Source: Clostridia bacterium (GTDB lineage: Bacteria > Bacillota > Clostridia > UMGS1883). Taken from it: a DNA stretch of 64,000 nucleotides. Every line of letters starts with the position of its first letter. Position 1 is the stretch's first letter. The notes under the pieces are model-generated. The model had not been told where the DNA came from and ran no database searches. It saw only the letters and a list, made by a program, of their open reading frames with translations. The stretch spans positions 1 through 64,000 of the forward strand of contig JAFVPB010000028.1 in the NCBI GenBank assembly GCA_017505525.1, read 5' to 3'. This document shows, one piece after another, positions 1-64,000 of the stretch. The position numbers were made by a program, and so were the translations under genes.

Positions 1-143
1 TCCAAAAATATTCGATTCCCATATTTTTGTGGGGTCGGTTTCGAATTCTTCCAATAGATAATGCACAAGCTCTTCCGATTGCTTTTCGCTTCCCACAATG
101 GGGTTTACTTCCGTTTCAATATCTGCCCGAATAAGATGTATTG
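1..143 (-). CDS. spoIVA: C-terminal part of split spoIVA (runs off window)
   Basis: Read on the minus strand from the att core leftwards, this frame gives IHLIRADIETEVNPIVG, then SEKQSEELVHYLLEEF and KIWESNIFG, and stays open to base 1. From memory of the family, this is the SpoIVA segment that follows the conserved SIHMI motif (B. subtilis: IHMIKVDVESEF, then EKQSEELVRYLMQDF). It has no start codon of its own: a TGA lies about 13 codons upstream of IHLI, inside the inserted element. It is the missing 3' portion of the gene whose 5' portion is at 24079-25320. SpoIVA's C-terminal region is needed for its placement on the forespore, so neither fragment alone should work. About 45 residues are visible and roughly 46 more are expected outside the window. 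Confidence 0.9.
136..143. other. Left attachment core (ATGTATTG)
   Basis: This 8-bp core is shared with 24118-24125 in direct orientation. On the minus strand it reads CAATACAT and its ATA-CAT codons (I-H) are in the SpoIVA frame. Chromosomal SpoIVA sequence lies to its left (LIRADIE) and element sequence to its right (TTCGATACAAAC). Confidence 0.8.
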
Positions 144-277
144 TTCGATACAAACAGAAGTTCTGAATCAGTTTTCATTTTATGATGTGTATTATAGCGT
201 ATATTCCGACATTTTTCAAGGCTTTTTTCAGTTTCTTCAAAAATGTGGCAATACACAGAATTATGGAAAGTGCAAAT

Positions 278-307
278 GGCGGTATAGGTATTGAACCCTA
301 TGCCGCC
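278..307. terminator. Hairpin between recombinase gene and att core
   Basis: An 11-bp inverted repeat (GGCGGTATAGG / CCTATGCCGCC, one G-T mismatch) with an 8-nt loop starts about 10 bp beyond the recombinase stop codon. It may end recombinase transcription before it enters the spoIVA 3' fragment. No clear T-run follows on the minus strand, so the terminator call is tentative. Confidence 0.45.
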
Positions 308-316
308 TTTGTGAGC

Positions 317-2047
317 TTATTCAAGGTAATAACACAATTCATAATTGAATTTAAGGTCGTATGCTTTTAATGACCTTGTATTACCGCCACGGGTTTGAAT
401 GATGGTGTTTGAACCAAGCAAAAGTTGTTTATCGCTTTCTTCCAGAACCTCTTTCTGCCAAGGAATATTCGTAGGAAGGAGTTTGAGAAAAATCTTCAAG
501 TCAATTTCGTTCTCCGCCTCACCTTTATAGACTACAATTTTATCTATAAAAGAATCAACAACATTTTTTCCAAGTTCATCAGAAAAATCAAGTTCATTGG
601 CAATGCTGGAACGAAGGTTTTCGATGCTTTCCTTAAAATCAAGACTTTTTCTCTCTTCTTCATCAAGGTCATCAAGTTTTGTCCTTAATTCTTCAATTTG
701 CCTGTTAAAAGCATTGTTCCGCTGCTCAAACTCTTCATTTGAAAGCCTATCATCCATAACCAAGTCAAGCAACTTGTCCTTTTTTGCAAGAATAGCATTA
801 ATGTCAGACTGAACTTTATGCTTGGACTTAGCAATCGCCTTTGTACTGCCGCCCTCTTTGTAAAGTTCAATAAGCTCATTTACAATGGTAGTTTTCTCAC
901 AGACAATCTGATTATATACTTCTCTCATAATAGCATCAATCTCAGTGTTATACACAAGCGGATTTCTACATTTGTTGCCATTACCATATTCTTTGCACGC
1001 CCAGAGCTCTTTGACACCTAAATTCTTATACTTATAGATTGTATGATGATAGCATGTACCATGCTCACCACATACTATTTTACCGGAGTAAAGATACTTG
1101 TTCTGGTAACTTGTCTTATCACTGCTTGCAACCTTTTCAGCACGTTCTTTAAGTTTTCTGTTTGCCTTGTCCCAAAGTTCAACTGATACTATTGGCGGAA
1201 CTTTTTCGTGGTCTTCATACATAACCCATTCCTCTTGCGGTACATATGCAATTTCATTGCTCAAGAAATGAATCTTGTGTGTCTTGTTTCCACAGTAGAA
1301 TCCCTTATATTTTGGGTTTCCTAAGATACCTCTTACAGAAGAGAAAGAGAATGGGTTTCCGCTAGTGTTTCTGTACCCTGATTCATTCAACACCTTGGCG
1401 ATTGCTCTGACACCCATATTTTCATTGGCGTACAAATCAAAGATAAGTCTCACCATTTCTGCCTCTTCTTCAACAACGACAAGTTTTCCTTTTTCCTTGC
1501 GGTATCCCCAGATACTGTCGTTTCCTAGTACAACTCCTTTTTTTACAGATTCACGGAATCCAAATTTAAGTCTTTCAGATGTCTTTCTTGATTCCTCCTG
1601 AGCGAGACTTGCCATAGTAGTAAGTCTAAAATCAGAATCTTCATCAATGGTATTTAGACTGTCATTCTCAAAATAAACAGCAACACCATAAGTTAAAAGT
1701 TCTCTGATACAACTTAAACTGTCAAGGGTGTTTCTGGCAAATCTTGAAACCTCTTTGGTGCATATCATATCAAACTTTCCAAGTTTAGCATCTCGCATCA
1801 TTTCAATGAAGCTGTCTCTTTTATCAATCTTTGTTCCTGTTAGCCCCTCATCAACGTAACCTTTAACAAAAGTCCAGTTTGGGTTTCTCTCCAAAAGATT
1901 TTCAAAGTATGTTTTTTGTGCTTCAAGCGAGTGCAACTGGTCGTACTTGTCAGTTGATACTCTGGCGTAATATACAACACGCAAATTGTAATCAGAAATT
2001 CTTTTATTTCGTGTTCTCATATCTTTTCGTATTTCATAAATATTCAT
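317..2047 (-). CDS. Large serine recombinase (SpoIVCA/TndX-type integrase)
   Basis: A 576-residue site-specific recombinase that should integrate and excise the element. The N-terminal resolvase domain has the catalytic serine at about residue 31 (YYARVSTDKYDQ) and the helix with EVSRFARN. A recombinase domain follows (GYRKEKG, VRAIAKVLNESGYRN), then a Cys-containing zinc-ribbon-like segment (CGEHGTCYHH, ACKEYGNGNKC) and a long charged coiled coil, which is the usual order for large serine integrases. The start is set by AGGAGG about 7 nt upstream. The gene ends 174 bp from the left att core and reads towards it. A hairpin terminator separates it from the upstream small-gene operon, so its expression may be controlled separately. 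SpoIVCA, which excises skin in B. subtilis, belongs to this family; equivalence of role is inferred from position. Confidence 0.93.
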   Translation of the reverse strand: MNIYEIRKDMRTRNKRISDYNLRVVYYARVSTDKYDQLHSLEAQKTYFENLLERNPNWTFVKGYVDEGLTGTKIDKRDSFIEMMRDAKLGKFDMICTKEVSRFARNTLDSLSCIRELLTYGVAVYFENDSLNTIDEDSDFRLTTMASLAQEESRKTSERLKFGFRESVKKGVVLGNDSIWGYRKEKGKLVVVEEEAEMVRLIFDLYANENMGVRAIAKVLNESGYRNTSGNPFSFSSVRGILGNPKYKGFYCGNKTHKIHFLSNEIAYVPQEEWVMYEDHEKVPPIVSVELWDKANRKLKERAEKVASSDKTSYQNKYLYSGKIVCGEHGTCYHHTIYKYKNLGVKELWACKEYGNGNKCRNPLVYNTEIDAIMREVYNQIVCEKTTIVNELIELYKEGGSTKAIAKSKHKVQSDINAILAKKDKLLDLVMDDRLSNEEFEQRNNAFNRQIEELRTKLDDLDEEERKSLDFKESIENLRSSIANELDFSDELGKNVVDSFIDKIVVYKGEAENEIDLKIFLKLLPTNIPWQKEVLEESDKQLLLGSNTIIQTRGGNTRSLKAYDLKFNYELCYYLE

Positions 2048-2088
2048 TTAAAATTCCTCCTGTCTTATGTTTAAAAATCTATCTATAT

Positions 2089-2122
2089 AAAGAAAGTGTG
2101 CTGCGTGAAATACAGCACACTT
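2089..2122 (-). terminator. Intrinsic terminator upstream of the recombinase gene
   Basis: On the minus strand AAGTGTGCTG, a 9-nt loop and CAGCACACTT form a perfect 10-bp stem followed by TCTTT. It lies between the 53-residue gene and the recombinase gene, so recombinase transcription needs readthrough or its own promoter. Confidence 0.7.
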
Positions 2123-2135
2123 CCAGTTGTTTTTG

Positions 2136-2297
2136 TCAGCTTGCCTGCTTCAACAAAAGCTCTTTTGCTGTCCAATACATATCTTCTGAAATAATATGCT
2201 TGTCAAACAATTTTTGATTAATAAACATTTTCAACTCGTTGTTGAACTGCTCACGGTTCTTTTTCAAAGTATCATTTGCTTGTACAGTATTTGTCAT
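2136..2297 (-). CDS. Small hypothetical protein, 53 aa
   Basis: An ATG at 2297, preceded by AAAGG about 10 nt upstream, opens a 53-codon frame starting MTNTVQANDTLKKNREQF and ending WTAKELLLKQAS. It is predicted helical and charged, with the pattern of a small DNA-binding or adaptor protein, but I do not recognise the family. It is the last gene before the terminator that precedes the recombinase gene. Small genes next to large serine integrases sometimes encode recombination directionality factors, so it is one of three candidates here. Confidence 0.6.
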   Translation of the reverse strand: MTNTVQANDTLKKNREQFNNELKMFINQKLFDKHIISEDMYWTAKELLLKQAS

Positions 2298-2424
2298 AGA
2301 GATTCCTACCTTTCTTATAAGTTTATTTTTGTAATTATGTATTTGTACATAAATATGAAATCACCTTGTGATTTATGCTTCATTATGGCGGTTTTTGGAT
2401 AGATGCCGCCAAACTATATCAGCA

Positions 2425-2682
2425 TTACTTTTTTCTGAACTTCTTAACAAGGTTTTTGCCCTGCTCAGTTAATTTGTACTTTCTTACTTTCTGCTCTCTT
2501 GGTTCAACAAGTTCATTATCAATTAACCTTTTGATGCCACTATTGACTGTGGCATATGCTATGCCAAGTACATTTGCCATCTCTAATTGAGACAGAGAGC
2601 AATAGGTTTCACCCAGTACAGTTCTTCTATTGAGAGATATTAACTTTAAAATTCTAAGATCGTTCTTTTTAATTCTTTTCAT
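2425..2682 (-). CDS. MarR-like winged-helix regulator, 85 aa
   Basis: A small winged-helix DNA-binding protein. The segment CSLSQLEMANVLGIAYATV is a typical helix-turn-helix, followed by IKRLIDNELVE and the wing KVRKYKLTEQG, as in MarR and phage replication-type regulators. The ATG at 2682 is chosen because GGAGG lies about 8 nt upstream; the in-frame ATG at 2709 has no such site. The first 14 bases overlap the end of the upstream 55-residue gene (start and stop interleaved), which suggests translational coupling. It is encoded between the ArdC-like gene and the recombinase gene, so it may regulate this operon or the excision genes. That role is inference. Confidence 0.75.
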   Translation of the reverse strand: MKRIKKNDLRILKLISLNRRTVLGETYCSLSQLEMANVLGIAYATVNSGIKRLIDNELVEPREQKVRKYKLTEQGKNLVKKFRKK

Positions 2683-2836
2683 TGATTTTTCCTCCAATTC
2701 TATTTTCACTAAGTTTTTTCTTTAACTTGATACCATTCTTGATTCTTTCAGAGTGACTTTTTCTCTGAATTTCCAGAACAAGTTCGACTATCTTCTGTAC
2801 CTCAGTACAGTCTGTAATATGTAAATCTTTAAGCAT
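2669..2836 (-). CDS. Small basic hypothetical protein, 55 aa
   Basis: The start at 2836 is set by GGAGGAAG just upstream; earlier in-frame codons lack a ribosome-binding site. The protein begins MLKDLHITDCTEVQKIV and is rich in Lys and Arg in its second half (KSHSERIKNGIKLKKK). It overlaps the ArdC-like gene by 8 bp and the winged-helix gene by 14 bp, so the three are co-transcribed and probably translationally coupled. No family recognised. Confidence 0.65.
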   Translation of the reverse strand: MLKDLHITDCTEVQKIVELVLEIQRKSHSERIKNGIKLKKKLSENRIGGKINEKN

Positions 2837-3704
2837 TTGTGCTTCCTCCAATAATTTCATTATTTTTATTGATATTAAGTACAAAATCTACTGCTTTTTG
2901 AGCCTTGTTACTCGCTGACATTACCAAACGTTCGTCATTTTCAAGAGCTTCTAACCACCCTTGTATGTACGCCGCTGAGTTTTGGAAGGCATCTGGTGTC
3001 TCTACATTGCAGTGATGACACAATGCCGCAGCACCAACCTCAGCAATCAATTCTTCTTTTGCGTACCTTTCTCTGTCATTTTGCAGAGCACCTCTCACTA
3101 AACGGTTTAGTCTGTCCTGATGCCCGGTTGAGTGGATAATTTCGTGAAATGCTGTGCTGTAGTAATCAGCAACATCTCTATACTGCTCTATTGACGGAAT
3201 AGTAATTGAATCTTCTCTGTGGTTGTAAAATGCCCTGTCAGATAGAATTGTATTTAAACCCACACCACTTGTTGATATGTAGTCGTTAATGACTTTTTCA
3301 GCATCTTCACAAGGTGCAAGAAATTCCAACTGTTCTTCCAAACTAAGCGGCTTTATACCTTCTGTTTGGTTAATGTGGAACACATAATAAGTATGGAAAA
3401 TGGGAAACGACTTATCCTCTTCATCCTCGTTTTCACTTCTCTTTGTACAAATCTTGTAGAAGAATACCGGTTTTGCCCTCGAACCTGCTTTGACACGTCC
3501 TCCCAGAGCATTTATTTGATTAAATGTAAGATACTCACCGGGTTCAGCGAGCAAAAGCTGATTTGCCAAACTATAAGGTCTGCCCATAGCTCTGCTGTAA
3601 GCACCATTCCATGTACCAAACCAAGGTTTGTGCCAAGGAATCACACCATTTCTGAGTTCTTCTATAAGCCTATCTGTAATCACACTAAAAATATTTATAC
3701 TCAT
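2829..3704 (-). CDS. ArdC-like antirestriction protein with zincin domain
   Basis: About 291 residues. The N-terminal part (INIFSVITDRLIEELRNG, VIPWHKPWFG, YLTFNQINALGGRVKAG) is the ArdC single-stranded-DNA-binding domain (DUF1738). The C-terminal part carries the zincin metallopeptidase motif HEIIHSTGH with a downstream glutamate (ELIAEVGAAAL). Proteins of this family travel on conjugative and integrative elements and protect incoming DNA from restriction. The start at 3704 is preferred because GAGG lies about 9 nt upstream, although an in-frame ATG exists at 3719. It heads the operon leading towards the recombinase gene and lies downstream of the cytosine methyltransferase gene, from which a perfect hairpin separates it. 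Confidence 0.88.
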   Translation of the reverse strand: MSINIFSVITDRLIEELRNGVIPWHKPWFGTWNGAYSRAMGRPYSLANQLLLAEPGEYLTFNQINALGGRVKAGSRAKPVFFYKICTKRSENEDEEDKSFPIFHTYYVFHINQTEGIKPLSLEEQLEFLAPCEDAEKVINDYISTSGVGLNTILSDRAFYNHREDSITIPSIEQYRDVADYYSTAFHEIIHSTGHQDRLNRLVRGALQNDRERYAKEELIAEVGAAALCHHCNVETPDAFQNSAAYIQGWLEALENDERLVMSASNKAQKAVDFVLNINKNNEIIGGSTNA

Positions 3705-3730
3705 AGTCTTAAGCCTCATTTCTTTTTCTT

Positions 3731-3763
3731 AGCATGTGGCATCTAAATTTGATGCCACATGCT
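3731..3763. promoter_or_regulatory. Perfect 13-bp inverted repeat before the ardC-like gene
   Basis: AGCATGTGGCATC, a 7-nt AT loop, then GATGCCACATGCT. It lies between the methyltransferase stop and the ArdC-like start. No T-run follows on either strand, so it may be an operator or an RNA stem rather than an intrinsic terminator. Confidence 0.5.
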
Positions 3764-3793
3764 ATAATTTAGTTTTATTTCAATATCACCCTT

Positions 3794-4915
3794 TTAAATG
3801 CTACCTGCATTTGCTTCATCAATTACTCTTTTTAGAGATAATTCCAATGCTCCGATGCCTGTGAAAGTTGAAATAATCTTGACATCTTCAAAGAGATAAG
3901 GCATAGCCTTGAATAACTCTTTAAGAACCAGATATGCAACATCCACAACAATACTATTGCCTGCCTGACGATATAACGCAGTCTTAGGACAAACACTCGC
4001 TGCCTTTTCATATTCCTCATCAGAGAAACCCATAAATCGATATGCTTCACGAGGTGTAAGGCGTCTTATGTAGTGTTTTTTGCCCTCATGAGTGTCAATA
4101 GTCTGTAAAACAATAGTGCTGGGATTTGATGCTCTTAACGCAGGTACATACTTTATGCCAATCTGATGGTCATTCCAACCTGATGTACATTTAGGTCTGT
4201 AAATATTCTTATCAGAATGAAGAATAGCATCAAGTTCATCATAAATATGAGCCTTAATATAAGGAGATATTGTTTCATCCACAAGAACATCGCTAGTTGG
4301 TTCATCAAGATAATCATTAACAGAGGGAAGATTCTTAACCTTAGCGGGAAAACGGAATCTACCATTATTAAGGTCTTTACGAATAGCGAGAAAAATCACT
4401 CTTTCTCTGTTTTGTGGTACGCCGTAGTCTTTGCTGTTCATCTTCTGATAGTACACGTCATACCCACAATTCTTGACCTTTTCAGTAAAAAGATTAAAGG
4501 AATTGATGAACCTTTTGCTGAGAAGGTTTGCTACATTCTCAAATATGGCAAATTTAGGTCTAATCGTCTGAAAGATGTTGAACCAATATACCATAAGAGA
4601 GGACGCAGTCTTGTTTAAGTCTGTTGAACCACACTCAGGACAAACAGCATCGTCAATGGTATCTAACGTCAATGGGTCAAATGAATGCCCACAGCATTGA
4701 CATACCCAGCGGCTTCCACTTAAATTTCCGGCAGCGGAAAAATTAGTACAAGGTGGACCGCCAAACAAAACATTAACAGGATGTTTCAGTTCCGATGGTT
4801 TCACCTTGGAAATATCACCAAGGTTTTGTTCTGGAACTACATTATGTATTTTTACGGTTGCTTTCACCGCGTTGGAATCTATTTCCGAGAAATAGATAAG
4901 TTTATAGTTGTTCAT
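3794..4915 (-). CDS. Circularly permuted C5-cytosine DNA methyltransferase
   Basis: 373 residues. Transfers methyl from SAM to cytosine C5. The catalytic motif IV is GGPPCTNFSAAG (Cys56), motif VI FENVANLL (about 125-132) and motif VIII QNRERV (about 168). The target-recognition part is followed by motif IX/X (RQAGNSIVVDVAYLVL). Motif I, the SAM loop normally at the N-terminus, is at the C-terminus (STFTGIGALELSL, about 349-361), while the protein begins directly at motif II (IYFSEIDSNAV). The order is therefore permuted. A zinc-ribbon-like insert (CQCC...CPEC, about 72-95) follows motif IV. The start has GGAGGG about 8 nt upstream. It probably protects the element from host restriction or pairs with the adjacent adenine-type methyltransferase; no partner endonuclease is adjacent. 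Confidence 0.9.
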   Translation of the reverse strand: MNNYKLIYFSEIDSNAVKATVKIHNVVPEQNLGDISKVKPSELKHPVNVLFGGPPCTNFSAAGNLSGSRWVCQCCGHSFDPLTLDTIDDAVCPECGSTDLNKTASSLMVYWFNIFQTIRPKFAIFENVANLLSKRFINSFNLFTEKVKNCGYDVYYQKMNSKDYGVPQNRERVIFLAIRKDLNNGRFRFPAKVKNLPSVNDYLDEPTSDVLVDETISPYIKAHIYDELDAILHSDKNIYRPKCTSGWNDHQIGIKYVPALRASNPSTIVLQTIDTHEGKKHYIRRLTPREAYRFMGFSDEEYEKAASVCPKTALYRQAGNSIVVDVAYLVLKELFKAMPYLFEDVKIISTFTGIGALELSLKRVIDEANAGSI

Positions 4916-4947
4916 TGAGATTACCCTCCAAATCGTTAAATTTAGAA

Positions 4948-5042
4948 GGTAAAGCGCTTTACCGAGTACAAGGGGTGATCATGTCCCTTGCTTCTATCTT
5001 TTCTATGTTAAATCAACATTTGAGGCAGCTAATCTCAAATGT
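4948..5042. promoter_or_regulatory. Cluster of three inverted repeats between methyltransferase genes
   Basis: The 190-bp gap between the two methyltransferase genes holds a perfect 16-bp palindrome (GGTAAAGCGCTTTACC, 4948-4963), a CAAGGG/CCCTTG hairpin (4969-4990) whose loop contains TGATCA, and a 9-bp hairpin ACATTTGAG/CTCAAATGT (5016-5042). None has a clear T-run. They could be operators or a structured leader for the downstream cytosine methyltransferase gene. Confidence 0.5.
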
Positions 5043-5105
5043 GATGTTTTAAGGGTTTGTATAGAGCCATTACGAGGTTATCCCTTGAACTGTAATGGCA
5101 GTCCA

Positions 5106-6527
5106 TCAAGCAATGTCATCAAATTGATATGGCGGTTCTTCCAGTAAAAAGTCTTTCATATCACAGATTTCCGGTGTTTCTCTTTCAAAAACAGAAAGAT
5201 TTTCAATGACTTTTGCAGAATGTTGAAACTTATCTGGGTCAGCTTCATATGCTATGAAGTGTCTGTCATGATTAAGGCAACATTCCAAGGTTGTTCCATA
5301 TCCACCAGAGCAGAATACAGTTTGTCCCGGAAGTGTAGAGTTTTCAAGCAATCTTTCCATAAGAGGATATGAAATGCTGTCCTTATTAGGTTTGTTCATA
5401 TTACGAGTATCCTCGTAGAACTTTTGCTTAGTATGATAATTACCGTATAATTTAACTCCACCTTTTCTGAAAAACATCAGATGCTTTGTCCCAGTGTTCT
5501 GATAGTTCTCGATAATGTCATACTTATAGTCCTGTTCAGCAAAGTGCATCAGTATTTCAGGGAACTGAGAATCCTCCATCATAATATAAAGATTAGGCTT
5601 CTCCTGCTTTGCAATAACACCCTCGATAAAATCAAAAGGAATTGTTTCCTCGTTACAAACATCAAAATACGCCATATCAATGCTACCTTCTTCGATAGTT
5701 TCAAGTATTTCGGGAGCATCTGCATACAAAACATCTCTGTCTGGCAATAATGCTTTCGGAGAATATGTGTATTCAGGGTGTTCTGCCAATGCCTTTGCCA
5801 CTCTTTTCTCGCAGATAGCGTGATACTTAGGCATCAATTCAAAACCTATGAATCTTCTGCCACTTTCAATCGCTGCCACTGCTGTGCTACCAGAACCCAT
5901 GAATGGGTCTAAAACAAGGTTGCCCTCATTAGATGCCGCCTTTATGAAATCAATCAACTGATTTGTGTGCTTCACCGTAGGATGATAGAACTCATCAGTT
6001 TTCTTGATGTTGGGTCTTGATGCTATGTAATGGTCTGTTGCCAGATTAAGTTCTGCAAGCATACCTTTTTCACATACATAAAGAATGTACTCGCACGAGC
6101 TTACATAGGTATTGTTACAAAGAGGGGGACTGTTTCTCTTCGCCCAAGAAAGCAACTTGTACTCTACATTTTTATCTTTGAAATATTTAAGATAAAAATG
6201 AAGTTGTTTTGAGGAACAGTAGAAGAAACAGTTGATTCGCTTTAATACACGAACTATTTCATCAAGTATCGCTGTATCAAACCCGTCACACATATACGCA
6301 ATCTCTTTTAAATAGGTAGAACTATTTAAACCTTTGATTGGCTTTCCCATTTTTGTGCTCAGCTCATAAGGAGCGTCTGTGACGCAGATGTCTATTGAAT
6401 TGGAAGGGATACATTTCAGCCCTACCGCACAGTCCATGTTGTATATGGTATTTGTTTCTAAAATTTGACCCATGCCACGGAACTTGTTCCAAAAAGCATA
6501 GTCTTGCATTATATTGAGTTTTTTCAT
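5106..6527 (-). CDS. DNA N6-adenine/N4-cytosine methyltransferase with degenerate second half
   Basis: About 473 residues. The first half is a complete beta-class amino-methyltransferase: catalytic motif IV TDAPYE (about 50-55), then motif I LDPFMGSGSTAVAA (about 206-219) and RRFIGFELMPKY. The second half repeats the same fold in decayed form (DVLYADAPEI, IDMAYFDVC, then FCSGGYGTTLECCLNHDRHF, IAYEADPDKF) without a credible catalytic motif, so it may act in target recognition or dimer-like pairing. The ATG at 6527 is chosen because AAAGG is 8 nt upstream; the ATG at 6536 is too close to it. It is transcribed from a promoter facing left in the 6.65-kb divergent region. It may be an orphan methylase or the modification part of a dismantled system. 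Confidence 0.85.
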   Translation of the reverse strand: MKKLNIMQDYAFWNKFRGMGQILETNTIYNMDCAVGLKCIPSNSIDICVTDAPYELSTKMGKPIKGLNSSTYLKEIAYMCDGFDTAILDEIVRVLKRINCFFYCSSKQLHFYLKYFKDKNVEYKLLSWAKRNSPPLCNNTYVSSCEYILYVCEKGMLAELNLATDHYIASRPNIKKTDEFYHPTVKHTNQLIDFIKAASNEGNLVLDPFMGSGSTAVAAIESGRRFIGFELMPKYHAICEKRVAKALAEHPEYTYSPKALLPDRDVLYADAPEILETIEEGSIDMAYFDVCNEETIPFDFIEGVIAKQEKPNLYIMMEDSQFPEILMHFAEQDYKYDIIENYQNTGTKHLMFFRKGGVKLYGNYHTKQKFYEDTRNMNKPNKDSISYPLMERLLENSTLPGQTVFCSGGYGTTLECCLNHDRHFIAYEADPDKFQHSAKVIENLSVFERETPEICDMKDFLLEEPPYQFDDIA

Positions 6528-6631
6528 AAGGTTCATCCTTTCATCAATAAAATATTTGTTGTTTAAGACTAAACTTGAAATAGCGAATGTTCAAATAAAT
6601 ATACTGGATAAATTCAGTATTTATTAAATGA

Positions 6632-6761
6632 TGTTCGGTATTTTGTGAATTTATTATACCATTTTGATGTGGGTTAATTCAATAGGTTTTAGCGAATTTA
6701 AATCCGAAGTTACCGAACAATACAACCTAAAATCATCGAATAACCTCGCATTTACCGAACA
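6632..6761. repeat. Three copies of TACCGAACA in a divergent promoter region
   Basis: The 9-mer occurs inverted at 6632-6640 and direct at 6711-6719 and 6753-6761. The first lies just downstream of the leftward -10 box and the other two lie between the divergent promoters. This is the layout expected of operators for a regulator controlling both transcripts. Confidence 0.6.
6653..6682 (-). promoter_or_regulatory. Sigma-A-type promoter for the adenine-type methyltransferase gene
   Basis: On the minus strand TTGAAT (6682-6677), an 18-bp spacer and TATAAT (6658-6653). It is the best match upstream of the leftward methyltransferase gene. Confidence 0.55.
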
Positions 6762-6777
6762 AATTTCAGGAAAACCG

Positions 6778-6806
6778 TTGACGATATTGCTTTTTTGCGG
6801 TATAAT
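6778..6806 (+). promoter_or_regulatory. Sigma-A promoter for the XRE-like regulator gene
   Basis: TTGACG, a 17-bp spacer and a perfect TATAAT (6801-6806), followed by AGAGGTG and the ATG at 6828. A TACCGAACA repeat ends 16 bp upstream of the -35 box. Confidence 0.75.
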
Positions 6807-6827
6807 AAAAGTCAAGAGGTGATATAA

Positions 6828-7856
6828 ATGCCGAAATATAAGATTGAAAATACTTTGTTTCCAAGTTTCTTAACTGACCTTAGAAAGAGAGAAAGATTTT
6901 CCAGTGGAGAAATGCTTGGCAAGATATTATGTATGGTAAAATCAACGTATAACGGATATGAAACCGGTTCTACAAAGACTATCCCTACTGACACATTAGA
7001 GCGAATGATGACAGCTCTGTGGGAAAAGAACAAAAAAAATAATCCGTCAAGTGGTATTCCCCTTGACGAATATGTGTGCAGACAAGTACGTCGTATGAAA
7101 AAAACATATGCTAATGAGATATTACAAAAACAGTATTGGTTGATGTATTTACATTTGAACCACGCAGCTGTAAATTTTAGTGATTTAATGCGTAGAGAGT
7201 TGGAAGATATGTATGCGGCAGATACCCTTACAGAAATACTTTCCAGTTTAAATTTAAATCCGACATTAAAGCAACTATACAAATATGAAGATAAAAATGA
7301 AATTTACTTTAATCCCTTAACAAAGCGAGATGAAGAAAAAGGGTATCTTCCAATTTTTCGCATTCGCTTTGAGTTAAGCGATAATGAATTAGATGCAATT
7401 AGTCAGAATATTCAAAAGGAAGGAAAAATTGATGTACTGAAATTATTTATGTTAGTTTTTAATTTTGAGTACAGAAGACACACAAACGAACAGGATGCTT
7501 TTGTAGAAAGCTGTTTAAAAATGCATTCTTGGGAAGTACCTTTCGTTTATAACTTATTCGGATTCATAGAACTTCCTAAATATTCTACTCCTACTGCTTA
7601 TGAAGAGAGTGCAGGAATAATTGAGCAAATAAGAAATGTTCTGATTAATGCAGAGATACCGGAACAAGATTTTACTATGAATATATTCCGCGAGAATTTA
7701 CTTGAAGGTAACTTGCATTTTTTGGACACGATAGCAATAGATTTTACTTTTATTAAGGAAATCCAACCGGCATTGGAGAATGAACTGCATAATCAACTTG
7801 AAGAAACAGTGAAAAATTTCAAAAAGACCAATTTACACATGGACAGCGAAGAATAA
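6828..7856 (+). CDS. XRE-like N-terminal domain protein of unknown function, 342 aa
   Basis: The first ~75 residues look like a Cro/CI helix-turn-helix: LRKRERFSSGEMLGKIL followed by VKSTYNGYETGSTKT, where STYNGYETG matches the recognition-helix pattern of XRE repressors. The remaining ~260 residues are mostly helical and unrecognised, including a hydrophobic stretch (VLKLFMLVFNFEY). The strong promoter, AGAGGTG ribosome-binding site and repeated TACCGAACA boxes suggest an autoregulated repressor that also controls the divergent methyltransferase gene. It is followed by an intrinsic terminator. Function beyond DNA binding is unknown. Confidence 0.65.
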   Translation: MPKYKIENTLFPSFLTDLRKRERFSSGEMLGKILCMVKSTYNGYETGSTKTIPTDTLERMMTALWEKNKKNNPSSGIPLDEYVCRQVRRMKKTYANEILQKQYWLMYLHLNHAAVNFSDLMRRELEDMYAADTLTEILSSLNLNPTLKQLYKYEDKNEIYFNPLTKRDEEKGYLPIFRIRFELSDNELDAISQNIQKEGKIDVLKLFMLVFNFEYRRHTNEQDAFVESCLKMHSWEVPFVYNLFGFIELPKYSTPTAYEESAGIIEQIRNVLINAEIPEQDFTMNIFRENLLEGNLHFLDTIAIDFTFIKEIQPALENELHNQLEETVKNFKKTNLHMDSEE

Positions 7857-7866
7857 AGGAAAAATG

Positions 7867-7914
7867 ACCTCCTTTTATAAATTGAAATTATCAATTTATG
7901 AAGGGAGGTTTTTT
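7867..7914 (+). terminator. Terminator hairpin that also contains the next gene's SD
   Basis: A 19-bp stem (7867-7885 with 7891-7909, two G-U pairs) and 5-nt loop, followed by TTTTTT. The 3' arm contains GGGAGG, the ribosome-binding site of the gene starting at 7917, so readthrough RNA would hide that site. Confidence 0.8.
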
Positions 7915-7916
7915 AC

Positions 7917-8255
7917 ATGCAGACAGAATTGCAGTTTTCTATCATCTATCCGTCTCATACCGAAAATGACATCAATAAGTTTGATTTCTTTATTCGCATG
8001 ATGCCGGCAGATGGTAAAAACATTATTTCAGTTCTTGCTGTTCCAAAATTCTCTGTTGACGGCAGAGTTGTTAAGCATCTGCATTTTTGTGTTCAGTCGG
8101 AATATTCTCTGAAATCACAAAACATACTGATGATTATATCTCAGCTTACGCAACTTGAAGATATCGTAAAAGATATTAACCTTACAACAGAAGAAGCGGA
8201 AAAAATGCTGAAGCAGTTAATGGTCGATATTATCGACAGATACGGGAAAGAATGA
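7917..8255 (+). CDS. Hypothetical protein, 112 aa
   Basis: The start is fixed by GGGAGG 8 nt upstream. The protein begins MQTELQFSIIYPSHTEND, has a beta-rich first half (FFIRMMPADGKNIISVLAVP) and a helical, acidic C-terminus (TTEEAEKMLKQLMVDIIDRYG). I do not recognise the family. Its SD lies inside a terminator stem, which implies low or conditional expression, and a terminator follows its stop codon. Confidence 0.65.
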   Translation: MQTELQFSIIYPSHTENDINKFDFFIRMMPADGKNIISVLAVPKFSVDGRVVKHLHFCVQSEYSLKSQNILMIISQLTQLEDIVKDINLTTEEAEKMLKQLMVDIIDRYGKE

Positions 8256-8270
8256 TGCTCCTTTCCGACA

Positions 8271-8297
8271 GAGGCAGGCATAACGCTTGCCTCTTTT
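8271..8297 (+). terminator. Intrinsic terminator
   Basis: GAGGCA and TGCCTC form the stem, followed by TTTT, 15 bp after the stop codon of the 112-residue gene. Confidence 0.7.
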
Positions 8298-8517
8298 CAT
8301 ACCAAGTTCATCATGCTAGTTTGACAGAAAGATGTAAAAGCAGTTTTACCCGGTAAATATGTATTGCGATAGATTATGATTTAGTGACGCTATGAATTTG
8401 TTTAAAATCATATTTCGCATAAATTATTTTGCCAATTATGAAATATTGCGAAGGGGAAACACACCCTATTTACACACTTTTAAAGGAAGTAATCAAAATT
8501 AGAAAGGTTGTGATATA

Positions 8518-9087
8518 ATGAGAGTTGGGTACATTAGATGCTCGACAGTTGTTCAGAATGAGTCTCGTCAAGTTGTCATGTTGCAGGAGCAAAATGTGGA
8601 AAAGATTTTTATGGACAAAGCAAGCGGAAAGAATACGGACCGTAAAGCATTTAAAGAAATGATGTCCTTCGTAAGGGAAAAAGACACTGTTATCTGTGAA
8701 AGCATTTCGAGAATTGCGAGAAACACACGGGATTTGTTGTCCATCATTTCAGAGCTTACAGAAAAAGGAGTTGAATTTATAAGTCTTAAAGAAAATATAG
8801 ACACCACAACTCCACAAGGCAGATTTATGTTGACGGTATTCGCAGCCCTTGCGGAATTGGAGAGAGAAAACATTTTAGAAAGGCAACGCGAGGGAATTGA
8901 GATTGCCAAAGCAGAAGGTAAATACAAAGGACGCAAACCTATTGCTGTTGATAATTTTGAGGAAGTATATTCCAAATGGAAGTCAGGAGAAATAAAAACG
9001 GCAAGGGACGCTATGAGAATTTTAGGAGGCATCAAACCTAATACTTTCTATCGCAGAGTAAAAGAGCATGAAGCATCTATCGGTTAA
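8518..9087 (+). CDS. Small serine recombinase (resolvase/invertase)
   Basis: 189 residues, the usual length for Tn3-type resolvases and DNA invertases. The catalytic serine is Ser9 in RVGYIRCSTVVQNESRQ. ISRIARNTRDLL and FMLTVFAALAELERENILER form the active-site and dimer helices. A C-terminal DNA-binding helix-turn-helix follows (SGEIKTARDAMRILGG, NTFYRRVKEH). The start is preceded by GAAAGG. It is a second, independent site-specific recombinase inside the element and is far smaller than the integrase at 317-2047. It may resolve multimers of the excised circle or be a relic of an earlier insertion. The ~260 bp upstream could hold its resolution site, but no clear repeats were identified. Confidence 0.92.
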   Translation: MRVGYIRCSTVVQNESRQVVMLQEQNVEKIFMDKASGKNTDRKAFKEMMSFVREKDTVICESISRIARNTRDLLSIISELTEKGVEFISLKENIDTTTPQGRFMLTVFAALAELERENILERQREGIEIAKAEGKYKGRKPIAVDNFEEVYSKWKSGEIKTARDAMRILGGIKPNTFYRRVKEHEASIG

Positions 9088-9109
9088 GAGGGTAATTCAC
9101 CCTCTTTTC
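9087..9109 (+). terminator. Terminator of the resolvase gene
   Basis: AGAGGG, a short loop and CCCTCT, then TTTTCC. It begins in the resolvase stop codon. Confidence 0.7.
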
Positions 9110-9572
9110 CTCTTTTTGAAGAATTGCTTTAAGATCGTTCTATTATCATATTTTTTGAGATTTTAGTATGATTTATCTTGATTTTTGCATGAAAATGATT
9201 TTAGGACAATTTATTTTGATTTTTTACATTTTTTCTAATTTTATTTCTTTTATTTTTGAGCTTATTTTAGTATGTATAAGAGGTAACGCAAAACGCATTA
9301 TTTTCAGTATCAAAAAAAGGAGATATAAAGGAAAAATATAAATAAGATGGTGTAAATAAATACTGCTAATGGTCGCCCGCAAGGATAAATTTATATAGAT
9401 GCTAATGACAGTCATTAAAATAAGAATAACCTTTCTGTTGCAAAAAACACGTCCTTTCAACTCTATCTAATCCAAATCTGTTTCATCATAATGACACCCT
9501 ATCATTCGTAAGACAGTCATTAGCAAAAGTGAGATCGAAGAATTATTCTTTGGTCTCATTTTCTTTTGAGCA
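9110..9572. other. AT-rich intergenic stretch with a perfect palindrome
   Basis: No convincing gene. The clearest structure is the 15-bp palindrome TAATGACAGTCATTA (9403-9417). Its half GACAGTCATTA recurs at 9512-9522, and GCTAATGAC (9401-9409) has an inverted partner at 9516-9524. These could be recombinase or regulator sites. One minus-strand hydrophobic frame here lacks a credible start and was not called. Confidence 0.4.
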
Positions 9573-9601
9573 GAAAAAAAGAACCGCTGGGATGCGGTTC
9601 T
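9573..9601 (-). terminator. Terminator of the mazF-like gene
   Basis: On the minus strand AGAACCGC, a 6-nt loop and GCGGTTCT, then seven T. It overlaps the stop codon of the MazF-like gene. Confidence 0.85.
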
Positions 9602-9977
9602 AAGCGAATGCCGGAACAAGTCCAAAACTAATCATTATTTTTTCATTTACCTTTTCCATTATGTCATCACCAAGGGATGCGACCTTTTCCAGCAGTTGAG
9701 ATTTCTGAATGGTTATAATCTGCTCAAATAGAACAATACTATCGGTTTTAAGATTACATTCTTCAGCTTTAAGCTCAAGGTGAGTTGGAATTGGTTTCTT
9801 TTTTCTTGACGAGGTTATAGGTGAAATCATAATAACCTCAGAATACTTGTTTTGTAAATTGTTTCCGCATACCACGCATGGTCTGATTCCATGTTGAATA
9901 CTGCCTTGCCTCGCACTACCGGACCCCAGATTGACATAATAAATGTCTCCGCGCCTGATATATGTAGTGTCTGTCAT
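9600..9977 (-). CDS. MazF/PemK-family endoribonuclease toxin
   Basis: 125 residues. MazF family: the N-terminal RRGDIYYVNLGSG and the conserved turn GIRPCVVCGNN, then VIMISPITSS and the DSIVLFEQIITIQKSQL segment that carries the active-site region. MazF toxins cut mRNA at short motifs. No antitoxin gene is adjacent: the 59-bp gap upstream is too short and the downstream side is a terminator. The upstream neighbour on the same strand is the primase gene. The start has AAAGGGG 8 nt upstream. It could be neutralised by an antitoxin elsewhere or be a partly inactivated stability gene. Confidence 0.88.
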   Translation of the reverse strand: MTDTTYIRRGDIYYVNLGSGSARQGSIQHGIRPCVVCGNNLQNKYSEVIMISPITSSRKKKPIPTHLELKAEECNLKTDSIVLFEQIITIQKSQLLEKVASLGDDIMEKVNEKIMISFGLVPAFA

Positions 9978-10036
9978 GGTTAAAAACCCCTTTCATTAGT
10001 GAAATTTTATTATGATTTCATCTTATAGAAAGTAGT

Positions 10037-11719
10037 TTAATTCCCTTTTCTGACATATAGCGTCGGGAAACCTTTGCTTTCAATTTCGTACTGATTTTTT
10101 ATATCGTTATTGGTCTGTAATCGCTTTAAATTCAGTCTTTCCATTATAAGCGGTAATTGATGAACAAATATAGTTTCACTGAATCTCAAATGATTTTCCC
10201 TATAATGCTCTTTCAGGGTTTTTAGAGTAAAGTACCCCTTGGCATCCAAAAGATGCTCGATATTGGAAATCAGGAACTCATCTGGTTCGTGAGTTCTTTT
10301 GCCTTTTATCTGTGGAAATACACTGTCTGCAACGTCCTTGCCAAAGGCATTATATACAGTGTCGTAGGTAAAGTCAGTCTTTCTTATATTCTTTTCCTTA
10401 ACAATTTTTGCAATATCATCCGAATGTCTGAGTTGTTGCAGGTCATAAATAGGCAGCGAATATACATTGATATGCCTTAACTTATCACCTTGAAACGCCT
10501 TAATCATTTTACGGTACTCCGGAGAAATATTTGGGTTATTCATATCAATTTTTCGTATTAAATCAAGCATGGCAAAATAGCTAATATCTTCTGTTGTGGT
10601 TTTTCTGTCGCTACGGTATAACTGATTTGCAAGATGTCCGGTAGATATGCTGAAGAGAAAACCATTGGCATCTGCATATTGAAGTGTATCAAGTGCCGCA
10701 TAGTGAAGATAGCGGAGCGTCTGTAAGTATCGGTACGATACGGAATATAAATCTTGATGGGAATGCTTAATATCATCGTTTATAACATGTATATTGTCCA
10801 TTAACAGATTTCTGTATTCTTCATTTTCTTTATATATAATACCAAGGTCAGAACATATTTTCTCTATTGCCTTATGACGCGAAAGCTGATTTTTCTCCTG
10901 CACAACCTGAATGATATTGCCAATTTTGAATGGACAACTCGAAGAACGACATGAATATAACCAAGTCCCACCATCTGCTTTGAACACACTTGCAGAAGGA
11001 TGCTTATCAATATGACAGATACAGCAGAAACTATTCGGGTTATCAGATTTAAGATTATAAAATTCTTTTAAATATGCAAATAAATCAACCTCTTTTGTAA
11101 GATGATGAAAAACATCTTTATAATTTGTGAAGATTTTGGCATCTGTTCTGCTTATGGCATCTTCTTCAAAATGATGCTGAAAGTCAAAAACGGTATAATA
11201 CAGATGCTCTAATTTCAAGATGTCGCAGTAAAAAGGAGGATAACCTTCCTTCATCCATACTGTACAGGGTAAACGCAGTTGCTTCGCCGGGTTTTTTACA
11301 TTAACATCGGCATCAAATTTTTCAACAAGGTAGTTTTCGATGCGTCTCCATTGTGAAGGAGTAGGAGCATCTTTTATAAACCACAGAACTTGAAATCCAT
11401 TTCTCGTTTGTACGATAGCTGAAGGCGATGGCTGAAATCGACGAAGCTCCTTCAATTTTTGGTCTTTATAACGGGAAACGACATCTAAATCAAAATAATT
11501 GTCATGTTCATCTCTACCACAGTCAAGATCGATGAAATACGCATTAAATTGTGTTATATCCGCATCTTTTGTACCACCTATATTGGGAATATAGTGAAGC
11601 TCCTCAACACCGTTGTATTCATTTATTTTTGAAAATTTAATTATTTTTTTATTTTTGATAAAACAGATAGGTTCTTTGTTGTGTAATAACCTTAAAAACT
11701 CTTTAAGAGTATAATTCAT
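10037..11719 (-). CDS. Primase / replication protein (RepB-primase-like with CHC2-type zinc finger)
   Basis: 560 residues. The N-terminal domain resembles archaeo-eukaryotic-type primases of plasmids: the acidic metal motif FNAYFIDLDCGRD (about 58-70), then VQTRNGFQVLWF (about 103-114) and QLRLPCTVWMK. It is followed by a CHC2-like zinc module (CCICHIDKHPSASVF, then LYSCRSSSCPFKIGNIIQVV, about 232-275). The C-terminal half is helical and unrecognised. Such proteins prime replication of plasmids, prophages and integrative elements, so it may copy the excised circle. A sigma-A promoter lies at 11770-11798. No SD is close to the ATG at 11719; a 13-codon TTG-started leader with a good SD overlaps it and may drive coupled translation. 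Confidence 0.78.
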   Translation of the reverse strand: MNYTLKEFLRLLHNKEPICFIKNKKIIKFSKINEYNGVEELHYIPNIGGTKDADITQFNAYFIDLDCGRDEHDNYFDLDVVSRYKDQKLKELRRFQPSPSAIVQTRNGFQVLWFIKDAPTPSQWRRIENYLVEKFDADVNVKNPAKQLRLPCTVWMKEGYPPFYCDILKLEHLYYTVFDFQHHFEEDAISRTDAKIFTNYKDVFHHLTKEVDLFAYLKEFYNLKSDNPNSFCCICHIDKHPSASVFKADGGTWLYSCRSSSCPFKIGNIIQVVQEKNQLSRHKAIEKICSDLGIIYKENEEYRNLLMDNIHVINDDIKHSHQDLYSVSYRYLQTLRYLHYAALDTLQYADANGFLFSISTGHLANQLYRSDRKTTTEDISYFAMLDLIRKIDMNNPNISPEYRKMIKAFQGDKLRHINVYSLPIYDLQQLRHSDDIAKIVKEKNIRKTDFTYDTVYNAFGKDVADSVFPQIKGKRTHEPDEFLISNIEHLLDAKGYFTLKTLKEHYRENHLRFSETIFVHQLPLIMERLNLKRLQTNNDIKNQYEIESKGFPTLYVRKGN

Positions 11720-11769
11720 TTGCAGTTTGGACTTTACGTCTCAACTCCTTTCATCTTTATGTTATATGT

Positions 11770-11798
11770 ATTATACATCGTATTTGAAAGTACATCAA
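11770..11798 (-). promoter_or_regulatory. Sigma-A promoter for the primase gene
   Basis: On the minus strand TTGATG (11798-11793), a 17-bp spacer and TATAAT (11775-11770). Confidence 0.65.
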
Positions 11799-11804
11799 CA
11801 CATA

Positions 11805-11864
11805 GAAAAACCCCACATATTAGAAACTATTTATTATACCTTTAATAGTTCTTAATATGTGGGG
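11805..11864 (-). terminator. Terminator of the stalk-domain gene 11883-13343
   Basis: A long stem (11811-11831 with 11844-11864, CCCCACATATTA arms) followed on the minus strand by TTTTTC. It lies just beyond the stop codon at 11883. Confidence 0.8.
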
Positions 11865-11882
11865 GAAAGTTTGTTCTAATGA

Positions 11883-13343
11883 TTAGTTTTCCGAAAGATA
11901 TACTGTTTTAGTTTCTTGTATCCATTCAACATTAACACCAAAGCAATCTGCTATAAATCTAACTGGAACAAGGGTTCTTCCATTTAAGATTTTTGCCGGA
12001 ACATCGAGAGTTATTGCTTGTCCGTTCTTATATGCTGTTGTATTATTTATAGTTAGAGAAATAGATATATCACCTTTTGTTGCTTTTACAGTCTGAGTAT
12101 TACCGTCCCATTCAACCGTAGCACCTATCTTTTCAAAGATAGCTCGGAGCGGTACTAATGTTCTGCCATTTTCTATTACCGGAACTTGGTCAAATGCAAT
12201 TTTACCATCATAATCACGTTCAATACTTGCATCAAGTGCGGCTCTATTCCAAATAGCATAACAAACAGAAACTATGGGAGCATTTTTCACTTTTACTTTA
12301 TACGCTTTTGTAAAATAATCTGCTTCATCAACTTCAAATAAGAAAAATTCTCCATCATTTCGTATATAATCTATTTTATATTTCCCTGTGCTTAGAAAAT
12401 CATAAATATACAATTTGTTATTTACTGTATCGTAAGCCCAATTTTGCGTATTGATATAACCATATTCATAATATTTAGAAATACCATCATACAATTTTAT
12501 ATTACCCGTCTTTGAATCTTTTTCAAAAACTCTTAATTTATTTAATTCTTCGGTATAGCCGATAGAAGAAAATTGCATATCTCTAATATCAAAAACATTT
12601 AGACCGTCATAATATGTTGTTTCATAAGATTTATCAAAAATATTATACGTATATGACATTTCTTTAATTGGCAATGCCGCTATTATATTTGATGCAAACT
12701 CTATTCTGCTATCATAAAGCTGTACTATTTTTTGGGGGACTGTGTATTCTTCAACTATTTCAAACATATCATTATTTCTAATGTCATTAATTCTCACAAT
12801 CTGAGGAAAATCCCTTAAAGTTTTATCTCCCTCTGGTAAATTCTTTGTAGTTGTTTGTGTAGGTATAGAAGTAGTAGTAGCTTCTGTCTTGGAGGTTTCT
12901 GTTTTCACTTCTTCTTTCTTTACTGAACCATTCCAAATTAGAATGTCACTTTCAGCAGTTGCAAGAGTTGGTGTTTCTTCGTGAGACAAGCCTTCATAAT
13001 CATCATGGTCTCCTTGAACAGTTTCAACTACTGCTTTGTAAGAACCGGGACCATTCTCATCCATTAACCATTCCATTTCATGATACCATATAATGTCATC
13101 ACTGCTTATACCACAAACCTCGCAATCAACCATTTCTCCATTTTTATAAAGAGTAATTTTGTAAAGCTCTATTCCATCTACTAACTCAAATACAAGGTCT
13201 GCATCTGAACTTTTAAATTCATCATTCTCCGTTGCCCAATGAACATTGCCTGGAGTTTCCGCCGCAAAGGATGTAATCGCAAAAACCTGCATTAGCATCA
13301 TAACACTTAAAACTATACTTAAAATTTTACCTTTCTTTCTCAT
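11883..13343 (-). CDS. Secreted protein with C-terminal stalk (copper amine oxidase N-like) domains
   Basis: 486 residues with a Sec signal peptide (basic MRKKGK, hydrophobic core, cleavage near FAAE at about 27-30). The middle is unrecognised, with a Thr/Glu-rich linker (about 140-170). The C-terminal ~100 residues are the tandem 'stalk' module annotated as copper amine oxidase N-terminal domain (GRTLVPLRAIFEKIGATVEW and GRTLVPVRFIADCFGVNVEW). It carries no amine-oxidase catalytic domain; in Clostridia the module serves in many cell-surface proteins. It shares a 31-bp identical leader with its upstream neighbour 13396-15207, and its stalk module resembles the chromosomal protein at 25515-27641. 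Role unknown. Confidence 0.8.
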   Translation of the reverse strand: MRKKGKILSIVLSVMMLMQVFAITSFAAETPGNVHWATENDEFKSSDADLVFELVDGIELYKITLYKNGEMVDCEVCGISSDDIIWYHEMEWLMDENGPGSYKAVVETVQGDHDDYEGLSHEETPTLATAESDILIWNGSVKKEEVKTETSKTEATTTSIPTQTTTKNLPEGDKTLRDFPQIVRINDIRNNDMFEIVEEYTVPQKIVQLYDSRIEFASNIIAALPIKEMSYTYNIFDKSYETTYYDGLNVFDIRDMQFSSIGYTEELNKLRVFEKDSKTGNIKLYDGISKYYEYGYINTQNWAYDTVNNKLYIYDFLSTGKYKIDYIRNDGEFFLFEVDEADYFTKAYKVKVKNAPIVSVCYAIWNRAALDASIERDYDGKIAFDQVPVIENGRTLVPLRAIFEKIGATVEWDGNTQTVKATKGDISISLTINNTTAYKNGQAITLDVPAKILNGRTLVPVRFIADCFGVNVEWIQETKTVYLSEN

Positions 13344-13367
13344 AACTAAATTCCTTTCATTTGTTAT

Positions 13368-13398
13368 TTTATATTAACTGCCGGAGCAGAGAATATCA
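13368..13398 (-). repeat. 31-bp leader repeat, copy 1
   Basis: Identical to 15233-15263 in direct orientation; the conserved core on the minus strand includes TCTGCTCCGGCAGTTAATAT. It lies upstream of the 11883-13343 gene, and its end includes the TGA stop of the preceding gene. It may be a promoter or operator module. Confidence 0.8.
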
Positions 13399-15207
13399 TT
13401 TAATTTCAATTGTTCCCAAACCAATTTTTCCATTATAAGCATATACCCATTGTACTTTCCCATTCACATAAATAGGTTGTTCCATTGCATTTAACGGGCA
13501 TTCAATCTCTGTCTCTCCTTGAAGAATTTCTGCATCCGCTGAAAGAATTTGATAATAATATTTATATTTTACCGAAGCAATTTCTTGTTTTTCACGAATT
13601 CCCTTCACATATAATACAATAACCTTGTCATTTACTTGAATTACTTGTGGCTGATATATTGTATAATCTGGGTTTTCTTCATTAATATCAGTTAACCAAT
13701 GTACACCATAATCAGTTACAGATTCTACACCAGAGTCATTAGTGTCATGAATATCAAAACTTGTTACACCCGTTCTGATTTCTCCACCAATTGCCATTTC
13801 TTTAAGGTTTTCAGGAAAACGAGAGTCTTCCAATTTGTATAACTGAACAAACAAATCTTGCCCTTCATTTTTTGCTTCTTCACCAAGAGTTCTGGCAGAA
13901 GTTCCAACTATAATCAAACCTTTACTTGTTTCAACAATACCACCCAAACGGGCAAATGTTTCATTTACAATATTCATATTGTAAGAAGCATTGCTTGGTA
14001 AATAAAAGTGAAATGGAACATATTTAGCACCTGAATCATAACTAATTTGAATTCCTCTGTCATAAGCATCGCCATGGTCTGCATAAACCAATTGATTTAT
14101 TTTATTGCTCCAAATCACATCTTGATTGAATGAATGAGAGCTATAAGGGACAAACCACATTTCATCAACACTTACAGGAAGAATTTCCATACTGTTTATA
14201 TCCACTTGTAATCTTGCACTGGACTGATGCCCATTATACATTTTGTGAGAATAATATACAGTTAGAATATTGTCATGAATAATGCTTCTACAATTTCCAA
14301 ATGAAAAAGGTTTCTGTGTTCCACCATTTGGCATTTTTGTTTTACCCGGTGAACCCACAGTTTTCACCAAAATGCCATTAGAAGTATATTTTGAAACAAA
14401 CATAGTATTTACTTCTTGATTGTCTGTCCTATTTTCTTGTCCCCAAACTATGTAAATATTGCCATTATCATCTGATAATACGTCTCCAAGTAATGGGTAC
14501 GACATAGTTATAGTTAATTCACTATCAGGTAAAATTACATATAATTTCCCATTTTCTGAATACGCATAACCAATACCTTCATTTTTATAATTAAATTGCT
14601 GAACGGCAGAAACCATACCATAATTACTTACTCTATTAAAAGTGGTATAAACACTGCCGCCAACACTTCTGCCAACAAAAGTATTATTTTCATTTTCAGA
14701 AGTCTTTTGTTCCTCAATGTTAGTATTTACAACTACCGTTTGAGTTTCTTGTTCCCACTCAACAGAAAAACTCAAAACTGTACCCAAGTCTCTTAATTTA
14801 AAATAATTGTTTCCGTCAATAAGATATGCTTTTGCTTGTACCTGCTTACCATTCAAAACAATATTGGTGTTTGAAAGGACAGCATTCTTTGAAACAAAAT
14901 CAGAACCTATTACCAATTCTCCACCCACTGGCGTATATTCTTTATCCGTTTCCAAAAAAGCTGTATTTGTTTCTGCTTGCCAGTCAATAGCAAATTTCTT
15001 ATCTGTTGCTGAGAGACAATAAGCGATGTCCCTCAACTTAAAATAGTTGTTGTCGTTGATGTTATAAGCCTCAAAAGATTTTTCTACACCATCAATGAGT
15101 ACCATTGAGGTAGTAGGGTTAGCAGTAATCGTTTCTGCTGAAACAATCATTGTAAATGCAGAACTTAGCATGATGACTGCTAATAACATAGATAATACTT
15201 TTTTCAT
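13396..15207 (-). CDS. Secreted protein with N-terminal stalk domains and beta-rich body
   Basis: 603 residues. Signal peptide at 1-24 (MKKVLSMLLAVIMLSSAF, cleavage near VSAE). Two stalk modules follow (FEAYNINDNNYFKLRDIAY and AKAYLIDGNNYFKLRDLG, each ending in a W-Q-E-T-type strand). The remaining ~420 residues are beta-rich with repeated short strands (GKLYVILPD, GNIYIVWGQ, KVIVLYVKG), perhaps a propeller, but no enzyme signature was recognised. It pairs with the next gene, which has the stalk module at the other end. Both have the same leader repeat, which suggests a co-regulated surface-protein pair carried as cargo. Confidence 0.78.
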   Translation of the reverse strand: MKKVLSMLLAVIMLSSAFTMIVSAETITANPTTSMVLIDGVEKSFEAYNINDNNYFKLRDIAYCLSATDKKFAIDWQAETNTAFLETDKEYTPVGGELVIGSDFVSKNAVLSNTNIVLNGKQVQAKAYLIDGNNYFKLRDLGTVLSFSVEWEQETQTVVVNTNIEEQKTSENENNTFVGRSVGGSVYTTFNRVSNYGMVSAVQQFNYKNEGIGYAYSENGKLYVILPDSELTITMSYPLLGDVLSDDNGNIYIVWGQENRTDNQEVNTMFVSKYTSNGILVKTVGSPGKTKMPNGGTQKPFSFGNCRSIIHDNILTVYYSHKMYNGHQSSARLQVDINSMEILPVSVDEMWFVPYSSHSFNQDVIWSNKINQLVYADHGDAYDRGIQISYDSGAKYVPFHFYLPSNASYNMNIVNETFARLGGIVETSKGLIIVGTSARTLGEEAKNEGQDLFVQLYKLEDSRFPENLKEMAIGGEIRTGVTSFDIHDTNDSGVESVTDYGVHWLTDINEENPDYTIYQPQVIQVNDKVIVLYVKGIREKQEIASVKYKYYYQILSADAEILQGETEIECPLNAMEQPIYVNGKVQWVYAYNGKIGLGTIEIK

Positions 15208-15232
15208 ACCTAATCTTCTTTCCTTTATTATT

Positions 15233-15263
15233 TTTATATTAACTGCCGGAGCAGAGAATATCA
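15233..15263 (-). repeat. 31-bp leader repeat, copy 2
   Basis: An identical direct copy of 13368-13398, located upstream of the 13396-15207 gene and just after the stop codon of the SLOG-like gene. Confidence 0.8.
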
Positions 15264-15266
15264 GTT

Positions 15267-15728
15267 TTAATCTTGCGCTATATTGAATATTTTAATATGT
15301 TTTTTCTTTTGTGCGTACTCCAAGGTTTTAGAAGCTCCGCCCCAACTGTGCTGAACATAGCAGATAATGAAATCTGAGTTATTAACCATATACTCATTAC
15401 ATTTTAAAATTTGAAACTTTTTAGGTGTCTTTTCAGGCAAATCTGCCATCAAAATATGGTCATACTTCTTGTAATACAATTCCTTGTATTCGTTTATATC
15501 AGATGTTAAATATGGAATAACAAGATTTATTTGAATATCAAGATGTTTTTCTTTTAAGCATCTAACAGCTTTTGCAGAAAGTCCATCAAAATTCCCATAG
15601 TTGCCAACCCAGAATTCCCAAACATTTTCTTCTGTGATTAACTTTTCAATAAGATTAACCAAATTATCATATATTTCATCCGTATGATAGATTTTGCTAT
15701 GCCCGGCGAAACAGCAACGCTTACTCAT
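15267..15728 (-). CDS. SLOG-fold (DUF1273/YpsA-like) nucleotide-binding protein
   Basis: 153 residues. Begins CCFAGHSKIY, the beta1-glycine turn typical of SLOG/YpsA proteins, then FWVGNYGNFDGLSAKAV (a second conserved G-x-x-G-x-D segment) and IICYVQHSWGGASKTLEYA, the W-G-G/S ligand loop. SLOG domains bind nucleotides or nucleotide-derived signals and occur in several phage-defence systems, but a stand-alone gene does not prove such a role. The start has AGAGGTG about 10 nt upstream. It is transcribed divergently from the controller-like XRE gene. Confidence 0.7.
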   Translation of the reverse strand: MSKRCCFAGHSKIYHTDEIYDNLVNLIEKLITEENVWEFWVGNYGNFDGLSAKAVRCLKEKHLDIQINLVIPYLTSDINEYKELYYKKYDHILMADLPEKTPKKFQILKCNEYMVNNSDFIICYVQHSWGGASKTLEYAQKKKHIKIFNIAQD

Positions 15729-15814
15729 TACACTTTACACCTCTTGAATTACCTTTGCAATGAAAAGTGTGATTATACAGCCTATTAAATTGCAAAAGCA
15801 ATCAATTTGATTGT

Positions 15815-15843
15815 ATTATACCATATTTTGAGAGAAAATGCAA
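15815..15843 (-). promoter_or_regulatory. Sigma-A promoter for the SLOG-like gene
   Basis: On the minus strand TTGCAT (15843-15838), a 17-bp spacer and TATAAT (15820-15815). The near-palindrome CAATCAATTTGATTG (15799-15813) lies immediately downstream of the -10 box, a possible operator. Confidence 0.6.
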
Positions 15844-15928
15844 TCATATTGTTCGCATTTGAGAAAATTCTGATTGTCGATAATGACAGGAATTCCGAAT
15901 ATAATATATATTATAGAGGTGAGTGCGA

Positions 15929-16156
15929 ATGAAAAATAAAAATTTTGATGTCTGGTTAGCAATCGGACTTAATATTTTACATTATAGAAAAGAACAGGGA
16001 TTAACCCAGATAGAACTGGCAGAAAAGTGTGATATAAGCAGAACGTACATGCAAAAGATTGAAACTGCCGCATGTTCCTGTACCTTAGATACCTTAATTG
16101 ATATCGCAGATGCACTTAACATACCGCTAAAAAAATTATTTGAATTTAAAGACTAA
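15929..16156 (+). CDS. XRE-family regulator, possible restriction-modification controller
   Basis: 75 residues, essentially one helix-turn-helix: NILHYRKEQGLTQIELAEKC then DISRTYMQKIETAACSCTLD and LIDIADALNIPLKKLFEF. The length and pattern match C-proteins that time restriction-modification gene expression. It lies ahead of the ATPase and MmeI-like genes on the same strand. The ATG at 15929 is chosen for the AGAGGTGAG upstream; a GTG two codons earlier is in frame. It may act on the repeats around the 16402 promoter, which is inference. Confidence 0.82.
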   Translation: MKNKNFDVWLAIGLNILHYRKEQGLTQIELAEKCDISRTYMQKIETAACSCTLDTLIDIADALNIPLKKLFEFKD

Positions 16157-16163
16157 ATGAAAA

Positions 16164-16195
16164 TAGAGACCTTTCCAATTACGGAGAGGTCTCTA
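16164..16195. terminator. Hairpin after the XRE gene
   Basis: TAGAGACCT and AGGTCTCTA form a 9-bp stem. On the minus strand TTTTC follows, so it may work best against leftward transcription. Ends transcription units between the XRE gene and the ATPase promoter. Confidence 0.5.
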
Positions 16196-16376
16196 CTGTT
16201 CTATAAGCGGGTAATGTTGTCAAACAGACACCCCTTACAGCAACCGTATTCAATACACAAATGAAAGGATGATTCCACATGTCATTTTTATTATACCGTA
16301 TATTTTGATACTTGTCAGCTATTTTTAAGAATAATAATGTTATTTTTACGCAAATATATAATAAAAAAGTGTTAAA

Positions 16377-16472
16377 AGATGCAAAAATCTATTCTAAAAC
16401 ATTGACTTTTTGATGCTTTTATGGTAATATTATTATAGAAAATTGCATATAGATGCAAAAATCTATTTTAAA
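16377..16472 (+). promoter_or_regulatory. Promoter flanked by direct repeats, ahead of the ATPase and R-M genes
   Basis: TTGACT (16402-16407), a 17-bp spacer and TAATAT (16425-16430) form a good sigma-A promoter. A near-identical 22-bp repeat beginning AGATGCAAAAATCTATT occurs at 16377-16398 and 16451-16472, flanking the promoter upstream and downstream. Each contains AGAT-N5-ATCT dyad symmetry. The layout suggests looped or double-site repression. Confidence 0.7.
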
Positions 16473-16484
16473 GTGGTGAATGAT

Positions 16485-17780
16485 ATGGAAATTAAAAGAG
16501 ATTTATATTTGAATAAGCTGATTAGTCTCAAACACAATGGACTAATCAAGGTTATAACAGGTATCAGAAGATGCGGAAAGTCATATCTTTTGAATGATAT
16601 TTTTTATAATCACCTTTTGGAAAGCGGTGTAGATGAAGGTCATATCATCCGCTTTGCATTTGATTCCGGTGATGATTTGGACTTGATTGGTGAAAGTATT
16701 ATAGATATTGAAAAGAAGAACAGAAAGGTCAATCCGGAAAAATTTATGGCATTTGTACGCTCTAAAATTACAGATAATGAAATGTATTATCTTCTTTTGG
16801 ATGAAGTACAGATGCTTGATTGCTTTGAAACTGTTCTAAATGGTTATCTTCGCAAGAAAAATATGGATGTGTATGTAACCGGTAGTAATGCAAAGTTTTT
16901 GTCAAAGGACATTATAACTGAATTTGCAGGGCGTGGTGATGAAATTCATATGTACCCATTGAGCTTTGCGGAGTTTATGACCGCTTATAACGGCGACAAG
17001 TATGAAGGTCTGTCAGAATACATGCTTTATGGCGGTATTCCTTTGGTTGTATTAAGAGAGGGACAGGAGAACAAAGCATCTGCACTTGAAAATCTTTTCA
17101 GTGAAATTTATGTAAGAGATATTCAAAAGAGAAACAAGGTCAGAAACATTGGAGAACTGGAAGATTTGCTCAATATAGTATCTTCTGCCATAGGTTCTTT
17201 AACCAACCCTGAAAAGCTGCGTAAAACCTTTAAATCAGTTAAAAATTCTAAAATAACATCAGCAACCATAAAGAAATATCTTGATTTTCTAGAAGATTCA
17301 TTCTTGCTTGAATCAGCACAAAGATATGACATCAAAGGTAAAGCATATATAGAAACTCCTAAAAAATATTATTTTTCTGATATGGGACTGCGCAATGCCC
17401 GTATAAATTTCAGACAGTTTGAGCAGACACATGCCATGGAAAATGTTATTTATAATGAACTCAGAATGCGTGGGTACAAGGTAGATGTAGGCGTAGTTCC
17501 GATTAGTGAAAAAGATGAAGATGGCAAGTCTGTAAGAAAACAGTTAGAGGTTGATTTTATCTGCAATCTTGGTTCGATGAAATACTACATCCAGTCAGCA
17601 TTTGCAATGCCAGATGAAGAAAAGAGAGCACAGGAAATCAGACCTTTTAAGAAAATTAATGATTCATTCAAAAAGATTGTAATAACAAAGGACATTGTTC
17701 CATCTTACTATGATGAAAACGGCATCTTAACAATGAACATATATGATTTTCTGTTAGATACTAAAAGTTTAGAAAAATAA
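16485..17780 (+). CDS. AAA+ ATPase with C-terminal DUF4143
   Basis: About 431 residues. Walker A TGIRRCGKSYLL (about 25-36), Walker B YYLLLDEVQML and a sensor-like VTGSNAKFLS, then HMYPLSFAEFM and the C-terminal DUF4143 domain ending in a restriction-endonuclease-like segment (LEVDFICN). Proteins of this type are common in gut bacteria and archaea; most have unknown function, and some were proposed to be nuclease-linked. The ATG at 16485 is chosen as the conserved MEIKRDLYL start. It precedes the MmeI-like gene by 18 bp and so shares its transcript. Confidence 0.85.
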   Translation: MEIKRDLYLNKLISLKHNGLIKVITGIRRCGKSYLLNDIFYNHLLESGVDEGHIIRFAFDSGDDLDLIGESIIDIEKKNRKVNPEKFMAFVRSKITDNEMYYLLLDEVQMLDCFETVLNGYLRKKNMDVYVTGSNAKFLSKDIITEFAGRGDEIHMYPLSFAEFMTAYNGDKYEGLSEYMLYGGIPLVVLREGQENKASALENLFSEIYVRDIQKRNKVRNIGELEDLLNIVSSAIGSLTNPEKLRKTFKSVKNSKITSATIKKYLDFLEDSFLLESAQRYDIKGKAYIETPKKYYFSDMGLRNARINFRQFEQTHAMENVIYNELRMRGYKVDVGVVPISEKDEDGKSVRKQLEVDFICNLGSMKYYIQSAFAMPDEEKRAQEIRPFKKINDSFKKIVITKDIVPSYYDENGILTMNIYDFLLDTKSLEK

Positions 17781-17798
17781 ACAATAGGAGATATTATT

Positions 17799-20564
17799 AT
17801 GCGTGATACAGAGCAAAAGGCAGCGGCAAAAGCCTTTTATGAATATTGGAAAGATAAAGGCTATGAAAAAGGCGAAAGTCAGCCCTTCTGGTTAGAGCTT
17901 TTACAAAATGTGCTTGGAGTTGAGAATCCGGCACACTACATAAAATTTGAAGAGCAAGTACATTTAGACCATACAAGTTTTATTGATGGTTTTATTCCTG
18001 CTACGCACGTTTTGATTGAGCAAAAAGGAAAAGGCAAAGATTTAAGAAAACCCATCAAGCAGTCAGATGGCACACTGCTCAGTCCGTACCAACAGGCAAG
18101 ACGGTATGCGTTTGAATTGCCATATTCACAGCGTCCCCGTTGGATAATCACCTGTAATTTTGAAGAATTTTTGGTTTATGATATGGAGCATCCTACGGGA
18201 GAACCGGAAACGATTAAGCTCTGTGATTTACAAAAGGAATATTACAGACTTCAATTCTTGGTTGATGAAGATAATGACAATATTCAAAAGGAAATGGAAA
18301 TTTCCATCAAAGCGGGTAATCTGGTAGGCGTATTATATGATGAAATCTTAAAACAGTACATAAACCCTGAAAGTGAAGAAACATTAAAAAGTTTAAATCA
18401 GCTTTGTGTAAGACTTGTATTTTGTCTTTATGCTGAAGATGCCGGAATATTTGGCGGACATGGTAAATTCCATAATTACATAAAATCATTCTCGGCAAAA
18501 GATATGAGAAGAGCACTGATTGACCTTTTCAAAGTTCTTGATACTAAGGTTGAGGACAGAGACCCATACCTTGATGAACAGCTTGCAGAGTTCCCGTATG
18601 TAAATGGCGGTCTTTTTGCAGATGAAGATATTGAGATACCGCATTTTACAGATGCTATTCGTGATTTGCTTTTGAAAAATGCAAGTGAAGAGTTTGACTG
18701 GTCTGCTATCAGTCCGACTATTTTTGGAGCAGTTTTTGAAAGCACATTGAATCCCGAAACAAGACGCTCCGGAGGTATGCACTATACTTCTATCGAAAAT
18801 ATACACAAGGTTATAGATCCTTTGTTCCTTGATGAATTGAGAGATGAGCTTGAAGAGATAAAGCAAGTTAAGGTAGCAAAAACAAGAGAAGCAAAGATTA
18901 ATGCTTATCGTGAAAAACTCTCAAAAATCACTTTTCTTGACCCTGCCTGTGGCAGTGGTAATTTCCTTACAGAAACTTATATTTCACTCAGAAGACTTGA
19001 AAATGAAGCAATAGAGGTTATTACACAAGGTCAGATGCTTCTTAACTTCGGTAATCTGATTCAGGTATCAATCAGTCAGTTTTATGGCATCGAAATCAAT
19101 GACTTTGCATGTACGGTTGCAAAAACAGCATTATGGATAGCAGAAAGTCAGATGATGAAAGAAACAGAAGTCATCACAAATATAGATTTAGACTTCTTAC
19201 CGCTTAAATCTTATGCAAATATTGTTGAGGGCAATGCTCTGCGTATAGACTGGGAATCTGTTGTACCTAAAACTGAATTAAACTATATTATGGGAAATCC
19301 GCCATTTATAGGTCAAGCAATGAGAACCAAAGAACAGGCAAATGACATGCAGGATGTTTTTGCACCTTCTACTGCCGGTGGTAAATTAGATTATGTAGCT
19401 GGGTGGTTTAAAAAAGCATCTGATTTGATGAAAAATACCAATATTGAAACAGCTTTTGTTTCCTCAAATTCAATATGTCAAGGTGAATCCGTAAATCTGT
19501 TGTGGGAAATGCTTTTAAATGATGGTACGTATATTAATTTTGCTCATACTACATTCAAATGGACAAGTGAAGCAAAAGAGAAGGCAGCGGTTATGTGTGT
19601 AATAGTTGGTTTTTCTCGAATGGAAAGAAAAATAAAACAATTATATGTAGGAGAGCAATATAAAGAAGTTAAACAAATAAATGGCTATTTAAAAGATGCT
19701 CCTAATGTATTTATCAAGAACCGCAGTAAGAGCATAAACAAAGGTACTGCAAAAGTAGTTCAAGGTAGTCCCCCAGCAGATGATGGCAGATTACTTTTAA
19801 CAATTCAGGAACGTGATGAATTATTGACAAAGTACCCCGAACTTGATAGTGTGATAAAACCATTTATAGGAAGTCGTGAGTTTATCAATGATACATCATA
19901 TCAAAGATATTGTTTTTGGTTTGAAAATGAAACACCTCATAAATATCAGCATATACCGGAACTGATAGAAAGGTTTAACTATGTACGGGAGTACAGACTA
20001 AAAAGTCCGGTTGATCGTATTCAGAAAACAGCAGACAAACCATATTTATTTACTCAAAATAGACAACCTGATACAGAGTATCTAATCATTCCGCGTGTAT
20101 CATCTTCAACGAGAAGATATATACCAATCGGCTTTTTACCAGCAGATGTTATTGCAAGTGATTCTGCGGTCTTGGTTTATAATGCTACTTTGTATGATTT
20201 TGGCATTATATGTTCAAATGTGCATAATGCGTGGATGAGAACTATTGCGGGAAGATTGAAAAATGATTATCGTTATGCCCCTTCGGTATATTACAATTTT
20301 CCTTTCCCTGATATTTCCGATACAGAAAAGGAAAAAATATCTAAAACAGCACAAGCAATTTTAGATGCCAGAAAACTTTATCCAGACAAGAGCTTGGCGG
20401 ATATGTATGGCGAAGCAATGTACTTGTACCCGGAATTACTAAAAGCGCATCAAATGAATGATCGTGCTGTATGGGAAGCATACGGAAAAAGTTGGGACAT
20501 TTCAAGCGAAAGTGATTGCGTAGCATATTTGATGAAGATGTATCAGGAATTGACAAAGGAGTGA
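17799..20564 (+). CDS. MmeI-like (type IIL) single-chain restriction-modification enzyme
   Basis: 921 residues, very close to MmeI in length. The N-terminal nuclease domain has a D-x10-E-x-K motif (Asp63, Glu74, Lys76 in DGFIPATHVLIEQK), near the MmeI spacing. A helical spacer follows, then an N6-adenine methyltransferase domain with motif I DPACGSGNF (Asp381) and motif IV NPPF (about 500-503). The target-recognition region lies after about 620 (SRSINKG-like loops, YQRYCFWFENETPH, PRVSSSTRRY) and a C-terminal helical tail follows. One polypeptide would cut at a distance from its site and methylate one strand. GGAG is 7-8 nt upstream of the start. It probably defends the host or the element against foreign DNA. 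Confidence 0.88.
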   Translation: MRDTEQKAAAKAFYEYWKDKGYEKGESQPFWLELLQNVLGVENPAHYIKFEEQVHLDHTSFIDGFIPATHVLIEQKGKGKDLRKPIKQSDGTLLSPYQQARRYAFELPYSQRPRWIITCNFEEFLVYDMEHPTGEPETIKLCDLQKEYYRLQFLVDEDNDNIQKEMEISIKAGNLVGVLYDEILKQYINPESEETLKSLNQLCVRLVFCLYAEDAGIFGGHGKFHNYIKSFSAKDMRRALIDLFKVLDTKVEDRDPYLDEQLAEFPYVNGGLFADEDIEIPHFTDAIRDLLLKNASEEFDWSAISPTIFGAVFESTLNPETRRSGGMHYTSIENIHKVIDPLFLDELRDELEEIKQVKVAKTREAKINAYREKLSKITFLDPACGSGNFLTETYISLRRLENEAIEVITQGQMLLNFGNLIQVSISQFYGIEINDFACTVAKTALWIAESQMMKETEVITNIDLDFLPLKSYANIVEGNALRIDWESVVPKTELNYIMGNPPFIGQAMRTKEQANDMQDVFAPSTAGGKLDYVAGWFKKASDLMKNTNIETAFVSSNSICQGESVNLLWEMLLNDGTYINFAHTTFKWTSEAKEKAAVMCVIVGFSRMERKIKQLYVGEQYKEVKQINGYLKDAPNVFIKNRSKSINKGTAKVVQGSPPADDGRLLLTIQERDELLTKYPELDSVIKPFIGSREFINDTSYQRYCFWFENETPHKYQHIPELIERFNYVREYRLKSPVDRIQKTADKPYLFTQNRQPDTEYLIIPRVSSSTRRYIPIGFLPADVIASDSAVLVYNATLYDFGIICSNVHNAWMRTIAGRLKNDYRYAPSVYYNFPFPDISDTEKEKISKTAQAILDARKLYPDKSLADMYGEAMYLYPELLKAHQMNDRAVWEAYGKSWDISSESDCVAYLMKMYQELTKE

Positions 20565-20568
20565 TTTT

Positions 20569-21048
20569 GTGTCTGCAACAGATATAATTAATTGTATCGC
20601 AAGTGTTATAGGGTTGCTCGTTTCAATAGTAGCGATCTATATATCTATTCAAATGGAAAGAAGACATATAAAAATGGATCTTTTTCATAAAAGATACAAT
20701 TTCTATGTTGCTTGTGATATTATCTGCGGATGCTGTTTAACAGAACTGGAAAACAGTGCTGAAAAAAGAATGGAAGTTTTTAATGTTAAAATGGATGATT
20801 ATATGTTTGGAAGCTCGGAGTTCTTGTTTGATTCCGAAACATCAAAGTTAATTTTATCAATTTATTCAAAATGGAGATATTATATTGATGTTAATTATAC
20901 GATAAAAAGTATAGAAAACAAAGAAATCGCTGATGAGCATGGTTTATATGAAAGCATGCAAGAAGAAAAAGAAAGATGCAAAAATTTCTTTGAAAATGCA
21001 AGAAAAGAATTGGATATACATTTTAAAAAGTATTTATCTTTAAATTAA
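20569..21048 (+). CDS. Small membrane-anchored hypothetical protein, 159 aa
   Basis: A GTG start 4 bp after the R-M stop codon, with AAAGGAG upstream. One N-terminal transmembrane helix (IINCIASVIGLLVSIVAIYI, about 6-25), then a basic segment (MERRHIKMDLFHKRYNF) and a soluble helical domain with several Cys. No family recognised. Close spacing to the R-M gene suggests co-expression, perhaps as an accessory defence protein. Confidence 0.7.
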   Translation: MSATDIINCIASVIGLLVSIVAIYISIQMERRHIKMDLFHKRYNFYVACDIICGCCLTELENSAEKRMEVFNVKMDDYMFGSSEFLFDSETSKLILSIYSKWRYYIDVNYTIKSIENKEIADEHGLYESMQEEKERCKNFFENARKELDIHFKKYLSLN

Positions 21049-21107
21049 ATTTTTGCTTAAACACAGTACATATGCAAATAAAAATTATGTAAGAGGAGTT
21101 TTTAATT

Positions 21108-21797
21108 ATGGTTAGTCCCGAAAACGATTATGATACATTTTTTAACTGCAATAGCTCAGAAGATGCCAATTCTGTAATTCGTTCTCTCAAAAATGAAATT
21201 GAACAATTAAAAAACATTACGGAGCATCCTGATTACAATAAATCTTACTCAACCGGTTTATATTATAATACACGTTTAGCCTATGCTCGCGAATCTCTTG
21301 AAAAAGCAAAGCAAATTCTTTTAAAATATGGTAAAGTATATGTTCCTACATCAGACGAAATCAAAGCAATACAGTTTCAAAATAATGTTCCATTTATAAA
21401 CGAAATAGAGCTCACTTTTAAAAATGCATTTAATTTCAACACAAAGCATACTGCTATTTTAAGAGGAAACTATTTTGAATTAAAAACTGATGCTCCTATC
21501 TCTAAGCTCCTTCATTCAGCAGATAATGATGGTAGTCTTGTGAATAAGCAAGAGTTTCTAGATATAATATCTAAATTATACATAGGTGAGTGGAAAAACA
21601 ATTATGAACTTAGTAGGTTTGAACTTACAGATTCTAACGTATCCCACTGGGAACTGAAAATTTCTTTTTCAAATGGCGAAGATTCAGTAAAAATACAAGG
21701 AGACGGAGTGTATCCATATAATTTCAGCAATTTAGAACATCTATTTGGGTTTGATTCTGTTGGAATTTCCGGTGAGACAAATGACGATATGTTCTAA
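21108..21797 (+). CDS. Hypothetical protein, 229 aa
   Basis: The start has AAGAGGAG 9 nt upstream. The N-terminal ~75 residues are predicted coiled coil (VIRSLKNEIEQLKNITEH, ARESLEKAKQILLKYG). The rest is mixed alpha/beta with KLYIGEWKNNYELSRFEL and HWELKISFSNGEDSVKIQ, resembling a small substrate- or protein-binding fold. No motif that I can name. Likely cargo of the element. Confidence 0.65.
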   Translation: MVSPENDYDTFFNCNSSEDANSVIRSLKNEIEQLKNITEHPDYNKSYSTGLYYNTRLAYARESLEKAKQILLKYGKVYVPTSDEIKAIQFQNNVPFINEIELTFKNAFNFNTKHTAILRGNYFELKTDAPISKLLHSADNDGSLVNKQEFLDIISKLYIGEWKNNYELSRFELTDSNVSHWELKISFSNGEDSVKIQGDGVYPYNFSNLEHLFGFDSVGISGETNDDMF

Positions 21798-21971
21798 TAT
21801 TAAGTCATAATTAGCGATATTTACAATTCTGTATTCGCACGCGCAATTATTTTGCCTGTTGTGACCAATAGCAAACTTTGGAAGTATAATTTGCTTTAAA
21901 GGAAATAAAATGCGATACAGGGCGTTTTAGGCGCGTTTGTGACCACTTTGAATAATCGAAGGAGAACAACT

Positions 21972-23042
21972 ATGTGTATTTATTTAGGGGAAACTGCTGA
22001 CAATTCAATAAAAAGCGAAGAGCATATTTTCCCCGCTTGTATAGGCGGAATAAAAAAATTAAGCAACAATGAAGTCTCTGCTGACGCAAATAAAATTTTT
22101 ATGAAATTAGAGAATGCGTTTGCACACCGTTCCGAGATACAATTAAGCAGAGGCTTTTATGGTCCGGGCAAAAGAGGTAAAGACAAGAAAAATGAATCTT
22201 CGATAGTAATGTTATACGATAAAAACAATCAAGGTGAATTAGGTTATATGTATATGGGAAAAGCCTATACCATTCCACAAATTCTTATTCACAGAGAAAC
22301 TAACACTTTCACTTTTACTTCTATGGAAAAAGAAGAAGCAAAGGCGAAGGCAACTGCCCAAAATTTTTTTAATGATATTGCTAAATTTAATATTTTAGAA
22401 GATAAATTTATGCATATTTATATGGACAGAAATGATGCTTCGCCAGATTTTATTATTGGAATTGCTGATAAAAAAATAATAATAGCATCGCATACAGCAC
22501 GAGAAAACTTAGACAAAGCATTTATTAATAATTATATTAAAAAACTAATGGGAGCAGTTATTGGAGAAACGGAATCCAAAACAATAACTAATCCCCATGT
22601 CGTAATGCCATTTGAACTTTCTGATGATATCAACAGGGTATTCGCTAAAATAGCATTTAATTCGTTATGTTATTTAAAGGGAGCAGATTTTGTTAATAGT
22701 AAAGAATTTGATGATTTTAGAAAATGGATAATCACAGGAGAGGGGTCTTCTGAAAATTGGATAGATGAAAATATTGCACCGCATATAGAAACAACAATTA
22801 CATTCCCCAAAAATTCCCACTGGTGCATATTTACCGTTTCAAACAAAAAGGTTTGCGCTGTTGTTTGTTTGTATGAACACTGGACAAGGAAATATATAAT
22901 TGGAGATTTACCTGAAAATGAAACTTTACCACTGATAGGCTACATTTGTGATTATCAAAACCATGTTGAATATACTTTATCCGAATATATTTATAATATA
23001 GCGAAAAATAATCATAAATTATTAGAGGGAAACAATGAATAA
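21972..23042 (+). CDS. HNH-like protein with degenerate zinc ligands, 356 aa
   Basis: The ATG at 21972 is preceded by GGAG and starts MCIYLGETADNSIKSEEHIF. The segment EEHIFPACIGGIKKL is the core of HNH_5-type nucleases (EEHI-x-P-x-x-x-GG). The Cys pairs normally flanking it (CIYCG and CNN) are replaced by CIYLG and ANK, so the zinc knuckle appears lost; catalytic activity is uncertain. The ~250-residue C-terminal part is unrecognised. Its stop overlaps the start of the next gene by 8 bp, which implies the pair is produced together. A candidate two-gene accessory or defence module. Confidence 0.65.
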   Translation: MCIYLGETADNSIKSEEHIFPACIGGIKKLSNNEVSADANKIFMKLENAFAHRSEIQLSRGFYGPGKRGKDKKNESSIVMLYDKNNQGELGYMYMGKAYTIPQILIHRETNTFTFTSMEKEEAKAKATAQNFFNDIAKFNILEDKFMHIYMDRNDASPDFIIGIADKKIIIASHTARENLDKAFINNYIKKLMGAVIGETESKTITNPHVVMPFELSDDINRVFAKIAFNSLCYLKGADFVNSKEFDDFRKWIITGEGSSENWIDENIAPHIETTITFPKNSHWCIFTVSNKKVCAVVCLYEHWTRKYIIGDLPENETLPLIGYICDYQNHVEYTLSEYIYNIAKNNHKLLEGNNE

Positions 23043-24030
23043 AATACAAGAAAAAGCAAAACAGCTTATGTGTAATGATTTGAGAATTTTATACACAATA
23101 ATGAAAAACAGTGAATATACAAAACCAAACTATTACATAGCACTTATGCCATATATGGGTATAGTTATTGACGGTGTTGAAGATTGGGTAAATGCTTACA
23201 ATAATTCAATGAAGGACAAGTTAGATATTCCTGTTTTTAATGATGAAGAAAAAGTGTATTATGAAATGATGCGTAATTCTACTAAAATCTTTAAAGATGG
23301 TTATAAAGATGCATATGACATGCTAAAAGAAAAATATCAAGAAAGCATCAATCATTTTTCTTCTGTATGCAAGCCAATAGCAAAGATTCTACACTTGTAT
23401 GATATATTTGGCATCTATACCATGAATGGAGAGTATTGTGGAAACACAATATTAGGAAGTTATTATTTACCTTTCCATAGATATGATAAAGATTTTGGAG
23501 AAAAAATAAGAAAACTTTCGGAAATTGGTGGAGCTTACATATGGCATTTTAATGCCACACAAGAATATAGTGTAAAACCCAACTGTGTATTTGACGATAA
23601 AGACTTTGGGGGCTTTATCAAATCACCGGTTGGAAATCGGTATGGCATTAAATTTCTTCTTTTGTGTATTTATTGTCAGATAAATTTTATAATTCACTGT
23701 ATAGATGAATTTATAGTTGAGGAAACATCTTCAAAATTGAGATTTTCATATATTCTATACTACTACTTACTAAACGCTATACCTAAAATTAACGAAGATA
23801 TAAAAAGCAACTTTTCAATAGATAATAAATATTATAATGAGTTGTTTAGAAACTCTATGATGCATTATAAATTAGGGGTAGCATTAAAGGAAAATGAATT
23901 AGTAGAAAATGACCCTATGTACGGATTGACACAAAAATTTTTTAATACTGATTATTTAACACTAAAAAATGGTGTGATTAATGAACTGAAAAACTTAAAG
24001 TTTCAAATAAAAGAATTTCTTGATTTATAA
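23035..24030 (+). CDS. Hypothetical partner protein, 331 aa
   Basis: The start overlaps the upstream HNH-like gene by 8 bp. Helical, with a moderately hydrophobic segment (YGIKFLLLCIYCQINFIIHC, about 202-221) and a conserved-looking RNSMMHYKLGV near the C-terminus. No motif recognised. The C-terminal layout (an H-Y-K-L-G after RNS) resembles HEPN/abortive-infection-type helices only loosely, and I do not assign that. An intrinsic terminator follows, the last feature before the element's right end. Confidence 0.6.
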   Translation: MNKIQEKAKQLMCNDLRILYTIMKNSEYTKPNYYIALMPYMGIVIDGVEDWVNAYNNSMKDKLDIPVFNDEEKVYYEMMRNSTKIFKDGYKDAYDMLKEKYQESINHFSSVCKPIAKILHLYDIFGIYTMNGEYCGNTILGSYYLPFHRYDKDFGEKIRKLSEIGGAYIWHFNATQEYSVKPNCVFDDKDFGGFIKSPVGNRYGIKFLLLCIYCQINFIIHCIDEFIVEETSSKLRFSYILYYYLLNAIPKINEDIKSNFSIDNKYYNELFRNSMMHYKLGVALKENELVENDPMYGLTQKFFNTDYLTLKNGVINELKNLKFQIKEFLDL

Positions 24031-24033
24031 GAC

Positions 24034-24065
24034 AAAGCACAGAGCCTAAAAAACTCTGTGCTTTT
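24034..24065 (+). terminator. Terminator at the right end of the element
   Basis: AAAGCACAGAG, a 9-nt loop and CTCTGTGCTTT, then TT. It closes the HNH-like pair, and the stem may also stop leftward transcription from the truncated spoIVA. Confidence 0.8.
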
Positions 24066-24078
24066 AAAAACTCCCATT

Positions 24079-25320
24079 TTATGCGGTTTTTAAGAACTTG
24101 GGTTTGTTACATATCATATGTATTGACGGAGCACTTGCACGAAGACGAACACCGTAACGCCCTCCCTGGCGGATAATTTCAGGTTCTTTTAAAGATAATT
24201 CTTCTATTCCGGGCGAAACTATACCGTAGCCTGTTTGCCGCACCTGTTGAAGCGCATTCGCAATTTTATCGTATTCGCGTTTAGCCTCGGAAAGTGCACA
24301 AAGCATTGAAACAAGCTCTTCATCACTTGAAATTGAAAGCCCCGTTGTTTCTCCCAAAACAGAATAGAAAAGTCCTTCATTTGCATCAACGTCTACAACG
24401 GCACTACCGCTGCCAAGTGAAATTTCTCCTATTCTTGCCGACTGTATGTATTCATTTTCGCAAAGCATAGGAATAAAAGCATCAATATGGCTTATCTTAC
24501 TTATATACTCAATTGAATCGCGTACCGTTTTGTAAACAGAGCTTTTAAGATAATGTTCGCTCGGAAGTGCATCAATCCAACCCGGAAGCTTGATTCCAAG
24601 CTCTTTTATAGGAAATTCAAAGAGTACCGCTCGTATAATTTCCGTTATATCGTCAAGTCGCATATCTGCACAAGATAGTAAAAACACGGGAACACCATAC
24701 TTTTCCTGCAGTTCCTCCTTCGTTTTTATAGCCTTAGGACTTTCGGGCATAGCTGAATTAAGAAGTATTATAAAGGGCTTATTTATTTCTTTAAGCTCGT
24801 TTATTACTCTTTCCTCTGCCTCAACATAGTCATTTCTTTCAATATCGCAAACACTTCCATCAGTTGTTACAACAAGTCCTATTGTACTGTGCTCCCGTAT
24901 AACCTTTTGAGTGCCGATTTCAGCCGCCCTGTCAAAGGGAATATCTTCTTCAAACCATGGTGTTGTAACCATTCGCACCTCACCATCTTCACTGTGGCCC
25001 TGCGCACCCTTAACAAGATAACCCACGCAGTCAATCATCCTCACGTTGAACGAAGCATTGTCCTCAATTTTGATATTAACAGCTTCATTCGGAATAAATT
25101 TAGGTTCCGTTGTCATAATTGTTTTTCCCGAGCCACTCTGCGGAAGCTCGTCGTTAGCACGTGAGCGAATATGGTCGTTTTCAATATTGGGAAGCACCAA
25201 TAAATCCATAAATCTTTTGATAAAAGTAGATTTACCTGTTCTGACCGGCCCCACAACTCCAATATAAATATCGCCCTGTGTTCTCTTTGCAATATCGTTA
25301 TATATGTTGTACTCTGTCAT
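24079..25320 (-). CDS. spoIVA: N-terminal part of split spoIVA, 413 aa with 12 foreign residues
   Basis: SpoIVA is the ATPase that polymerises on the forespore surface as the base of the spore coat. The Walker A motif GPVRTGKST is at about 24-32; QSGSGKTIMTTEPKFIP, RMIDCVGYLVKGAQG and IREHSTIGLVVTTDG are family hallmarks. The match continues to GYGIVSPGIEELSLKEPEII and APSIH (residue 401). Then the frame enters the element: 12 unrelated residues (MICNKPKFLKTA) and a stop. B. subtilis SpoIVA is 492 residues, so about 91 C-terminal residues are missing; the first 45 of these are at 135-1. The start has GGAGGAG upstream. A sigma-E-like promoter precedes it. Unexcised, the product should not localise or assemble normally. 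Confidence 0.97.
   Translation of the reverse strand: MTEYNIYNDIAKRTQGDIYIGVVGPVRTGKSTFIKRFMDLLVLPNIENDHIRSRANDELPQSGSGKTIMTTEPKFIPNEAVNIKIEDNASFNVRMIDCVGYLVKGAQGHSEDGEVRMVTTPWFEEDIPFDRAAEIGTQKVIREHSTIGLVVTTDGSVCDIERNDYVEAEERVINELKEINKPFIILLNSAMPESPKAIKTKEELQEKYGVPVFLLSCADMRLDDITEIIRAVLFEFPIKELGIKLPGWIDALPSEHYLKSSVYKTVRDSIEYISKISHIDAFIPMLCENEYIQSARIGEISLGSGSAVVDVDANEGLFYSVLGETTGLSISSDEELVSMLCALSEAKREYDKIANALQQVRQTGYGIVSPGIEELSLKEPEIIRQGGRYGVRLRASAPSIHMICNKPKFLKTA
24118..24125. other. Right attachment core (ATGTATTG)
   Basis: A direct copy of the core at 136-143. On the minus strand it encodes I-H of APSIH in the SpoIVA frame. The two cores lie in the same codon phase, so exchange between them restores spoIVA in frame. 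Confidence 0.8.
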
Positions 25321-25352
25321 TTTCTCTCCTCCATACTTGTATGATTTGGTAT

Positions 25353-25383
25353 ATTGTATGTGGCGTATATTCCTAATATTACC
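25353..25383 (-). promoter_or_regulatory. Sigma-E-type promoter for spoIVA
   Basis: On the minus strand the -10 element CATACAAT (25360-25353) and the -35 element GTAATATT, separated by 14 bp. Both match the sigma-E consensus (-35 ATATT, -10 CATACAhT). The transcript would start about 25 nt upstream of the spoIVA ATG. This fits mother-cell expression. Confidence 0.8.
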
Positions 25384-25425
25384 TTTTTATTTGCAAATTA
25401 AGTTTTGTGAATTACGAATAAATTA

Positions 25426-25454
25426 TTGTATATTTATATCAATTATGTTATGAT
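25426..25454 (+). promoter_or_regulatory. Sigma-A promoter for the stalk-domain gene
   Basis: TTGTAT, a 17-bp spacer and TATGAT, about 60 bp upstream of the start at 25515. Divergent from the spoIVA promoter. Confidence 0.5.
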
Positions 25455-25514
25455 TAAATAAATTACAACAACGGTTTATGATACTTAAACATAATAGTAG
25501 AAAGAAGGAAAATT

Positions 25515-27641
25515 ATGAAAAAAAGATTTTTGAGTTTAGTGTTGATTTTGTCTGTACTAATAAATATGAACGCCTTTGAACTTCACACAAATGCATCAAA
25601 TGATAACATACATTATGATAATCCGTCGGGAACTATGTATTGTGTTAGTCCACATTATACAGTTGATGCATTTAAGATTGTTGACAGCAATTCGTATGGG
25701 CCTAGTTATAACGCTACGGAGAAAACAATATATGTAGAAAATAAGTGTACACTCGAAGCTGCGGATCAGGTTGAAATAGGTATTACTAAGGTTGTTGGTG
25801 GAACGACGTTAGAGGAATATTATAAAGCTATATGGGATGAAGTTAATTTTAAATATATTCCGTTTTCAGGAACAATAGAATCGTATTATATAAGTACAAT
25901 GCCTTTAGATAATGCTCCTAAATCCATACAGTTAGATGAGGGCACATATATAGTTAGAGTGTCAAAGGGTGGAGATTCTGTTTTCACAAGAATTATCATT
26001 GGCAGCGGAGAAAGTCCAGTTTCTGTTTACTTAAACGACAAGAAACTTGACTTTGATGTACCACCTGTTATTGAAGAAGGACGAACTCTAGTACCTCTTC
26101 GTGCACTATTTGAAGCTATGGGGATGACCGTTAATTGGGATAGTTCAACGTCAACCATTACAGCAACAAGTAAAGGTAATTCTATATCTATGAGAGTAAA
26201 CGAAACAACAGCAACCGTAAATGGCAAAACACTTACTATGGATATCCCACCCAAATTGGTTGATGGAAGAACTCTTGTCCCGGTACGTTTTATTTCTGAA
26301 AGTTTTGGAGCTGAAGTGAAATGGGACAGAGAAAAAAGAATTGTATATATTTACATAGAAAACTTAGTCGATGAAGAATATGTAGAGAATATGAAGAAAT
26401 ATCTTGCAGCGGAAACAATGTTAAACGGAATGCATATTGAAGATAAGATCTATGATAGGCTTGTTACACAGTCAGTTTCCAAAGATGTTGCAGGGGATGT
26501 TATAACGTTTTTTCAAAATCCTATCGGAAGTATAGGAGAGGCACTTTATAGCAGAAGACTGACCAGCGTAATTACTGATGCTTTAATCAACGATACTATG
26601 GTTGGTTTTTGGAGCGAATCAATAGAGCATGAATATGCTGTAGAAATTATTAAACTTGGAGAAGAAATACTTAAGGAAGTAAATAAAACAGCTCTTGATA
26701 GCACTACAGAGAGTTTAAAGCAGTTAAGAGCTGATTTAGATATAGATAAAATCGATGTATTAACCAAAAGTAAAAACATCAATAAAATAAGCAAAAGTAT
26801 TGATGCTGCGATGCATGACATTGAGCTAATGGAAGAACAAGGTGAAAATATACGCAAAAATGTTATTAAGTCTTGCAAGATAGACGTTGCTTGTGATTAT
26901 TTTGATTTGGGAAGTGATATTTATTCTTATGCAAACGCTATAAATGAGCAATCATGTATGATAAAAGCATTATATAATGTGAGAGAGCAGTATATCGATG
27001 GATTAATGCTTATATCTTCTGAAATAGATGATAAGCATTTATCAAAAGCTTTAGATGATGTATTAGACATCATGAGACAAGAGTTTGATGCTTGTGCTAA
27101 AAGTTATATTTCTAATGTTGGACAAAAAGTTTTAGAAAGCAATCTGTTTAAAGATTTTGCTATAGAAATGCTGAAAAAATCTGGAGAAAAGATTTTGATT
27201 AATGTTTTTAAGGTTTCAGCAGAGAAAGCATCTGTAGCTATGGCAGGGCTAGGCTCTACAGTTACATGGGGAATGATTGCTGGCAAAGCGACAGTTTTGG
27301 TGTGCGATTTGGCTATGGGCACAGCTAAAAGCGTTGAATCAGCAAAAAATATAAAACTATCTGTAGATGCTTATAATAAAATGCTACCTGTTTTAAAAAA
27401 TTACAGCCTTAGCATACAAAACGGAAATGATTGCTTTGATGAATATAAAAGTATTGCTAATGTTATATTGGCGATGAGAATATATTCACTTCAGATGACT
27501 AACGCGATGCTTAATGCTGATGAAAATAATAATTTCACAAAGCTTATGCGACAAATTAAAAGCGAACTGGGATATGATGAAAGTTTTGATGATTCCTGTA
27601 ACATTGAGTTAAATTTGTATAAGACACTTGATTTGTCGTAA
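25515..27641 (+). CDS. Secreted stalk-domain (copper amine oxidase N-like) protein, 708 aa
   Basis: Signal peptide at 1-28 (MKKRFLSLVLILSVLINM). Tandem stalk modules lie at about 170-280 (EEGRTLVPLRALFEAMGMTV and DGRTLVPVRFISESFGAEV). The C-terminal ~420 residues are helical, with a long predicted coiled-coil part (LKQLRADLDIDKIDVL, IDAAMHDIELMEEQGENI) and a small hydrophobic Gly/Ala-rich helix (KASVAMAGLGSTVTWGMIAG) that might insert in membranes. The latter combination resembles some secreted toxin or adhesin bodies, but no family is recognised. It lies outside the element, divergent from spoIVA, and its stalk module is similar to that of element gene 11883-13343. Confidence 0.8.
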   Translation: MKKRFLSLVLILSVLINMNAFELHTNASNDNIHYDNPSGTMYCVSPHYTVDAFKIVDSNSYGPSYNATEKTIYVENKCTLEAADQVEIGITKVVGGTTLEEYYKAIWDEVNFKYIPFSGTIESYYISTMPLDNAPKSIQLDEGTYIVRVSKGGDSVFTRIIIGSGESPVSVYLNDKKLDFDVPPVIEEGRTLVPLRALFEAMGMTVNWDSSTSTITATSKGNSISMRVNETTATVNGKTLTMDIPPKLVDGRTLVPVRFISESFGAEVKWDREKRIVYIYIENLVDEEYVENMKKYLAAETMLNGMHIEDKIYDRLVTQSVSKDVAGDVITFFQNPIGSIGEALYSRRLTSVITDALINDTMVGFWSESIEHEYAVEIIKLGEEILKEVNKTALDSTTESLKQLRADLDIDKIDVLTKSKNINKISKSIDAAMHDIELMEEQGENIRKNVIKSCKIDVACDYFDLGSDIYSYANAINEQSCMIKALYNVREQYIDGLMLISSEIDDKHLSKALDDVLDIMRQEFDACAKSYISNVGQKVLESNLFKDFAIEMLKKSGEKILINVFKVSAEKASVAMAGLGSTVTWGMIAGKATVLVCDLAMGTAKSVESAKNIKLSVDAYNKMLPVLKNYSLSIQNGNDCFDEYKSIANVILAMRIYSLQMTNAMLNADENNNFTKLMRQIKSELGYDESFDDSCNIELNLYKTLDLS

Positions 27642-27652
27642 TTATATTTAGA

Positions 27653-27686
27653 AACGTGTAACAAGCCTAAATGTTACACGTTTTTT
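27653..27686 (+). terminator. Intrinsic terminator
   Basis: AACGTGTAACA, an 8-nt loop and TGTTACACGTT, then a T-run. Ends the 708-residue stalk-protein gene. Confidence 0.9.
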
Positions 27687-27718
27687 ATATTAGCTTCCCT
27701 ATTTACATTATTCTCATT

Positions 27719-27931
27719 TTATGCCACTTCCAAATACTCGGGATTGTTATATATTAGTGAATTGGTGATAAACTCACACAAAGACGGAATCCACAGCCGG
27801 TCCATAGCGTGTAGTTTCAGATTCTTTAAAAGCCGTACAGCATATTTAATCTCTGCTATATTATTAAGATGTATATCGGCACATAAAAGCGATAATAAGG
27901 GGACAATGTATTTTTTACTATATTGCCTTTT
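27719..27931 (-). pseudogene. Possible gene remnant, ~70 codons without a start
   Basis: On the minus strand a frame of 70 codons ends at TAA (27721-27719). It reads VPLLSLLCADIHLNNIAEI, KYAVRLLKNLKLHAMDRL, WIPSLCEFITNSLIYNN, PEYLEVA, a natural protein-like composition rather than a random one. A TGA directly precedes it and no ATG occurs until near the end, so it looks like the C-terminal remnant of a lost gene. Family not recognised. The rest of the 365-bp gap before hisS is the terminator above and the hisS promoter. Confidence 0.3.
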
Positions 27932-27935
27932 TCAC

Positions 27936-27965
27936 TTGACAACACACATTATAAAATAGTAAAAT
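27936..27965 (+). promoter_or_regulatory. Promoter for hisS-aspS
   Basis: TTGACA, an 18-bp spacer and TAAAAT, with a 5' leader of about 35 nt. The leader is too short for a T-box riboswitch. Confidence 0.6.
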
Positions 27966-28006
27966 AAAATGATGACATCTATATTAAAAGAAAGGAAAGA
28001 TGTTTT

Positions 28007-29281
28007 ATGTCTATAACAGCTCCAAGAGGTACTGCGGATATACTTCCGTCAGATATTCTCAAGTGGAAATATATTGAAGGAAAAATTTCTGAAATATGCG
28101 ATAAATTCGGATTTGAAGAAATCAGAACTCCCATATTTGAAAATACCGAGCTTTTTGAACGCGGTGTTGGCGACACAACTGATGTTGTTCAGAAAGAAAT
28201 GTATACTTTTAACGATAAAGGCGGAAGAAGTATTACTCTTCGCCCTGAGGGTACGGCGTGTGTTGCCCGCGCATTTTTAGAGCACAATATTTACTCCAAG
28301 CCTCTCCCCGCAAAGCTTTTCTATTTAATTTCGTGCTACCGATATGAAAAGCCACAGGCAGGAAGGCTACGCGAATTCCATCAGTTTGGTGCAGAATGCT
28401 TCGGAAGCCAGAGTCCAGCCGTTGATGGAGAAATAATCACTCTCGCACACACAGTTTTAACAGAGCTTGGAATTGACGATGTTACTTTAAACATCAACTC
28501 AATCGGTTGCCCCGAATGCAGAAAGAAATACAATGAAGCTCTTAAAGACTATTTCCGTCCCCATATCGAGTCGGGCGAGCTTTGTGAAACCTGCCGCGGA
28601 AGATTCGATAAAAATCCTCTTCGTATTCTTGATTGCAAAAGTCCTGTATGCGGTAAAATAGCTGAAAGTGCTCCCGTTCTGCTTGATTACATCTGCGATG
28701 AATGTGCAGACCACTTTGAAAAGGTAAAAGGTTATCTCGATGCGGTTGGAATAAACTATGTAATCGATGGAACTATAGTTCGCGGACTTGATTACTACAC
28801 TAAAACTGTTTTTGAATTTAAAACATCGCTTGGCGGTGCTGCAGGCACAGTTTGCGGTGGCGGCAGATACGATGGACTTATAGAAGAGCTTGGCGGTGCA
28901 CCTACTCCCGCAATCGGCTTTGCAATGGGAATCGAAAGAATTATCCTTGCTCTTACCGATAACGGCAAAATGCCCGATTTTGAAAGCATTCCCGATGTGT
29001 ACGTTGCAAATATTGGTGATGAAAGTGATTTCTATGCAACAGTGCTTGTAAACAAATTAAGAAAAGCAGGTCTTAAAGCTGAACGCGATTTATGTGCGCG
29101 CAGCCTTAAGGCACAGATGAAATATGCTAATAAAATTGGTGCTAAATATTCAATAGTTATTGGAGAAGACGAAGCAAAATCAAACTCAGCCATTCTTAAG
29201 AATATGAACATAAAAACTGAAATAAGCGTTTCACTTGAAAACGCAGACGATATTTTAAAGGCAGTAATGGAGGAAAAGTAA
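28007..29281 (+). CDS. hisS: Histidyl-tRNA synthetase
   Basis: 424 residues, the usual bacterial length. Class II synthetase charging tRNA-His. APRGTADILPSD at the start, motif 2 SCYRYEKPQAGRLREFHQF (about 107-125), the histidine-specific motifs RGLDYYTKTVFEF and GGGRYDGLIEELGG, motif 3 PAIGFAMGIERI, and a C-terminal anticodon-binding domain. AAAGGAAAG upstream sets the start. Directly followed by aspS with no gap, a pairing seen in many Firmicutes. Confidence 0.97.
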   Translation: MSITAPRGTADILPSDILKWKYIEGKISEICDKFGFEEIRTPIFENTELFERGVGDTTDVVQKEMYTFNDKGGRSITLRPEGTACVARAFLEHNIYSKPLPAKLFYLISCYRYEKPQAGRLREFHQFGAECFGSQSPAVDGEIITLAHTVLTELGIDDVTLNINSIGCPECRKKYNEALKDYFRPHIESGELCETCRGRFDKNPLRILDCKSPVCGKIAESAPVLLDYICDECADHFEKVKGYLDAVGINYVIDGTIVRGLDYYTKTVFEFKTSLGGAAGTVCGGGRYDGLIEELGGAPTPAIGFAMGIERIILALTDNGKMPDFESIPDVYVANIGDESDFYATVLVNKLRKAGLKAERDLCARSLKAQMKYANKIGAKYSIVIGEDEAKSNSAILKNMNIKTEISVSLENADDILKAVMEEK

Positions 29282-31072
29282 ATGGATACAATGAAAGGCT
29301 TAAAAAGAACCTGTATGTGCGGCGAACTCAGAGAACAGCACATTGATAAAAAAGTTACTCTTATGGGTTGGGTTGCTAAAGCCCGTGATATGGGCGGACT
29401 TGTATTTGTCGATATCCGCGACAGAAGCGGTATATCACAGATAGTTTTTGAACCCGGCAACGAAGCACTTATAGAAAAGGCTTCATCACTTCATATGGAA
29501 TATGTTATAGCAGTAACAGGTACTGTACGTAAGCGCAGTAACCCAAACTGCAACATTCCCACAGGTCAGGTTGAAATACAGGCAGAGGAGCTTTTAATCC
29601 TCAATGCGAGCGAGGTTCCGCCTTTTGTTATCACAGATGATGTTAAGGCAGGCGAAGATTTACGCCTTAAGTATCGTTATCTCGACCTCAGAAGACCTAC
29701 TCTTGTAAAAACTCTTGAAATGCGCCACAAGGTTACACAGATTGCGCGCAGATACTTTGATGAAAACGGTTTCCTTGAAATCGAAACACCTATTCTTACA
29801 AAAAGCACACCTGAGGGTGCGCGCGACTACCTTGTTCCAAGCCGCGTTTACCCCGGTAATTTCTTTGCTCTTCCCCAGTCGCCTCAGCAGTACAAACAGC
29901 TTTTGATGCTTGGCGGAATGGACAGATACTTCCAGATTGCAAAGTGCTTCCGTGATGAAGATTTACGTGCTGACCGTCAGCCCGAATTCACACAGATCGA
30001 CCTTGAAATGTCGTTCGTTGATGAAAACGATGTTATGGCTATAAACGAAGGTTTCCTTAAGAAAGCCTTCAAGGAAATCCTTGATTACGATGTAGCGCTT
30101 CCGCTTCCCCGCCTCACGTGGCAGGAAGCGATGGACCGTTTTGGTTCGGACAAGCCCGATACCCGCTTTGGACTTGAATTAATTAATATGACAGATTTAT
30201 TTGCAGATTGCGAATTTAAGGCTTTCAGCGATGTATGTAAAAATGGTGGCAGTGTAAGAGCTATCAATGCAAGCGGACTTATGGATAAGCTTACAAGAAA
30301 AACTCTTGATTCGCTTGTAGAGTTCGTTAAGACCTACAAAGCTAAAGGTATGGCTTGGCTTATTATTGATGAAAACGAAATCCGCGGAAGCATTTCTAAA
30401 TTCTTCTCTCCCGAAGAGCTTAATGCTATCCGTGAACGTGCAAACGCTAAAGCTGGCGACGTTATATTATTCGTTGCTGATAAAGATAGTGTGGTATACG
30501 CTTCTCTTGGTGCACTCCGCTGCGAAATTGCAAAGAAATTCGATTTAATCCCCAATGGATTGTTCAATCTCCTTTGGGTAACTGATTTCCCACTTTTCGA
30601 GTACGACGAAGAAGAAAACCGCTACGTTGCTATGCACCACCCATTCACATCCCCGAAAGACGAGGATGTAGAATTCCTCACAACCGATCCATCAAAAGCA
30701 CATGCAAAGGCTTACGATATTGTTCTTAACGGTTATGAACTCGGTGGCGGCAGCATACGTATATACGACCCCGAAATGCAAGCTAAAATGTTTGAGGCAC
30801 TTGGCTTCACTCCCGAAGCAGCTCAGGAAAGATTTGGATATCTTCTTAATGCTTTCCGCTATGGCACACCACCACACGGCGGCCTTGCATATGGACTCGA
30901 CAGAATTGTTATGCTTATGGCAGGTGCTGAATCAATCCGCGATACAATCGCATTCCCCAAGGTTAAAGATAGTGGAGAGCTTATGATTGAATCTCCTGAT
31001 GTTGTTGATAAAAAGCAGCTCGACGAATTAGGTCTTGCAATTGTAAATCAGGTAGAGAAAAACAAAGAATAA
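29282..31072 (+). CDS. aspS: Aspartyl-tRNA synthetase
   Basis: 596 residues, bacterial type with the GAD insert. N-terminal OB anticodon-binding domain (VTLMGWVAKARDMGGLVFVD), class II catalytic core with motif 2 CFRDEDLRADRQPEFTQID, the GAD domain at about 290-410 and motif 3 YGLDRIVMLMAGAESIRD at the C-terminus. Its ATG begins right after the hisS stop codon (TAA-ATG); AGGAAAAG lies upstream. Cotranscribed with hisS. Whether it also charges tRNA-Asn cannot be read from the sequence here; no gatCAB genes are in the window. Confidence 0.97.
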   Translation: MDTMKGLKRTCMCGELREQHIDKKVTLMGWVAKARDMGGLVFVDIRDRSGISQIVFEPGNEALIEKASSLHMEYVIAVTGTVRKRSNPNCNIPTGQVEIQAEELLILNASEVPPFVITDDVKAGEDLRLKYRYLDLRRPTLVKTLEMRHKVTQIARRYFDENGFLEIETPILTKSTPEGARDYLVPSRVYPGNFFALPQSPQQYKQLLMLGGMDRYFQIAKCFRDEDLRADRQPEFTQIDLEMSFVDENDVMAINEGFLKKAFKEILDYDVALPLPRLTWQEAMDRFGSDKPDTRFGLELINMTDLFADCEFKAFSDVCKNGGSVRAINASGLMDKLTRKTLDSLVEFVKTYKAKGMAWLIIDENEIRGSISKFFSPEELNAIRERANAKAGDVILFVADKDSVVYASLGALRCEIAKKFDLIPNGLFNLLWVTDFPLFEYDEEENRYVAMHHPFTSPKDEDVEFLTTDPSKAHAKAYDIVLNGYELGGGSIRIYDPEMQAKMFEALGFTPEAAQERFGYLLNAFRYGTPPHGGLAYGLDRIVMLMAGAESIRDTIAFPKVKDSGELMIESPDVVDKKQLDELGLAIVNQVEKNKE

Positions 31073-31082
31073 TAACTATAAA

Positions 31083-31161
31083 TGCGGAGTTCGGAATTCG
31101 AAATGCGGAATGAAGGAAGATTTTCGCCAAGCGAAAATCTTCCTTCATTCCGAACTCCGCA
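31083..31161. repeat. Long palindromic repeat (MITE/REP-like)
   Basis: A 79-bp nearly perfect inverted repeat: outer arms TGCGGAGTTCGGAAT / ATTCCGAACTCCGCA, inner arms of 20 bp meeting at a CAA loop (GATTTTCGC-CAA-GCGAAAATC). One ~10-nt bulge interrupts the left arm. It lies between aspS and the DUF512 gene. Such GC-rich palindromes are dispersed non-coding repeats in many Clostridia; it could also act as a bidirectional terminator. Confidence 0.75.
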
Positions 31162-31194
31162 CTTAACATTTTACATTGAAAAGGAGGTAGCGAC

Positions 31195-32499
31195 TTGGCG
31201 GCAGAAATAAAATATGTGGAAAGTGGTAGTATTGCCGAAGAAATAGGGCTTGAAGAAGGCGATATAATCGCAGAAATCAATGGTATTCCAATAAAAGATG
31301 TGCTTGATTATCGCTATCTCATAAACGATGAATATATAACTCTCACAATTAAAACAAGGCAAAACACAACCGAAGAGGTGGAAATTGAAAAAGATGCTTA
31401 TGAGGACCTTGGCGTTGAATTCGTAAATTCGCTTATGGATAATCCCCAGCACTGCTCAAACAAATGTGTTTTCTGCTTTATCGACCAGCTTCCCAAGGGC
31501 ATGAGAAAATCGCTTTATTTCAAAGACGACGACACACGCCTTTCCTTCTTTCAGGGAAACTATGTAACACTTACAAATCTTGATGACGAAGAAATTGAAA
31601 GACTTATCCGCCTCAGGATAAGCCCGATAAACATATCTGTTCACACAACCGACGGAGATTTAAGAGTTAAAATGCTTAAAAATCCGAATGCATCACGCAT
31701 TATGGAAGTGATGAAAAAGTTTTACGATAACAACATCGATATGAATTGCCAGATTGTTCTTTGCCCCGGATTAAACGATGGAGCAGCACTCGAGAAAACT
31801 ATTTTTGATTTATATTCTTTTTACCCAAGAGTAAAAAGTGTTTCCATTGTACCCGTTGGCCTTACAAAGCACCGCGAGGGACTGTGTAAGCTAAATGAAG
31901 TCAACAAGGAAATCGCTCTTGATGTGCTTTCCCACATCCATTTCTGGCAGAATAAGTTCAGAAAAGAAACAAACTCAAACTTTATTTATGCATCCGATGA
32001 ATTTTATCTAAAGGCAGAGCTTCCCATCCCCTCTCCCGATTATTACGACGGATATCCTCAGCTTGAAAACGGAGTTGGGCTTATTGCCTCACTGCACGAG
32101 GATTTAGACGAAGCTTTAAAAACGACTTATGAAAACGTTAGCGCTCATTCCGTAACAATTGCAACGGGGAGTGCCGCTTACAAAACCATAAAAGAAGCTT
32201 GCGAAAAAATCACAAAGCTTTATCCCCAGATAAAAACGGATGTTAAAGAAATTAAAAATCACTTTTTCGGAGAAAGCGTTACCGTTGCAGGTCTTCTGTG
32301 TGCAAAAGATATAATTACTCAGCTGAAAGACGAAACTTTAGGCGACTATCTTTTAATAACAGATGAAATGCTCAGGTGCGGAAGCGACGTCTTCCTCGAT
32401 GATTTAACGCTTACCGATGTAAGTAATTCTCTTAACATAGAAGTAAAAGCCACACCGAGAGATGGCTTCAGCCTTTTACTTTCGGTGCTTGATAAATAA
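31195..32499 (+). CDS. DUF512 protein with PDZ and radical-SAM-like core
   Basis: 434 residues, TTG start after AAGGAGG. The N-terminal PDZ-like domain (VESGSIAEEIGLEEGDIIAE, IPIKDVLDY), then CSNKCVFCFIDQLPKGMRKS, a C-x3-C-x2-C cluster typical of radical SAM enzymes, and a C-terminal DUF512 domain (ATGSAAYKTIKEACEKI). The family is conserved in Firmicutes next to der, as here, and its function has not been defined to my knowledge. A role in ribosome or GTPase-linked biogenesis is only suggested by the neighbours. Confidence 0.88.
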   Translation: MAAEIKYVESGSIAEEIGLEEGDIIAEINGIPIKDVLDYRYLINDEYITLTIKTRQNTTEEVEIEKDAYEDLGVEFVNSLMDNPQHCSNKCVFCFIDQLPKGMRKSLYFKDDDTRLSFFQGNYVTLTNLDDEEIERLIRLRISPINISVHTTDGDLRVKMLKNPNASRIMEVMKKFYDNNIDMNCQIVLCPGLNDGAALEKTIFDLYSFYPRVKSVSIVPVGLTKHREGLCKLNEVNKEIALDVLSHIHFWQNKFRKETNSNFIYASDEFYLKAELPIPSPDYYDGYPQLENGVGLIASLHEDLDEALKTTYENVSAHSVTIATGSAAYKTIKEACEKITKLYPQIKTDVKEIKNHFFGESVTVAGLLCAKDIITQLKDETLGDYLLITDEMLRCGSDVFLDDLTLTDVSNSLNIEVKATPRDGFSLLLSVLDK

Positions 32500-32514
32500 A
32501 TGGAGGTAACCTAT

Positions 32515-33840
32515 ATGGCTAAACCTGTAGTTGCGATTGTCGGCAGACCAAACGTCGGCAAATCAACATTATTTAATAAAATAGCAGGCAAACGTATTTC
32601 TATCGTGGAAGACACCCCCGGTGTAACGCGCGACAGGATTTTTGCCGATAGTGAATGGTGCGGAAAGGCCTTTACTATGATTGATACGGGCGGTATCGAA
32701 CCATATTCAAAGGATATAATTCTTGAGCAAATGCGCCTTCAGGCAGAGCTTGCAATTGATATGGCACACGTTATAATTTTTATGACGGATATCCGCGATG
32801 GGCTTACTGCTGCAGATATGGAAGTTTGCACAATGCTTCAGAAATCGGGAAAACCTATTGTGCTTGTTGTTAACAAGGTGGATACTCCCGGCGAGCCTCC
32901 GCTTGATTTTTACGAGTTCTATAATCTTGGTATCGGCGACCCGATTGCCATTTCTTCCCTTCACAAAATGGGCGTTGGCGATGTGCTTGACGAATGTGCG
33001 AAGCACTTCCCCGATTTAAGCGAGGAAGAAGAAGACGATTCCATAAAAATTGCAATAGTTGGTAAACCCAATGCCGGAAAAAGCTCGCTTGTTAACAAGC
33101 TTTTAGGAGAAAATCGCGTTATCGTTTCAAATATTGCAGGAACAACGCGCGATAGCATTGATACCTCTTACGAGCGAAACGGTGAAAAATACACCCTTAT
33201 TGATACCGCAGGTATACGCCGCAAGGCAAAAGTTACCGATTCAATTGAGCGCTACAGCGTTATCCGTTCATATGGTGCTGTTGAGCGCTGCGATGTATGT
33301 CTTATTATGATAGATGCCACAGAAGGTATATCAGAACAGGATGCTAAAATCGCAGGCTACGCTCACGATGAGGGTAAAGCTTCGATTATATGCGTTAACA
33401 AATGGGATTTAGTAGAAAAAGATAATCACAGTGTTAATGAATTCACACGTGAAATCCGCGATAAGCTCAGTTTTATGACTTATGCTCCAATTCTCTTTAT
33501 ATCAGCACAAACTGGTCAAAGAATTGATAAAATTTTCGAGCTTGTAACACTTGTTTCAAACCAGAACAGTATGCGACTTCAGACTGGTGTTCTTAACGAT
33601 TGCTTAGCTGAAGCAACTATGCGCGTTCAGCCTCCTACAGACAAAGGCAAGCGCTTAAAGCTTTACTATATGACGCAGGTAAGCGTTAAGCCCCCCACGT
33701 TTGTTATTTTTGTTAACGACCACGAGCTTGCACATTTCAGCTATATCCGTTATATAGAAAACTGCATACGTGAAAGCTTTGGTTTAACGGCAACTCCTTT
33801 AAAATTTATTGTACGCGAAAGGAGCAAACAGGATGGCTAA
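32515..33840 (+). CDS. der: Ribosome biogenesis GTPase Der (EngA)
   Basis: 441 residues with the double-GTPase layout unique to Der: G1 motifs GRPNVGKST (about 8-16) and GKPNAGKSS (about 183-191), G3 motifs DTGG and DTAG, G4 motifs NKVD and NKWD, and a C-terminal KH-like domain. It assists 50S ribosome assembly. The start at 32515 ([10 protein letters not shown]) is preferred because GGAGG lies about 8 nt upstream; an in-frame ATG at 32500 lacks one. The stop overlaps the plsY start. Confidence 0.97.
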
Positions 33841-34426
33841 ATTATTTCTTTGCCTAGTGCTTGGATACCTTATAGGCTCTCTTAACTTTGCAATCATCTA
33901 TTCAAAACTAAGAAAAGACGATATCCGCAACCACGGAAGCAAAAATGCAGGAGCAACAAATGTTCTTCGTACTTATGGAAAAATCCCTGCTTTAATCGTA
34001 TTTCTGCTTGATATACTAAAAGGCGTAATAGCTGTTTTAATAGTAAGAAGCGTATTTAACGGCGAAATTTATGAATGCACTGCGGCACTTGGTGCCGTAC
34101 TTGGGCACAATTTCCCTGTTTACTATAAATTTTCAGGCGGAAAAGGTGTTTCCACAAGCTTTGCTGTTTTGTGCGTGCTTCACTACGAGGTAGCGTTGGT
34201 TGCTCTTTTGGTTTTCATAATCACTGTTTTAATCAGCCGATATGTTTCACTTTCATCAATTCTTGCATCTGTTGGCGCAGTGATTGCATCTGTTGTTTTA
34301 TATGATTTCGGCGTATTTTTCTATTTCACACTGATAATTGCAGTTTTATGCATTATCCGTCATCATGCAAATATTTCACGCCTGTTAAATGGAACTGAAA
34401 ATAAATTGGGTAAGAAAAAGGAGTAA
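33833..34426 (+). CDS. plsY: Glycerol-3-phosphate acyltransferase PlsY
   Basis: 197 residues, a polytopic membrane protein that acylates glycerol-3-phosphate using acyl-phosphate, the first step of phospholipid synthesis. Family motifs: [12 protein letters not shown], the [13 protein letters not shown] loop (about 41-53) and [17 protein letters not shown]. The ATG at 33833 overlaps the der stop by 8 bp, with AAAGGAG upstream. Next to gpsA, which makes the substrate. Confidence 0.96.
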
Positions 34427-34430
34427 ATAT

Positions 34431-35429
34431 ATGAATATATCTGTAATCGGCAGCGGCGGTTGGGGAACTGCTATCACTCTTCTTTTATGCCGCAACGGAC
34501 ATAAGGTTTGTTTATGGTCCTATATGAAAGAAGAAAGCATGCGCCTTGAAAACGATCGTGAAAATAAAGAATTTCTTCCCGGAGTTCCTTTCGGCGAAGC
34601 TGACATAACATTTACAAGCGATATATCTTATGCCGCAGATTTCGGCGAAATAATTGTTCTTGCAGTGCCCTCAAAAGCAGTGTCTTCTACTGCTGAATCC
34701 CTTAAAGAATATGCAGATGGGAAAATCCTTGTAAATCTTTCCAAGGGTATCGACGAAACAACCCTTACAAGAATAAGCGAGGTTTATAAAAAAGCTCTTC
34801 CAAATTCCACTGTTGCAGTGCTCAGTGGCCCTTCTCATGCAGAAGAAGTTGCACGATGCATTCCCACCACAAACGTTATTGCATCGGAAAATGAAGAAGT
34901 GCTTGAAAAACTTCAGAATATATTTATGTCGGATAATTTCAGGGTATACACAAACCCCGATATAATCGGAGTAGAATTTGGCGGTGCGCTTAAAAATGCT
35001 ATCGCCCTTTGCGCAGGTATAACCGACGGACTTGGCTATGGCGACAATACAAAAGCCGCTCTTATGACAAGAGGACTTCACGAAATCACCCGCCTGGGAG
35101 TTAAGCTCGGTGCAGACGAAAAAACTTTTTCAGGGCTTAGCGGTATAGGTGATTTAATAGTTACATGTACCTCTATGCACAGCCGCAACCGCCGCGCAGG
35201 AATCCTTATCGGTCAGGGCAAAACGCTTAAGGAAGCACTCGACGAAGTTCATATGACGGTTGAGGGTGTAAGCGCAACGCTTGCTGCCTACAAGCTTTCA
35301 AAAAAGCATAATATAGATATGCCTATTATAAATGCAGCATATAGTGTTCTTTATGAAAATAAAAACCCCAAACAAGCAGTGCTTGAATTAATGACACGAG
35401 ATAAAAAAAGTGAGGTTGAATTATATTGA
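34431..35429 (+). CDS. gpsA: Glycerol-3-phosphate dehydrogenase [NAD(P)+]
   Basis: 332 residues. Reduces dihydroxyacetone phosphate to sn-glycerol-3-phosphate for lipid synthesis. The NAD(P)-binding loop IGSGGWGTA is at 6-14; VLSGPSHAEEVAR and EFGGALKNAIALCAGI (with the catalytic lysine) are signature segments; GLSGIGDLIVTC lies in the C-terminal domain. The start at 34431 follows AAAGGAG. Coupled with plsY, and its last bases overlap the next start. Confidence 0.97.
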   Translation: MNISVIGSGGWGTAITLLLCRNGHKVCLWSYMKEESMRLENDRENKEFLPGVPFGEADITFTSDISYAADFGEIIVLAVPSKAVSSTAESLKEYADGKILVNLSKGIDETTLTRISEVYKKALPNSTVAVLSGPSHAEEVARCIPTTNVIASENEEVLEKLQNIFMSDNFRVYTNPDIIGVEFGGALKNAIALCAGITDGLGYGDNTKAALMTRGLHEITRLGVKLGADEKTFSGLSGIGDLIVTCTSMHSRNRRAGILIGQGKTLKEALDEVHMTVEGVSATLAAYKLSKKHNIDMPIINAAYSVLYENKNPKQAVLELMTRDKKSEVELY

Positions 35430-36622
35430 AAATAGCCGTGATCGGCGCAGGTGCCTCAGGCATTACTGCCGCTATTTACGCTAAACGTGTTAACCCCTCA
35501 AATTCTGTTACTGTTATTGAAAGAAGCGATAGAATTCTTAAAAAAATTCTTTCCACAGGCAACGGAAGATGCAATCTTTCAAATGCAGTTATAGCTGAGG
35601 ATAACTATTATTCACAATCTCCCGATGCAATCACTAAAATACTTACTGCCTTTACCCCTTGTGAGGAAAGGCAGTTTTTTGAAGAATTAGGTATAATGTT
35701 TTGCGAGGAAAGCTCGCGCATATACCCCTATTCTAAAAAGGCATCTGCCGTTTGCGATGCACTTCGGTTTGAAGTTGAAAGGCTTGGGATAAAAGTAATT
35801 CTTAACACGCGCGTAAAAGAAATAAAAAAAGCCTCACAAGGCTTTATAATAAACAACTTAAAATATGATAGGGTTATAATTTCAGCAGGCGGAAGCGCTG
35901 CCCCGATTTTTGGAACTGACGGAAATTCGTTTAACCTTTTAAAATCGCTCGGGCATCGAATCACTCCCGTTTTCCCTGCCCTTGTTCCCATTAAAACAAA
36001 AGAAAACACTGCTTCCTTAAAGGGAATACGTGCAAACTGCGCCATCACTCTTATAAAAAATGGCATATCCGTAAAAAAAGAAGAGGGCGAGCTTCAGCTA
36101 ACTCAGTATGGTCTTTCAGGAATAGCAATAATGCAGCTTTCACGCCTCACACAAAAAGGCGATATTATTGAAATCGACCTTATCCCCCACCTTTTGGAAG
36201 ACGAAGTAACAAAGCACTTATTTAATCGTGCCGTTTTGCTTAAAGAAAGACGCATAGAAGATTTTCTAACAGGCATACTTCATAAGCCACTTGCTATGTA
36301 TATCTATAAAGAGCTCTCTATCCCGCTTGATTTAAAAGCTGAAAACCTTACAAAAAAAGATATTATAAATCTTAGCAAAAAGCTTAAAGCACTGCGTTTT
36401 ACTGCCGTTTCCACCCTTTCGTGGGAAGATGCACAGGTAACAGCGGGCGGAGCACTTTTAGACGAATTTGATTTATCCACGCTCGAATCGAAAATCTGCC
36501 CCGGTTTATACTGCACAGGCGAAGCACTCGACTGCGTGGGTGATTGCGGTGGATATAATCTTCACTGGGCTTGGACAACAGGTGCAATTTCAGGTAAAGC
36601 CGCAGGGAAAGGGGAAAACTAA
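35426..36622 (+). CDS. HI0933-like NAD(P)/FAD-dependent flavoprotein
   Basis: 398 residues. The N-terminal dinucleotide-binding motif VIGAGASGITAAIYA, then the family signature LSTGNGRCNLSNA and a second FAD contact, CTGEALDCVGDCGGYNLHWA, at the C-terminus. These proteins bind FAD; their physiological reaction is mostly unassigned. It begins with TTG overlapping the gpsA stop by 4 bp and is followed immediately by another flavoprotein gene, indicating one transcript. Confidence 0.9.
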   Translation: MKIAVIGAGASGITAAIYAKRVNPSNSVTVIERSDRILKKILSTGNGRCNLSNAVIAEDNYYSQSPDAITKILTAFTPCEERQFFEELGIMFCEESSRIYPYSKKASAVCDALRFEVERLGIKVILNTRVKEIKKASQGFIINNLKYDRVIISAGGSAAPIFGTDGNSFNLLKSLGHRITPVFPALVPIKTKENTASLKGIRANCAITLIKNGISVKKEEGELQLTQYGLSGIAIMQLSRLTQKGDIIEIDLIPHLLEDEVTKHLFNRAVLLKERRIEDFLTGILHKPLAMYIYKELSIPLDLKAENLTKKDIINLSKKLKALRFTAVSTLSWEDAQVTAGGALLDEFDLSTLESKICPGLYCTGEALDCVGDCGGYNLHWAWTTGAISGKAAGKGEN

Positions 36623-38176
36623 ATGATAAGAATTAATAATCTGCTACTCCCCATTTCCTATGGTGATGAAGATATTAAATCAGCCGTTAAAAAGAAGCTT
36701 AAAATCGGCGATTACGATATTCTATCTATTGAAGTTATAAAGGATTCAATCGATGCACACCGCCGCACAGAGGTTTACAGGTGCGTTAGCGTTTGTGCAA
36801 AGCTTCGCGGAGAAGGTCGTTTTTTAACCTTGCCCGACGTTGATAAATATGAAAAATATGAATATGAATATCCCTGTGTATCAAGACTAAAAAAGCGCCC
36901 CGTTGTTGTTGGAAGCGGTCCCGCAGGGTTATTCTGCGCTCTTATTCTTTCACGATGCGGTGCCGAGCCAATAGTGATAGAACGCGGACTAGATGTAGAT
37001 TCCCGAAAAAAAGAGGTTTACAGATTTTTCTCAGGCGGAACACTCAACACCGAATGCAATATTCAGTTTGGCGAGGGCGGTGCAGGAACATTCTCCGATG
37101 GCAAGCTTAATACAGGCACTAAGGATTCGCGCCAGAGAATGGTGCTTAGTGAATTTATCCGTTTTGGTGCCCCCGAAGAAATTGCAGTAAACGGAAAGCC
37201 CCATATCGGCACCGATTTATTAAGCGGCATAATTAAAAATATGCGTAACGAAATAATAAAAAACGGTGGAGAATTCAGGTTCAACTGCAAGCTTGAAGAT
37301 ATATATATCGAAAGTGGTGCCATAAAAGGAATTAAAACATCGCTTGGCGATATAGATACCGATTCATTAATTCTTGCTATCGGCCACAGTGCGCGCGATA
37401 CCTTTGAAATGCTTTTCTCGCACAATCTTTTAATGGAGCGCAAAAGTTTTTCTATGGGAGTAAGAATTGAGCATCCGCAAAGTCTGATTAATGAAGCGCT
37501 TTACCATAAGTTCAAAGATAAGCTTCCCCCTGCCGATTATAAAGCGGCGGTGCATCTTAAAGACGGACGCGGTGTATACACATTCTGTATGTGCCCCGGC
37601 GGAACAGTTGTTGCCGCTTCAAGCGAGGAAAACACAGTTGTAACAAACGGAATGAGTAACTTCCTTCGCGATGGCGAAAATGCAAACTCAGCCCTTCTTG
37701 TAAGTATTCTTCCCACTGATTTTAACGATAACGATATCTTCAGCGGAATGAAGCTTCAGCGAAGTCTTGAAAAAAGCGCATATTTTATGGGCGGAGCTAA
37801 TTATAACGCCCCCGTTCAAACTGTGAAAGACTTTTTATCCGGGCAAAAAAGCGTTAGTCTGGGAAATGTTACTCCAACATATCCTGTGGGAGTAACACCC
37901 AGTGAACTTGGAAAGCTTTTCCCCTCATTTATCACAAATTCTCTTCGCGAGGCCATCCCTATGTTTGACAGGAAAATCAAAGGCTTTGCTCTCGACGATG
38001 CAGTTCTAACGGCAGTGGAAAGCCGTTCCTCTTCCCCTGTGCGAATAATACGTAACGAAGCCTATCAATCATCTGTGCGCGGAATTTACCCTTGCGGCGA
38101 GGGCGCAGGCTATGCAGGAGGAATTATGAGTGCCGCAGTAGACGGCATCAAGGTTGCCGAAGCTGTTTTAAAATAA
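36623..38176 (+). CDS. FAD-dependent dehydrogenase (COG2509 family)
   Basis: 517 residues. An N-terminal ~90-residue alpha/beta domain (RINNLLLPISYGDED) precedes the FAD motif VVGSGPAGLFCALILSRCG (about 96-114). The GGAGTFSDGKLNTGT and TGNHSAR-like (AIGHSARDTFEML) segments and the C-terminal PCGEGAGYAGGIMSAAVDG are characteristic of this uncharacterised oxidoreductase family. It directly follows the upstream flavoprotein gene and meets ylbJ tail to tail with a 29-bp overlap. Confidence 0.9.
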   Translation: MIRINNLLLPISYGDEDIKSAVKKKLKIGDYDILSIEVIKDSIDAHRRTEVYRCVSVCAKLRGEGRFLTLPDVDKYEKYEYEYPCVSRLKKRPVVVGSGPAGLFCALILSRCGAEPIVIERGLDVDSRKKEVYRFFSGGTLNTECNIQFGEGGAGTFSDGKLNTGTKDSRQRMVLSEFIRFGAPEEIAVNGKPHIGTDLLSGIIKNMRNEIIKNGGEFRFNCKLEDIYIESGAIKGIKTSLGDIDTDSLILAIGHSARDTFEMLFSHNLLMERKSFSMGVRIEHPQSLINEALYHKFKDKLPPADYKAAVHLKDGRGVYTFCMCPGGTVVAASSEENTVVTNGMSNFLRDGENANSALLVSILPTDFNDNDIFSGMKLQRSLEKSAYFMGGANYNAPVQTVKDFLSGQKSVSLGNVTPTYPVGVTPSELGKLFPSFITNSLREAIPMFDRKIKGFALDDAVLTAVESRSSSPVRIIRNEAYQSSVRGIYPCGEGAGYAGGIMSAAVDGIKVAEAVLK

Positions 38177-39122
38177 GATTTTTCACAACTAAAAAGCACA
38201 GGAAAACCGAGAAAATCACAATTGATAAAAACAGCATAAGGTATGGGTCGCTATAAACAAAATAAGTTATAAAATAGCTTACTATAGCACCGGCTATTTT
38301 TCCGATATAATATTTTCTCAGATTGAGCTTCCCCCCTGCGAGGGCGTTTGTCTGAAAATGAACACTTAATCCTCCCCACGAAAGCAGCGCGCTTATCAAT
38401 GGGAGGATTTTTGTTCCTCTGCGCGATAATTCACTGCATCCTTTTGTAACCTCTAATATTCCTGAAATCAGCGGAAATCGCTCGGTGGGAAGTACTTGCG
38501 AAATTGCACTGAATGCAACAACGAAAACAACAACGTTTATAATTGCTTTTCCGCTTGATGCGGCACTCTTTGCGATAAGCTCTCCTATAGGAGGCTTATT
38601 TTTTTTATAAAATTCCCACTCTTTAGCAACGCTTGTTTTTTCGTATTTATTATTAAAGCAAAAAATAACGCATAAAAAAAGTGCAGTAATAACTTGGACT
38701 ATGTATAAAATTATGCCCGTCTGCCTATGCGAAAAAAAGCTTATCCCCACAGTTCCTATAACAAAAAGCGGTCCCGCATTATTTGAAAAAGCAAGAAGCG
38801 TTTCGGCTTCTTCTTTATCTATTTCATTTTCCTTGTAGCATTCAAAAACAGCTTTTGCCCCTGCCCCATATCCACCAATAAGCCCAGTGATAAGGCACAC
38901 GCATCCTGTGGGACTTATACCTAAAATCGGCGAAAGAATTTTCGATACAATGCTGCCAAGAGGATAGGAAAACTTGCTTTTTATAAGGCAGGTAGAAACC
39001 AGCATAAACGGAAGAAGCGACGGCACAACGGCATTTAAAGAAAGAGCTAATCCGCTTTGCGCCCCTACGAGCACTCTTTCAGGAAAAGCTGCAAATAACA
39101 AACAGCAAATTAAAAAAAGCAT
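38148..39122 (-). CDS. ylbJ: Sporulation integral membrane protein YlbJ
   Basis: 324 residues, about eight membrane segments. The pattern (ALSLNAVVPSLLPFMLVS, LITGLIGGYGAGAKAVFEC, AFSNNAGPLFVIGTVGISFF) matches YlbJ, a nucleoside-recognition-type membrane protein made in the mother cell and needed for spore cortex formation in B. subtilis. It follows yqfC on the minus strand with a 12-bp gap, so the two are one unit. The 3' end overlaps the flavoprotein gene. Confidence 0.9.
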   Translation of the reverse strand: MLFLICCLLFAAFPERVLVGAQSGLALSLNAVVPSLLPFMLVSTCLIKSKFSYPLGSIVSKILSPILGISPTGCVCLITGLIGGYGAGAKAVFECYKENEIDKEEAETLLAFSNNAGPLFVIGTVGISFFSHRQTGIILYIVQVITALFLCVIFCFNNKYEKTSVAKEWEFYKKNKPPIGELIAKSAASSGKAIINVVVFVVAFSAISQVLPTERFPLISGILEVTKGCSELSRRGTKILPLISALLSWGGLSVHFQTNALAGGKLNLRKYYIGKIAGAIVSYFITYFVYSDPYLMLFLSIVIFSVFLCFLVVKNLILKQLRQP

Positions 39123-39134
39123 CTTCCCATCCCC

Positions 39135-39407
39135 CTATATAAATTCAACTCTTACAATATTACCCGTTACGCATACCTCTTCATCCGTAATACTCGATAT
39201 TAAAAGCTCATCTCCATCTATTTTGATTATTCCCGAAAGAGTATTTATCTTAAAGGAATTTTCATTATAATCGATTATTCCGCGAAAATTTTCACAAATA
39301 ACCTTTTCCCTTCCGATCAATTCTATTCTCGGAGTATTTGAAATAGCATCAAGAGGCAAATCAAGAGCTTCTGCCACCCTTGAAATTGTTTTTTCTTTTT
39401 TTCCCAT
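39135..39407 (-). CDS. yqfC: Sporulation protein YqfC
   Basis: About 90 residues: SRVAEALDLPLDAISNTPRI, LIGREKVICENFRGI and IDGDELLISSI match the YqfC (YabP-fold) family. The start at 39407 (MGKKEKTI) is chosen because GGGTGG is close upstream; an in-frame ATG at 39422 is also possible. In Bacillus yqfC-yqfD-phoH form one operon. Here yqfC faces the opposite way, paired with ylbJ. Confidence 0.88.
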   Translation of the reverse strand: MGKKEKTISRVAEALDLPLDAISNTPRIELIGREKVICENFRGIIDYNENSFKINTLSGIIKIDGDELLISSITDEEVCVTGNIVRVEFI

Positions 39408-39431
39408 ATATAAACCACCCATTATTAAGTT

Positions 39432-39458
39432 ATGCTGCGCCCAGTTAAATCATACTCT
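39432..39458 (+). promoter_or_regulatory. Possible sigma-E promoter for yqfD
   Basis: CATACTCT at 39451-39458 matches the sigma-E -10 element in 7 of 8 positions. A weak -35 (ATGCT) sits 14 bp upstream. It lies in the 70-bp divergent gap between yqfC and yqfD. Confidence 0.4.
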
Positions 39459-39477
39459 TAATTATGGAGGTTGTGTT

Positions 39478-40680
39478 ATGTCATACGGTTTTTTAAATTA
39501 TATAAAGGGTGCTCACGAGATAAAAGTTTTGGGAAGCTTTCCCGAACGCATACTCAATATCAGTTCTTCTAAAGGAATCTATATCGAAAACGCAAGTAAA
39601 GATGAAAACGGAATTCTTAAATTTACCGTAAGTAAAAAAGGATTAAACATCATTATGGAAAATGCTCCAAACGATATAATTATCGAAAAGGTTTCATCAT
39701 ACGGGATTCCTTTTTTCATAAAACGATATAAAAAAAGAATTGCTCTTTTCTCGCTCCCTATATTATTTCTTATTTCTTCAATTATCTATTCAAGCTTTAT
39801 ATGGAAAGTAAAAATTTATGGAGCACCCGAGGCACAAAATGAGATAAAAACACTTTTAAAAGAAAACGGCGTGTATATAGGTGCTAAAAAAAGCAAAATT
39901 GACCCATATAAAATAAAAAAATCAATTCTTTTAAAATCAGATAAACTTTCATGGATGTGGGTTGATGTCCGTGGAACAACGGCTAATGTTGAACTGCGTG
40001 CACGCACCCAAAAGCCTCTGCTTGAAAAAATATCAGAGCCTGCCGATGTAATTGCAACGCACAGCGGTGTTATTGAAAAAATGCAGGTGTTTTGCGGAGC
40101 ACCGCTGGTATCAGAAGGTGAAACAGTAGTAGAGGGGCAGGTTATTATTTCGGGAACAATCCTCACTGATAATGAAAACATTCCCCCCTACTACCATCAT
40201 GCCAGTGGTATGGTAGAGGCACGTGTATGGGAAGAAAAAACGGTTGATATCCCTAAAAACATTCTGAAAAAAACACCTACAAAAAGAAAAAAGAATGTAT
40301 ACAGTGTAAATTTTAAAAAAAATAATATAAAATTTTCATTAAATAGTGGAATTTCATATGAAGAATATGTTAAAATAATAAATAGGGTAAAATTACCACT
40401 CTTGCCTGTTTCCTTTTCAAGAACCCAGTACAGAGAGGTGCAAGTTGTAAAACTGCCAAACAATATACAAAAGGAGATAGAAAAAGAAAAACTTATATTC
40501 GAAAAGGAACTTAAAGAAAAAGGCATACAGGTATTAATCATCACACACAGTTCAACAGAAAGTGAAAACACTATAAAAGTAACCTTTACTGCCGAGTGCC
40601 TTATGCGTATTGATAAAGAAATACCGATGGAAAATCTAATGGATATTGTGTCAGGAGAAGAAAATGGAGAAAATAATTGA
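39478..40680 (+). CDS. yqfD: Sporulation protein YqfD
   Basis: 400 residues. N-terminal cytosolic part ([20 protein letters not shown]), one transmembrane helix ([19 protein letters not shown], about 88-107), then a large extracytosolic region with the POTRA-like segment ([20 protein letters not shown]) and [15 protein letters not shown]. This is the YqfD family, needed at the engulfed forespore/mother-cell stage. TGGAGG lies upstream. The stop overlaps the phoH start. Confidence 0.92.
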
Positions 40681-41608
40681 AGCAAAAAACAACGATATAC
40701 TGATGGCTCTTTTCGGAAGCTATGATAAAAACATCAAGCTTATTGAAAAAGAGCTTGATGTGCAGATTGTAAACCGCGATGTTTCCATAAAAATCATGGG
40801 CGAAAACTGCGAAAAAGCCGCCTCTGTTATGGAACGAATGATGATGGAAATTGAAAACGGAGAAACTCCCACAGAGCAAAGCATCCGCTACGATATATTC
40901 AGTGTGAATGAAAACATTGATTTTGTGCCCCCTGCCAAAGGCGACTATATTTGCATAACGGCAAGCGGAAAAAGTGTTAAATGCAAAACCTACGGGCAGA
41001 AAAACTATATTCAGAAAATCCGCGACAATACTGTTGTTATAGCAATCGGTCCAGCAGGAACAGGTAAAACATACCTTGCAGTTGCAATGGCTGTTGATGC
41101 ATTCCGTCGCAAGGATGTAAGCCGTATTATTCTCACTCGTCCCGCAGTTGAAGCAGGTGAAAAGCTTGGATTTTTACCCGGTGATTTGCAAATGAAGGTC
41201 GACCCTTATTTAAGACCTTTGTATGATGCTCTAGGAGATATGCTCGGAATGGAAAATTACCAGAAATATCTTGAACGTGGTGTAATCGAAATTGCTCCTC
41301 TTGCCTATATGCGAGGAAGAACACTTGATGATGCATTTATTATTCTTGATGAAGCACAAAACACCACCCCCGAACAAATGAAAATGTTTTTAACGCGTAT
41401 CGGATTTGGCTCCAAAGCAGTTATCACAGGTGATGTAACGCAGATTGACCTTCCTGATGGCAAGCGAAGCGGGCTGAAAGACGCGCAGAAGGTTCTTAAA
41501 AATATCGAGGGGCTTGATTTTTCATTCCTTTCCGATAAAGATGTTGTGCGCCATCCACTTGTACAGAAGATTATAGCCGCATACGAAAAATACGAAAGAA
41601 AGCAGTGA
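40664..41608 (+). CDS. phoH: PhoH family ATPase
   Basis: 314 residues. Walker [16 protein letters not shown] (about 128-142), [17 protein letters not shown], and Walker [12 protein letters not shown]. The N-terminal ~100 residues include a KH-like region ([19 protein letters not shown]). PhoH-type ATPases are thought to act on RNA. The ATG at 40664 overlaps yqfD by 17 bp and has AGGAG upstream. Part of the yqfD-phoH-pgpH-ybeY-dgkA-era-recO run. Confidence 0.95.
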
Positions 41609-41614
41609 TAAAAA

Positions 41615-43609
41615 ATGAATAAATTCTCTCAAGGATTTTCTCCCAAGCTTATTACCGCGCTTTCCCTTTTAATAATAAGTATATTTTTGCTCTTTTCAAA
41701 TAAAACGGGGCAAATTTCGTTAAACGTTGGAGATGTATCCCCCGAAGATATATATGCTCCGCGTGCTATAGTTGACGAAACTACCACAAACGCGGGAAAA
41801 CAAGCAGCACGCGACAGTGTTGAAAAAGTTTATATACCACGCGACGATAAACGTATCGCATCCGTTGAAACGGTTACAAATCTTTTTTCACTTGCTACCA
41901 ATCTTCGCACAGATAAAGAAATTTCAGCTTCTCAGGCAGCAGCAAGGTTTCGTGCCACCACAAAGCTTGATATAACAGAAAAATCAAGCTTTACTATTAT
42001 AAAAGCAAAAGAAGCAGAATTTTCAGAGCTTCGGTCTATAACGGAAATTATAAACTCCGTTATGGCAGATGGAGTTTCCGATGTTGATGTTTCACTTGAA
42101 AAGTGTATGGAAAAAGTGAACAAGCTTAAAATAACCGATTCACAGAAAAACGCCGCAAAAGAAATCATTTCATTGGTGCTCACAGTAAACCTTGAGGTTG
42201 ACGAAGTTGAAACCGAGCGCCGTCGCCAGGCAGCAGAAGATGCAGCACCCGTCATTGAATATAAAAAGAATCAGATTATATTAAGAAAAGGTGAAATAGC
42301 CTCAGATGCTCAGATGGCTATGCTTCGTGAGCTTGGCATACTCAAAGGGGAAAATCCTCTTTCACGCACTTATACGGCAGGAATAATTCTTCTTAGCATA
42401 ACGAGTTATTTTGTAATCATTAATTTCTTTAAGGGAAAGGAAAATCCACACACTGATTTCTGGATACTTTCTTCCTTTCTATCAATAATTATGGTTATTA
42501 TGGTATTTTATGGCGGAAAATATATTCCCGAAAAGTTCATGAGCATTCTCCCAATAGGTTATTTAGCTTGTATTCTTTCTATTTTTGCAGGCTCAAAAGC
42601 AGCAATTATAACAAACCTTATTCTATCTCTTTTCTGCGGTGTTGCTTTTGATTCAAACTGGGACTTTGCTGTTTGTATGATACTTGGCGGAACGCTTAGC
42701 TCTTATGCTTTTGGTATTATAAAAAGAAGAAATCATCTTCTCCCGGCTTCAATTCTTTCAGCGATTAGCTTTGGTGTGGTTTTCTCACTGATGTCGCTTA
42801 TCGAAGCAAACGGAATTCAGATAGCTCTCACATCTTTCCTGAAAGGATTTATCGGCGGTTTTCTTTCGGGAATACTAACAATAGGAACGCTTCCTATGTG
42901 GGAATGGATATTTAATGCAACCACACCAATGAAATTAACCGAGCTTTCAAACCCCGAAAACAAGCTGTTAAAAAAGCTTCTCGTGGAGGCACCGGGAACA
43001 TACCATCATTCGCTCACCGTGGCAAACATATCTGAAATTGCCGCACGTGAAATTGGTGCAAACAGTTTGCTTGCCCGTGTGGGAGCTTATTACCACGATA
43101 TTGGAAAAATACGCCACCCTCTTTATTTTCGCGAAAATCAGTATGATAAAAACGAGCACGATTCCCTCTCTCCCGAGGAAAGTGCATCGCTTATAATAAA
43201 TCACGTAAAAGATGGTTACGAAATCGCACAAAAGCACCATCTTCCAAAAGCCATATGCGATATAATTCTTCAGCACCACGGCACTACAACAGCGGGATAT
43301 TTTCTACTCCGTGCAAAAGAGAAGAATAAAGATATCGACGAAGCTTTGTTTACTTATAAGGGACCTACCCCCCACACAAAGGAGGCTGCAATAGTAATGA
43401 TTGCCGATTCGTGTGAGGCGGCAGTCCGCTCTATCACAGAAAAAAGCGAAGAAAAAATTGATAAAATGGTGCGTTCAATTATTAACGAGCGTGTAAGTTC
43501 GGGTCAGCTTTCAAACTGTAATCTTACATTTGCCGAGCTTGAAATAATAATAAAAGTTGTTATAAAAACCCTTGGTGGATATTTCCACGAAAGAATAAAA
43601 TATGAGTAA
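41615..43609 (+). CDS. pgpH: 7TM-HD domain cyclic-di-AMP phosphodiesterase (PgpH-like)
   Basis: 664 residues. One N-terminal transmembrane helix, an extracellular 7TMR-HDED domain (about 50-240; GDVSPEDIYAPRAIVDETTT), seven membrane helices (about 250-440), and a cytosolic HD domain with HHSLTVANISEIAAREIGA and YYHDIGK. PgpH of Listeria hydrolyses c-di-AMP; the layout here is the same. Located between phoH and ybeY, as in other Firmicutes. Confidence 0.93.
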   Translation: MNKFSQGFSPKLITALSLLIISIFLLFSNKTGQISLNVGDVSPEDIYAPRAIVDETTTNAGKQAARDSVEKVYIPRDDKRIASVETVTNLFSLATNLRTDKEISASQAAARFRATTKLDITEKSSFTIIKAKEAEFSELRSITEIINSVMADGVSDVDVSLEKCMEKVNKLKITDSQKNAAKEIISLVLTVNLEVDEVETERRRQAAEDAAPVIEYKKNQIILRKGEIASDAQMAMLRELGILKGENPLSRTYTAGIILLSITSYFVIINFFKGKENPHTDFWILSSFLSIIMVIMVFYGGKYIPEKFMSILPIGYLACILSIFAGSKAAIITNLILSLFCGVAFDSNWDFAVCMILGGTLSSYAFGIIKRRNHLLPASILSAISFGVVFSLMSLIEANGIQIALTSFLKGFIGGFLSGILTIGTLPMWEWIFNATTPMKLTELSNPENKLLKKLLVEAPGTYHHSLTVANISEIAAREIGANSLLARVGAYYHDIGKIRHPLYFRENQYDKNEHDSLSPEESASLIINHVKDGYEIAQKHHLPKAICDIILQHHGTTTAGYFLLRAKEKNKDIDEALFTYKGPTPHTKEAAIVMIADSCEAAVRSITEKSEEKIDKMVRSIINERVSSGQLSNCNLTFAELEIIIKVVIKTLGGYFHERIKYE

Positions 43610-43620
43610 GGAGAAAAAAT

Positions 43621-44112
43621 ATGCTTCAATTTATTATTGAAAACGAACAGGACAAGCTTGACTACACTCCGGAGCTTGATAAAATTGTGCAAACTGCCGT
43701 AGCAACAACTCTTGATGTTATCGGCGGTGGCGATATGGATTTCGAGGTCAGCATTTTAATTACTGATAACGAGGGAATTCACGCAATTAACAAAGAATAC
43801 CGCGAAATTGATGCACCAACAGATGTGCTCAGCTTCCCTATTCTTGAATTTGATGAAGATGGGGTTATGCTTGAAGAAAGCGGCGATTACGATGGAGATT
43901 TCCTTTTACTTGGTGATATTGTAATTTCGCTTGAGCGTGCTAAATCTCAAGCAGAAGAATACGGTCATTCCTTTGAGCGCGAGGTTGGCTTCCTTGCAGT
44001 TCACAGCACTCTCCATCTTCTTGGATTTGACCATATGGAAGAGCCTTATGCTTCCGTTATGCGCTCGCGCGAAGAAGAAATCCTTAATAAGATGAACTTA
44101 AAAAGAGATTAA
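43621..44112 (+). CDS. ybeY: rRNA maturation endoribonuclease YbeY
   Basis: 163 residues. The metal-binding signature H-x3-H-x5-H is HSTLHLLGFDH (about 124-134), following the YbeY-specific PTDVLSFPIL and LLGDIVISLERA. Involved in 16S rRNA 3' processing and ribosome quality control. GGAG lies upstream. Sits in the conserved ybeY-dgkA-era block. Confidence 0.96.
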   Translation: MLQFIIENEQDKLDYTPELDKIVQTAVATTLDVIGGGDMDFEVSILITDNEGIHAINKEYREIDAPTDVLSFPILEFDEDGVMLEESGDYDGDFLLLGDIVISLERAKSQAEEYGHSFEREVGFLAVHSTLHLLGFDHMEEPYASVMRSREEEILNKMNLKRD

Positions 44113-44115
44113 GCT

Positions 44116-44499
44116 ATGAAAAACAAATCTTATTTTGAAAGCTTTCGCCACGCTTTCGATGGAATTAAACAGGTAGTAAAAGAAGAACGCAATATGAAAA
44201 TACATATAACGATGACAGTGCTTGTTGTTTTATGTGCAGTGCTTTTTAATCTTACTGTTTGTGAAAAAGCAATAGTAATTTCTCTTTGCTTTATCACAAT
44301 GGCATTCGAGCTTTTAAATTCAGCAATAGAAAGCGCAGTTGATATTTCTTCCCCCGTTTTTAATATGTTTGCCAAACGTGCAAAAGATATTTCTGCGGGA
44401 GCAGTTCTTTTAATAAGCATCGGCTCGGCTATTGCGGGACTTATAATCTTTGTGCCCTACGGAATAGAACTTTTAGAAAAAATAATTGAGAGGATATAA
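44116..44499 (+). CDS. dgkA: Undecaprenol/diacylglycerol kinase
   Basis: 127 residues, three membrane helices, with the family signature FELLNSAIESAVD (about 63-75) that carries catalytic and metal-binding glutamates. In Gram-positives this DgkA homologue phosphorylates undecaprenol for wall synthesis. It starts 3 bp after ybeY and ends 2 bp before era. Confidence 0.94.
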   Translation: MKNKSYFESFRHAFDGIKQVVKEERNMKIHITMTVLVVLCAVLFNLTVCEKAIVISLCFITMAFELLNSAIESAVDISSPVFNMFAKRAKDISAGAVLLISIGSAIAGLIIFVPYGIELLEKIIERI

Positions 44500-44501
44500 T
44501 T

Positions 44502-45398
44502 ATGAGTAATTTCAAATCGGGATTTGCTACAATTGTCGGCAGACCTAATGTGGGTAAATCAACTCTTACAAATGCTTTTATTGGTGAAAAAGCATCAATC
44601 GTTTCCAACAAACCACAAACAACAAGAACCAACCTCAGTGCAATTGATAACGGCGACGATTATCAGATTGTTTTTGTCGACACCCCGGGAATGCACACAC
44701 CGCATAATAAGCTTGGAGAATATATGAATTCCACTGCCAATGCAACTATTTCTGATGTTGATGTTGTGCTGCTCCTTGTTGAAGCAGGCCGTGAAATTCA
44801 CGAAACAGAAAAAAAGGTAATCGAAAATGCCGCATCAAAAAAAATTCCCGTAATCCTTGTTATAAATAAAACCGATACAATCGAAAAAGAAAAGCTTCTT
44901 CCACAGATAGAATCCTTTACAAAAGAGGGCGAATTCAGTGCGATCGTGCCTATAAGCGCACTGAAAAAAGATGGTGTTGATGCTCTTCGTGCTGAAATAT
45001 TAAAGCACTTTGATTTTGGCGAACCTTTCTACCCTACCGACATCTATGCCGATAGCACTGTGCGCGAAATGGCAAGTGAAATAATCCGCGAAAAAATTCT
45101 TCGTCTTCTTGATAAGGAAGTTCCTCATGGAACAGCAGTTGAAATAGAAGAAATGAAAGAAGAAGATGTTACAAGAATAAAAGCCGTTATATATTGCGAA
45201 AAAGCTACGCACAAGCCGATTATTATTGGTAAAAAAGGGGAAACTATAAAAAGAATTGGTTCTTCAGCACGTCGCGATATAGAAGCACTTTTAGATAATA
45301 AAGTATATCTCGAGCTTTGGGTTAAGGTCCGTCAGGATTGGAGAAATCAGGGCTCTGCTTTAAAAGAACTTGGATATACTAAGGATAGAGGCCGTTAA
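44502..45398 (+). CDS. era: GTPase Era
   Basis: 298 residues. G1 GRPNVGKST (about 12-20), G3 DTPG, G4 NKTD, G5-like SALKKDGV, and the C-terminal KH domain KPIIIGKKGETIKRIGS that binds the 3' end of 16S rRNA. Required for 30S maturation. Abuts recO. Confidence 0.97.
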   Translation: MSNFKSGFATIVGRPNVGKSTLTNAFIGEKASIVSNKPQTTRTNLSAIDNGDDYQIVFVDTPGMHTPHNKLGEYMNSTANATISDVDVVLLLVEAGREIHETEKKVIENAASKKIPVILVINKTDTIEKEKLLPQIESFTKEGEFSAIVPISALKKDGVDALRAEILKHFDFGEPFYPTDIYADSTVREMASEIIREKILRLLDKEVPHGTAVEIEEMKEEDVTRIKAVIYCEKATHKPIIIGKKGETIKRIGSSARRDIEALLDNKVYLELWVKVRQDWRNQGSALKELGYTKDRGR

Positions 45399-46151
45399 AT
45401 GTCGAGCGAAACAGTAAAAATCAAAGGAATAGTTATCCGTTCAAATCAAAGTGGAGAAAACGACCGTATGCTCACGCTTTTATCTAACGAGCTTGGAAGA
45501 ATATCGGTTATTTGTAAGGGAGCACGAAGCCTTAAGCACAAAAGCCAGGGAGCAATCTCTCCCCTTTGCTATTCAGATTTTGTTCTTAAGCATGTTAAAG
45601 AAAACCTTTATTCCTTAACAAGTGCCGAACTTATTGAGGGATTTTGCACAATTTCAGAAGATATCGAGCTTTTATCCTATGGTGCCTATTTTATGTCGCT
45701 TTGTGAAATGGGCGTTCAGGGTGGTATGGAAGCCGATGAAGAGGTCAGACTGCTTTTAAACACACTTTATGTACTTACAAAAAGAAGCGAAAGCGCTCCG
45801 CTTGTGAAAGTTGTATTTGAATTAAAACTTGCCGAGCTTTTTGGAATTATGCCCGAATTTTCACCCAAGTGCCCCTGCGGAGAAAAGGCATCTCACTTTA
45901 GCATTTCAGACAGTGAAACGCGATGTGCTCTTCACAAAGAAGAAAAAAGCATCTACATAAGCCCGAGACTTATTACTCTTGCACAGGCAATTCTCGAATT
46001 TTCGCTAAAAGATGCACTCTTTATCTCGGCAAGTAATGAAGATGCAATTAATCTCGACTTGATTATCGAGCCATTTTTGCGTTTTCATTTGGGAAATCTG
46101 CCTAAATCTCTCGATTTTTTACACAATACTTTAAAAAATTTAAATAAATAA
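45399..46151 (+). CDS. recO: DNA repair protein RecO
   Basis: 250 residues. The N-terminal OB domain (KIKGIVIRSNQSGENDRMLT, LGRISVICKGARSLK) and a C-terminal zinc cluster (CPCGEKASHF, RCALH) fit RecO, which loads RecA with RecR in gap repair. ATG directly after the era stop codon. End of the run; about 115 bp separate it from ppdK. Confidence 0.94.
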   Translation: MSSETVKIKGIVIRSNQSGENDRMLTLLSNELGRISVICKGARSLKHKSQGAISPLCYSDFVLKHVKENLYSLTSAELIEGFCTISEDIELLSYGAYFMSLCEMGVQGGMEADEEVRLLLNTLYVLTKRSESAPLVKVVFELKLAELFGIMPEFSPKCPCGEKASHFSISDSETRCALHKEEKSIYISPRLITLAQAILEFSLKDALFISASNEDAINLDLIIEPFLRFHLGNLPKSLDFLHNTLKNLNK

Positions 46152-46265
46152 TCAAATTTTTTAAAAAAAAACTGGAAATTCTATGAAAAATGGTGTATGA
46201 TATAGGTTGTTGCATAGAAATATAATTTTATTATTATAATTATAAATTTTTAGGAGGTATTTTAG

Positions 46266-48893
46266 ATGACTAAATTTGTCTATCTCTTCAAAGAAGGTAA
46301 CGCTACAATGAGAAACCTTCTTGGCGGTAAGGGTGCTAACCTTGCAGAAATGACTGCTATCGGTCTTCCTGTTCCTCAGGGTTTCACAATTACAACAGAG
46401 GCTTGTACTCAGTATTATGAGGATGGCCGCAAAATCAACGATGAAATTCAGGCACAGATTATGGAATACATCGATAAGATGGAAGAAATCTGTGGCAAGA
46501 AATTCGGCGACAAGGAGAATCCTCTCCTCGTATCAGTTCGTAGTGGTGCAAGAGCTTCAATGCCCGGTATGATGGATACAATCCTTAACCTCGGTCTTAA
46601 CGAAGATGTTGTTGAAGCTATGGCTAAAAAGAGTGGTAACGCAAGATGGGCTTACGACTGCTACAGAAGATTCATCCAGATGTATTCAGACGTAGTTATG
46701 GAAGTTGGTAAGAAGTACTTTGAACAGCTTATCGACGAAATGAAGGAAGCTAAGGGTGTTACTCAGGATATCGAGCTTACAGCTGAAGACCTTAAAACTC
46801 TCGCAGAGCAGTTTAAAGCTGAATATAAAAACAAAATCGGTAAAGACTTCCCAGCTGATCCTAAGGAACAGCTTATGGGTGCAGTAGAGGCAGTTTTCCG
46901 TTCATGGGACAACCCCCGTGCAAACGTTTACCGTCGTGATAATGATATCCCTTATTCATGGGGTACAGCAGTTAACGTACAGATGATGGCATTTGGTAAT
47001 ATGGGCGACGATTGCGGTACAGGTGTTGCCTTCACACGTGATCCTGCTACAGGCGAACCCGGTCTTATGGGTGAATTCCTTGTAAACGCACAGGGTGAAG
47101 ACGTTGTTGCCGGTGTTCGTACACCTATGCCTATCGCTCAGATGGCAGAAAAATTCCCTGAAGCATTTGAAGAATTTAAAAAAGTTTGTGCTATTCTTGA
47201 AGACCATTACAGAGATATGCAGGATATGGAGTTCACTATTGAAAACAGAAAGCTCTATATGCTTCAGACACGTAACGGTAAGAGAACAGCTAAGGCTGCT
47301 CTTAAGATAGCTTGCGACCTTGTTGACGAGGGAATGATCGATAAGAAGAAGGCTGTTGCTATGATCGATCCTCGTAACCTCGACACTCTTCTCCATCCTC
47401 AGTTCGATGCTAAGGCTCTTAAGGCTGCAACTCCTGCAGGTCGTGGTCTTGGTGCATCTCCTGGTGCTGCTTGCGGTAAGGTAGTGTTCACTGCTGAAGA
47501 CGCAGAGGCTTGGAACGCAAGAGGAGAAAAGGTTGTTCTTGTTCGTCTTGAAACATCTCCTGAAGATATCACAGGTATGAAGGCTTCTCAGGGTATCCTT
47601 ACAGTTCGTGGCGGTATGACTTCACACGCTGCAGTTGTTGCTCGTGGTATGGGTACATGCTGTGTATCTGGTTGCGGCGAAATCAACATGGACGAAGAAA
47701 ACAAGAAGTTCACACTTGCTGGTAAAACCTACAACGAAGGAGATTACATCTCAATCGATGGTTCTACAGGTAATATATACGATGGTATCATCCCCACAGT
47801 TGATGCTGAAATCGCAGGCGAATTCGGCAGAATCATGGCTTGGGCTGATGAATTCAGAACACTTAAGGTTAGAACAAATGCTGATACACCTGCTGATGCT
47901 AAAAAAGCTCGCGAGCTTGGCGCAGAAGGTATCGGTCTTTGCCGTACAGAGCATATGTTCTTCGAAGCTGAAAGAATCGCTGCATTCCGTGAAATGATCT
48001 GTGCAGACACAGTTGAAGAAAGAGAAGCAGCTCTTGATAAGATTCTTCCTTATCAGCAGGGCGACTTTGAAAAGCTTTACGAAGCTCTTGAAGGTAACCC
48101 CGTAACAATTCGTTTCCTCGATCCTCCGCTTCATGAATTCGTTCCTACAGAAGAAGCTGATATCGAAGCTCTTGCAAAGGCTCAGGGCAAATCTGTTGCT
48201 GATATCAAGGCTATCATCGCTGCACTTCACGAGTTCAACCCAATGATGGGACACCGCGGATGCCGTCTTGCAGTAACATATCCTGAAATTGCAAAGATGC
48301 AGACAAAGGCTGTTATCCGTGCAGCAATCAACGTTAAGAAGGCTCATCCTGATTGGAACGTTGTTCCTGAAATCATGATTCCTCTTCCTGGCGACCTTAA
48401 GGAATTCAACTACGTTAAGAAAGACGTTGTTGCTACAGCTGATGCAGAAATCGCTGCAGCAGGCGTAGAGCTTCACTATGAAGTTGGTACAATGATGGAA
48501 ATTCCCAGAGCTTGTCTTACAGCTGATGCAATCGCTACAGAGGCTGAATTCTTCTGCTTCGGTACAAACGACCTTACACAGATGACATACGGTTTCTCTC
48601 GTGATGATGCAGGTAAGTTCCTCGATGCTTACTACGATGCTAAGATCTTTGAAAACGATCCATTCGCTAAGCTCGACCAGACAGGTGTTGGTAAGCTTAT
48701 GGAAATGGCAGTTGAAATGGGTAAAAAGGTTCGTCCTTCAATGCACTGCGGTATCTGCGGTGAGCACGGTGGCGATCCTGTATCTGTTGAATTCTGCCAC
48801 AACATCGGTCTTGACTATGTATCTTGCTCACCTTTCCGTGTGCCGATTGCACGCTTAGCAGCTGCACAGGCTAAGATTAAGGAAGAAGCATAA
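46266..48893 (+). CDS. ppdK: Pyruvate, phosphate dikinase
   Basis: 875 residues, full length. Interconverts pyruvate and PEP with ATP and phosphate. N-terminal ATP-grasp domain (GGKGANLAEMTAIGLPVPQG, SVRSGARASMPGMMDTILN), the phosphohistidine domain GGMTSHAAVVARGMG (catalytic His) and the C-terminal PEP/pyruvate barrel with GLCRTEHMFF, EFCFGTNDLTQM-like FFCFGTNDLTQM and HCGICGEHGGDP. AGGAGG lies upstream. Codon use is strongly biased (many GGT/GCT/CTT, AAG), unlike its neighbours, as expected of a highly expressed glycolytic gene in anaerobes. A terminator follows. Confidence 0.97.
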   Translation: MTKFVYLFKEGNATMRNLLGGKGANLAEMTAIGLPVPQGFTITTEACTQYYEDGRKINDEIQAQIMEYIDKMEEICGKKFGDKENPLLVSVRSGARASMPGMMDTILNLGLNEDVVEAMAKKSGNARWAYDCYRRFIQMYSDVVMEVGKKYFEQLIDEMKEAKGVTQDIELTAEDLKTLAEQFKAEYKNKIGKDFPADPKEQLMGAVEAVFRSWDNPRANVYRRDNDIPYSWGTAVNVQMMAFGNMGDDCGTGVAFTRDPATGEPGLMGEFLVNAQGEDVVAGVRTPMPIAQMAEKFPEAFEEFKKVCAILEDHYRDMQDMEFTIENRKLYMLQTRNGKRTAKAALKIACDLVDEGMIDKKKAVAMIDPRNLDTLLHPQFDAKALKAATPAGRGLGASPGAACGKVVFTAEDAEAWNARGEKVVLVRLETSPEDITGMKASQGILTVRGGMTSHAAVVARGMGTCCVSGCGEINMDEENKKFTLAGKTYNEGDYISIDGSTGNIYDGIIPTVDAEIAGEFGRIMAWADEFRTLKVRTNADTPADAKKARELGAEGIGLCRTEHMFFEAERIAAFREMICADTVEEREAALDKILPYQQGDFEKLYEALEGNPVTIRFLDPPLHEFVPTEEADIEALAKAQGKSVADIKAIIAALHEFNPMMGHRGCRLAVTYPEIAKMQTKAVIRAAINVKKAHPDWNVVPEIMIPLPGDLKEFNYVKKDVVATADAEIAAAGVELHYEVGTMMEIPRACLTADAIATEAEFFCFGTNDLTQMTYGFSRDDAGKFLDAYYDAKIFENDPFAKLDQTGVGKLMEMAVEMGKKVRPSMHCGICGEHGGDPVSVEFCHNIGLDYVSCSPFRVPIARLAAAQAKIKEEA

Positions 48894-48940
48894 TCTATAA
48901 ACCATTGTAAAAAGGCAAGCCCAATTATCACTAAATATCA

Positions 48941-48977
48941 AGCGACCTTGTTGGATAAGCCAACAAGGTCGCTTTTC
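48941..48977 (+). terminator. Terminator of ppdK
   Basis: A perfect 14-bp stem AGCGACCTTGTTGG / CCAACAAGGTCGCT with a 5-nt loop and a TTTTC tail. Confidence 0.9.
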
Positions 48978-49078
48978 TTTTACAGGTATGAAAGCCTATA
49001 GTTCTATTGTTGTTTTAAGACTGACCATCTGGTCAAGAAGATAAATTATTTTTAAATCATAAATATTTTCCATTATTA

Positions 49079-49107
49079 TTGAATTTAACTTTATTTAATG
49101 GTATAAT
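49079..49107 (+). promoter_or_regulatory. Sigma-A promoter of the secreted-protein gene
   Basis: TTGAAT, a 17-bp spacer and a perfect TATAAT. The start codon is 25 bp further, after AAGGAGG. Confidence 0.7.
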
Positions 49108-49131
49108 ATAACAATACAAGGAGGTTATATT

Positions 49132-50226
49132 ATGAAAAAATTATTATTGGCAATTTCAACAGCTTTTTTAGTGTTATTTGGGATTACGACAATCTCTGCA
49201 TCTGCTGCAAGGTACACCACCCTTCCTATTATGATGAATCAATATTATAATAATTATTCTTCATCATTCACAATGTCAGATTTCGAAATATATGTATCTC
49301 CCAACGAAACACCTAAATATACAAACAGTGCTTCTGTTTATATAACAGGTGAATTCAACAACGGTTCAAGTATGTATATTACTTTCTATTGCTATGATGC
49401 TTCAGGAAATCATATTAAAACAATTGATAAAATAATGTATTCTGCCGATTTTGAAGATTATGAGGGTGAAGAACCGTATTGTTACTTTGATTTGGAGATC
49501 CCTGATGTAACTGCATCAATAGAAGTGGGAGCTTCTTATCCCGGTTCATGGACGAACACTTATCATTATTGTAAGTATATGAACGTATATTCAGACGATG
49601 GAAGAGCCTTAGGCATACATGATTTGTTGCTCCCGGTTTATGAAAATAGCGGATGGCACGGACCTGTATGGATGTATTCGCTTGATGGCAGAGAAATTGA
49701 GGTTGAGTATTGCAATATTAAAGCATATCAGAAAGTCGGTTGGTATTTGTGGACTGATTACCTCTATCAGGATTATAAAAGAAACTACGATTCCTATTTC
49801 GTTAGTGGCAACTATGCAGATGCTTTCAGTATGGCTAAATACGGTGCTTCGGCACTCTCAGGCACCTATTACGAATCCGCCTTTTACACCTATAAAACAA
49901 AAGCTATGGATGCTTGGAGAAAAAAAGTTAATGCTCCGCTTGCCTATACTTCAAGTTTTTGCTATGATAACGGCGATGTTTCTATAAATTTCACAAACGT
50001 ATCTTATAAAACAATTAAGGCTTTCAAAATTGCATTTGACTGTTTTGATGTGTTTGGAACCCGTCTTAGCACAAGTTATTCATCTTATTCCGTAGAAGAT
50101 ACATGGCTGTACTCCGGAAATTCTAATTCATATAAATGGACCAGCACACCTTATAAAACTGATCATATTGGAAATGTTCGCGTAACACAGGTTGTATATT
50201 CTGATAATACATACTGGTACAGATAA
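49132..50226 (+). CDS. Secreted Tyr-rich protein of unknown function, 364 aa
   Basis: Signal peptide at 1-25 (MKKLLLAISTAFLVLFGI, cleavage near SASAA). The mature protein is rich in Tyr, Ser and aromatic residues. Two beta-rich segments (VYITGEFNNGSSMYITFYCY and INFTNVSYKTIKAFKIAFDC) resemble FN3- or SLAP-like beta-sandwiches flanking a helical, repeat-like middle (GNYADAFSMAKYGASALSG). No enzyme motif and no anchoring signal. A single-gene unit with its own promoter and terminator. Confidence 0.75.
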   Translation: MKKLLLAISTAFLVLFGITTISASAARYTTLPIMMNQYYNNYSSSFTMSDFEIYVSPNETPKYTNSASVYITGEFNNGSSMYITFYCYDASGNHIKTIDKIMYSADFEDYEGEEPYCYFDLEIPDVTASIEVGASYPGSWTNTYHYCKYMNVYSDDGRALGIHDLLLPVYENSGWHGPVWMYSLDGREIEVEYCNIKAYQKVGWYLWTDYLYQDYKRNYDSYFVSGNYADAFSMAKYGASALSGTYYESAFYTYKTKAMDAWRKKVNAPLAYTSSFCYDNGDVSINFTNVSYKTIKAFKIAFDCFDVFGTRLSTSYSSYSVEDTWLYSGNSNSYKWTSTPYKTDHIGNVRVTQVVYSDNTYWYR

Positions 50227-50229
50227 AAT

Positions 50230-50266
50230 AAAAAGAACTTGCAGATTTATCTGCAAGTTCTTTTTA
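50230..50266. terminator. Bidirectional intrinsic terminator
   Basis: AAAAAGAACTTGCAGA and TCTGCAAGTTCTTTTT pair perfectly over 16 bp, loop of 4. Confidence 0.9.
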
Positions 50267-50268
50267 TT

Positions 50269-50297
50269 TAGCACACAGGGGACGATTCTGTGTGCTA
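50269..50297. repeat. REP-like hairpin
   Basis: TAGCACACAG and CTGTGTGCTA flank GGGGACGATT-type loop sequence; TTTT follows. The GGGGACGRTTCT motif inside GTGTGC arms is common in dispersed Clostridia repeats. Located immediately after the terminator, before the ger operon. Confidence 0.55.
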
Positions 50298-50315
50298 TTT
50301 TCAAGCGAAAAGACC

Positions 50316-50348
50316 TGCATAAATTTTCTTTCTCTGGTTAAAATATTA
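50316..50348 (+). promoter_or_regulatory. Possible sigma-G promoter of the ger operon
   Basis: TGCATA at 50316-50321 fits the sigma-G -35 element (GMATA). After 18 bp comes AAAATATTA, a poor -10. ger operons are normally sigma-G dependent, but this match is weak. Confidence 0.3.
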
Positions 50349-50372
50349 CAAACAGAAAGAAAGGTGCTGTTT

Positions 50373-51968
50373 ATGCGACTAAAAAATCTTTTTGTATATA
50401 ACAGTAACAACAAAAACTATTCATTTAACATAAAAAATGCTCAAAAAAGCAACTATGTTCCCCAGTATAACGAAGGTGGACCAAAGCTTTCAGGCAATTT
50501 CTCTGAAAACGTTAAAACAATAAAAAAAGAGCTTGCCGATGGAAAAAACGGCGATTTAAAATCACGGGAATTTACCATAAGAATTAACGAGCGTGATGTT
50601 AAAGCCATTATATTTTTTATCGACGGACTTGTTAATAAACAAATAGTAAACGACTTTATATTACGGCCCTTAATGATAACAAGCAGAGAACTGAATATTA
50701 AAAGCTTCCGTTCGATTTATGAAATGCTTCTTCCACAGTGTGAGGCAAAAGAAAAAAATCTTTTGGGAAGCCTTACATTTGACATTAACTTCGGCAGCGT
50801 AATTCTTCTTATCGATGGATTAAAGGGTGCAATCTCGCTTGATGTCAAGGGTTGGCAACACAGGGGTATTGAATCACCACAAACAGAGCGCGTTATCCGT
50901 GGACCAAACGACGCTTTTTCCGAGCAGCTTCGTGAAAACACTGCTCTTATCCGCCATCTCGTGCGTAATAAAAGCCTTATATCAAAAGAATTAAGCGTTG
51001 GAAAAATCAGCCAGACGCCCGTTTCCGTAATGTATATTGAAAATGTGGCAAATGAATCACTTGTGGAAGAAACGCTTCGTCGAGTTCAGAATGTAGATGT
51101 TGATTACGTATTTGCCGCTGCTGAACTCGAGCAGCTTATAGAAGATAAGACCATCTCCACTCTTCCCCAGTTTCTTTCTACTGAAAGACCCGACAGAGCT
51201 GCACGTGCACTTCTTTCGGGAAGGGTTGTTATTTTAGTAGACGGCTCTCCGTTTGTAACTATTCTTCCCACAACCGTTTTCGAGCTAAACGAATCTGCAG
51301 AAGATAATTATCTGCGATTTCCATATATAAATATGATTAAAACGGTAAGGTGGATTGCTTTTTTATTTTCAATGTTTCTACCAGGCTTATATATAGCAAT
51401 TCTTAATTTTCACGCAGAACTTCTTCCTACCGACATTTTAATGTCGATAATTTCAAGCCGCGAGAAAGTTCCGTTTCCCTCTTTAGCCGAGCTTATTATA
51501 ATGGAAATTTCACTTGAAATCATACGTGAAGCAGGCGTGCGTGTGCCCGAAGCCTCGGGCACAACTCTCAGCATTGTTGGTGCTCTTATTTTGGGACAGG
51601 CGGCAGTAAGCGCGGGAATTGTAAGCCCGATACTGATTATTGTGGTTTCTATCACTGCAATAGGCTCGTTTGCAACGCCCAATTATTATCTTGGCCTGTC
51701 TGCAAGAATTCTAAGATTTGTTTATATTTTCCTTGGTGCATTCGGCGGATTTTTAGCAATAACTGCAGGAGCATTTATAAATGCACTTGTATGGACCAAC
51801 ACAAAGTCTATGGGGGTTGGAATGGTTTCTCCGATTGCTCCTCTCTCGAAAAGCGGGTCCCCCTATTTTTCCTATGTTCCTCCTATATGGAAACAGGAAG
51901 AACGTAATGACTATGTTAATCCCAAAAGGAAACAAAGGCAAGCAAAAATTTCAAGGAAATGGATGTAG
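50373..51968 (+). CDS. gerAA: Spore germinant receptor subunit A (GerA family)
   Basis: 531 residues. The N-terminal cytosolic domain (about 50-270) carries LLIDGLKGAISLDVKGWQHR and GPNDAFSEQLRENTALIR, the family signature. The membrane part follows with FSMFLPGLYIAILNFHAELL, ASGTTLSIVGALILGQAAV and ATPNYYLGLSARILRFVYIF. It forms the ligand-sensing receptor complex in the inner spore membrane. The ATG at 50373 is chosen for the AGAAAGGTG upstream. First gene of a three-part receptor operon. Confidence 0.93.
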   Translation: MRLKNLFVYNSNNKNYSFNIKNAQKSNYVPQYNEGGPKLSGNFSENVKTIKKELADGKNGDLKSREFTIRINERDVKAIIFFIDGLVNKQIVNDFILRPLMITSRELNIKSFRSIYEMLLPQCEAKEKNLLGSLTFDINFGSVILLIDGLKGAISLDVKGWQHRGIESPQTERVIRGPNDAFSEQLRENTALIRHLVRNKSLISKELSVGKISQTPVSVMYIENVANESLVEETLRRVQNVDVDYVFAAAELEQLIEDKTISTLPQFLSTERPDRAARALLSGRVVILVDGSPFVTILPTTVFELNESAEDNYLRFPYINMIKTVRWIAFLFSMFLPGLYIAILNFHAELLPTDILMSIISSREKVPFPSLAELIIMEISLEIIREAGVRVPEASGTTLSIVGALILGQAAVSAGIVSPILIIVVSITAIGSFATPNYYLGLSARILRFVYIFLGAFGGFLAITAGAFINALVWTNTKSMGVGMVSPIAPLSKSGSPYFSYVPPIWKQEERNDYVNPKRKQRQAKISRKWM

Positions 51969-51976
51969 AAGGTTTT

Positions 51977-53053
51977 ATGAATCAAAAAAGCGGAACATTA
52001 AGCGGCGCAGTTTTATGCTCGGGCGCAATACTTGCAAAATACCTGATTATAATGCCCGAATTTATTATTAAGCACAGTGGAAATGCCGCATGGCTCGACA
52101 CAATTATAAAATCAATAATTTTTCTTATTTCATTCGCCATTGTGCTGAAGCTCTATAAGCCGTTTGCGCCAAATTCCTTTGACTCCCTTTTTATATACTC
52201 AACAAAAGCAGGTAAAATCTTTTTTAATTACTTCTATGCAATCGCGTTTATAGTCTACAATGCAGGTCTTTTAAGGGTACTTGTGGAGGCACTCGGTACA
52301 GTTATGGCAAACACTGCTCCCGACGAATACTTTGCACTTTTTATTATCAGCGCTATTTTTGTAAGTGCCCTGTATGGCGTGCGCTCCACCACAAATCTTA
52401 CGCTTGTTTTCTTCCCCGTTATACTTGTAACTCTCACGCTTGTTATTATATTTCTCTTCCCTTATCTGCGCACGCAGAATATAATGCCAATCTTCGGCAA
52501 AAGCACTAATGAATTTATAAAGGCATCGGCTCTTCGTAACTACGGCTTTATGGAAATAATTCTTCTCTTTTTCTTTTCACATCATTATCCAAGCTACAAA
52601 GAAATTAAAAAATCAGGCTTTATTATAGTTGGAGTTGTTTCTTTAATCTCTGTTATTATTCTTGGAGTATATTGCCTTTGCATTCCCTATCCTGCCTCAG
52701 AAAAATTCTTTCTGCCACTTTATCAAATGACCAGAATGATAAAGGCAAGCAGCTTTTTAGAGCGCCTTGAACCGCTTGTGGTATTTATATGGACAGGACT
52801 TATTCTTTGCAGTATGAGTGCTCTCACCACCCTCAGCTCGCGCCTGTTTGCTTTTTCCGATAATGCAAGAGAAAAAGGCTTTGTGCCGATTGTAGTATTT
52901 TTAACTTTCTTTACCGCTATGCTACCCGATAACGAAATTTCAGCTTTAAGATTCTACGAAATTCTTCTTGATTACAGCTATATTCTATTCCCTGTACTTC
53001 CCATTATAATTGTTTCTGCAGCAAGAATACGAACAAGGAGGAAAACTGTATGA
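51977..53053 (+). CDS. gerAB: Spore germinant receptor subunit B (GerAB, amino-acid permease-like)
   Basis: About 358 residues, roughly ten membrane helices of the APC-type GerAB/ArcD-like fold: SGAVLCSGAILAKYLIIMPE, IAFIVYNAGLLRVLVEAL and ALTTLSSRLFAFSDNAREKG. Expected to bind the germinant in the spore inner membrane. The start at 51977 (MNQKSGTL) sits after AGAAGG; an ATG at 51959 is in frame but overlaps gerAA. Ends by overlapping gerAC. Confidence 0.9.
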   Translation: MNQKSGTLSGAVLCSGAILAKYLIIMPEFIIKHSGNAAWLDTIIKSIIFLISFAIVLKLYKPFAPNSFDSLFIYSTKAGKIFFNYFYAIAFIVYNAGLLRVLVEALGTVMANTAPDEYFALFIISAIFVSALYGVRSTTNLTLVFFPVILVTLTLVIIFLFPYLRTQNIMPIFGKSTNEFIKASALRNYGFMEIILLFFFSHHYPSYKEIKKSGFIIVGVVSLISVIILGVYCLCIPYPASEKFFLPLYQMTRMIKASSFLERLEPLVVFIWTGLILCSMSALTTLSSRLFAFSDNAREKGFVPIVVFLTFFTAMLPDNEISALRFYEILLDYSYILFPVLPIIIVSAARIRTRRKTV

Positions 53054-54252
53054 AAAGAATAATTCCTCTGTTATTATGCCTTTCTATAGTTCTTTCAGGG
53101 TGTTACGGCATCGATATTGATGAACAGTCCTTTGTTATAGCCGTAGGGATAGACAAAGGGAAAAGCTACAGGATTCGCACAACCTTTGTTTTTTCAAACC
53201 CCATTGAAAGTGGCGGAGAAGAAAAAACAAGCACTGCCGCAAAAAGCACAGATATTGTTACGATAGAGGCACCAAGCGTTTTTTCGGCAGTGCGAAAGCT
53301 GAACTATATAAAAAGCAAAAAGATTAATCTCACCCACACAAAGCTTATCGTATTTTCCAGGGAACTTGCAAAAGATGGTATCGGTGAATTTGTCGATGGA
53401 TTTGTAAGTTCACACGATTTCAGGCCAAACACCTATGTATGCATTTCAACAAACAGTGCCGATAAATTTCTTCGCAGTGCAAAGCCTGTGCAGGAATCTT
53501 TTCTTGAAAAGTATTACGATCATATTATAAAAAAAGCAGCATCAGATAAGGTGAACGAATCTTACCTTTATTACCTGCACTTTAATTTTTCAGAAAAATC
53601 AAGCGGAAGCCTCGTTCCGCTTGTGGGTACAAACAAAAATGAACTTCCCAAGGAAACTGATTTAAAAACAATTGAAAGTGATGATTTTGCTCTTAACGAA
53701 AAAGCTGGCAAAATACTTCGCAAAGCAGAAAATAAAGCGGAATTTTCAGGCACTGCAATTTTTAAAGATGATAAAATGGTATCAACACTTGGGAGCTTCT
53801 ACACAGATATTGCACGTTTTATAGGAAACGAGTTCTATCCCGCTTCCTACACTTTCCGTATTCCATCCACAGGAGACTTTGTAACGGTTAAAATTAACCA
53901 ACACTCTCCTCCCGATATATCAGCAAAACTTAAAAATAATAATGCTCACATAAAAATTAAAATTCCAATAGATCTTGAATACGTCGACCCACTTGTTGTT
54001 GATACGCCAAAAAAATCTAAGGAATTTACAGACTATATAACATCCGTTTTAAATAAAAAAGCAAAAATCCTGATAAAGAAAAGCCAGGAAGAATACCAAA
54101 GCGATATTTTCAGTTTGGGAGATTATCTGAAAAGATATTTTATCGATTATAAAAAATGGGAAAAATTCAATTGGAAGGAAAAATATAAAACAGCAAAAAT
54201 CGACGTATCTTTTAAAATTAAATACGCCGATTATGAAGAGGTAAACCATTAA
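53050..54252 (+). CDS. gerAC: Spore germinant receptor subunit C (GerAC lipoprotein)
   Basis: 400 residues. A lipoprotein signal peptide with lipobox LSGC (Cys at about 18), then the GerAC family pattern DEQSFVIAVGIDKGKSYRI and LNYIKSKKINLTHTKLIVFS. AGGAGG lies upstream, and the ATG overlaps the gerAB stop codon (ATGA). Completes the receptor. The gene ends TAATG, its stop overlapping the start of a further small gene. Confidence 0.92.
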   Translation: MKRIIPLLLCLSIVLSGCYGIDIDEQSFVIAVGIDKGKSYRIRTTFVFSNPIESGGEEKTSTAAKSTDIVTIEAPSVFSAVRKLNYIKSKKINLTHTKLIVFSRELAKDGIGEFVDGFVSSHDFRPNTYVCISTNSADKFLRSAKPVQESFLEKYYDHIIKKAASDKVNESYLYYLHFNFSEKSSGSLVPLVGTNKNELPKETDLKTIESDDFALNEKAGKILRKAENKAEFSGTAIFKDDKMVSTLGSFYTDIARFIGNEFYPASYTFRIPSTGDFVTVKINQHSPPDISAKLKNNNAHIKIKIPIDLEYVDPLVVDTPKKSKEFTDYITSVLNKKAKILIKKSQEEYQSDIFSLGDYLKRYFIDYKKWEKFNWKEKYKTAKIDVSFKIKYADYEEVNH

Positions 54253-54419
54253 TGAACTTGTATCAGATTATTTTTCTTATCACGTATGTGTGGGCACTTT
54301 TCTACACTGTTACCTTTCTTATTCACAATATAAAAGAACGCATGGTGCTTGCGTCTGTAAGTTCCGGTCTGTGCATAGTGCTCTCATGCGTTCTTTGCTA
54401 TATTTATGTTTCACTTTAA
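54252..54419 (+). CDS. Small membrane protein, 55 aa, coupled to gerAC
   Basis: Overlaps the gerAC stop by one base (TAATG). The product starts MNLYQIIFLITYVWALFYTV and has two predicted membrane helices around the positive loop HNIKERMV, ending CVLCYIYVSL. Its last 9 bases overlap the converging decarboxylase gene. Small membrane proteins (GerXD types) accompany some ger operons, so it may be an accessory receptor subunit; the family is not recognised. Confidence 0.6.
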   Translation: MNLYQIIFLITYVWALFYTVTFLIHNIKERMVLASVSSGLCIVLSCVLCYIYVSL

Positions 54420-55793
54420 AACCCTGATTCCGGGCAGCTTCCCCTCGCCCGATTTCAGGTGGCAAAGCAAGTTCTTTTCTGCATTTATCAGAAATTCGGG
54501 GATTTCCTCACCCGGGATAACAATGGGTATTCCGGGGGGATAAGCCCATACATATTCGGCGCTCACGCGTCCTCTGCTCTCGCTTAATTTAATAATCTCG
54601 CTTTCGTGTGCAAGTGCTTTTTCTGGCGTTGTTTTCATTATTGGGTTTTCATACATAAAAACTGAACTTTCATTTTTTTTATAATTATGAGAGCTATCAA
54701 TTTTCAAAAGAGCTTTATAAAGCCTTTTAAGTGTTTTATGATTGTCGCCTGCGCCCGTGAGAGCCAAAACATAGCCTTCCTGCGCCATTTCGCACTCAAT
54801 ATTATATTTGTCCCTCAGCACGTTAAAAAGGGTGTAACCATCTTTTAATTCGTTTTCAGGGCGTATCACAATTTTTGTTTTGTCATAGTCGAAAATTTCA
54901 CTGTAATCTTTATAGCACTTTCCCAGAATTTTTACATTTGTAAAGGCTTTTACCTTTTCATAAAACTCATCAAGTGCCTCCGCCCATACTGTGAAAGAAT
55001 TATCATCTATCTTTCTCACACATCTGTCGATTGAAGAAAGGAAAGCATAGCTTGGGCTGCTTGTTTCAAAAACGGATAACTGTTGCTCTATTTTCTTAAA
55101 ATTAATGTTTTTTCCGCAGTGCATTATAGCTGTCTGCGTGGGAGCATCGAGCGTTTTATGAAGGCTCTCGACAACTACATCGGCGCCATTTTTAACTGCT
55201 CCGTTTTTAAAAGGCTTAAACCCAAGATGCGCCCCGTGCGCTTCGTCAACAAGCAAAAGAGCATTATGCTTGTGCACAATTTCACTTATCGATGCAACAT
55301 CGGATAAAACTCCCTCATATGTGGGACTTGTAATTATAACAAGTCTGATATCTTCGTTTTCCTCAAGAGCTTTTTTAACACTCTGTGAGCTAACCGAACC
55401 AAAAACATTCCACTCTTCTACCACCTGTGGCATTATAAAAATGGGCTGAAGTCCGCATAATTCAATAGCATTAAAAACTGATCTATGCGCATTTCTTGCA
55501 ACCAGCACCTTGTCGCCCCTTTTTGTGAGTGCTCGCACACTGCTAAGAATACCGCACGTGCTTCCGTTCACAAGATAATACGATCTTTCGCTCCCCCACT
55601 TTTTTGCTGCAATATCCATAGATTCTTTTATAATCCCCTCGGCATTGTGAAGATTATCAAAATTTGTTATCTCTGTTATATCAATCGCACTGTTAATCCC
55701 TGAAAGCTTTTTTATTCCTTTGTGCCCGGGCATATGCATCCTTAATGCTTTCGACTTTTTATATTCAATTAAAGCTTTATATATGGTTTTCAT
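54411..55793 (-). CDS. Orn/Lys/Arg decarboxylase-family PLP enzyme
   Basis: About 460 residues. Fold-type I PLP enzyme: KALRMHMPGHKG at the N-terminus, YLVNGSTCGILSSVRALTKR, LLVDEAHGAHLGF (Asp and His contacting PLP) and SLHKTLDAPTQTAIMH (Schiff-base lysine in SLHKT). This is the YaaO/SpeA-like short decarboxylase family found in many Firmicutes; the substrate (lysine, arginine, ornithine) is not predictable here. The start at 55793 is preferred for AGAGG upstream; the frame is open further without a ribosome-binding site. Confidence 0.9.
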   Translation of the reverse strand: MKTIYKALIEYKKSKALRMHMPGHKGIKKLSGINSAIDITEITNFDNLHNAEGIIKESMDIAAKKWGSERSYYLVNGSTCGILSSVRALTKRGDKVLVARNAHRSVFNAIELCGLQPIFIMPQVVEEWNVFGSVSSQSVKKALEENEDIRLVIITSPTYEGVLSDVASISEIVHKHNALLLVDEAHGAHLGFKPFKNGAVKNGADVVVESLHKTLDAPTQTAIMHCGKNINFKKIEQQLSVFETSSPSYAFLSSIDRCVRKIDDNSFTVWAEALDEFYEKVKAFTNVKILGKCYKDYSEIFDYDKTKIVIRPENELKDGYTLFNVLRDKYNIECEMAQEGYVLALTGAGDNHKTLKRLYKALLKIDSSHNYKKNESSVFMYENPIMKTTPEKALAHESEIIKLSESRGRVSAEYVWAYPPGIPIVIPGEEIPEFLINAEKNLLCHLKSGEGKLPGIRVLK

Positions 55794-55812
55794 AACTAAA
55801 CCTCTCTTATGT

Positions 55813-56253
55813 TTATTCCAAAACAAATTCGCCAAAAAATTCAGGTCTGTGGAAATCCAGCTTTTCAGATACAATTGGGTAATATGTAACATAATGTTCC
55901 TTTTCGGTGTCTTCTCCGCACTTATACAGATTACCATACATTTTCTTTGTATGGCCGCCGAAAATTTCATCTATAAACTCAAACGGAATGAATTCTAAAT
56001 TAAAACATCTTGCATCATTTTCATCAGGGCGCAGGAAAAGCTCCATACAACTGTCGCGGCTAACCTTCCCATTTTGGGTACGACATCGCGAAAGCAAGGG
56101 GTTTTCGTCTGTTTCAAGCTGAACATAAATGCCGTAATCGTTATATAAAAGCTTCCCCGTTGTTTTTGGTACATAGCTGAATTCATCTTCGATGAATTCA
56201 TTATATCTCTATAAATCAACAAATTCAAGCAAAACATCTATATAATGCCAATA
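55813..56253 (-). pseudogene. CBM9-like carbohydrate-binding protein, broken by TAG
   Basis: On the minus strand the frame from 56208 reads RYNEFIEDEFSYVPKTTG, KLLYNDYGIYVQLETDEN, then VSRDSCMELFLRPDENDA and FNLEFIPFEFIDEIFGG, ending FFGEFVLE. KLLYNDYGIYV and DSCMELFLRP are the hallmarks of carbohydrate-binding family 9-like proteins, which are normally ~200 residues. No start codon exists before the Met in DSCMELF; a TAG (56211-56209) precedes the frame, and 14 more codons (YWHYIDVLLEFVDL) continue in the same frame before an upstream TAA. This looks like a gene broken by a nonsense change and 5' loss. Confidence 0.6.
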
Positions 56254-56302
56254 TTATTGACTTATCCGCCATTTTAATATATTATAATCTTGGTTAAACC
56301 GC

Positions 56303-56331
56303 TTGACTTAAATTTAAATTTATATTATCAT
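56303..56331 (+). promoter_or_regulatory. Sigma-A promoter for acp-rnc
   Basis: TTGACT, a 17-bp spacer and TATCAT, 31 bp upstream of the acp ATG. Confidence 0.6.
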
Positions 56332-56361
56332 ATTTTTATATTCAAATTTAGGAGGATTATT

Positions 56362-56601
56362 ATGGTATTTGAAACAGTTAAAGAAATTATAGCCGATGCT
56401 ATGGGTGCCCGTCTTAAAGTTAGCAAAGACAGCATCACTGAAAACACAGAATTTATTGCAGACCTTCACGCCGACAGTGTTGATGTTGCAACAATTATAT
56501 GCGATATAGAAGATGAATTCAACATCGAAATTGAAGAAGAGCAGCTTGAGGGAATCGAAACTGTTGGCGATGTTGTTGATAAAATCAAAGCTATGATCTA
56601 A
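56362..56601 (+). CDS. acpP: Acyl carrier protein
   Basis: 79 residues, the standard size. The phosphopantetheine serine lies in LHADSVDVATII (about 37-39), a variant of the usual DSLD, and the acidic helix DIEDEFNIEIEEEQ follows. Carries growing acyl chains in fatty-acid synthesis. AGGAGG lies upstream. Followed by rnc 25 bp later, as in many Firmicutes. Confidence 0.95.
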   Translation: MVFETVKEIIADAMGARLKVSKDSITENTEFIADLHADSVDVATIICDIEDEFNIEIEEEQLEGIETVGDVVDKIKAMI

Positions 56602-56626
56602 TCTAATTTTCAAAGAAGGTATAATC

Positions 56627-57295
56627 GTGAATTTATTAGACTTTCAGAAAAAAACGGGATACATATATAAAAATCCCCTTCTTATAGAAACCGCATTCAC
56701 CCACACCTCTTATGCCAATGAGCACAACCTTGAAAGTTACGAGCGTCTTGAATATCTTGGGGATGCAATTGTAGATTTTATTATAAGTGAATATCTTTTT
56801 ATAAACCATCCAGAACTTGACGAGGGCGATATGAGTAAAATCAGGGCTTTGCTTGTTTGCGAAAAAGCTCTCAGTAAGCTTGCAAGAAAGCTTGATATGG
56901 GAAAATACATTCGTTTGGGCAGAGGTGCAGAGCAATCGGGCGACAGAGAAAGAAACAGTGTTCTTTCCGATGTTTTCGAATCTCATATTGCAGCAATGTA
57001 TCTGGATAACGGCTTTGAAAGGACGCGTGATTATCTTCTTTCCATCTATGATGATGAGATTGAGAAAGCCGCAACCGATAAAGTTATCGACTACAAAACA
57101 ATGCTTCAGGAAAAGCTTCAGAAAAACGGACCATGCGATATTTTTTACGAGCTTATCGCAACCGACGGGCCTATTCACCACTGCGTGTTTACTTTCAGAG
57201 TTCTTTGTAACGGCAAAGAGCTTGGCCGAGGCGAAGCACTCAGCAAAAAAGATGCTCAGCAGCTTGCTGCAAGAGAGGCTTTAAATAAACTTTAA
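56627..57295 (+). CDS. rnc: Ribonuclease III
   Basis: 222 residues. The RNase III signature YERLEYLGDAIVDFIISEYL (about 38-57) and the second catalytic segment LSDVFESHIAAMYLD, then a C-terminal dsRNA-binding domain ending LGRGEALSKKDAQQLAAREA. GTG start after AGAAGG. Processes double-stranded rRNA precursors and structured mRNAs. Confidence 0.96.
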   Translation: MNLLDFQKKTGYIYKNPLLIETAFTHTSYANEHNLESYERLEYLGDAIVDFIISEYLFINHPELDEGDMSKIRALLVCEKALSKLARKLDMGKYIRLGRGAEQSGDRERNSVLSDVFESHIAAMYLDNGFERTRDYLLSIYDDEIEKAATDKVIDYKTMLQEKLQKNGPCDIFYELIATDGPIHHCVFTFRVLCNGKELGRGEALSKKDAQQLAAREALNKL

Positions 57296-57304
57296 TACAT
57301 TTTT

Positions 57305-57337
57305 GAACTGTGATAATTCATCACAGTTCTTCTTTTA
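57305..57337 (+). terminator. Terminator of acp-rnc
   Basis: GAACTGTGAT, a 5-nt loop and ATCACAGTTC, then a T-rich tail (TTCTTTT). Confidence 0.85.
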
Positions 57338-57346
57338 TTATATCAA

Positions 57347-57375
57347 TTGACAAAAGATAAAAAATAATATATAAT
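57347..57375 (+). promoter_or_regulatory. Sigma-A promoter for the class I lysyl-tRNA synthetase gene
   Basis: TTGACA, a 17-bp spacer and a perfect TATAAT. The leader of about 55 nt has room for no T-box. Confidence 0.85.
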
Positions 57376-57434
57376 AACTAAATAATGCCCTATTAGTGCA
57401 TTAAGTTACAAACCACATAAAGGATGATGAATAA

Positions 57435-59453
57435 ATGCATTGGTCAGAAGAAATTGCAAAGAGAATAATTGAACGTAATCCCAATAAAGAAGAATACGTT
57501 TGTGCTGCCGGTATAAGCCCCTCTGGTTCTATTCATATCGGTAATTTCCGCGATATTGCAACAAGCTATTTTGTTGTTCGCGCACTTCGTAAAATGGGAA
57601 AAAAGGCAAAGCTTCTTTTCTCTTGGGACGAATTCGATAGACTTCGTAAAGTTCCCGTAAACGTTGCTAAAATCGACAACGATATGGAAAAATATATTGG
57701 TTGCCCCTATGTTGATGTTAAAAACCCTTTTACAGATAAACCTGAAATAAAAACTTACGCAGAATATTTTGAAAAGGAATTTGAAGAATCAATCGTTAAA
57801 TTCGGCATAGAGATGGACTATCGCCATCAGGCAGAAATGTACAGAAGCGGTAAATATGTTGAGCACATTCTTCATGCTCTTCGTAAACGCGGCGAAATTT
57901 TCGACATTCTTGATTCTCACCGCACGCAGCAGGCACAGGAAGGCGAACGCGAAGCTTATTATCCCGTAAGCATCTACTGCCCCAAGTGCGGAAAAGACAC
58001 AACAAAAATCCACTCTCTTTCAGATGATTGCACCGTTGCCGAGTTCTCTTGTGCATGCGGTTACGAGGGTTCGTTTAATTTCACAACCGATTTCAACTGC
58101 AAGCTCGCATGGAAAATCGACTGGCCTATGCGTTGGCTTTACGAGGGCGTAGATTTCGAGCCCGGTGGAAAAGACCACGCAGCACGCCACGGCAGCTACG
58201 ATACAAGTAAAGATATTTCCAAAAAGATTTTCGGCTATGAAGCTCCTATATTCCAGGGCTATGAATTCATAGGCATTAAGGGAACAACAGGTAAGATGTC
58301 GGGTTCATCAGGTCTTAACCTTACTCCCGAAACTCTTTTAAAACTCTATCAGCCTGAAATTATTCTTTGGCTCTATTCAAAAACCGAGCCTCTTAAAGCA
58401 TTTGATTTCTGCTTCGACGATGGTATTCTCCGTCAGTACTTTGAATTTGATAAGGTTTATAACCAGCTTCTTTCAGGCGAAGCAGACGAGCATACAAAAG
58501 AAATTATGTACAATACCACAGTTGAAGGCAGAACTCCCACAACTGTTCCTATGAGCTTACTTGTTCAGCTTGGTTCTGTTGTTAATTTCAACGTGCCTAT
58601 GCTTGAAATTGTTTTTGAAAAAATTGGCACACCTTATAAATATGCCGACTTTGCCGACAGACTTGAACGTGCTAAATTCTGGCTTGAACAGTGTTCTCCT
58701 GAAAACGTTAACAAGCTCAGAAAAAATCGCAACTGGGAATTATACAATTCCCTCTCTGAAGAAGAAAAGAAAGAAATCGAACTTTTACACCAGTATTTAT
58801 GTACTGACGGTTATACACTTGACGACCTTAATTCCGAGCTTTACGCTATTCCGAAAAAGGTTATGGGAGATACCCTTACCGATAAGGAATTAAAGGGTGT
58901 GCAGGGCACATTTTTCAAGAATGTTTACCGCTTGCTTATTGATAAGGAGCGTGGTCCGCGTCTTTACCTCTTCCTCTTTGCAGTAGATAAGAATAGCTAC
59001 ATTAATCTTCTTGATTTCTCAACTCCTATGACGGAGGAAGAAGCAAAGGGCGATGTGGTTGAAGAAGAAATTATTGTAGAAGAAGAAAAAGTATATGGCG
59101 AGCCCGATGAAGTTCAGCCAATTAAAGAAGAAATTGATATCGACTTCTTCTCTAAACTTGATTTAAGAGTTTGTAAGATTGTTAAGGTAAACGAAATTCG
59201 CAAATCTCATTCCTGCCTTAAGCTCACACTTTTCGACGGACTTGATGAAAGAATTATTGTTTCAAGCATAAAGAACGACTATAAACCTGAAGAGCTTGTA
59301 GGCAAGAAAATAATAGTTGTTGCTAACCTTAAGAGCGCACGTTTCTCAGGCGTTACAAGTAATGGTATGCTTCTTGCAGGCACAAACAACGCTTGCGGTT
59401 GCAAGGTTATATTTGTGGACGATTCTATTCCCGAGGGCACACCTATTTGCTAA
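57435..59453 (+). CDS. lysK: Class I lysyl-tRNA synthetase with C-terminal tRNA-binding domain
   Basis: 672 residues. Class I (archaeal-type) LysRS: HIGH-like motif PSGSIHIGNFRD (about 29-40) and KMSKS-like motif GKMSGSSG (about 288-295), a zinc-type insertion (CPKCGKD, CACGYEG). The catalytic and helix-bundle part ends at about 550. After an acidic linker rich in Glu comes an EMAP/Trbp111-type tRNA-binding OB domain (LDLRVCKIVKVNEIRKS, SNGMLLAGTNNACG, about 570-670). Class I enzymes are usually ~500-530 residues; the added domain should raise tRNA affinity. No class II lysS is in the window. Own promoter and a strong terminator. Confidence 0.93.
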   Translation: MHWSEEIAKRIIERNPNKEEYVCAAGISPSGSIHIGNFRDIATSYFVVRALRKMGKKAKLLFSWDEFDRLRKVPVNVAKIDNDMEKYIGCPYVDVKNPFTDKPEIKTYAEYFEKEFEESIVKFGIEMDYRHQAEMYRSGKYVEHILHALRKRGEIFDILDSHRTQQAQEGEREAYYPVSIYCPKCGKDTTKIHSLSDDCTVAEFSCACGYEGSFNFTTDFNCKLAWKIDWPMRWLYEGVDFEPGGKDHAARHGSYDTSKDISKKIFGYEAPIFQGYEFIGIKGTTGKMSGSSGLNLTPETLLKLYQPEIILWLYSKTEPLKAFDFCFDDGILRQYFEFDKVYNQLLSGEADEHTKEIMYNTTVEGRTPTTVPMSLLVQLGSVVNFNVPMLEIVFEKIGTPYKYADFADRLERAKFWLEQCSPENVNKLRKNRNWELYNSLSEEEKKEIELLHQYLCTDGYTLDDLNSELYAIPKKVMGDTLTDKELKGVQGTFFKNVYRLLIDKERGPRLYLFLFAVDKNSYINLLDFSTPMTEEEAKGDVVEEEIIVEEEKVYGEPDEVQPIKEEIDIDFFSKLDLRVCKIVKVNEIRKSHSCLKLTLFDGLDERIIVSSIKNDYKPEELVGKKIIVVANLKSARFSGVTSNGMLLAGTNNACGCKVIFVDDSIPEGTPIC

Positions 59454-59507
59454 AAAAAGATGGATAAACATTCCATTCTGCAAAAAGATATTAATATTAA
59501 AAAGCAC

Positions 59508-59539
59508 AAAAATAGCGGAGCATCAGCTCCGCTATTTTT
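59508..59539. terminator. Bidirectional terminator between convergent genes
   Basis: AAAAATAGCGGAGC, loop ATCA, GCTCCGCTATTTTT: a perfect 14-bp stem serving lysK and the converging isomerase gene. Confidence 0.9.
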
Positions 59540-60365
59540 ATGCTTTATCCCAGACTAACTGCAATTTCTCAGTTACTTCTTTATACAGTGACGATGGAAG
59601 CTCATCAAGAATTATATCAAGATGGGGCTTCTTTTCTTTTATTAAATTAAAATAGAAGTTATAATCTATATCTCCCTCTCCGGGAGTAGTCCGCACAAGC
59701 TTTCCATCATCCAGCTTCACATCTTTAAGATGGATTGCCGAAATTCTATCGCCAAAAAGCTCGAAAGCATTTTTTATTATATCTTTATAATCCTTAAAGT
59801 TTTCTGCCGTAAGAATATTTACAAGGTCGAAAATAACGCAGATATTAGGCGAATTAACATCGTCAATCAAACGCTTAAGCATTTCCACTGAACAGATTGT
59901 GTGAACACAAACAGGCTCAATTCCTATCATCACGCCCAGCTTTTCAGCTACATCTGCAAGTCGGCGCACATTGTTTACCACTCTGTGATATGCCTCTTCA
60001 GAATGCCTTTCAAAGCCTTCTAAAAGGATATTCCCCGTTTCCGAGCCAACCATTCCTGCTCCTATAACGTTTGCAAATTTTAAAGTGTCGATAAATTGGT
60101 CTTCCTGCGCTTTCGTCATCTCTGTAAGATTAATGTACGAGCTTAAAACAGGAACACTTATCCCCTTTTTATCAAGCGTTCTTTTAATATAATCTGCAAA
60201 CCCGAAGCTGAACATTCCGTTTTGCCATTTTATATCCGCCATTGTTTTTCTCATAGCAAGCTGAACTCTTGTTATTCCAATTTCAGAAGCTTTTTCCGCC
60301 ATATCTTCAAGGCTTACACATGATATATCGTGGCCGCGAAGACCAAATTCTGCCTTATAACTCAT
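59538..60365 (-). CDS. Sugar phosphate isomerase/epimerase-family TIM barrel
   Basis: 275 residues of the xylose-isomerase-like TIM-barrel family (AP endonuclease 2 fold). Conserved metal/active-site segments: GIEPVCVHTICSVEML, NICVIFDLVNILT, AIHLKDVKLDDGKLV and PGEGDIDYNFYFNLI. The start at 60365 follows GGGGAGG. The 15-bp gap to the upstream kduI remnant suggests the two once formed a sugar-acid degradation operon. Substrate unassigned. Confidence 0.88.
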   Translation of the reverse strand: MSYKAEFGLRGHDISCVSLEDMAEKASEIGITRVQLAMRKTMADIKWQNGMFSFGFADYIKRTLDKKGISVPVLSSYINLTEMTKAQEDQFIDTLKFANVIGAGMVGSETGNILLEGFERHSEEAYHRVVNNVRRLADVAEKLGVMIGIEPVCVHTICSVEMLKRLIDDVNSPNICVIFDLVNILTAENFKDYKDIIKNAFELFGDRISAIHLKDVKLDDGKLVRTTPGEGDIDYNFYFNLIKEKKPHLDIILDELPSSLYKEVTEKLQLVWDKA

Positions 60366-60380
60366 ATATTTCCTCCCCAA

Positions 60381-60893
60381 TTATTTCATTTCGCGTTTTT
60401 CAACTGCATCCATATCTGTGAATCCCTGGTTTTCGTCACACATTGCCCATATAAATGAATATGCCTTTGTTCCAACACCGCTGTGAATTGACCAGCTTGG
60501 TGAAATTACTGCTTCTTCATTCTTCATTATAATGTGGCGTGTTTCCGTGGGTTCACCCATCATATGGAATACTATATCATCCTCTGCCATATCGATGTAG
60601 AGATAAACCTCCATACGTCTATCGTGCGTGTGGCAGGGCATTGTGTTCCAGTTCGAGCCGCATTCAAGCTCTGTAAGGCCCATAGAAAGCTGGCAGCTTT
60701 TCATTACCTCGGGATGTATGTACTGATTAATAACGCGCTTGTTACAATCCTCCACACTTCCGCAGGGAACCTTCTTTGCCTTTGTTATATCTATCTTAAC
60801 AATAGGATACTCCTTATGTGCAGGGCACGATGAAACATAGAATTTTGCGGGATTTTCAGGATCTGTGCTCTTAAACGAAATCTCCTTATTTTA
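60381..60893 (-). pseudogene. kduI: 5'-truncated kduI (5-keto-4-deoxyuronate isomerase)
   Basis: The frame from 60893 reads NKEISFKSTDPENPAKFY, SSCPAHKEYPIVKIDI, QYIHPEVMKSCQLSMGL and ends EKREMK. It keeps the metal ligands in PCHTHDRRMEVYLY and SWSIHSGVG. From memory, intact KduI is about 275 residues, and EVSFASSDP of B. subtilis matches the start here, so about 110 N-terminal residues are missing. A stop (TAA) lies just before NKEISF. No start codon precedes the conserved core; a GTG in frame at 60755 would give only 124 residues. KduI acts in pectin/uronate breakdown. Confidence 0.75.
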
Positions 60894-60946
60894 TACTTTT
60901 ATTATAATTCACACACCAATATTTGTCAACCTTCGCCCCGTATTTA

Positions 60947-60976
60947 TTGACAGATAAGCTACGCCAATGATATAAT
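60947..60976 (+). promoter_or_regulatory. Sigma-A promoter for the acyltransferase gene
   Basis: TTGACA, an 18-bp spacer and TATAAT, 29 bp before the ATG at 61006, which has AAAGG upstream. Confidence 0.8.
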
Positions 60977-61005
60977 AAATCAATAAAAAAAGAAAGGCAG
61001 ATATT

Positions 61006-62031
61006 ATGAACAAAAGGAAATACGAACTCTCATTTTTAAACGTTGTTTTTTGTTTACTTGTTATTTTCATACATACAGTTTCCAATCTTCTTTCATCACT
61101 TGATACACAAACAAATATATATTCCCTTGTCCTTCTTCCCTGGAGGCTTTCCTCTTTTGTTGTACAGGGATTTATATTTCTTTCAGGGCTCAAAATGTTT
61201 TTAAGCAAAAGTGATACTTTTTCATACCCTGCTTATCTTTATAAAAGGTTTAAATCTATAATCATTCCCTATATCGTATGGTTTATTATTTACTATGTAT
61301 TTTTTATTTTCTTCCTTGATTATCCGTTCGATATAAAATTTATATTCACCAATTTTATTACAGGTAACCTTGTATATCATCTTTATTTTGTTGTAATTAT
61401 AGCACAGTTTTACATTCTTGCACCGCTGTGGAGGCTAATTATAAATAAGCTCAGCGCTAAGATAGTTATTCCTGTAAGTTTTGTGCTTATGGTTTATCTT
61501 GAATACTCTAATTTCTTCAAACCCGCCATTGGATTTAAATATTACGACCGAATTTTTACAACGTATCTTTTATATTGGATTATGGGATGCTACGCGGGAA
61601 AACACTATGATACTTTTAAAAGCTATATAAATGCCCATTTTAAAATAGTAACTACAGTTTTCTCTTTCTCTGTTTTATCAAATGCTGTTCTCAGTCTTCT
61701 TGCATATAAATCTCTTCAGTGGATTCCGCACCTTGGCTTATTCCACACAATATACTCTATTTGCACAATACTGTTCCTTTTCACTGTGGCACTGAAAATA
61801 CCTGCTTCTTTCTACGAAAAATCACATCTGCTGATGCGCATTGATAAGTGTAGCTATCATATTTATCTTTCGCACTGCCTTGTAATTTATATTGTTGATA
61901 AGCTAATTTCTGTTTGCGGAATAACGAATGTTTTTCTTATGTTTATTATAAGGTTTGTTTTTGTATACTCAATCACGCTTACGTTAAACATACTATATCA
62001 GGAAAAAATACGCCCGAAACTTTATAAATAA
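61006..62031 (+). CDS. Acyltransferase family 3 membrane protein
   Basis: 341 residues, about ten membrane helices. Family 3 acyltransferases start with a helix bearing a catalytic histidine; here LLVIFIHTVSNL (His at about 23) fits. Further segments: FVVQGFIFLSGLKMFL, PYIVWFIIYYVFFIFF, YHLYFVVIIAQFYILAPLW and CSYHIYLSHCLVIY. They O-acylate envelope polysaccharides, glycolipids or antibiotics. A single-gene unit between a promoter and a strong terminator. Substrate unknown. Confidence 0.9.
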   Translation: MNKRKYELSFLNVVFCLLVIFIHTVSNLLSSLDTQTNIYSLVLLPWRLSSFVVQGFIFLSGLKMFLSKSDTFSYPAYLYKRFKSIIIPYIVWFIIYYVFFIFFLDYPFDIKFIFTNFITGNLVYHLYFVVIIAQFYILAPLWRLIINKLSAKIVIPVSFVLMVYLEYSNFFKPAIGFKYYDRIFTTYLLYWIMGCYAGKHYDTFKSYINAHFKIVTTVFSFSVLSNAVLSLLAYKSLQWIPHLGLFHTIYSICTILFLFTVALKIPASFYEKSHLLMRIDKCSYHIYLSHCLVIYIVDKLISVCGITNVFLMFIIRFVFVYSITLTLNILYQEKIRPKLYK

Positions 62032-62072
62032 AAAATCTCACAAAGCGCCTTTCATCGCTTTGTGAGATTTTT
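62031..62072. terminator. Bidirectional terminator
   Basis: AAAAATCTCACAAAGCG, 8-nt loop and CGCTTTGTGAGATTTTT: a perfect 17-bp stem between convergent genes. Confidence 0.92.
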
Positions 62073-62076
62073 ATTT

Positions 62077-63483
62077 TTATTTCTTTATTCTGAAAACACG
62101 TGCGCAGTGTGGCTCAACCACAGCCTTAAATTCCTTTGATTTTCCCAAATTTTTCTTTTCCCACACGTCTCTTATTTGGGCTTCTTCATCAAGCTTTATA
62201 AGGTCTTCAAATTCTTCTTCCCCGTAGTTGAAGATTGCAAATGCAATATCACCGTTTTCTAAATTACGCCTGTATCTCATAATGCCTTTCTCTTTGTTTT
62301 CAAACACCTTTTCAGGGTAATTACAAAGAGCATCCTGATTGAGCATTATTATTTCTTCATTACTGAATATATCTATTTCAACATCTGTTAACGTATCGAG
62401 GATGCAGCTTATCTGAATGGGCGACATAAAGAACGCTCTCATTGTGTAGGAGAATATTGCTTCGTTCTCGGTAAGCCTTTTAACTGTAAGTTCGGGAACA
62501 AGCTCGCCTATTTCAAGCACATCAAGATCGTAAAAATGGCCGGGGATAACGTAGTCCTTCCACGCGTCAGTTGTGAACAAGCGTTCCTTAACATTTTCCC
62601 AATCTGCTATAGAATCTTCGTTGCTTCTAAACGAGCAACAATTCTTCTGCCAATATAAATGGAGCATCGGGTCAGCCCTTACAGTAACACAAAACGGCAT
62701 ATCACGTTTCGCTTTTAAAAGCTCCTGCTTCATCAAATCAGCATTGTAGGTATCTGAAGGATTCCAGTCATACTTTAAATAATCAAATCCCCATTCGTCC
62801 CACTGCTTTACATTATTGCCTTCATAGTGTTCTTTCCCAACGCCCTCAAGTCTTGGGCAGAATCGAATATCTCTTTCCCCGCGTGTACATCCCGGAAGAT
62901 TTTTCATCGGGAATCCAAGCGAAATGCTCATAGGCGTTGAATACATACCGCATTTAAGACCTCTTGCATGGATATCATCAACCATTTTCTTAATATCAGG
63001 AAACTTATCATTAGGCATAATAGCAAAATATTTTCCGCCATATTCTCCCTGCCATCCTGAATCCACATTTATGTAGCTGTATCCGTAATCAACAAGTCCC
63101 AATTCAAAGAACTTGTCTGCCGCGTGCTCAATATCCTTTTGCGTTAATCTACCGATATTTCCGTTCCAGCTGCCGTATCCCATCAAAGGCGTTCTTAGCG
63201 CATTGTCTTCTGCAACTGATATAATCACCTTTTTTTCATCTGTGCCGCAGCTGTTTTCCGCCACAACAGTTATTTCAAAAGAGCAATCCTTTGAAATAAC
63301 ACCGCTGATAATATTGTTTTCATATTTAAGTCCCTCTAAAGAGCCAACTATCTTAATATTCATCGGGCGCTCGCCTAAAACGGGGATTCTGTATAAGCAC
63401 TCCTTTCCCGTTGTGATGCCATACACAGATGGCATCATAATTATTGGTTTACCCTCGTAGGGGTTGGATTTTGCAATTTTCAT
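62077..63483 (-). CDS. Glycoside hydrolase family 27 (alpha-galactosidase-like)
   Basis: 468 residues. The N-terminal ~90 residues form an Ig-like domain (YRIPVLGERPMNIKIVGSL). The (beta/alpha)8 barrel begins LMGYGSWNGNIGRLTQKDIE, and SYINVDSGWQGEYGG, RGLKCGMYSTPMSIS and DYLKYDWNPSDTY follow. The Asp of KYD is the expected nucleophile. A C-terminal beta domain closes the chain. No signal peptide, so likely cytosolic. The start at 63483 follows AGAGGTG; an ATG at 63504 is in frame. Fits degradation of alpha-galactosides or related plant sugars with the neighbouring isomerase remnants. Confidence 0.88.
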   Translation of the reverse strand: MKIAKSNPYEGKPIIMMPSVYGITTGKECLYRIPVLGERPMNIKIVGSLEGLKYENNIISGVISKDCSFEITVVAENSCGTDEKKVIISVAEDNALRTPLMGYGSWNGNIGRLTQKDIEHAADKFFELGLVDYGYSYINVDSGWQGEYGGKYFAIMPNDKFPDIKKMVDDIHARGLKCGMYSTPMSISLGFPMKNLPGCTRGERDIRFCPRLEGVGKEHYEGNNVKQWDEWGFDYLKYDWNPSDTYNADLMKQELLKAKRDMPFCVTVRADPMLHLYWQKNCCSFRSNEDSIADWENVKERLFTTDAWKDYVIPGHFYDLDVLEIGELVPELTVKRLTENEAIFSYTMRAFFMSPIQISCILDTLTDVEIDIFSNEEIIMLNQDALCNYPEKVFENKEKGIMRYRRNLENGDIAFAIFNYGEEEFEDLIKLDEEAQIRDVWEKKNLGKSKEFKAVVEPHCARVFRIKK

Positions 63484-63496
63484 ATCACAGCACCTC

Positions 63497-64000
63497 TTAT
63501 TCACATAATTTTTCTATAAACCTGTCGCCAACTTCCGATGTTTTGGCTGTACCACCAAGGTCGGGAGTAAGTGTTTTATTTTCCACAAGCATTTCTTCAA
63601 TGCACGAAAGCACCTTTTCTCCCCACTTTTCATACCCGAAGAAATCAAGCATCTGGCTAACAGACCAGAATGTTGCCATAGGATTTGAAATATTCATTCC
63701 TGCTATATCGGGAGCCGAGCCGTGAATAGGTTCAAACATTGATGGAAACTCTCTTTCAGGGTTTAAATTTGCGCCTGCTGCAAGCCCCATTCCGCCTGCT
63801 ATTGCAGCACCTAAATCAGTTAATATATCGCCAAAAAGATTTGATGTTACCACAATTTCAAAGCGCTTGGGGTCTTTAACCATAAACATACTTGCAGCGT
63901 CAACAAGATATGAATACGTTTTAACTTCGGGATAGTCTTTTCCCACCTCTTCAAAAATCTGGTCCCAGAATACCATTGAATAATTAAGTGCATTACCTTT
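63497..64000 (-). CDS. Tartrate/D-malate dehydrogenase-family protein (partial)
   Basis: 168 visible residues; the N-terminal part lies beyond the right edge. KGNALNYSMVFWDQIFEEV, VVTSNLFGDILTDLGAAIAG and FEPIHGSAPDIAG are the substrate, metal and NAD motifs of the isopropylmalate/isocitrate dehydrogenase superfamily. The FWDQIFEEV and MFEPIHGSAPDIAG variants resemble the tartrate/D-malate dehydrogenase branch (DmlA/YeaU) more than LeuB. Its 3' end lies just before the GH27 start (stop codon 13 bp from it), so they are one operon. Confidence 0.85.
   Translation of the reverse strand, partial: KGNALNYSMVFWDQIFEEVGKDYPEVKTYSYLVDAASMFMVKDPKRFEIVVTSNLFGDILTDLGAAIAGGMGLAAGANLNPEREFPSMFEPIHGSAPDIAGMNISNPMATFWSVSQMLDFFGYEKWGEKVLSCIEEMLVENKTLTPDLGGTAKTSEVGDRFIEKLCE

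Follow-up and report, generated by a model that had tools for sequence, protein, structure and literature searches.

A C5-cytosine DNA methyltransferase with a natural permutation between motifs I and II, and its relatives on mobile elements and phages

The gene at positions 3794–4915 (minus strand) of the window, i.e., the whole 64,000-nucleotide stretch of Clostridia bacterium DNA analyzed here, encodes a full C5-cytosine methyltransferase that is naturally permuted between motifs I and II and that, as an orphan enzyme on an integrative element, probably marks the DNA of this element against host restriction. The open reading frame starts with ATG and consists of 373 codons and a stop. The protein belongs to the C5 family according to its match to Pfam DNA_methylase (PF00145; E = 1.4e-52), with a score of 179.6 bits against the curated cut-off of 22 bits, and the HaeIII, HhaI and MpeI methylases were among its top solved-structure matches. 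Motif order does not define this family, since permuted members are known. A ribosome-binding site, GGAGGG (4924–4929, minus strand), was read from the sequence 8 bases 5' of the ATG, and the in-frame stretch preceding the ATG is open for about 21 codons and then closed by a stop; no motif I was found in this upstream region or as a missed exon. Therefore, the gene ends are most likely real.

All features of the gene lie on the minus strand. The chain starts with the motif II strand (MNNYKLIYFSEIDSNA), its N-terminus being located directly before motif II (FSEIDSNA, F9–A16, 4868–4891; E11, D13 and A16 invariant). Motifs III (GDISKV, G33–V38, 4802–4819; D34 invariant), IV (GGPPCTNFS, G52–S60, 4736–4762, with the catalytic Cys56; G53, P55, C56 and S60 invariant), VI (FENV, F125–V128, 4532–4543; E126, N127 and V128 invariant) and VIII (QNRER, Q168–R172, 4400–4414; Q168, R170 and R172 invariant) follow sequentially. 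Between motifs VIII and IX lies the variable region with a single short target recognition domain (TRD; 4070–4348), followed by the conserved motif IX (RRLTPREAYRFMGF, residues 284–297, 4025–4066) and motif X (YRQAGNSIVVDV, residues 315–326, 3938–3973; G319, N320 and S321 invariant). The linker MPYLFEDVKI (3875–3904), in which M338 to F342 are invariant in the five bacterial members, then leads from the old C-terminus to the old N-terminus, and the SAM-binding loop of motif I (STFTGIGALEL, residues 349–359, 3839–3871) ends 14 residues before the stop. The canonical order from I to X is thus absent, and motif X precedes motif I, as defined for the permuted enzymes of type H. A preliminary description of this DNA had already placed motif II at the start, motif I near the C-terminus after motifs IX and X, and PPC, ENV and QNRER between them in the usual order, and this layout was borne out by the motif order itself, by its conservation and by the rotation scan described below. 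The catalytic PC, ENV and QxRxR motifs and the SAM-binding FxGxG motif are all present and invariant among the homologues.

When the protein was rotated in 3-residue steps and scored with a profile built from 12 canonical enzymes, the optimum was a start at residue 343, which raised the score from 239.3 to 254.0 bits and widened the profile match from model positions 36–341 to 15–339, i.e., to almost the whole profile. Placing residues 339–373 in front likewise improved the match to Pfam DNA_methylase, which then scored 188.9 bits instead of 179.6. The rotation peak was found at the equivalent place in 15 of the 22 intact permuted sequences and elsewhere in L010, L014, L061, L071, L076, L088 and L107, with a gain over the natural order of less than 3 bits in six of the latter. 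Within the C-terminal motif I, residues S349, F351, G353, G355, A356 and E358 do not vary among 16 aligned homologues. Relatives from other genera (L007, L008, L009 and L010; alignment identity 40–45%) share these gene ends and the C-terminal motif I, and the same break was observed in 17 intact genes of viral contigs. Because the ends of the relatives, the invariant residues, the rotation scan and the Pfam gain all agree, the C-terminal FxGxG is more than a chance occurrence, and the permutation between motifs I and II, as judged from sequence comparison, is real and conserved.

In the AlphaFold model (16 sequences; pTM 0.81, mean pLDDT 79), strand 4–10 opens the chain, and a C-terminal strand (345–350) and helix (356–369), corresponding to β1–αA of motif I, are predicted within a block having pLDDT 89–94 over residues 341–370; only the TRD, approximately 209–266, is poorly modelled. 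The best PDB matches of the model in Foldseek were the HhaI, MpeI and HaeIII methylases, with a TM-score of about 0.55 to HhaI, which probably understates the true match because the Foldseek alignment is sequential while the chain is permuted. A further SAM loop close to the N-terminus, which would have spoken against the initial reading, was not found. By homology, the two chain ends would join into one SAM pocket: the motif I strand and helix (345–369) would pack beside the motif II strand (4–10), rebuilding the usual Rossmann SAM pocket, and Cys56 of GGPPC would attack the flipped cytosine, as in HhaI.

The catalytic loop carries a zinc-ribbon insert (4631–4702, minus strand; C72, C75, C92 and C95), which had been noticed earlier as lying directly after the PPC loop and is likely real. 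The four cysteines are invariant in the five bacterial members, and the assignment depends mainly on them because the Pfam Zn_ribbon_8 match (E = 3.9e-5, 24 bits) is below the curated cut-off of 34.4. The zinc ribbon was rejected as a hallmark of the permuted group, being present in SPbeta MtbP (L121), L118, L036 and L060, all of canonical order, and absent from the permuted L014, L016 and L076.

The permuted gene is part of a minus-strand run comprising genes for an N4/N6 DNA methyltransferase (5106–6536; Pfam N6_N4_Mtase, E = 3e-29), the permuted C5 enzyme, an ArdC-type antirestriction protein (2829–3719; Pfam ArdcN and MPTase-PolyVal; phrog_7245 anti-restriction protein, E = 9.9e-66), an HTH protein and the large serine recombinase of the element (317–2047; Pfam Resolvase and Recombinase; phrog_95 integrase). 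The rest of the element (8518–11719) contains a resolvase (8518–9087), a PemK/MazF-type toxin (9600–9977) and a primase (10037–11719). The second half of the N4/N6 protein resembles a degenerate methyltransferase without a DPPY-type motif, and no obvious antitoxin gene alongside the toxin gene was seen in the list of open reading frames. A syntenic element (L131), from a different family within the class, has in common with this one not only the permuted gene but also the HTH gene, the N4/N6 methyltransferase, two unknown open reading frames, the resolvase, the PemK toxin and the primase; the N4/N6 methyltransferase adjoins the permuted enzyme there as well (L009/L131; 31–33% identity). Additionally, two relatives (L129 and L130) lie among conjugation genes, which in L129 are those for a MobL relaxase, a TraG coupling protein and an AAA/TraG-type ATPase, and another relative (L132) has a tyrosine integrase at a distance of about 1.8 kb.

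Protection against restriction by phage methyltransferases is documented (PMC4190342). The occurrence of one kind of cargo on different mobile vehicles, the adjacent ArdC and the lack of an adjacent restriction enzyme, as judged from the adjacent genes (ArdC, N4/N6 methyltransferase, HTH and recombinase), point to self-protection. The role of the permuted enzyme is thus likely self-methylation of the integrative element; most likely, the orphan enzyme would mark the element's DNA against the restriction enzymes of its hosts. There is a lesser chance that an active permuted methyltransferase serves gene regulation or a restriction-modification pair and not antirestriction. Orphan methyltransferases are able to regulate genes, and a Type IIG restriction-methyltransferase is encoded further along the contig, at 17799–20564 (PADLOC PDLC03598, 1142 bits); this enzyme is taken to be outside the element, however, ArdC and another methyltransferase adjoin the permuted gene in place of a restriction enzyme, and the relatives on conjugative elements and phages have different neighbours. 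The Type IIG gene directly follows an ATPase-like gene matching the candidate defence family PDC-S01 (16443–20564 of the window).

It is rather improbable that the permuted gene has become an inactive relic, or that its product was recruited as a DNA-binding protein. The terminal branch of the window gene in the core tree of homologues (188 columns) is fairly long, 0.77 changes per column, so the function could be changing, and the TRD region is of low model confidence; at the same time, all catalytic and SAM-binding residues are kept across distant members, and the frame is open and preceded by a good ribosome-binding site. The explanation of the motif order as an assembly artefact, or by a partner gene or a motif I exon overlooked upstream, is practically eliminated: nothing was found in its favour in an assembly fragmented into 71 contigs, and it is refuted by independent relatives, as independent genomes and many phage contigs share the gene ends, the upstream region has no motif I and the C-terminal motif I is conserved. 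Since these ends are shared, no upstream motif I has been lost through a sequencing error, a concern raised in the preliminary description.

Exact peptide patterns for close relatives gave one distant match in the genome collection and none in the viral collection, and relatives were gathered instead by profile and whole-genome searches. Five of the 391 sampled genomes of the class, the source genome included, were positive at E ≤ 1e-45; in the phylum-wide sample (398 genomes, E ≤ 1e-40), the permuted gene was found in the source genome only, the other two matches being canonical. IMG/VR yielded 72 loci in one scan and 36, an overlapping set, in another, and there are 22 intact permuted genes that differ in sequence, the window gene counted. 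The permuted family is rare in bacterial genomes and common in certain phages; the original remark on the rarity of permuted C5 enzymes accordingly stands for the former and fails for these phage relatives. Among the matches examined in the named phage and plasmid collections, none was permuted, all being canonical or tandem. Matches extending beyond motif X in Klebsiella phages and Arthrobacter citreus resembled further permuted genes and were rejected: the one in the Klebsiella phage runs into a separate annotated gene, and the Arthrobacter gene is a canonical tandem. The Latilactobacillus match is canonical and truncated.

Among the phage relatives, which were scanned for runs of at least 7 G or C, the 15 intact genes contain no such run, and the other, mostly split, genes contain 81 runs in 61 kb versus 54 in 265 kb of flanking DNA, a 6.5 times higher density. 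Split relatives with poly-G/C tracts of 7–11 are L017–L023, L028, L029, L033, L034, L038–L040, L045, L048, L049, L055, L064–L066 and L073 (gene mostly at about 4000–6500). Comparison of L064 and L065 revealed no mismatch over 9.6 kb and six indels, every one in G/C runs, and these two contigs and L066 are otherwise identical, differing only in tract length; in the pairs L017/L067, L040/L042 and L045/L069 (1, 0 and 18 mismatches, respectively), the indels again all fall in G/C runs. Small target-recognition-like units are located between the runs, in different frames. This pattern is suggestive of slipped-strand phase variation acting on target recognition, of which no description was found in the literature searched. 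The window gene has no such poly-G/C runs. In L049, eight G tracts occupy 1.4 kb (4705–6046), with none elsewhere in 8.7 kb, and TRD-like units in different frames are linked by overlapping ATGA/TAATG stop-start codons. Two permuted relatives have other additions: L071 (3974–6745) has an apparent intein at the catalytic cysteine (GGSPC-FIAGSKVYTEHG...HTYTVNNAIVSN-CQDFS), and in L088 (3974–5440), motif I is followed by target-recognition-like units, which form the extreme C-terminus.

In the core tree, the window gene and L009 group together (support 97/94) within a clade of permuted genes, in which the canonical L036 and L060, having a zinc ribbon alike and a close core sequence, are also nested. 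The permuted L107 has a core that groups with the canonical L125 and L108, whereas its motif II–III part resembles the permuted members. A single clade of all permuted genes was rejected by the AU test (p = 3e-5; p = 0.007 without L107), with moderate branch supports and with groups defined by gene topology and not by the tree; a single origin of the permutation was rejected on this basis. Therefore, either there was more than one change of topology or segments were exchanged by recombination, and reversals, recombination or several origins would be needed to explain the core tree.

The permuted form would most likely have arisen when two methyltransferase genes in tandem fused in frame and their outer ends were then lost. 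Possible present-day steps of such duplication, fusion and truncation are offered by Bacillus phage CM1 (L139:1501–1800), in which two consecutive canonical C5 genes share a frame and are separated by just one stop codon (RIKEETN, stop, MEELRVVELFAGYG), by dcm on the Arthrobacter citreus plasmid pAciIRM, with two canonical units in one frame, and by L107, in which an apparent old start (MNVISLFSGIGAFEKAL) is placed ahead of the C-terminal motif I. A broader scheme, for and against which we see the balance as about even, is that a mobile-element C5 lineage switches repeatedly between the canonical and the I/II-permuted form via tandem-gene fusion, that its members in large phages gained target-recognition arrays with poly-G/C tracts, slippage in which would toggle the enzyme or its specificity, and that the window gene represents a compact member that does not switch.

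In 2018, 20,677 REBASE entries were screened for a motif X located ahead of motif I; the 27 natural permuted C5 enzymes thus identified have their cut in the variable region without exception and are of one permutation type, and the authors of this survey suggested that evolution favours breaks leaving both domains intact (PMC5944983). M.BssHII, M.Alw26I, M2.Eco31I, M.Esp3I and M2.BsaI (type H) are, like the window enzyme, natural permuted C5 methyltransferases with motif X before motif I, but they are broken at the variable region that separates the two domains (PMC5944983), and the window enzyme is broken within its SAM-binding domain, between motif I and motif II; the break point is indeed unlike that of M.BssHII, as the preliminary description had it. 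Active variants with cuts elsewhere have been engineered, including cp35M.MpeI and cp33M.SssI, whose cuts are nearest the N-terminus (PMC5944983). The same paper suggests that SAM binding becomes weaker when the chain is cut in this part of the protein. These two enzymes, broken near the N-terminus ahead of the II–III break and active in cells, are like the window layout, their cut presumably falling in the I/II interval (type A), to judge from the ordering of types; they are laboratory-made, whereas the window enzyme is natural. No description of a natural I/II-permuted C5 enzyme was found in the open-access literature, subscription papers and REBASE lying outside this search, and since the 27 known enzymes are all cut in the variable region, natural I/II permutation appears undescribed in the literature searched. 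The window family, which has many members and is cut within the SAM-binding domain, offers a counter-example from nature to domain-preserving breaks, provides new natural scaffolds for the engineering of split or permuted methyltransferases, and makes the origin of permuted methyltransferases testable through present-day candidate intermediates, namely genes in tandem within one frame, units in tandem within a single gene, and the permuted genes.

The multi-target C5 enzymes of the SPbeta/phi3T group of phages carry several target-recognition-like units. The phage relatives of the window enzyme are also multi-unit, whereas the window enzyme itself contains a single short one. SPbeta MtbP (L121), which was the Bacillus phage enzyme examined, as well as L036, L060 and L118, shares with the window enzyme the family and the zinc ribbon after motif IV; unlike the window enzyme, these proteins are of canonical order, with motif I at the N-terminus.
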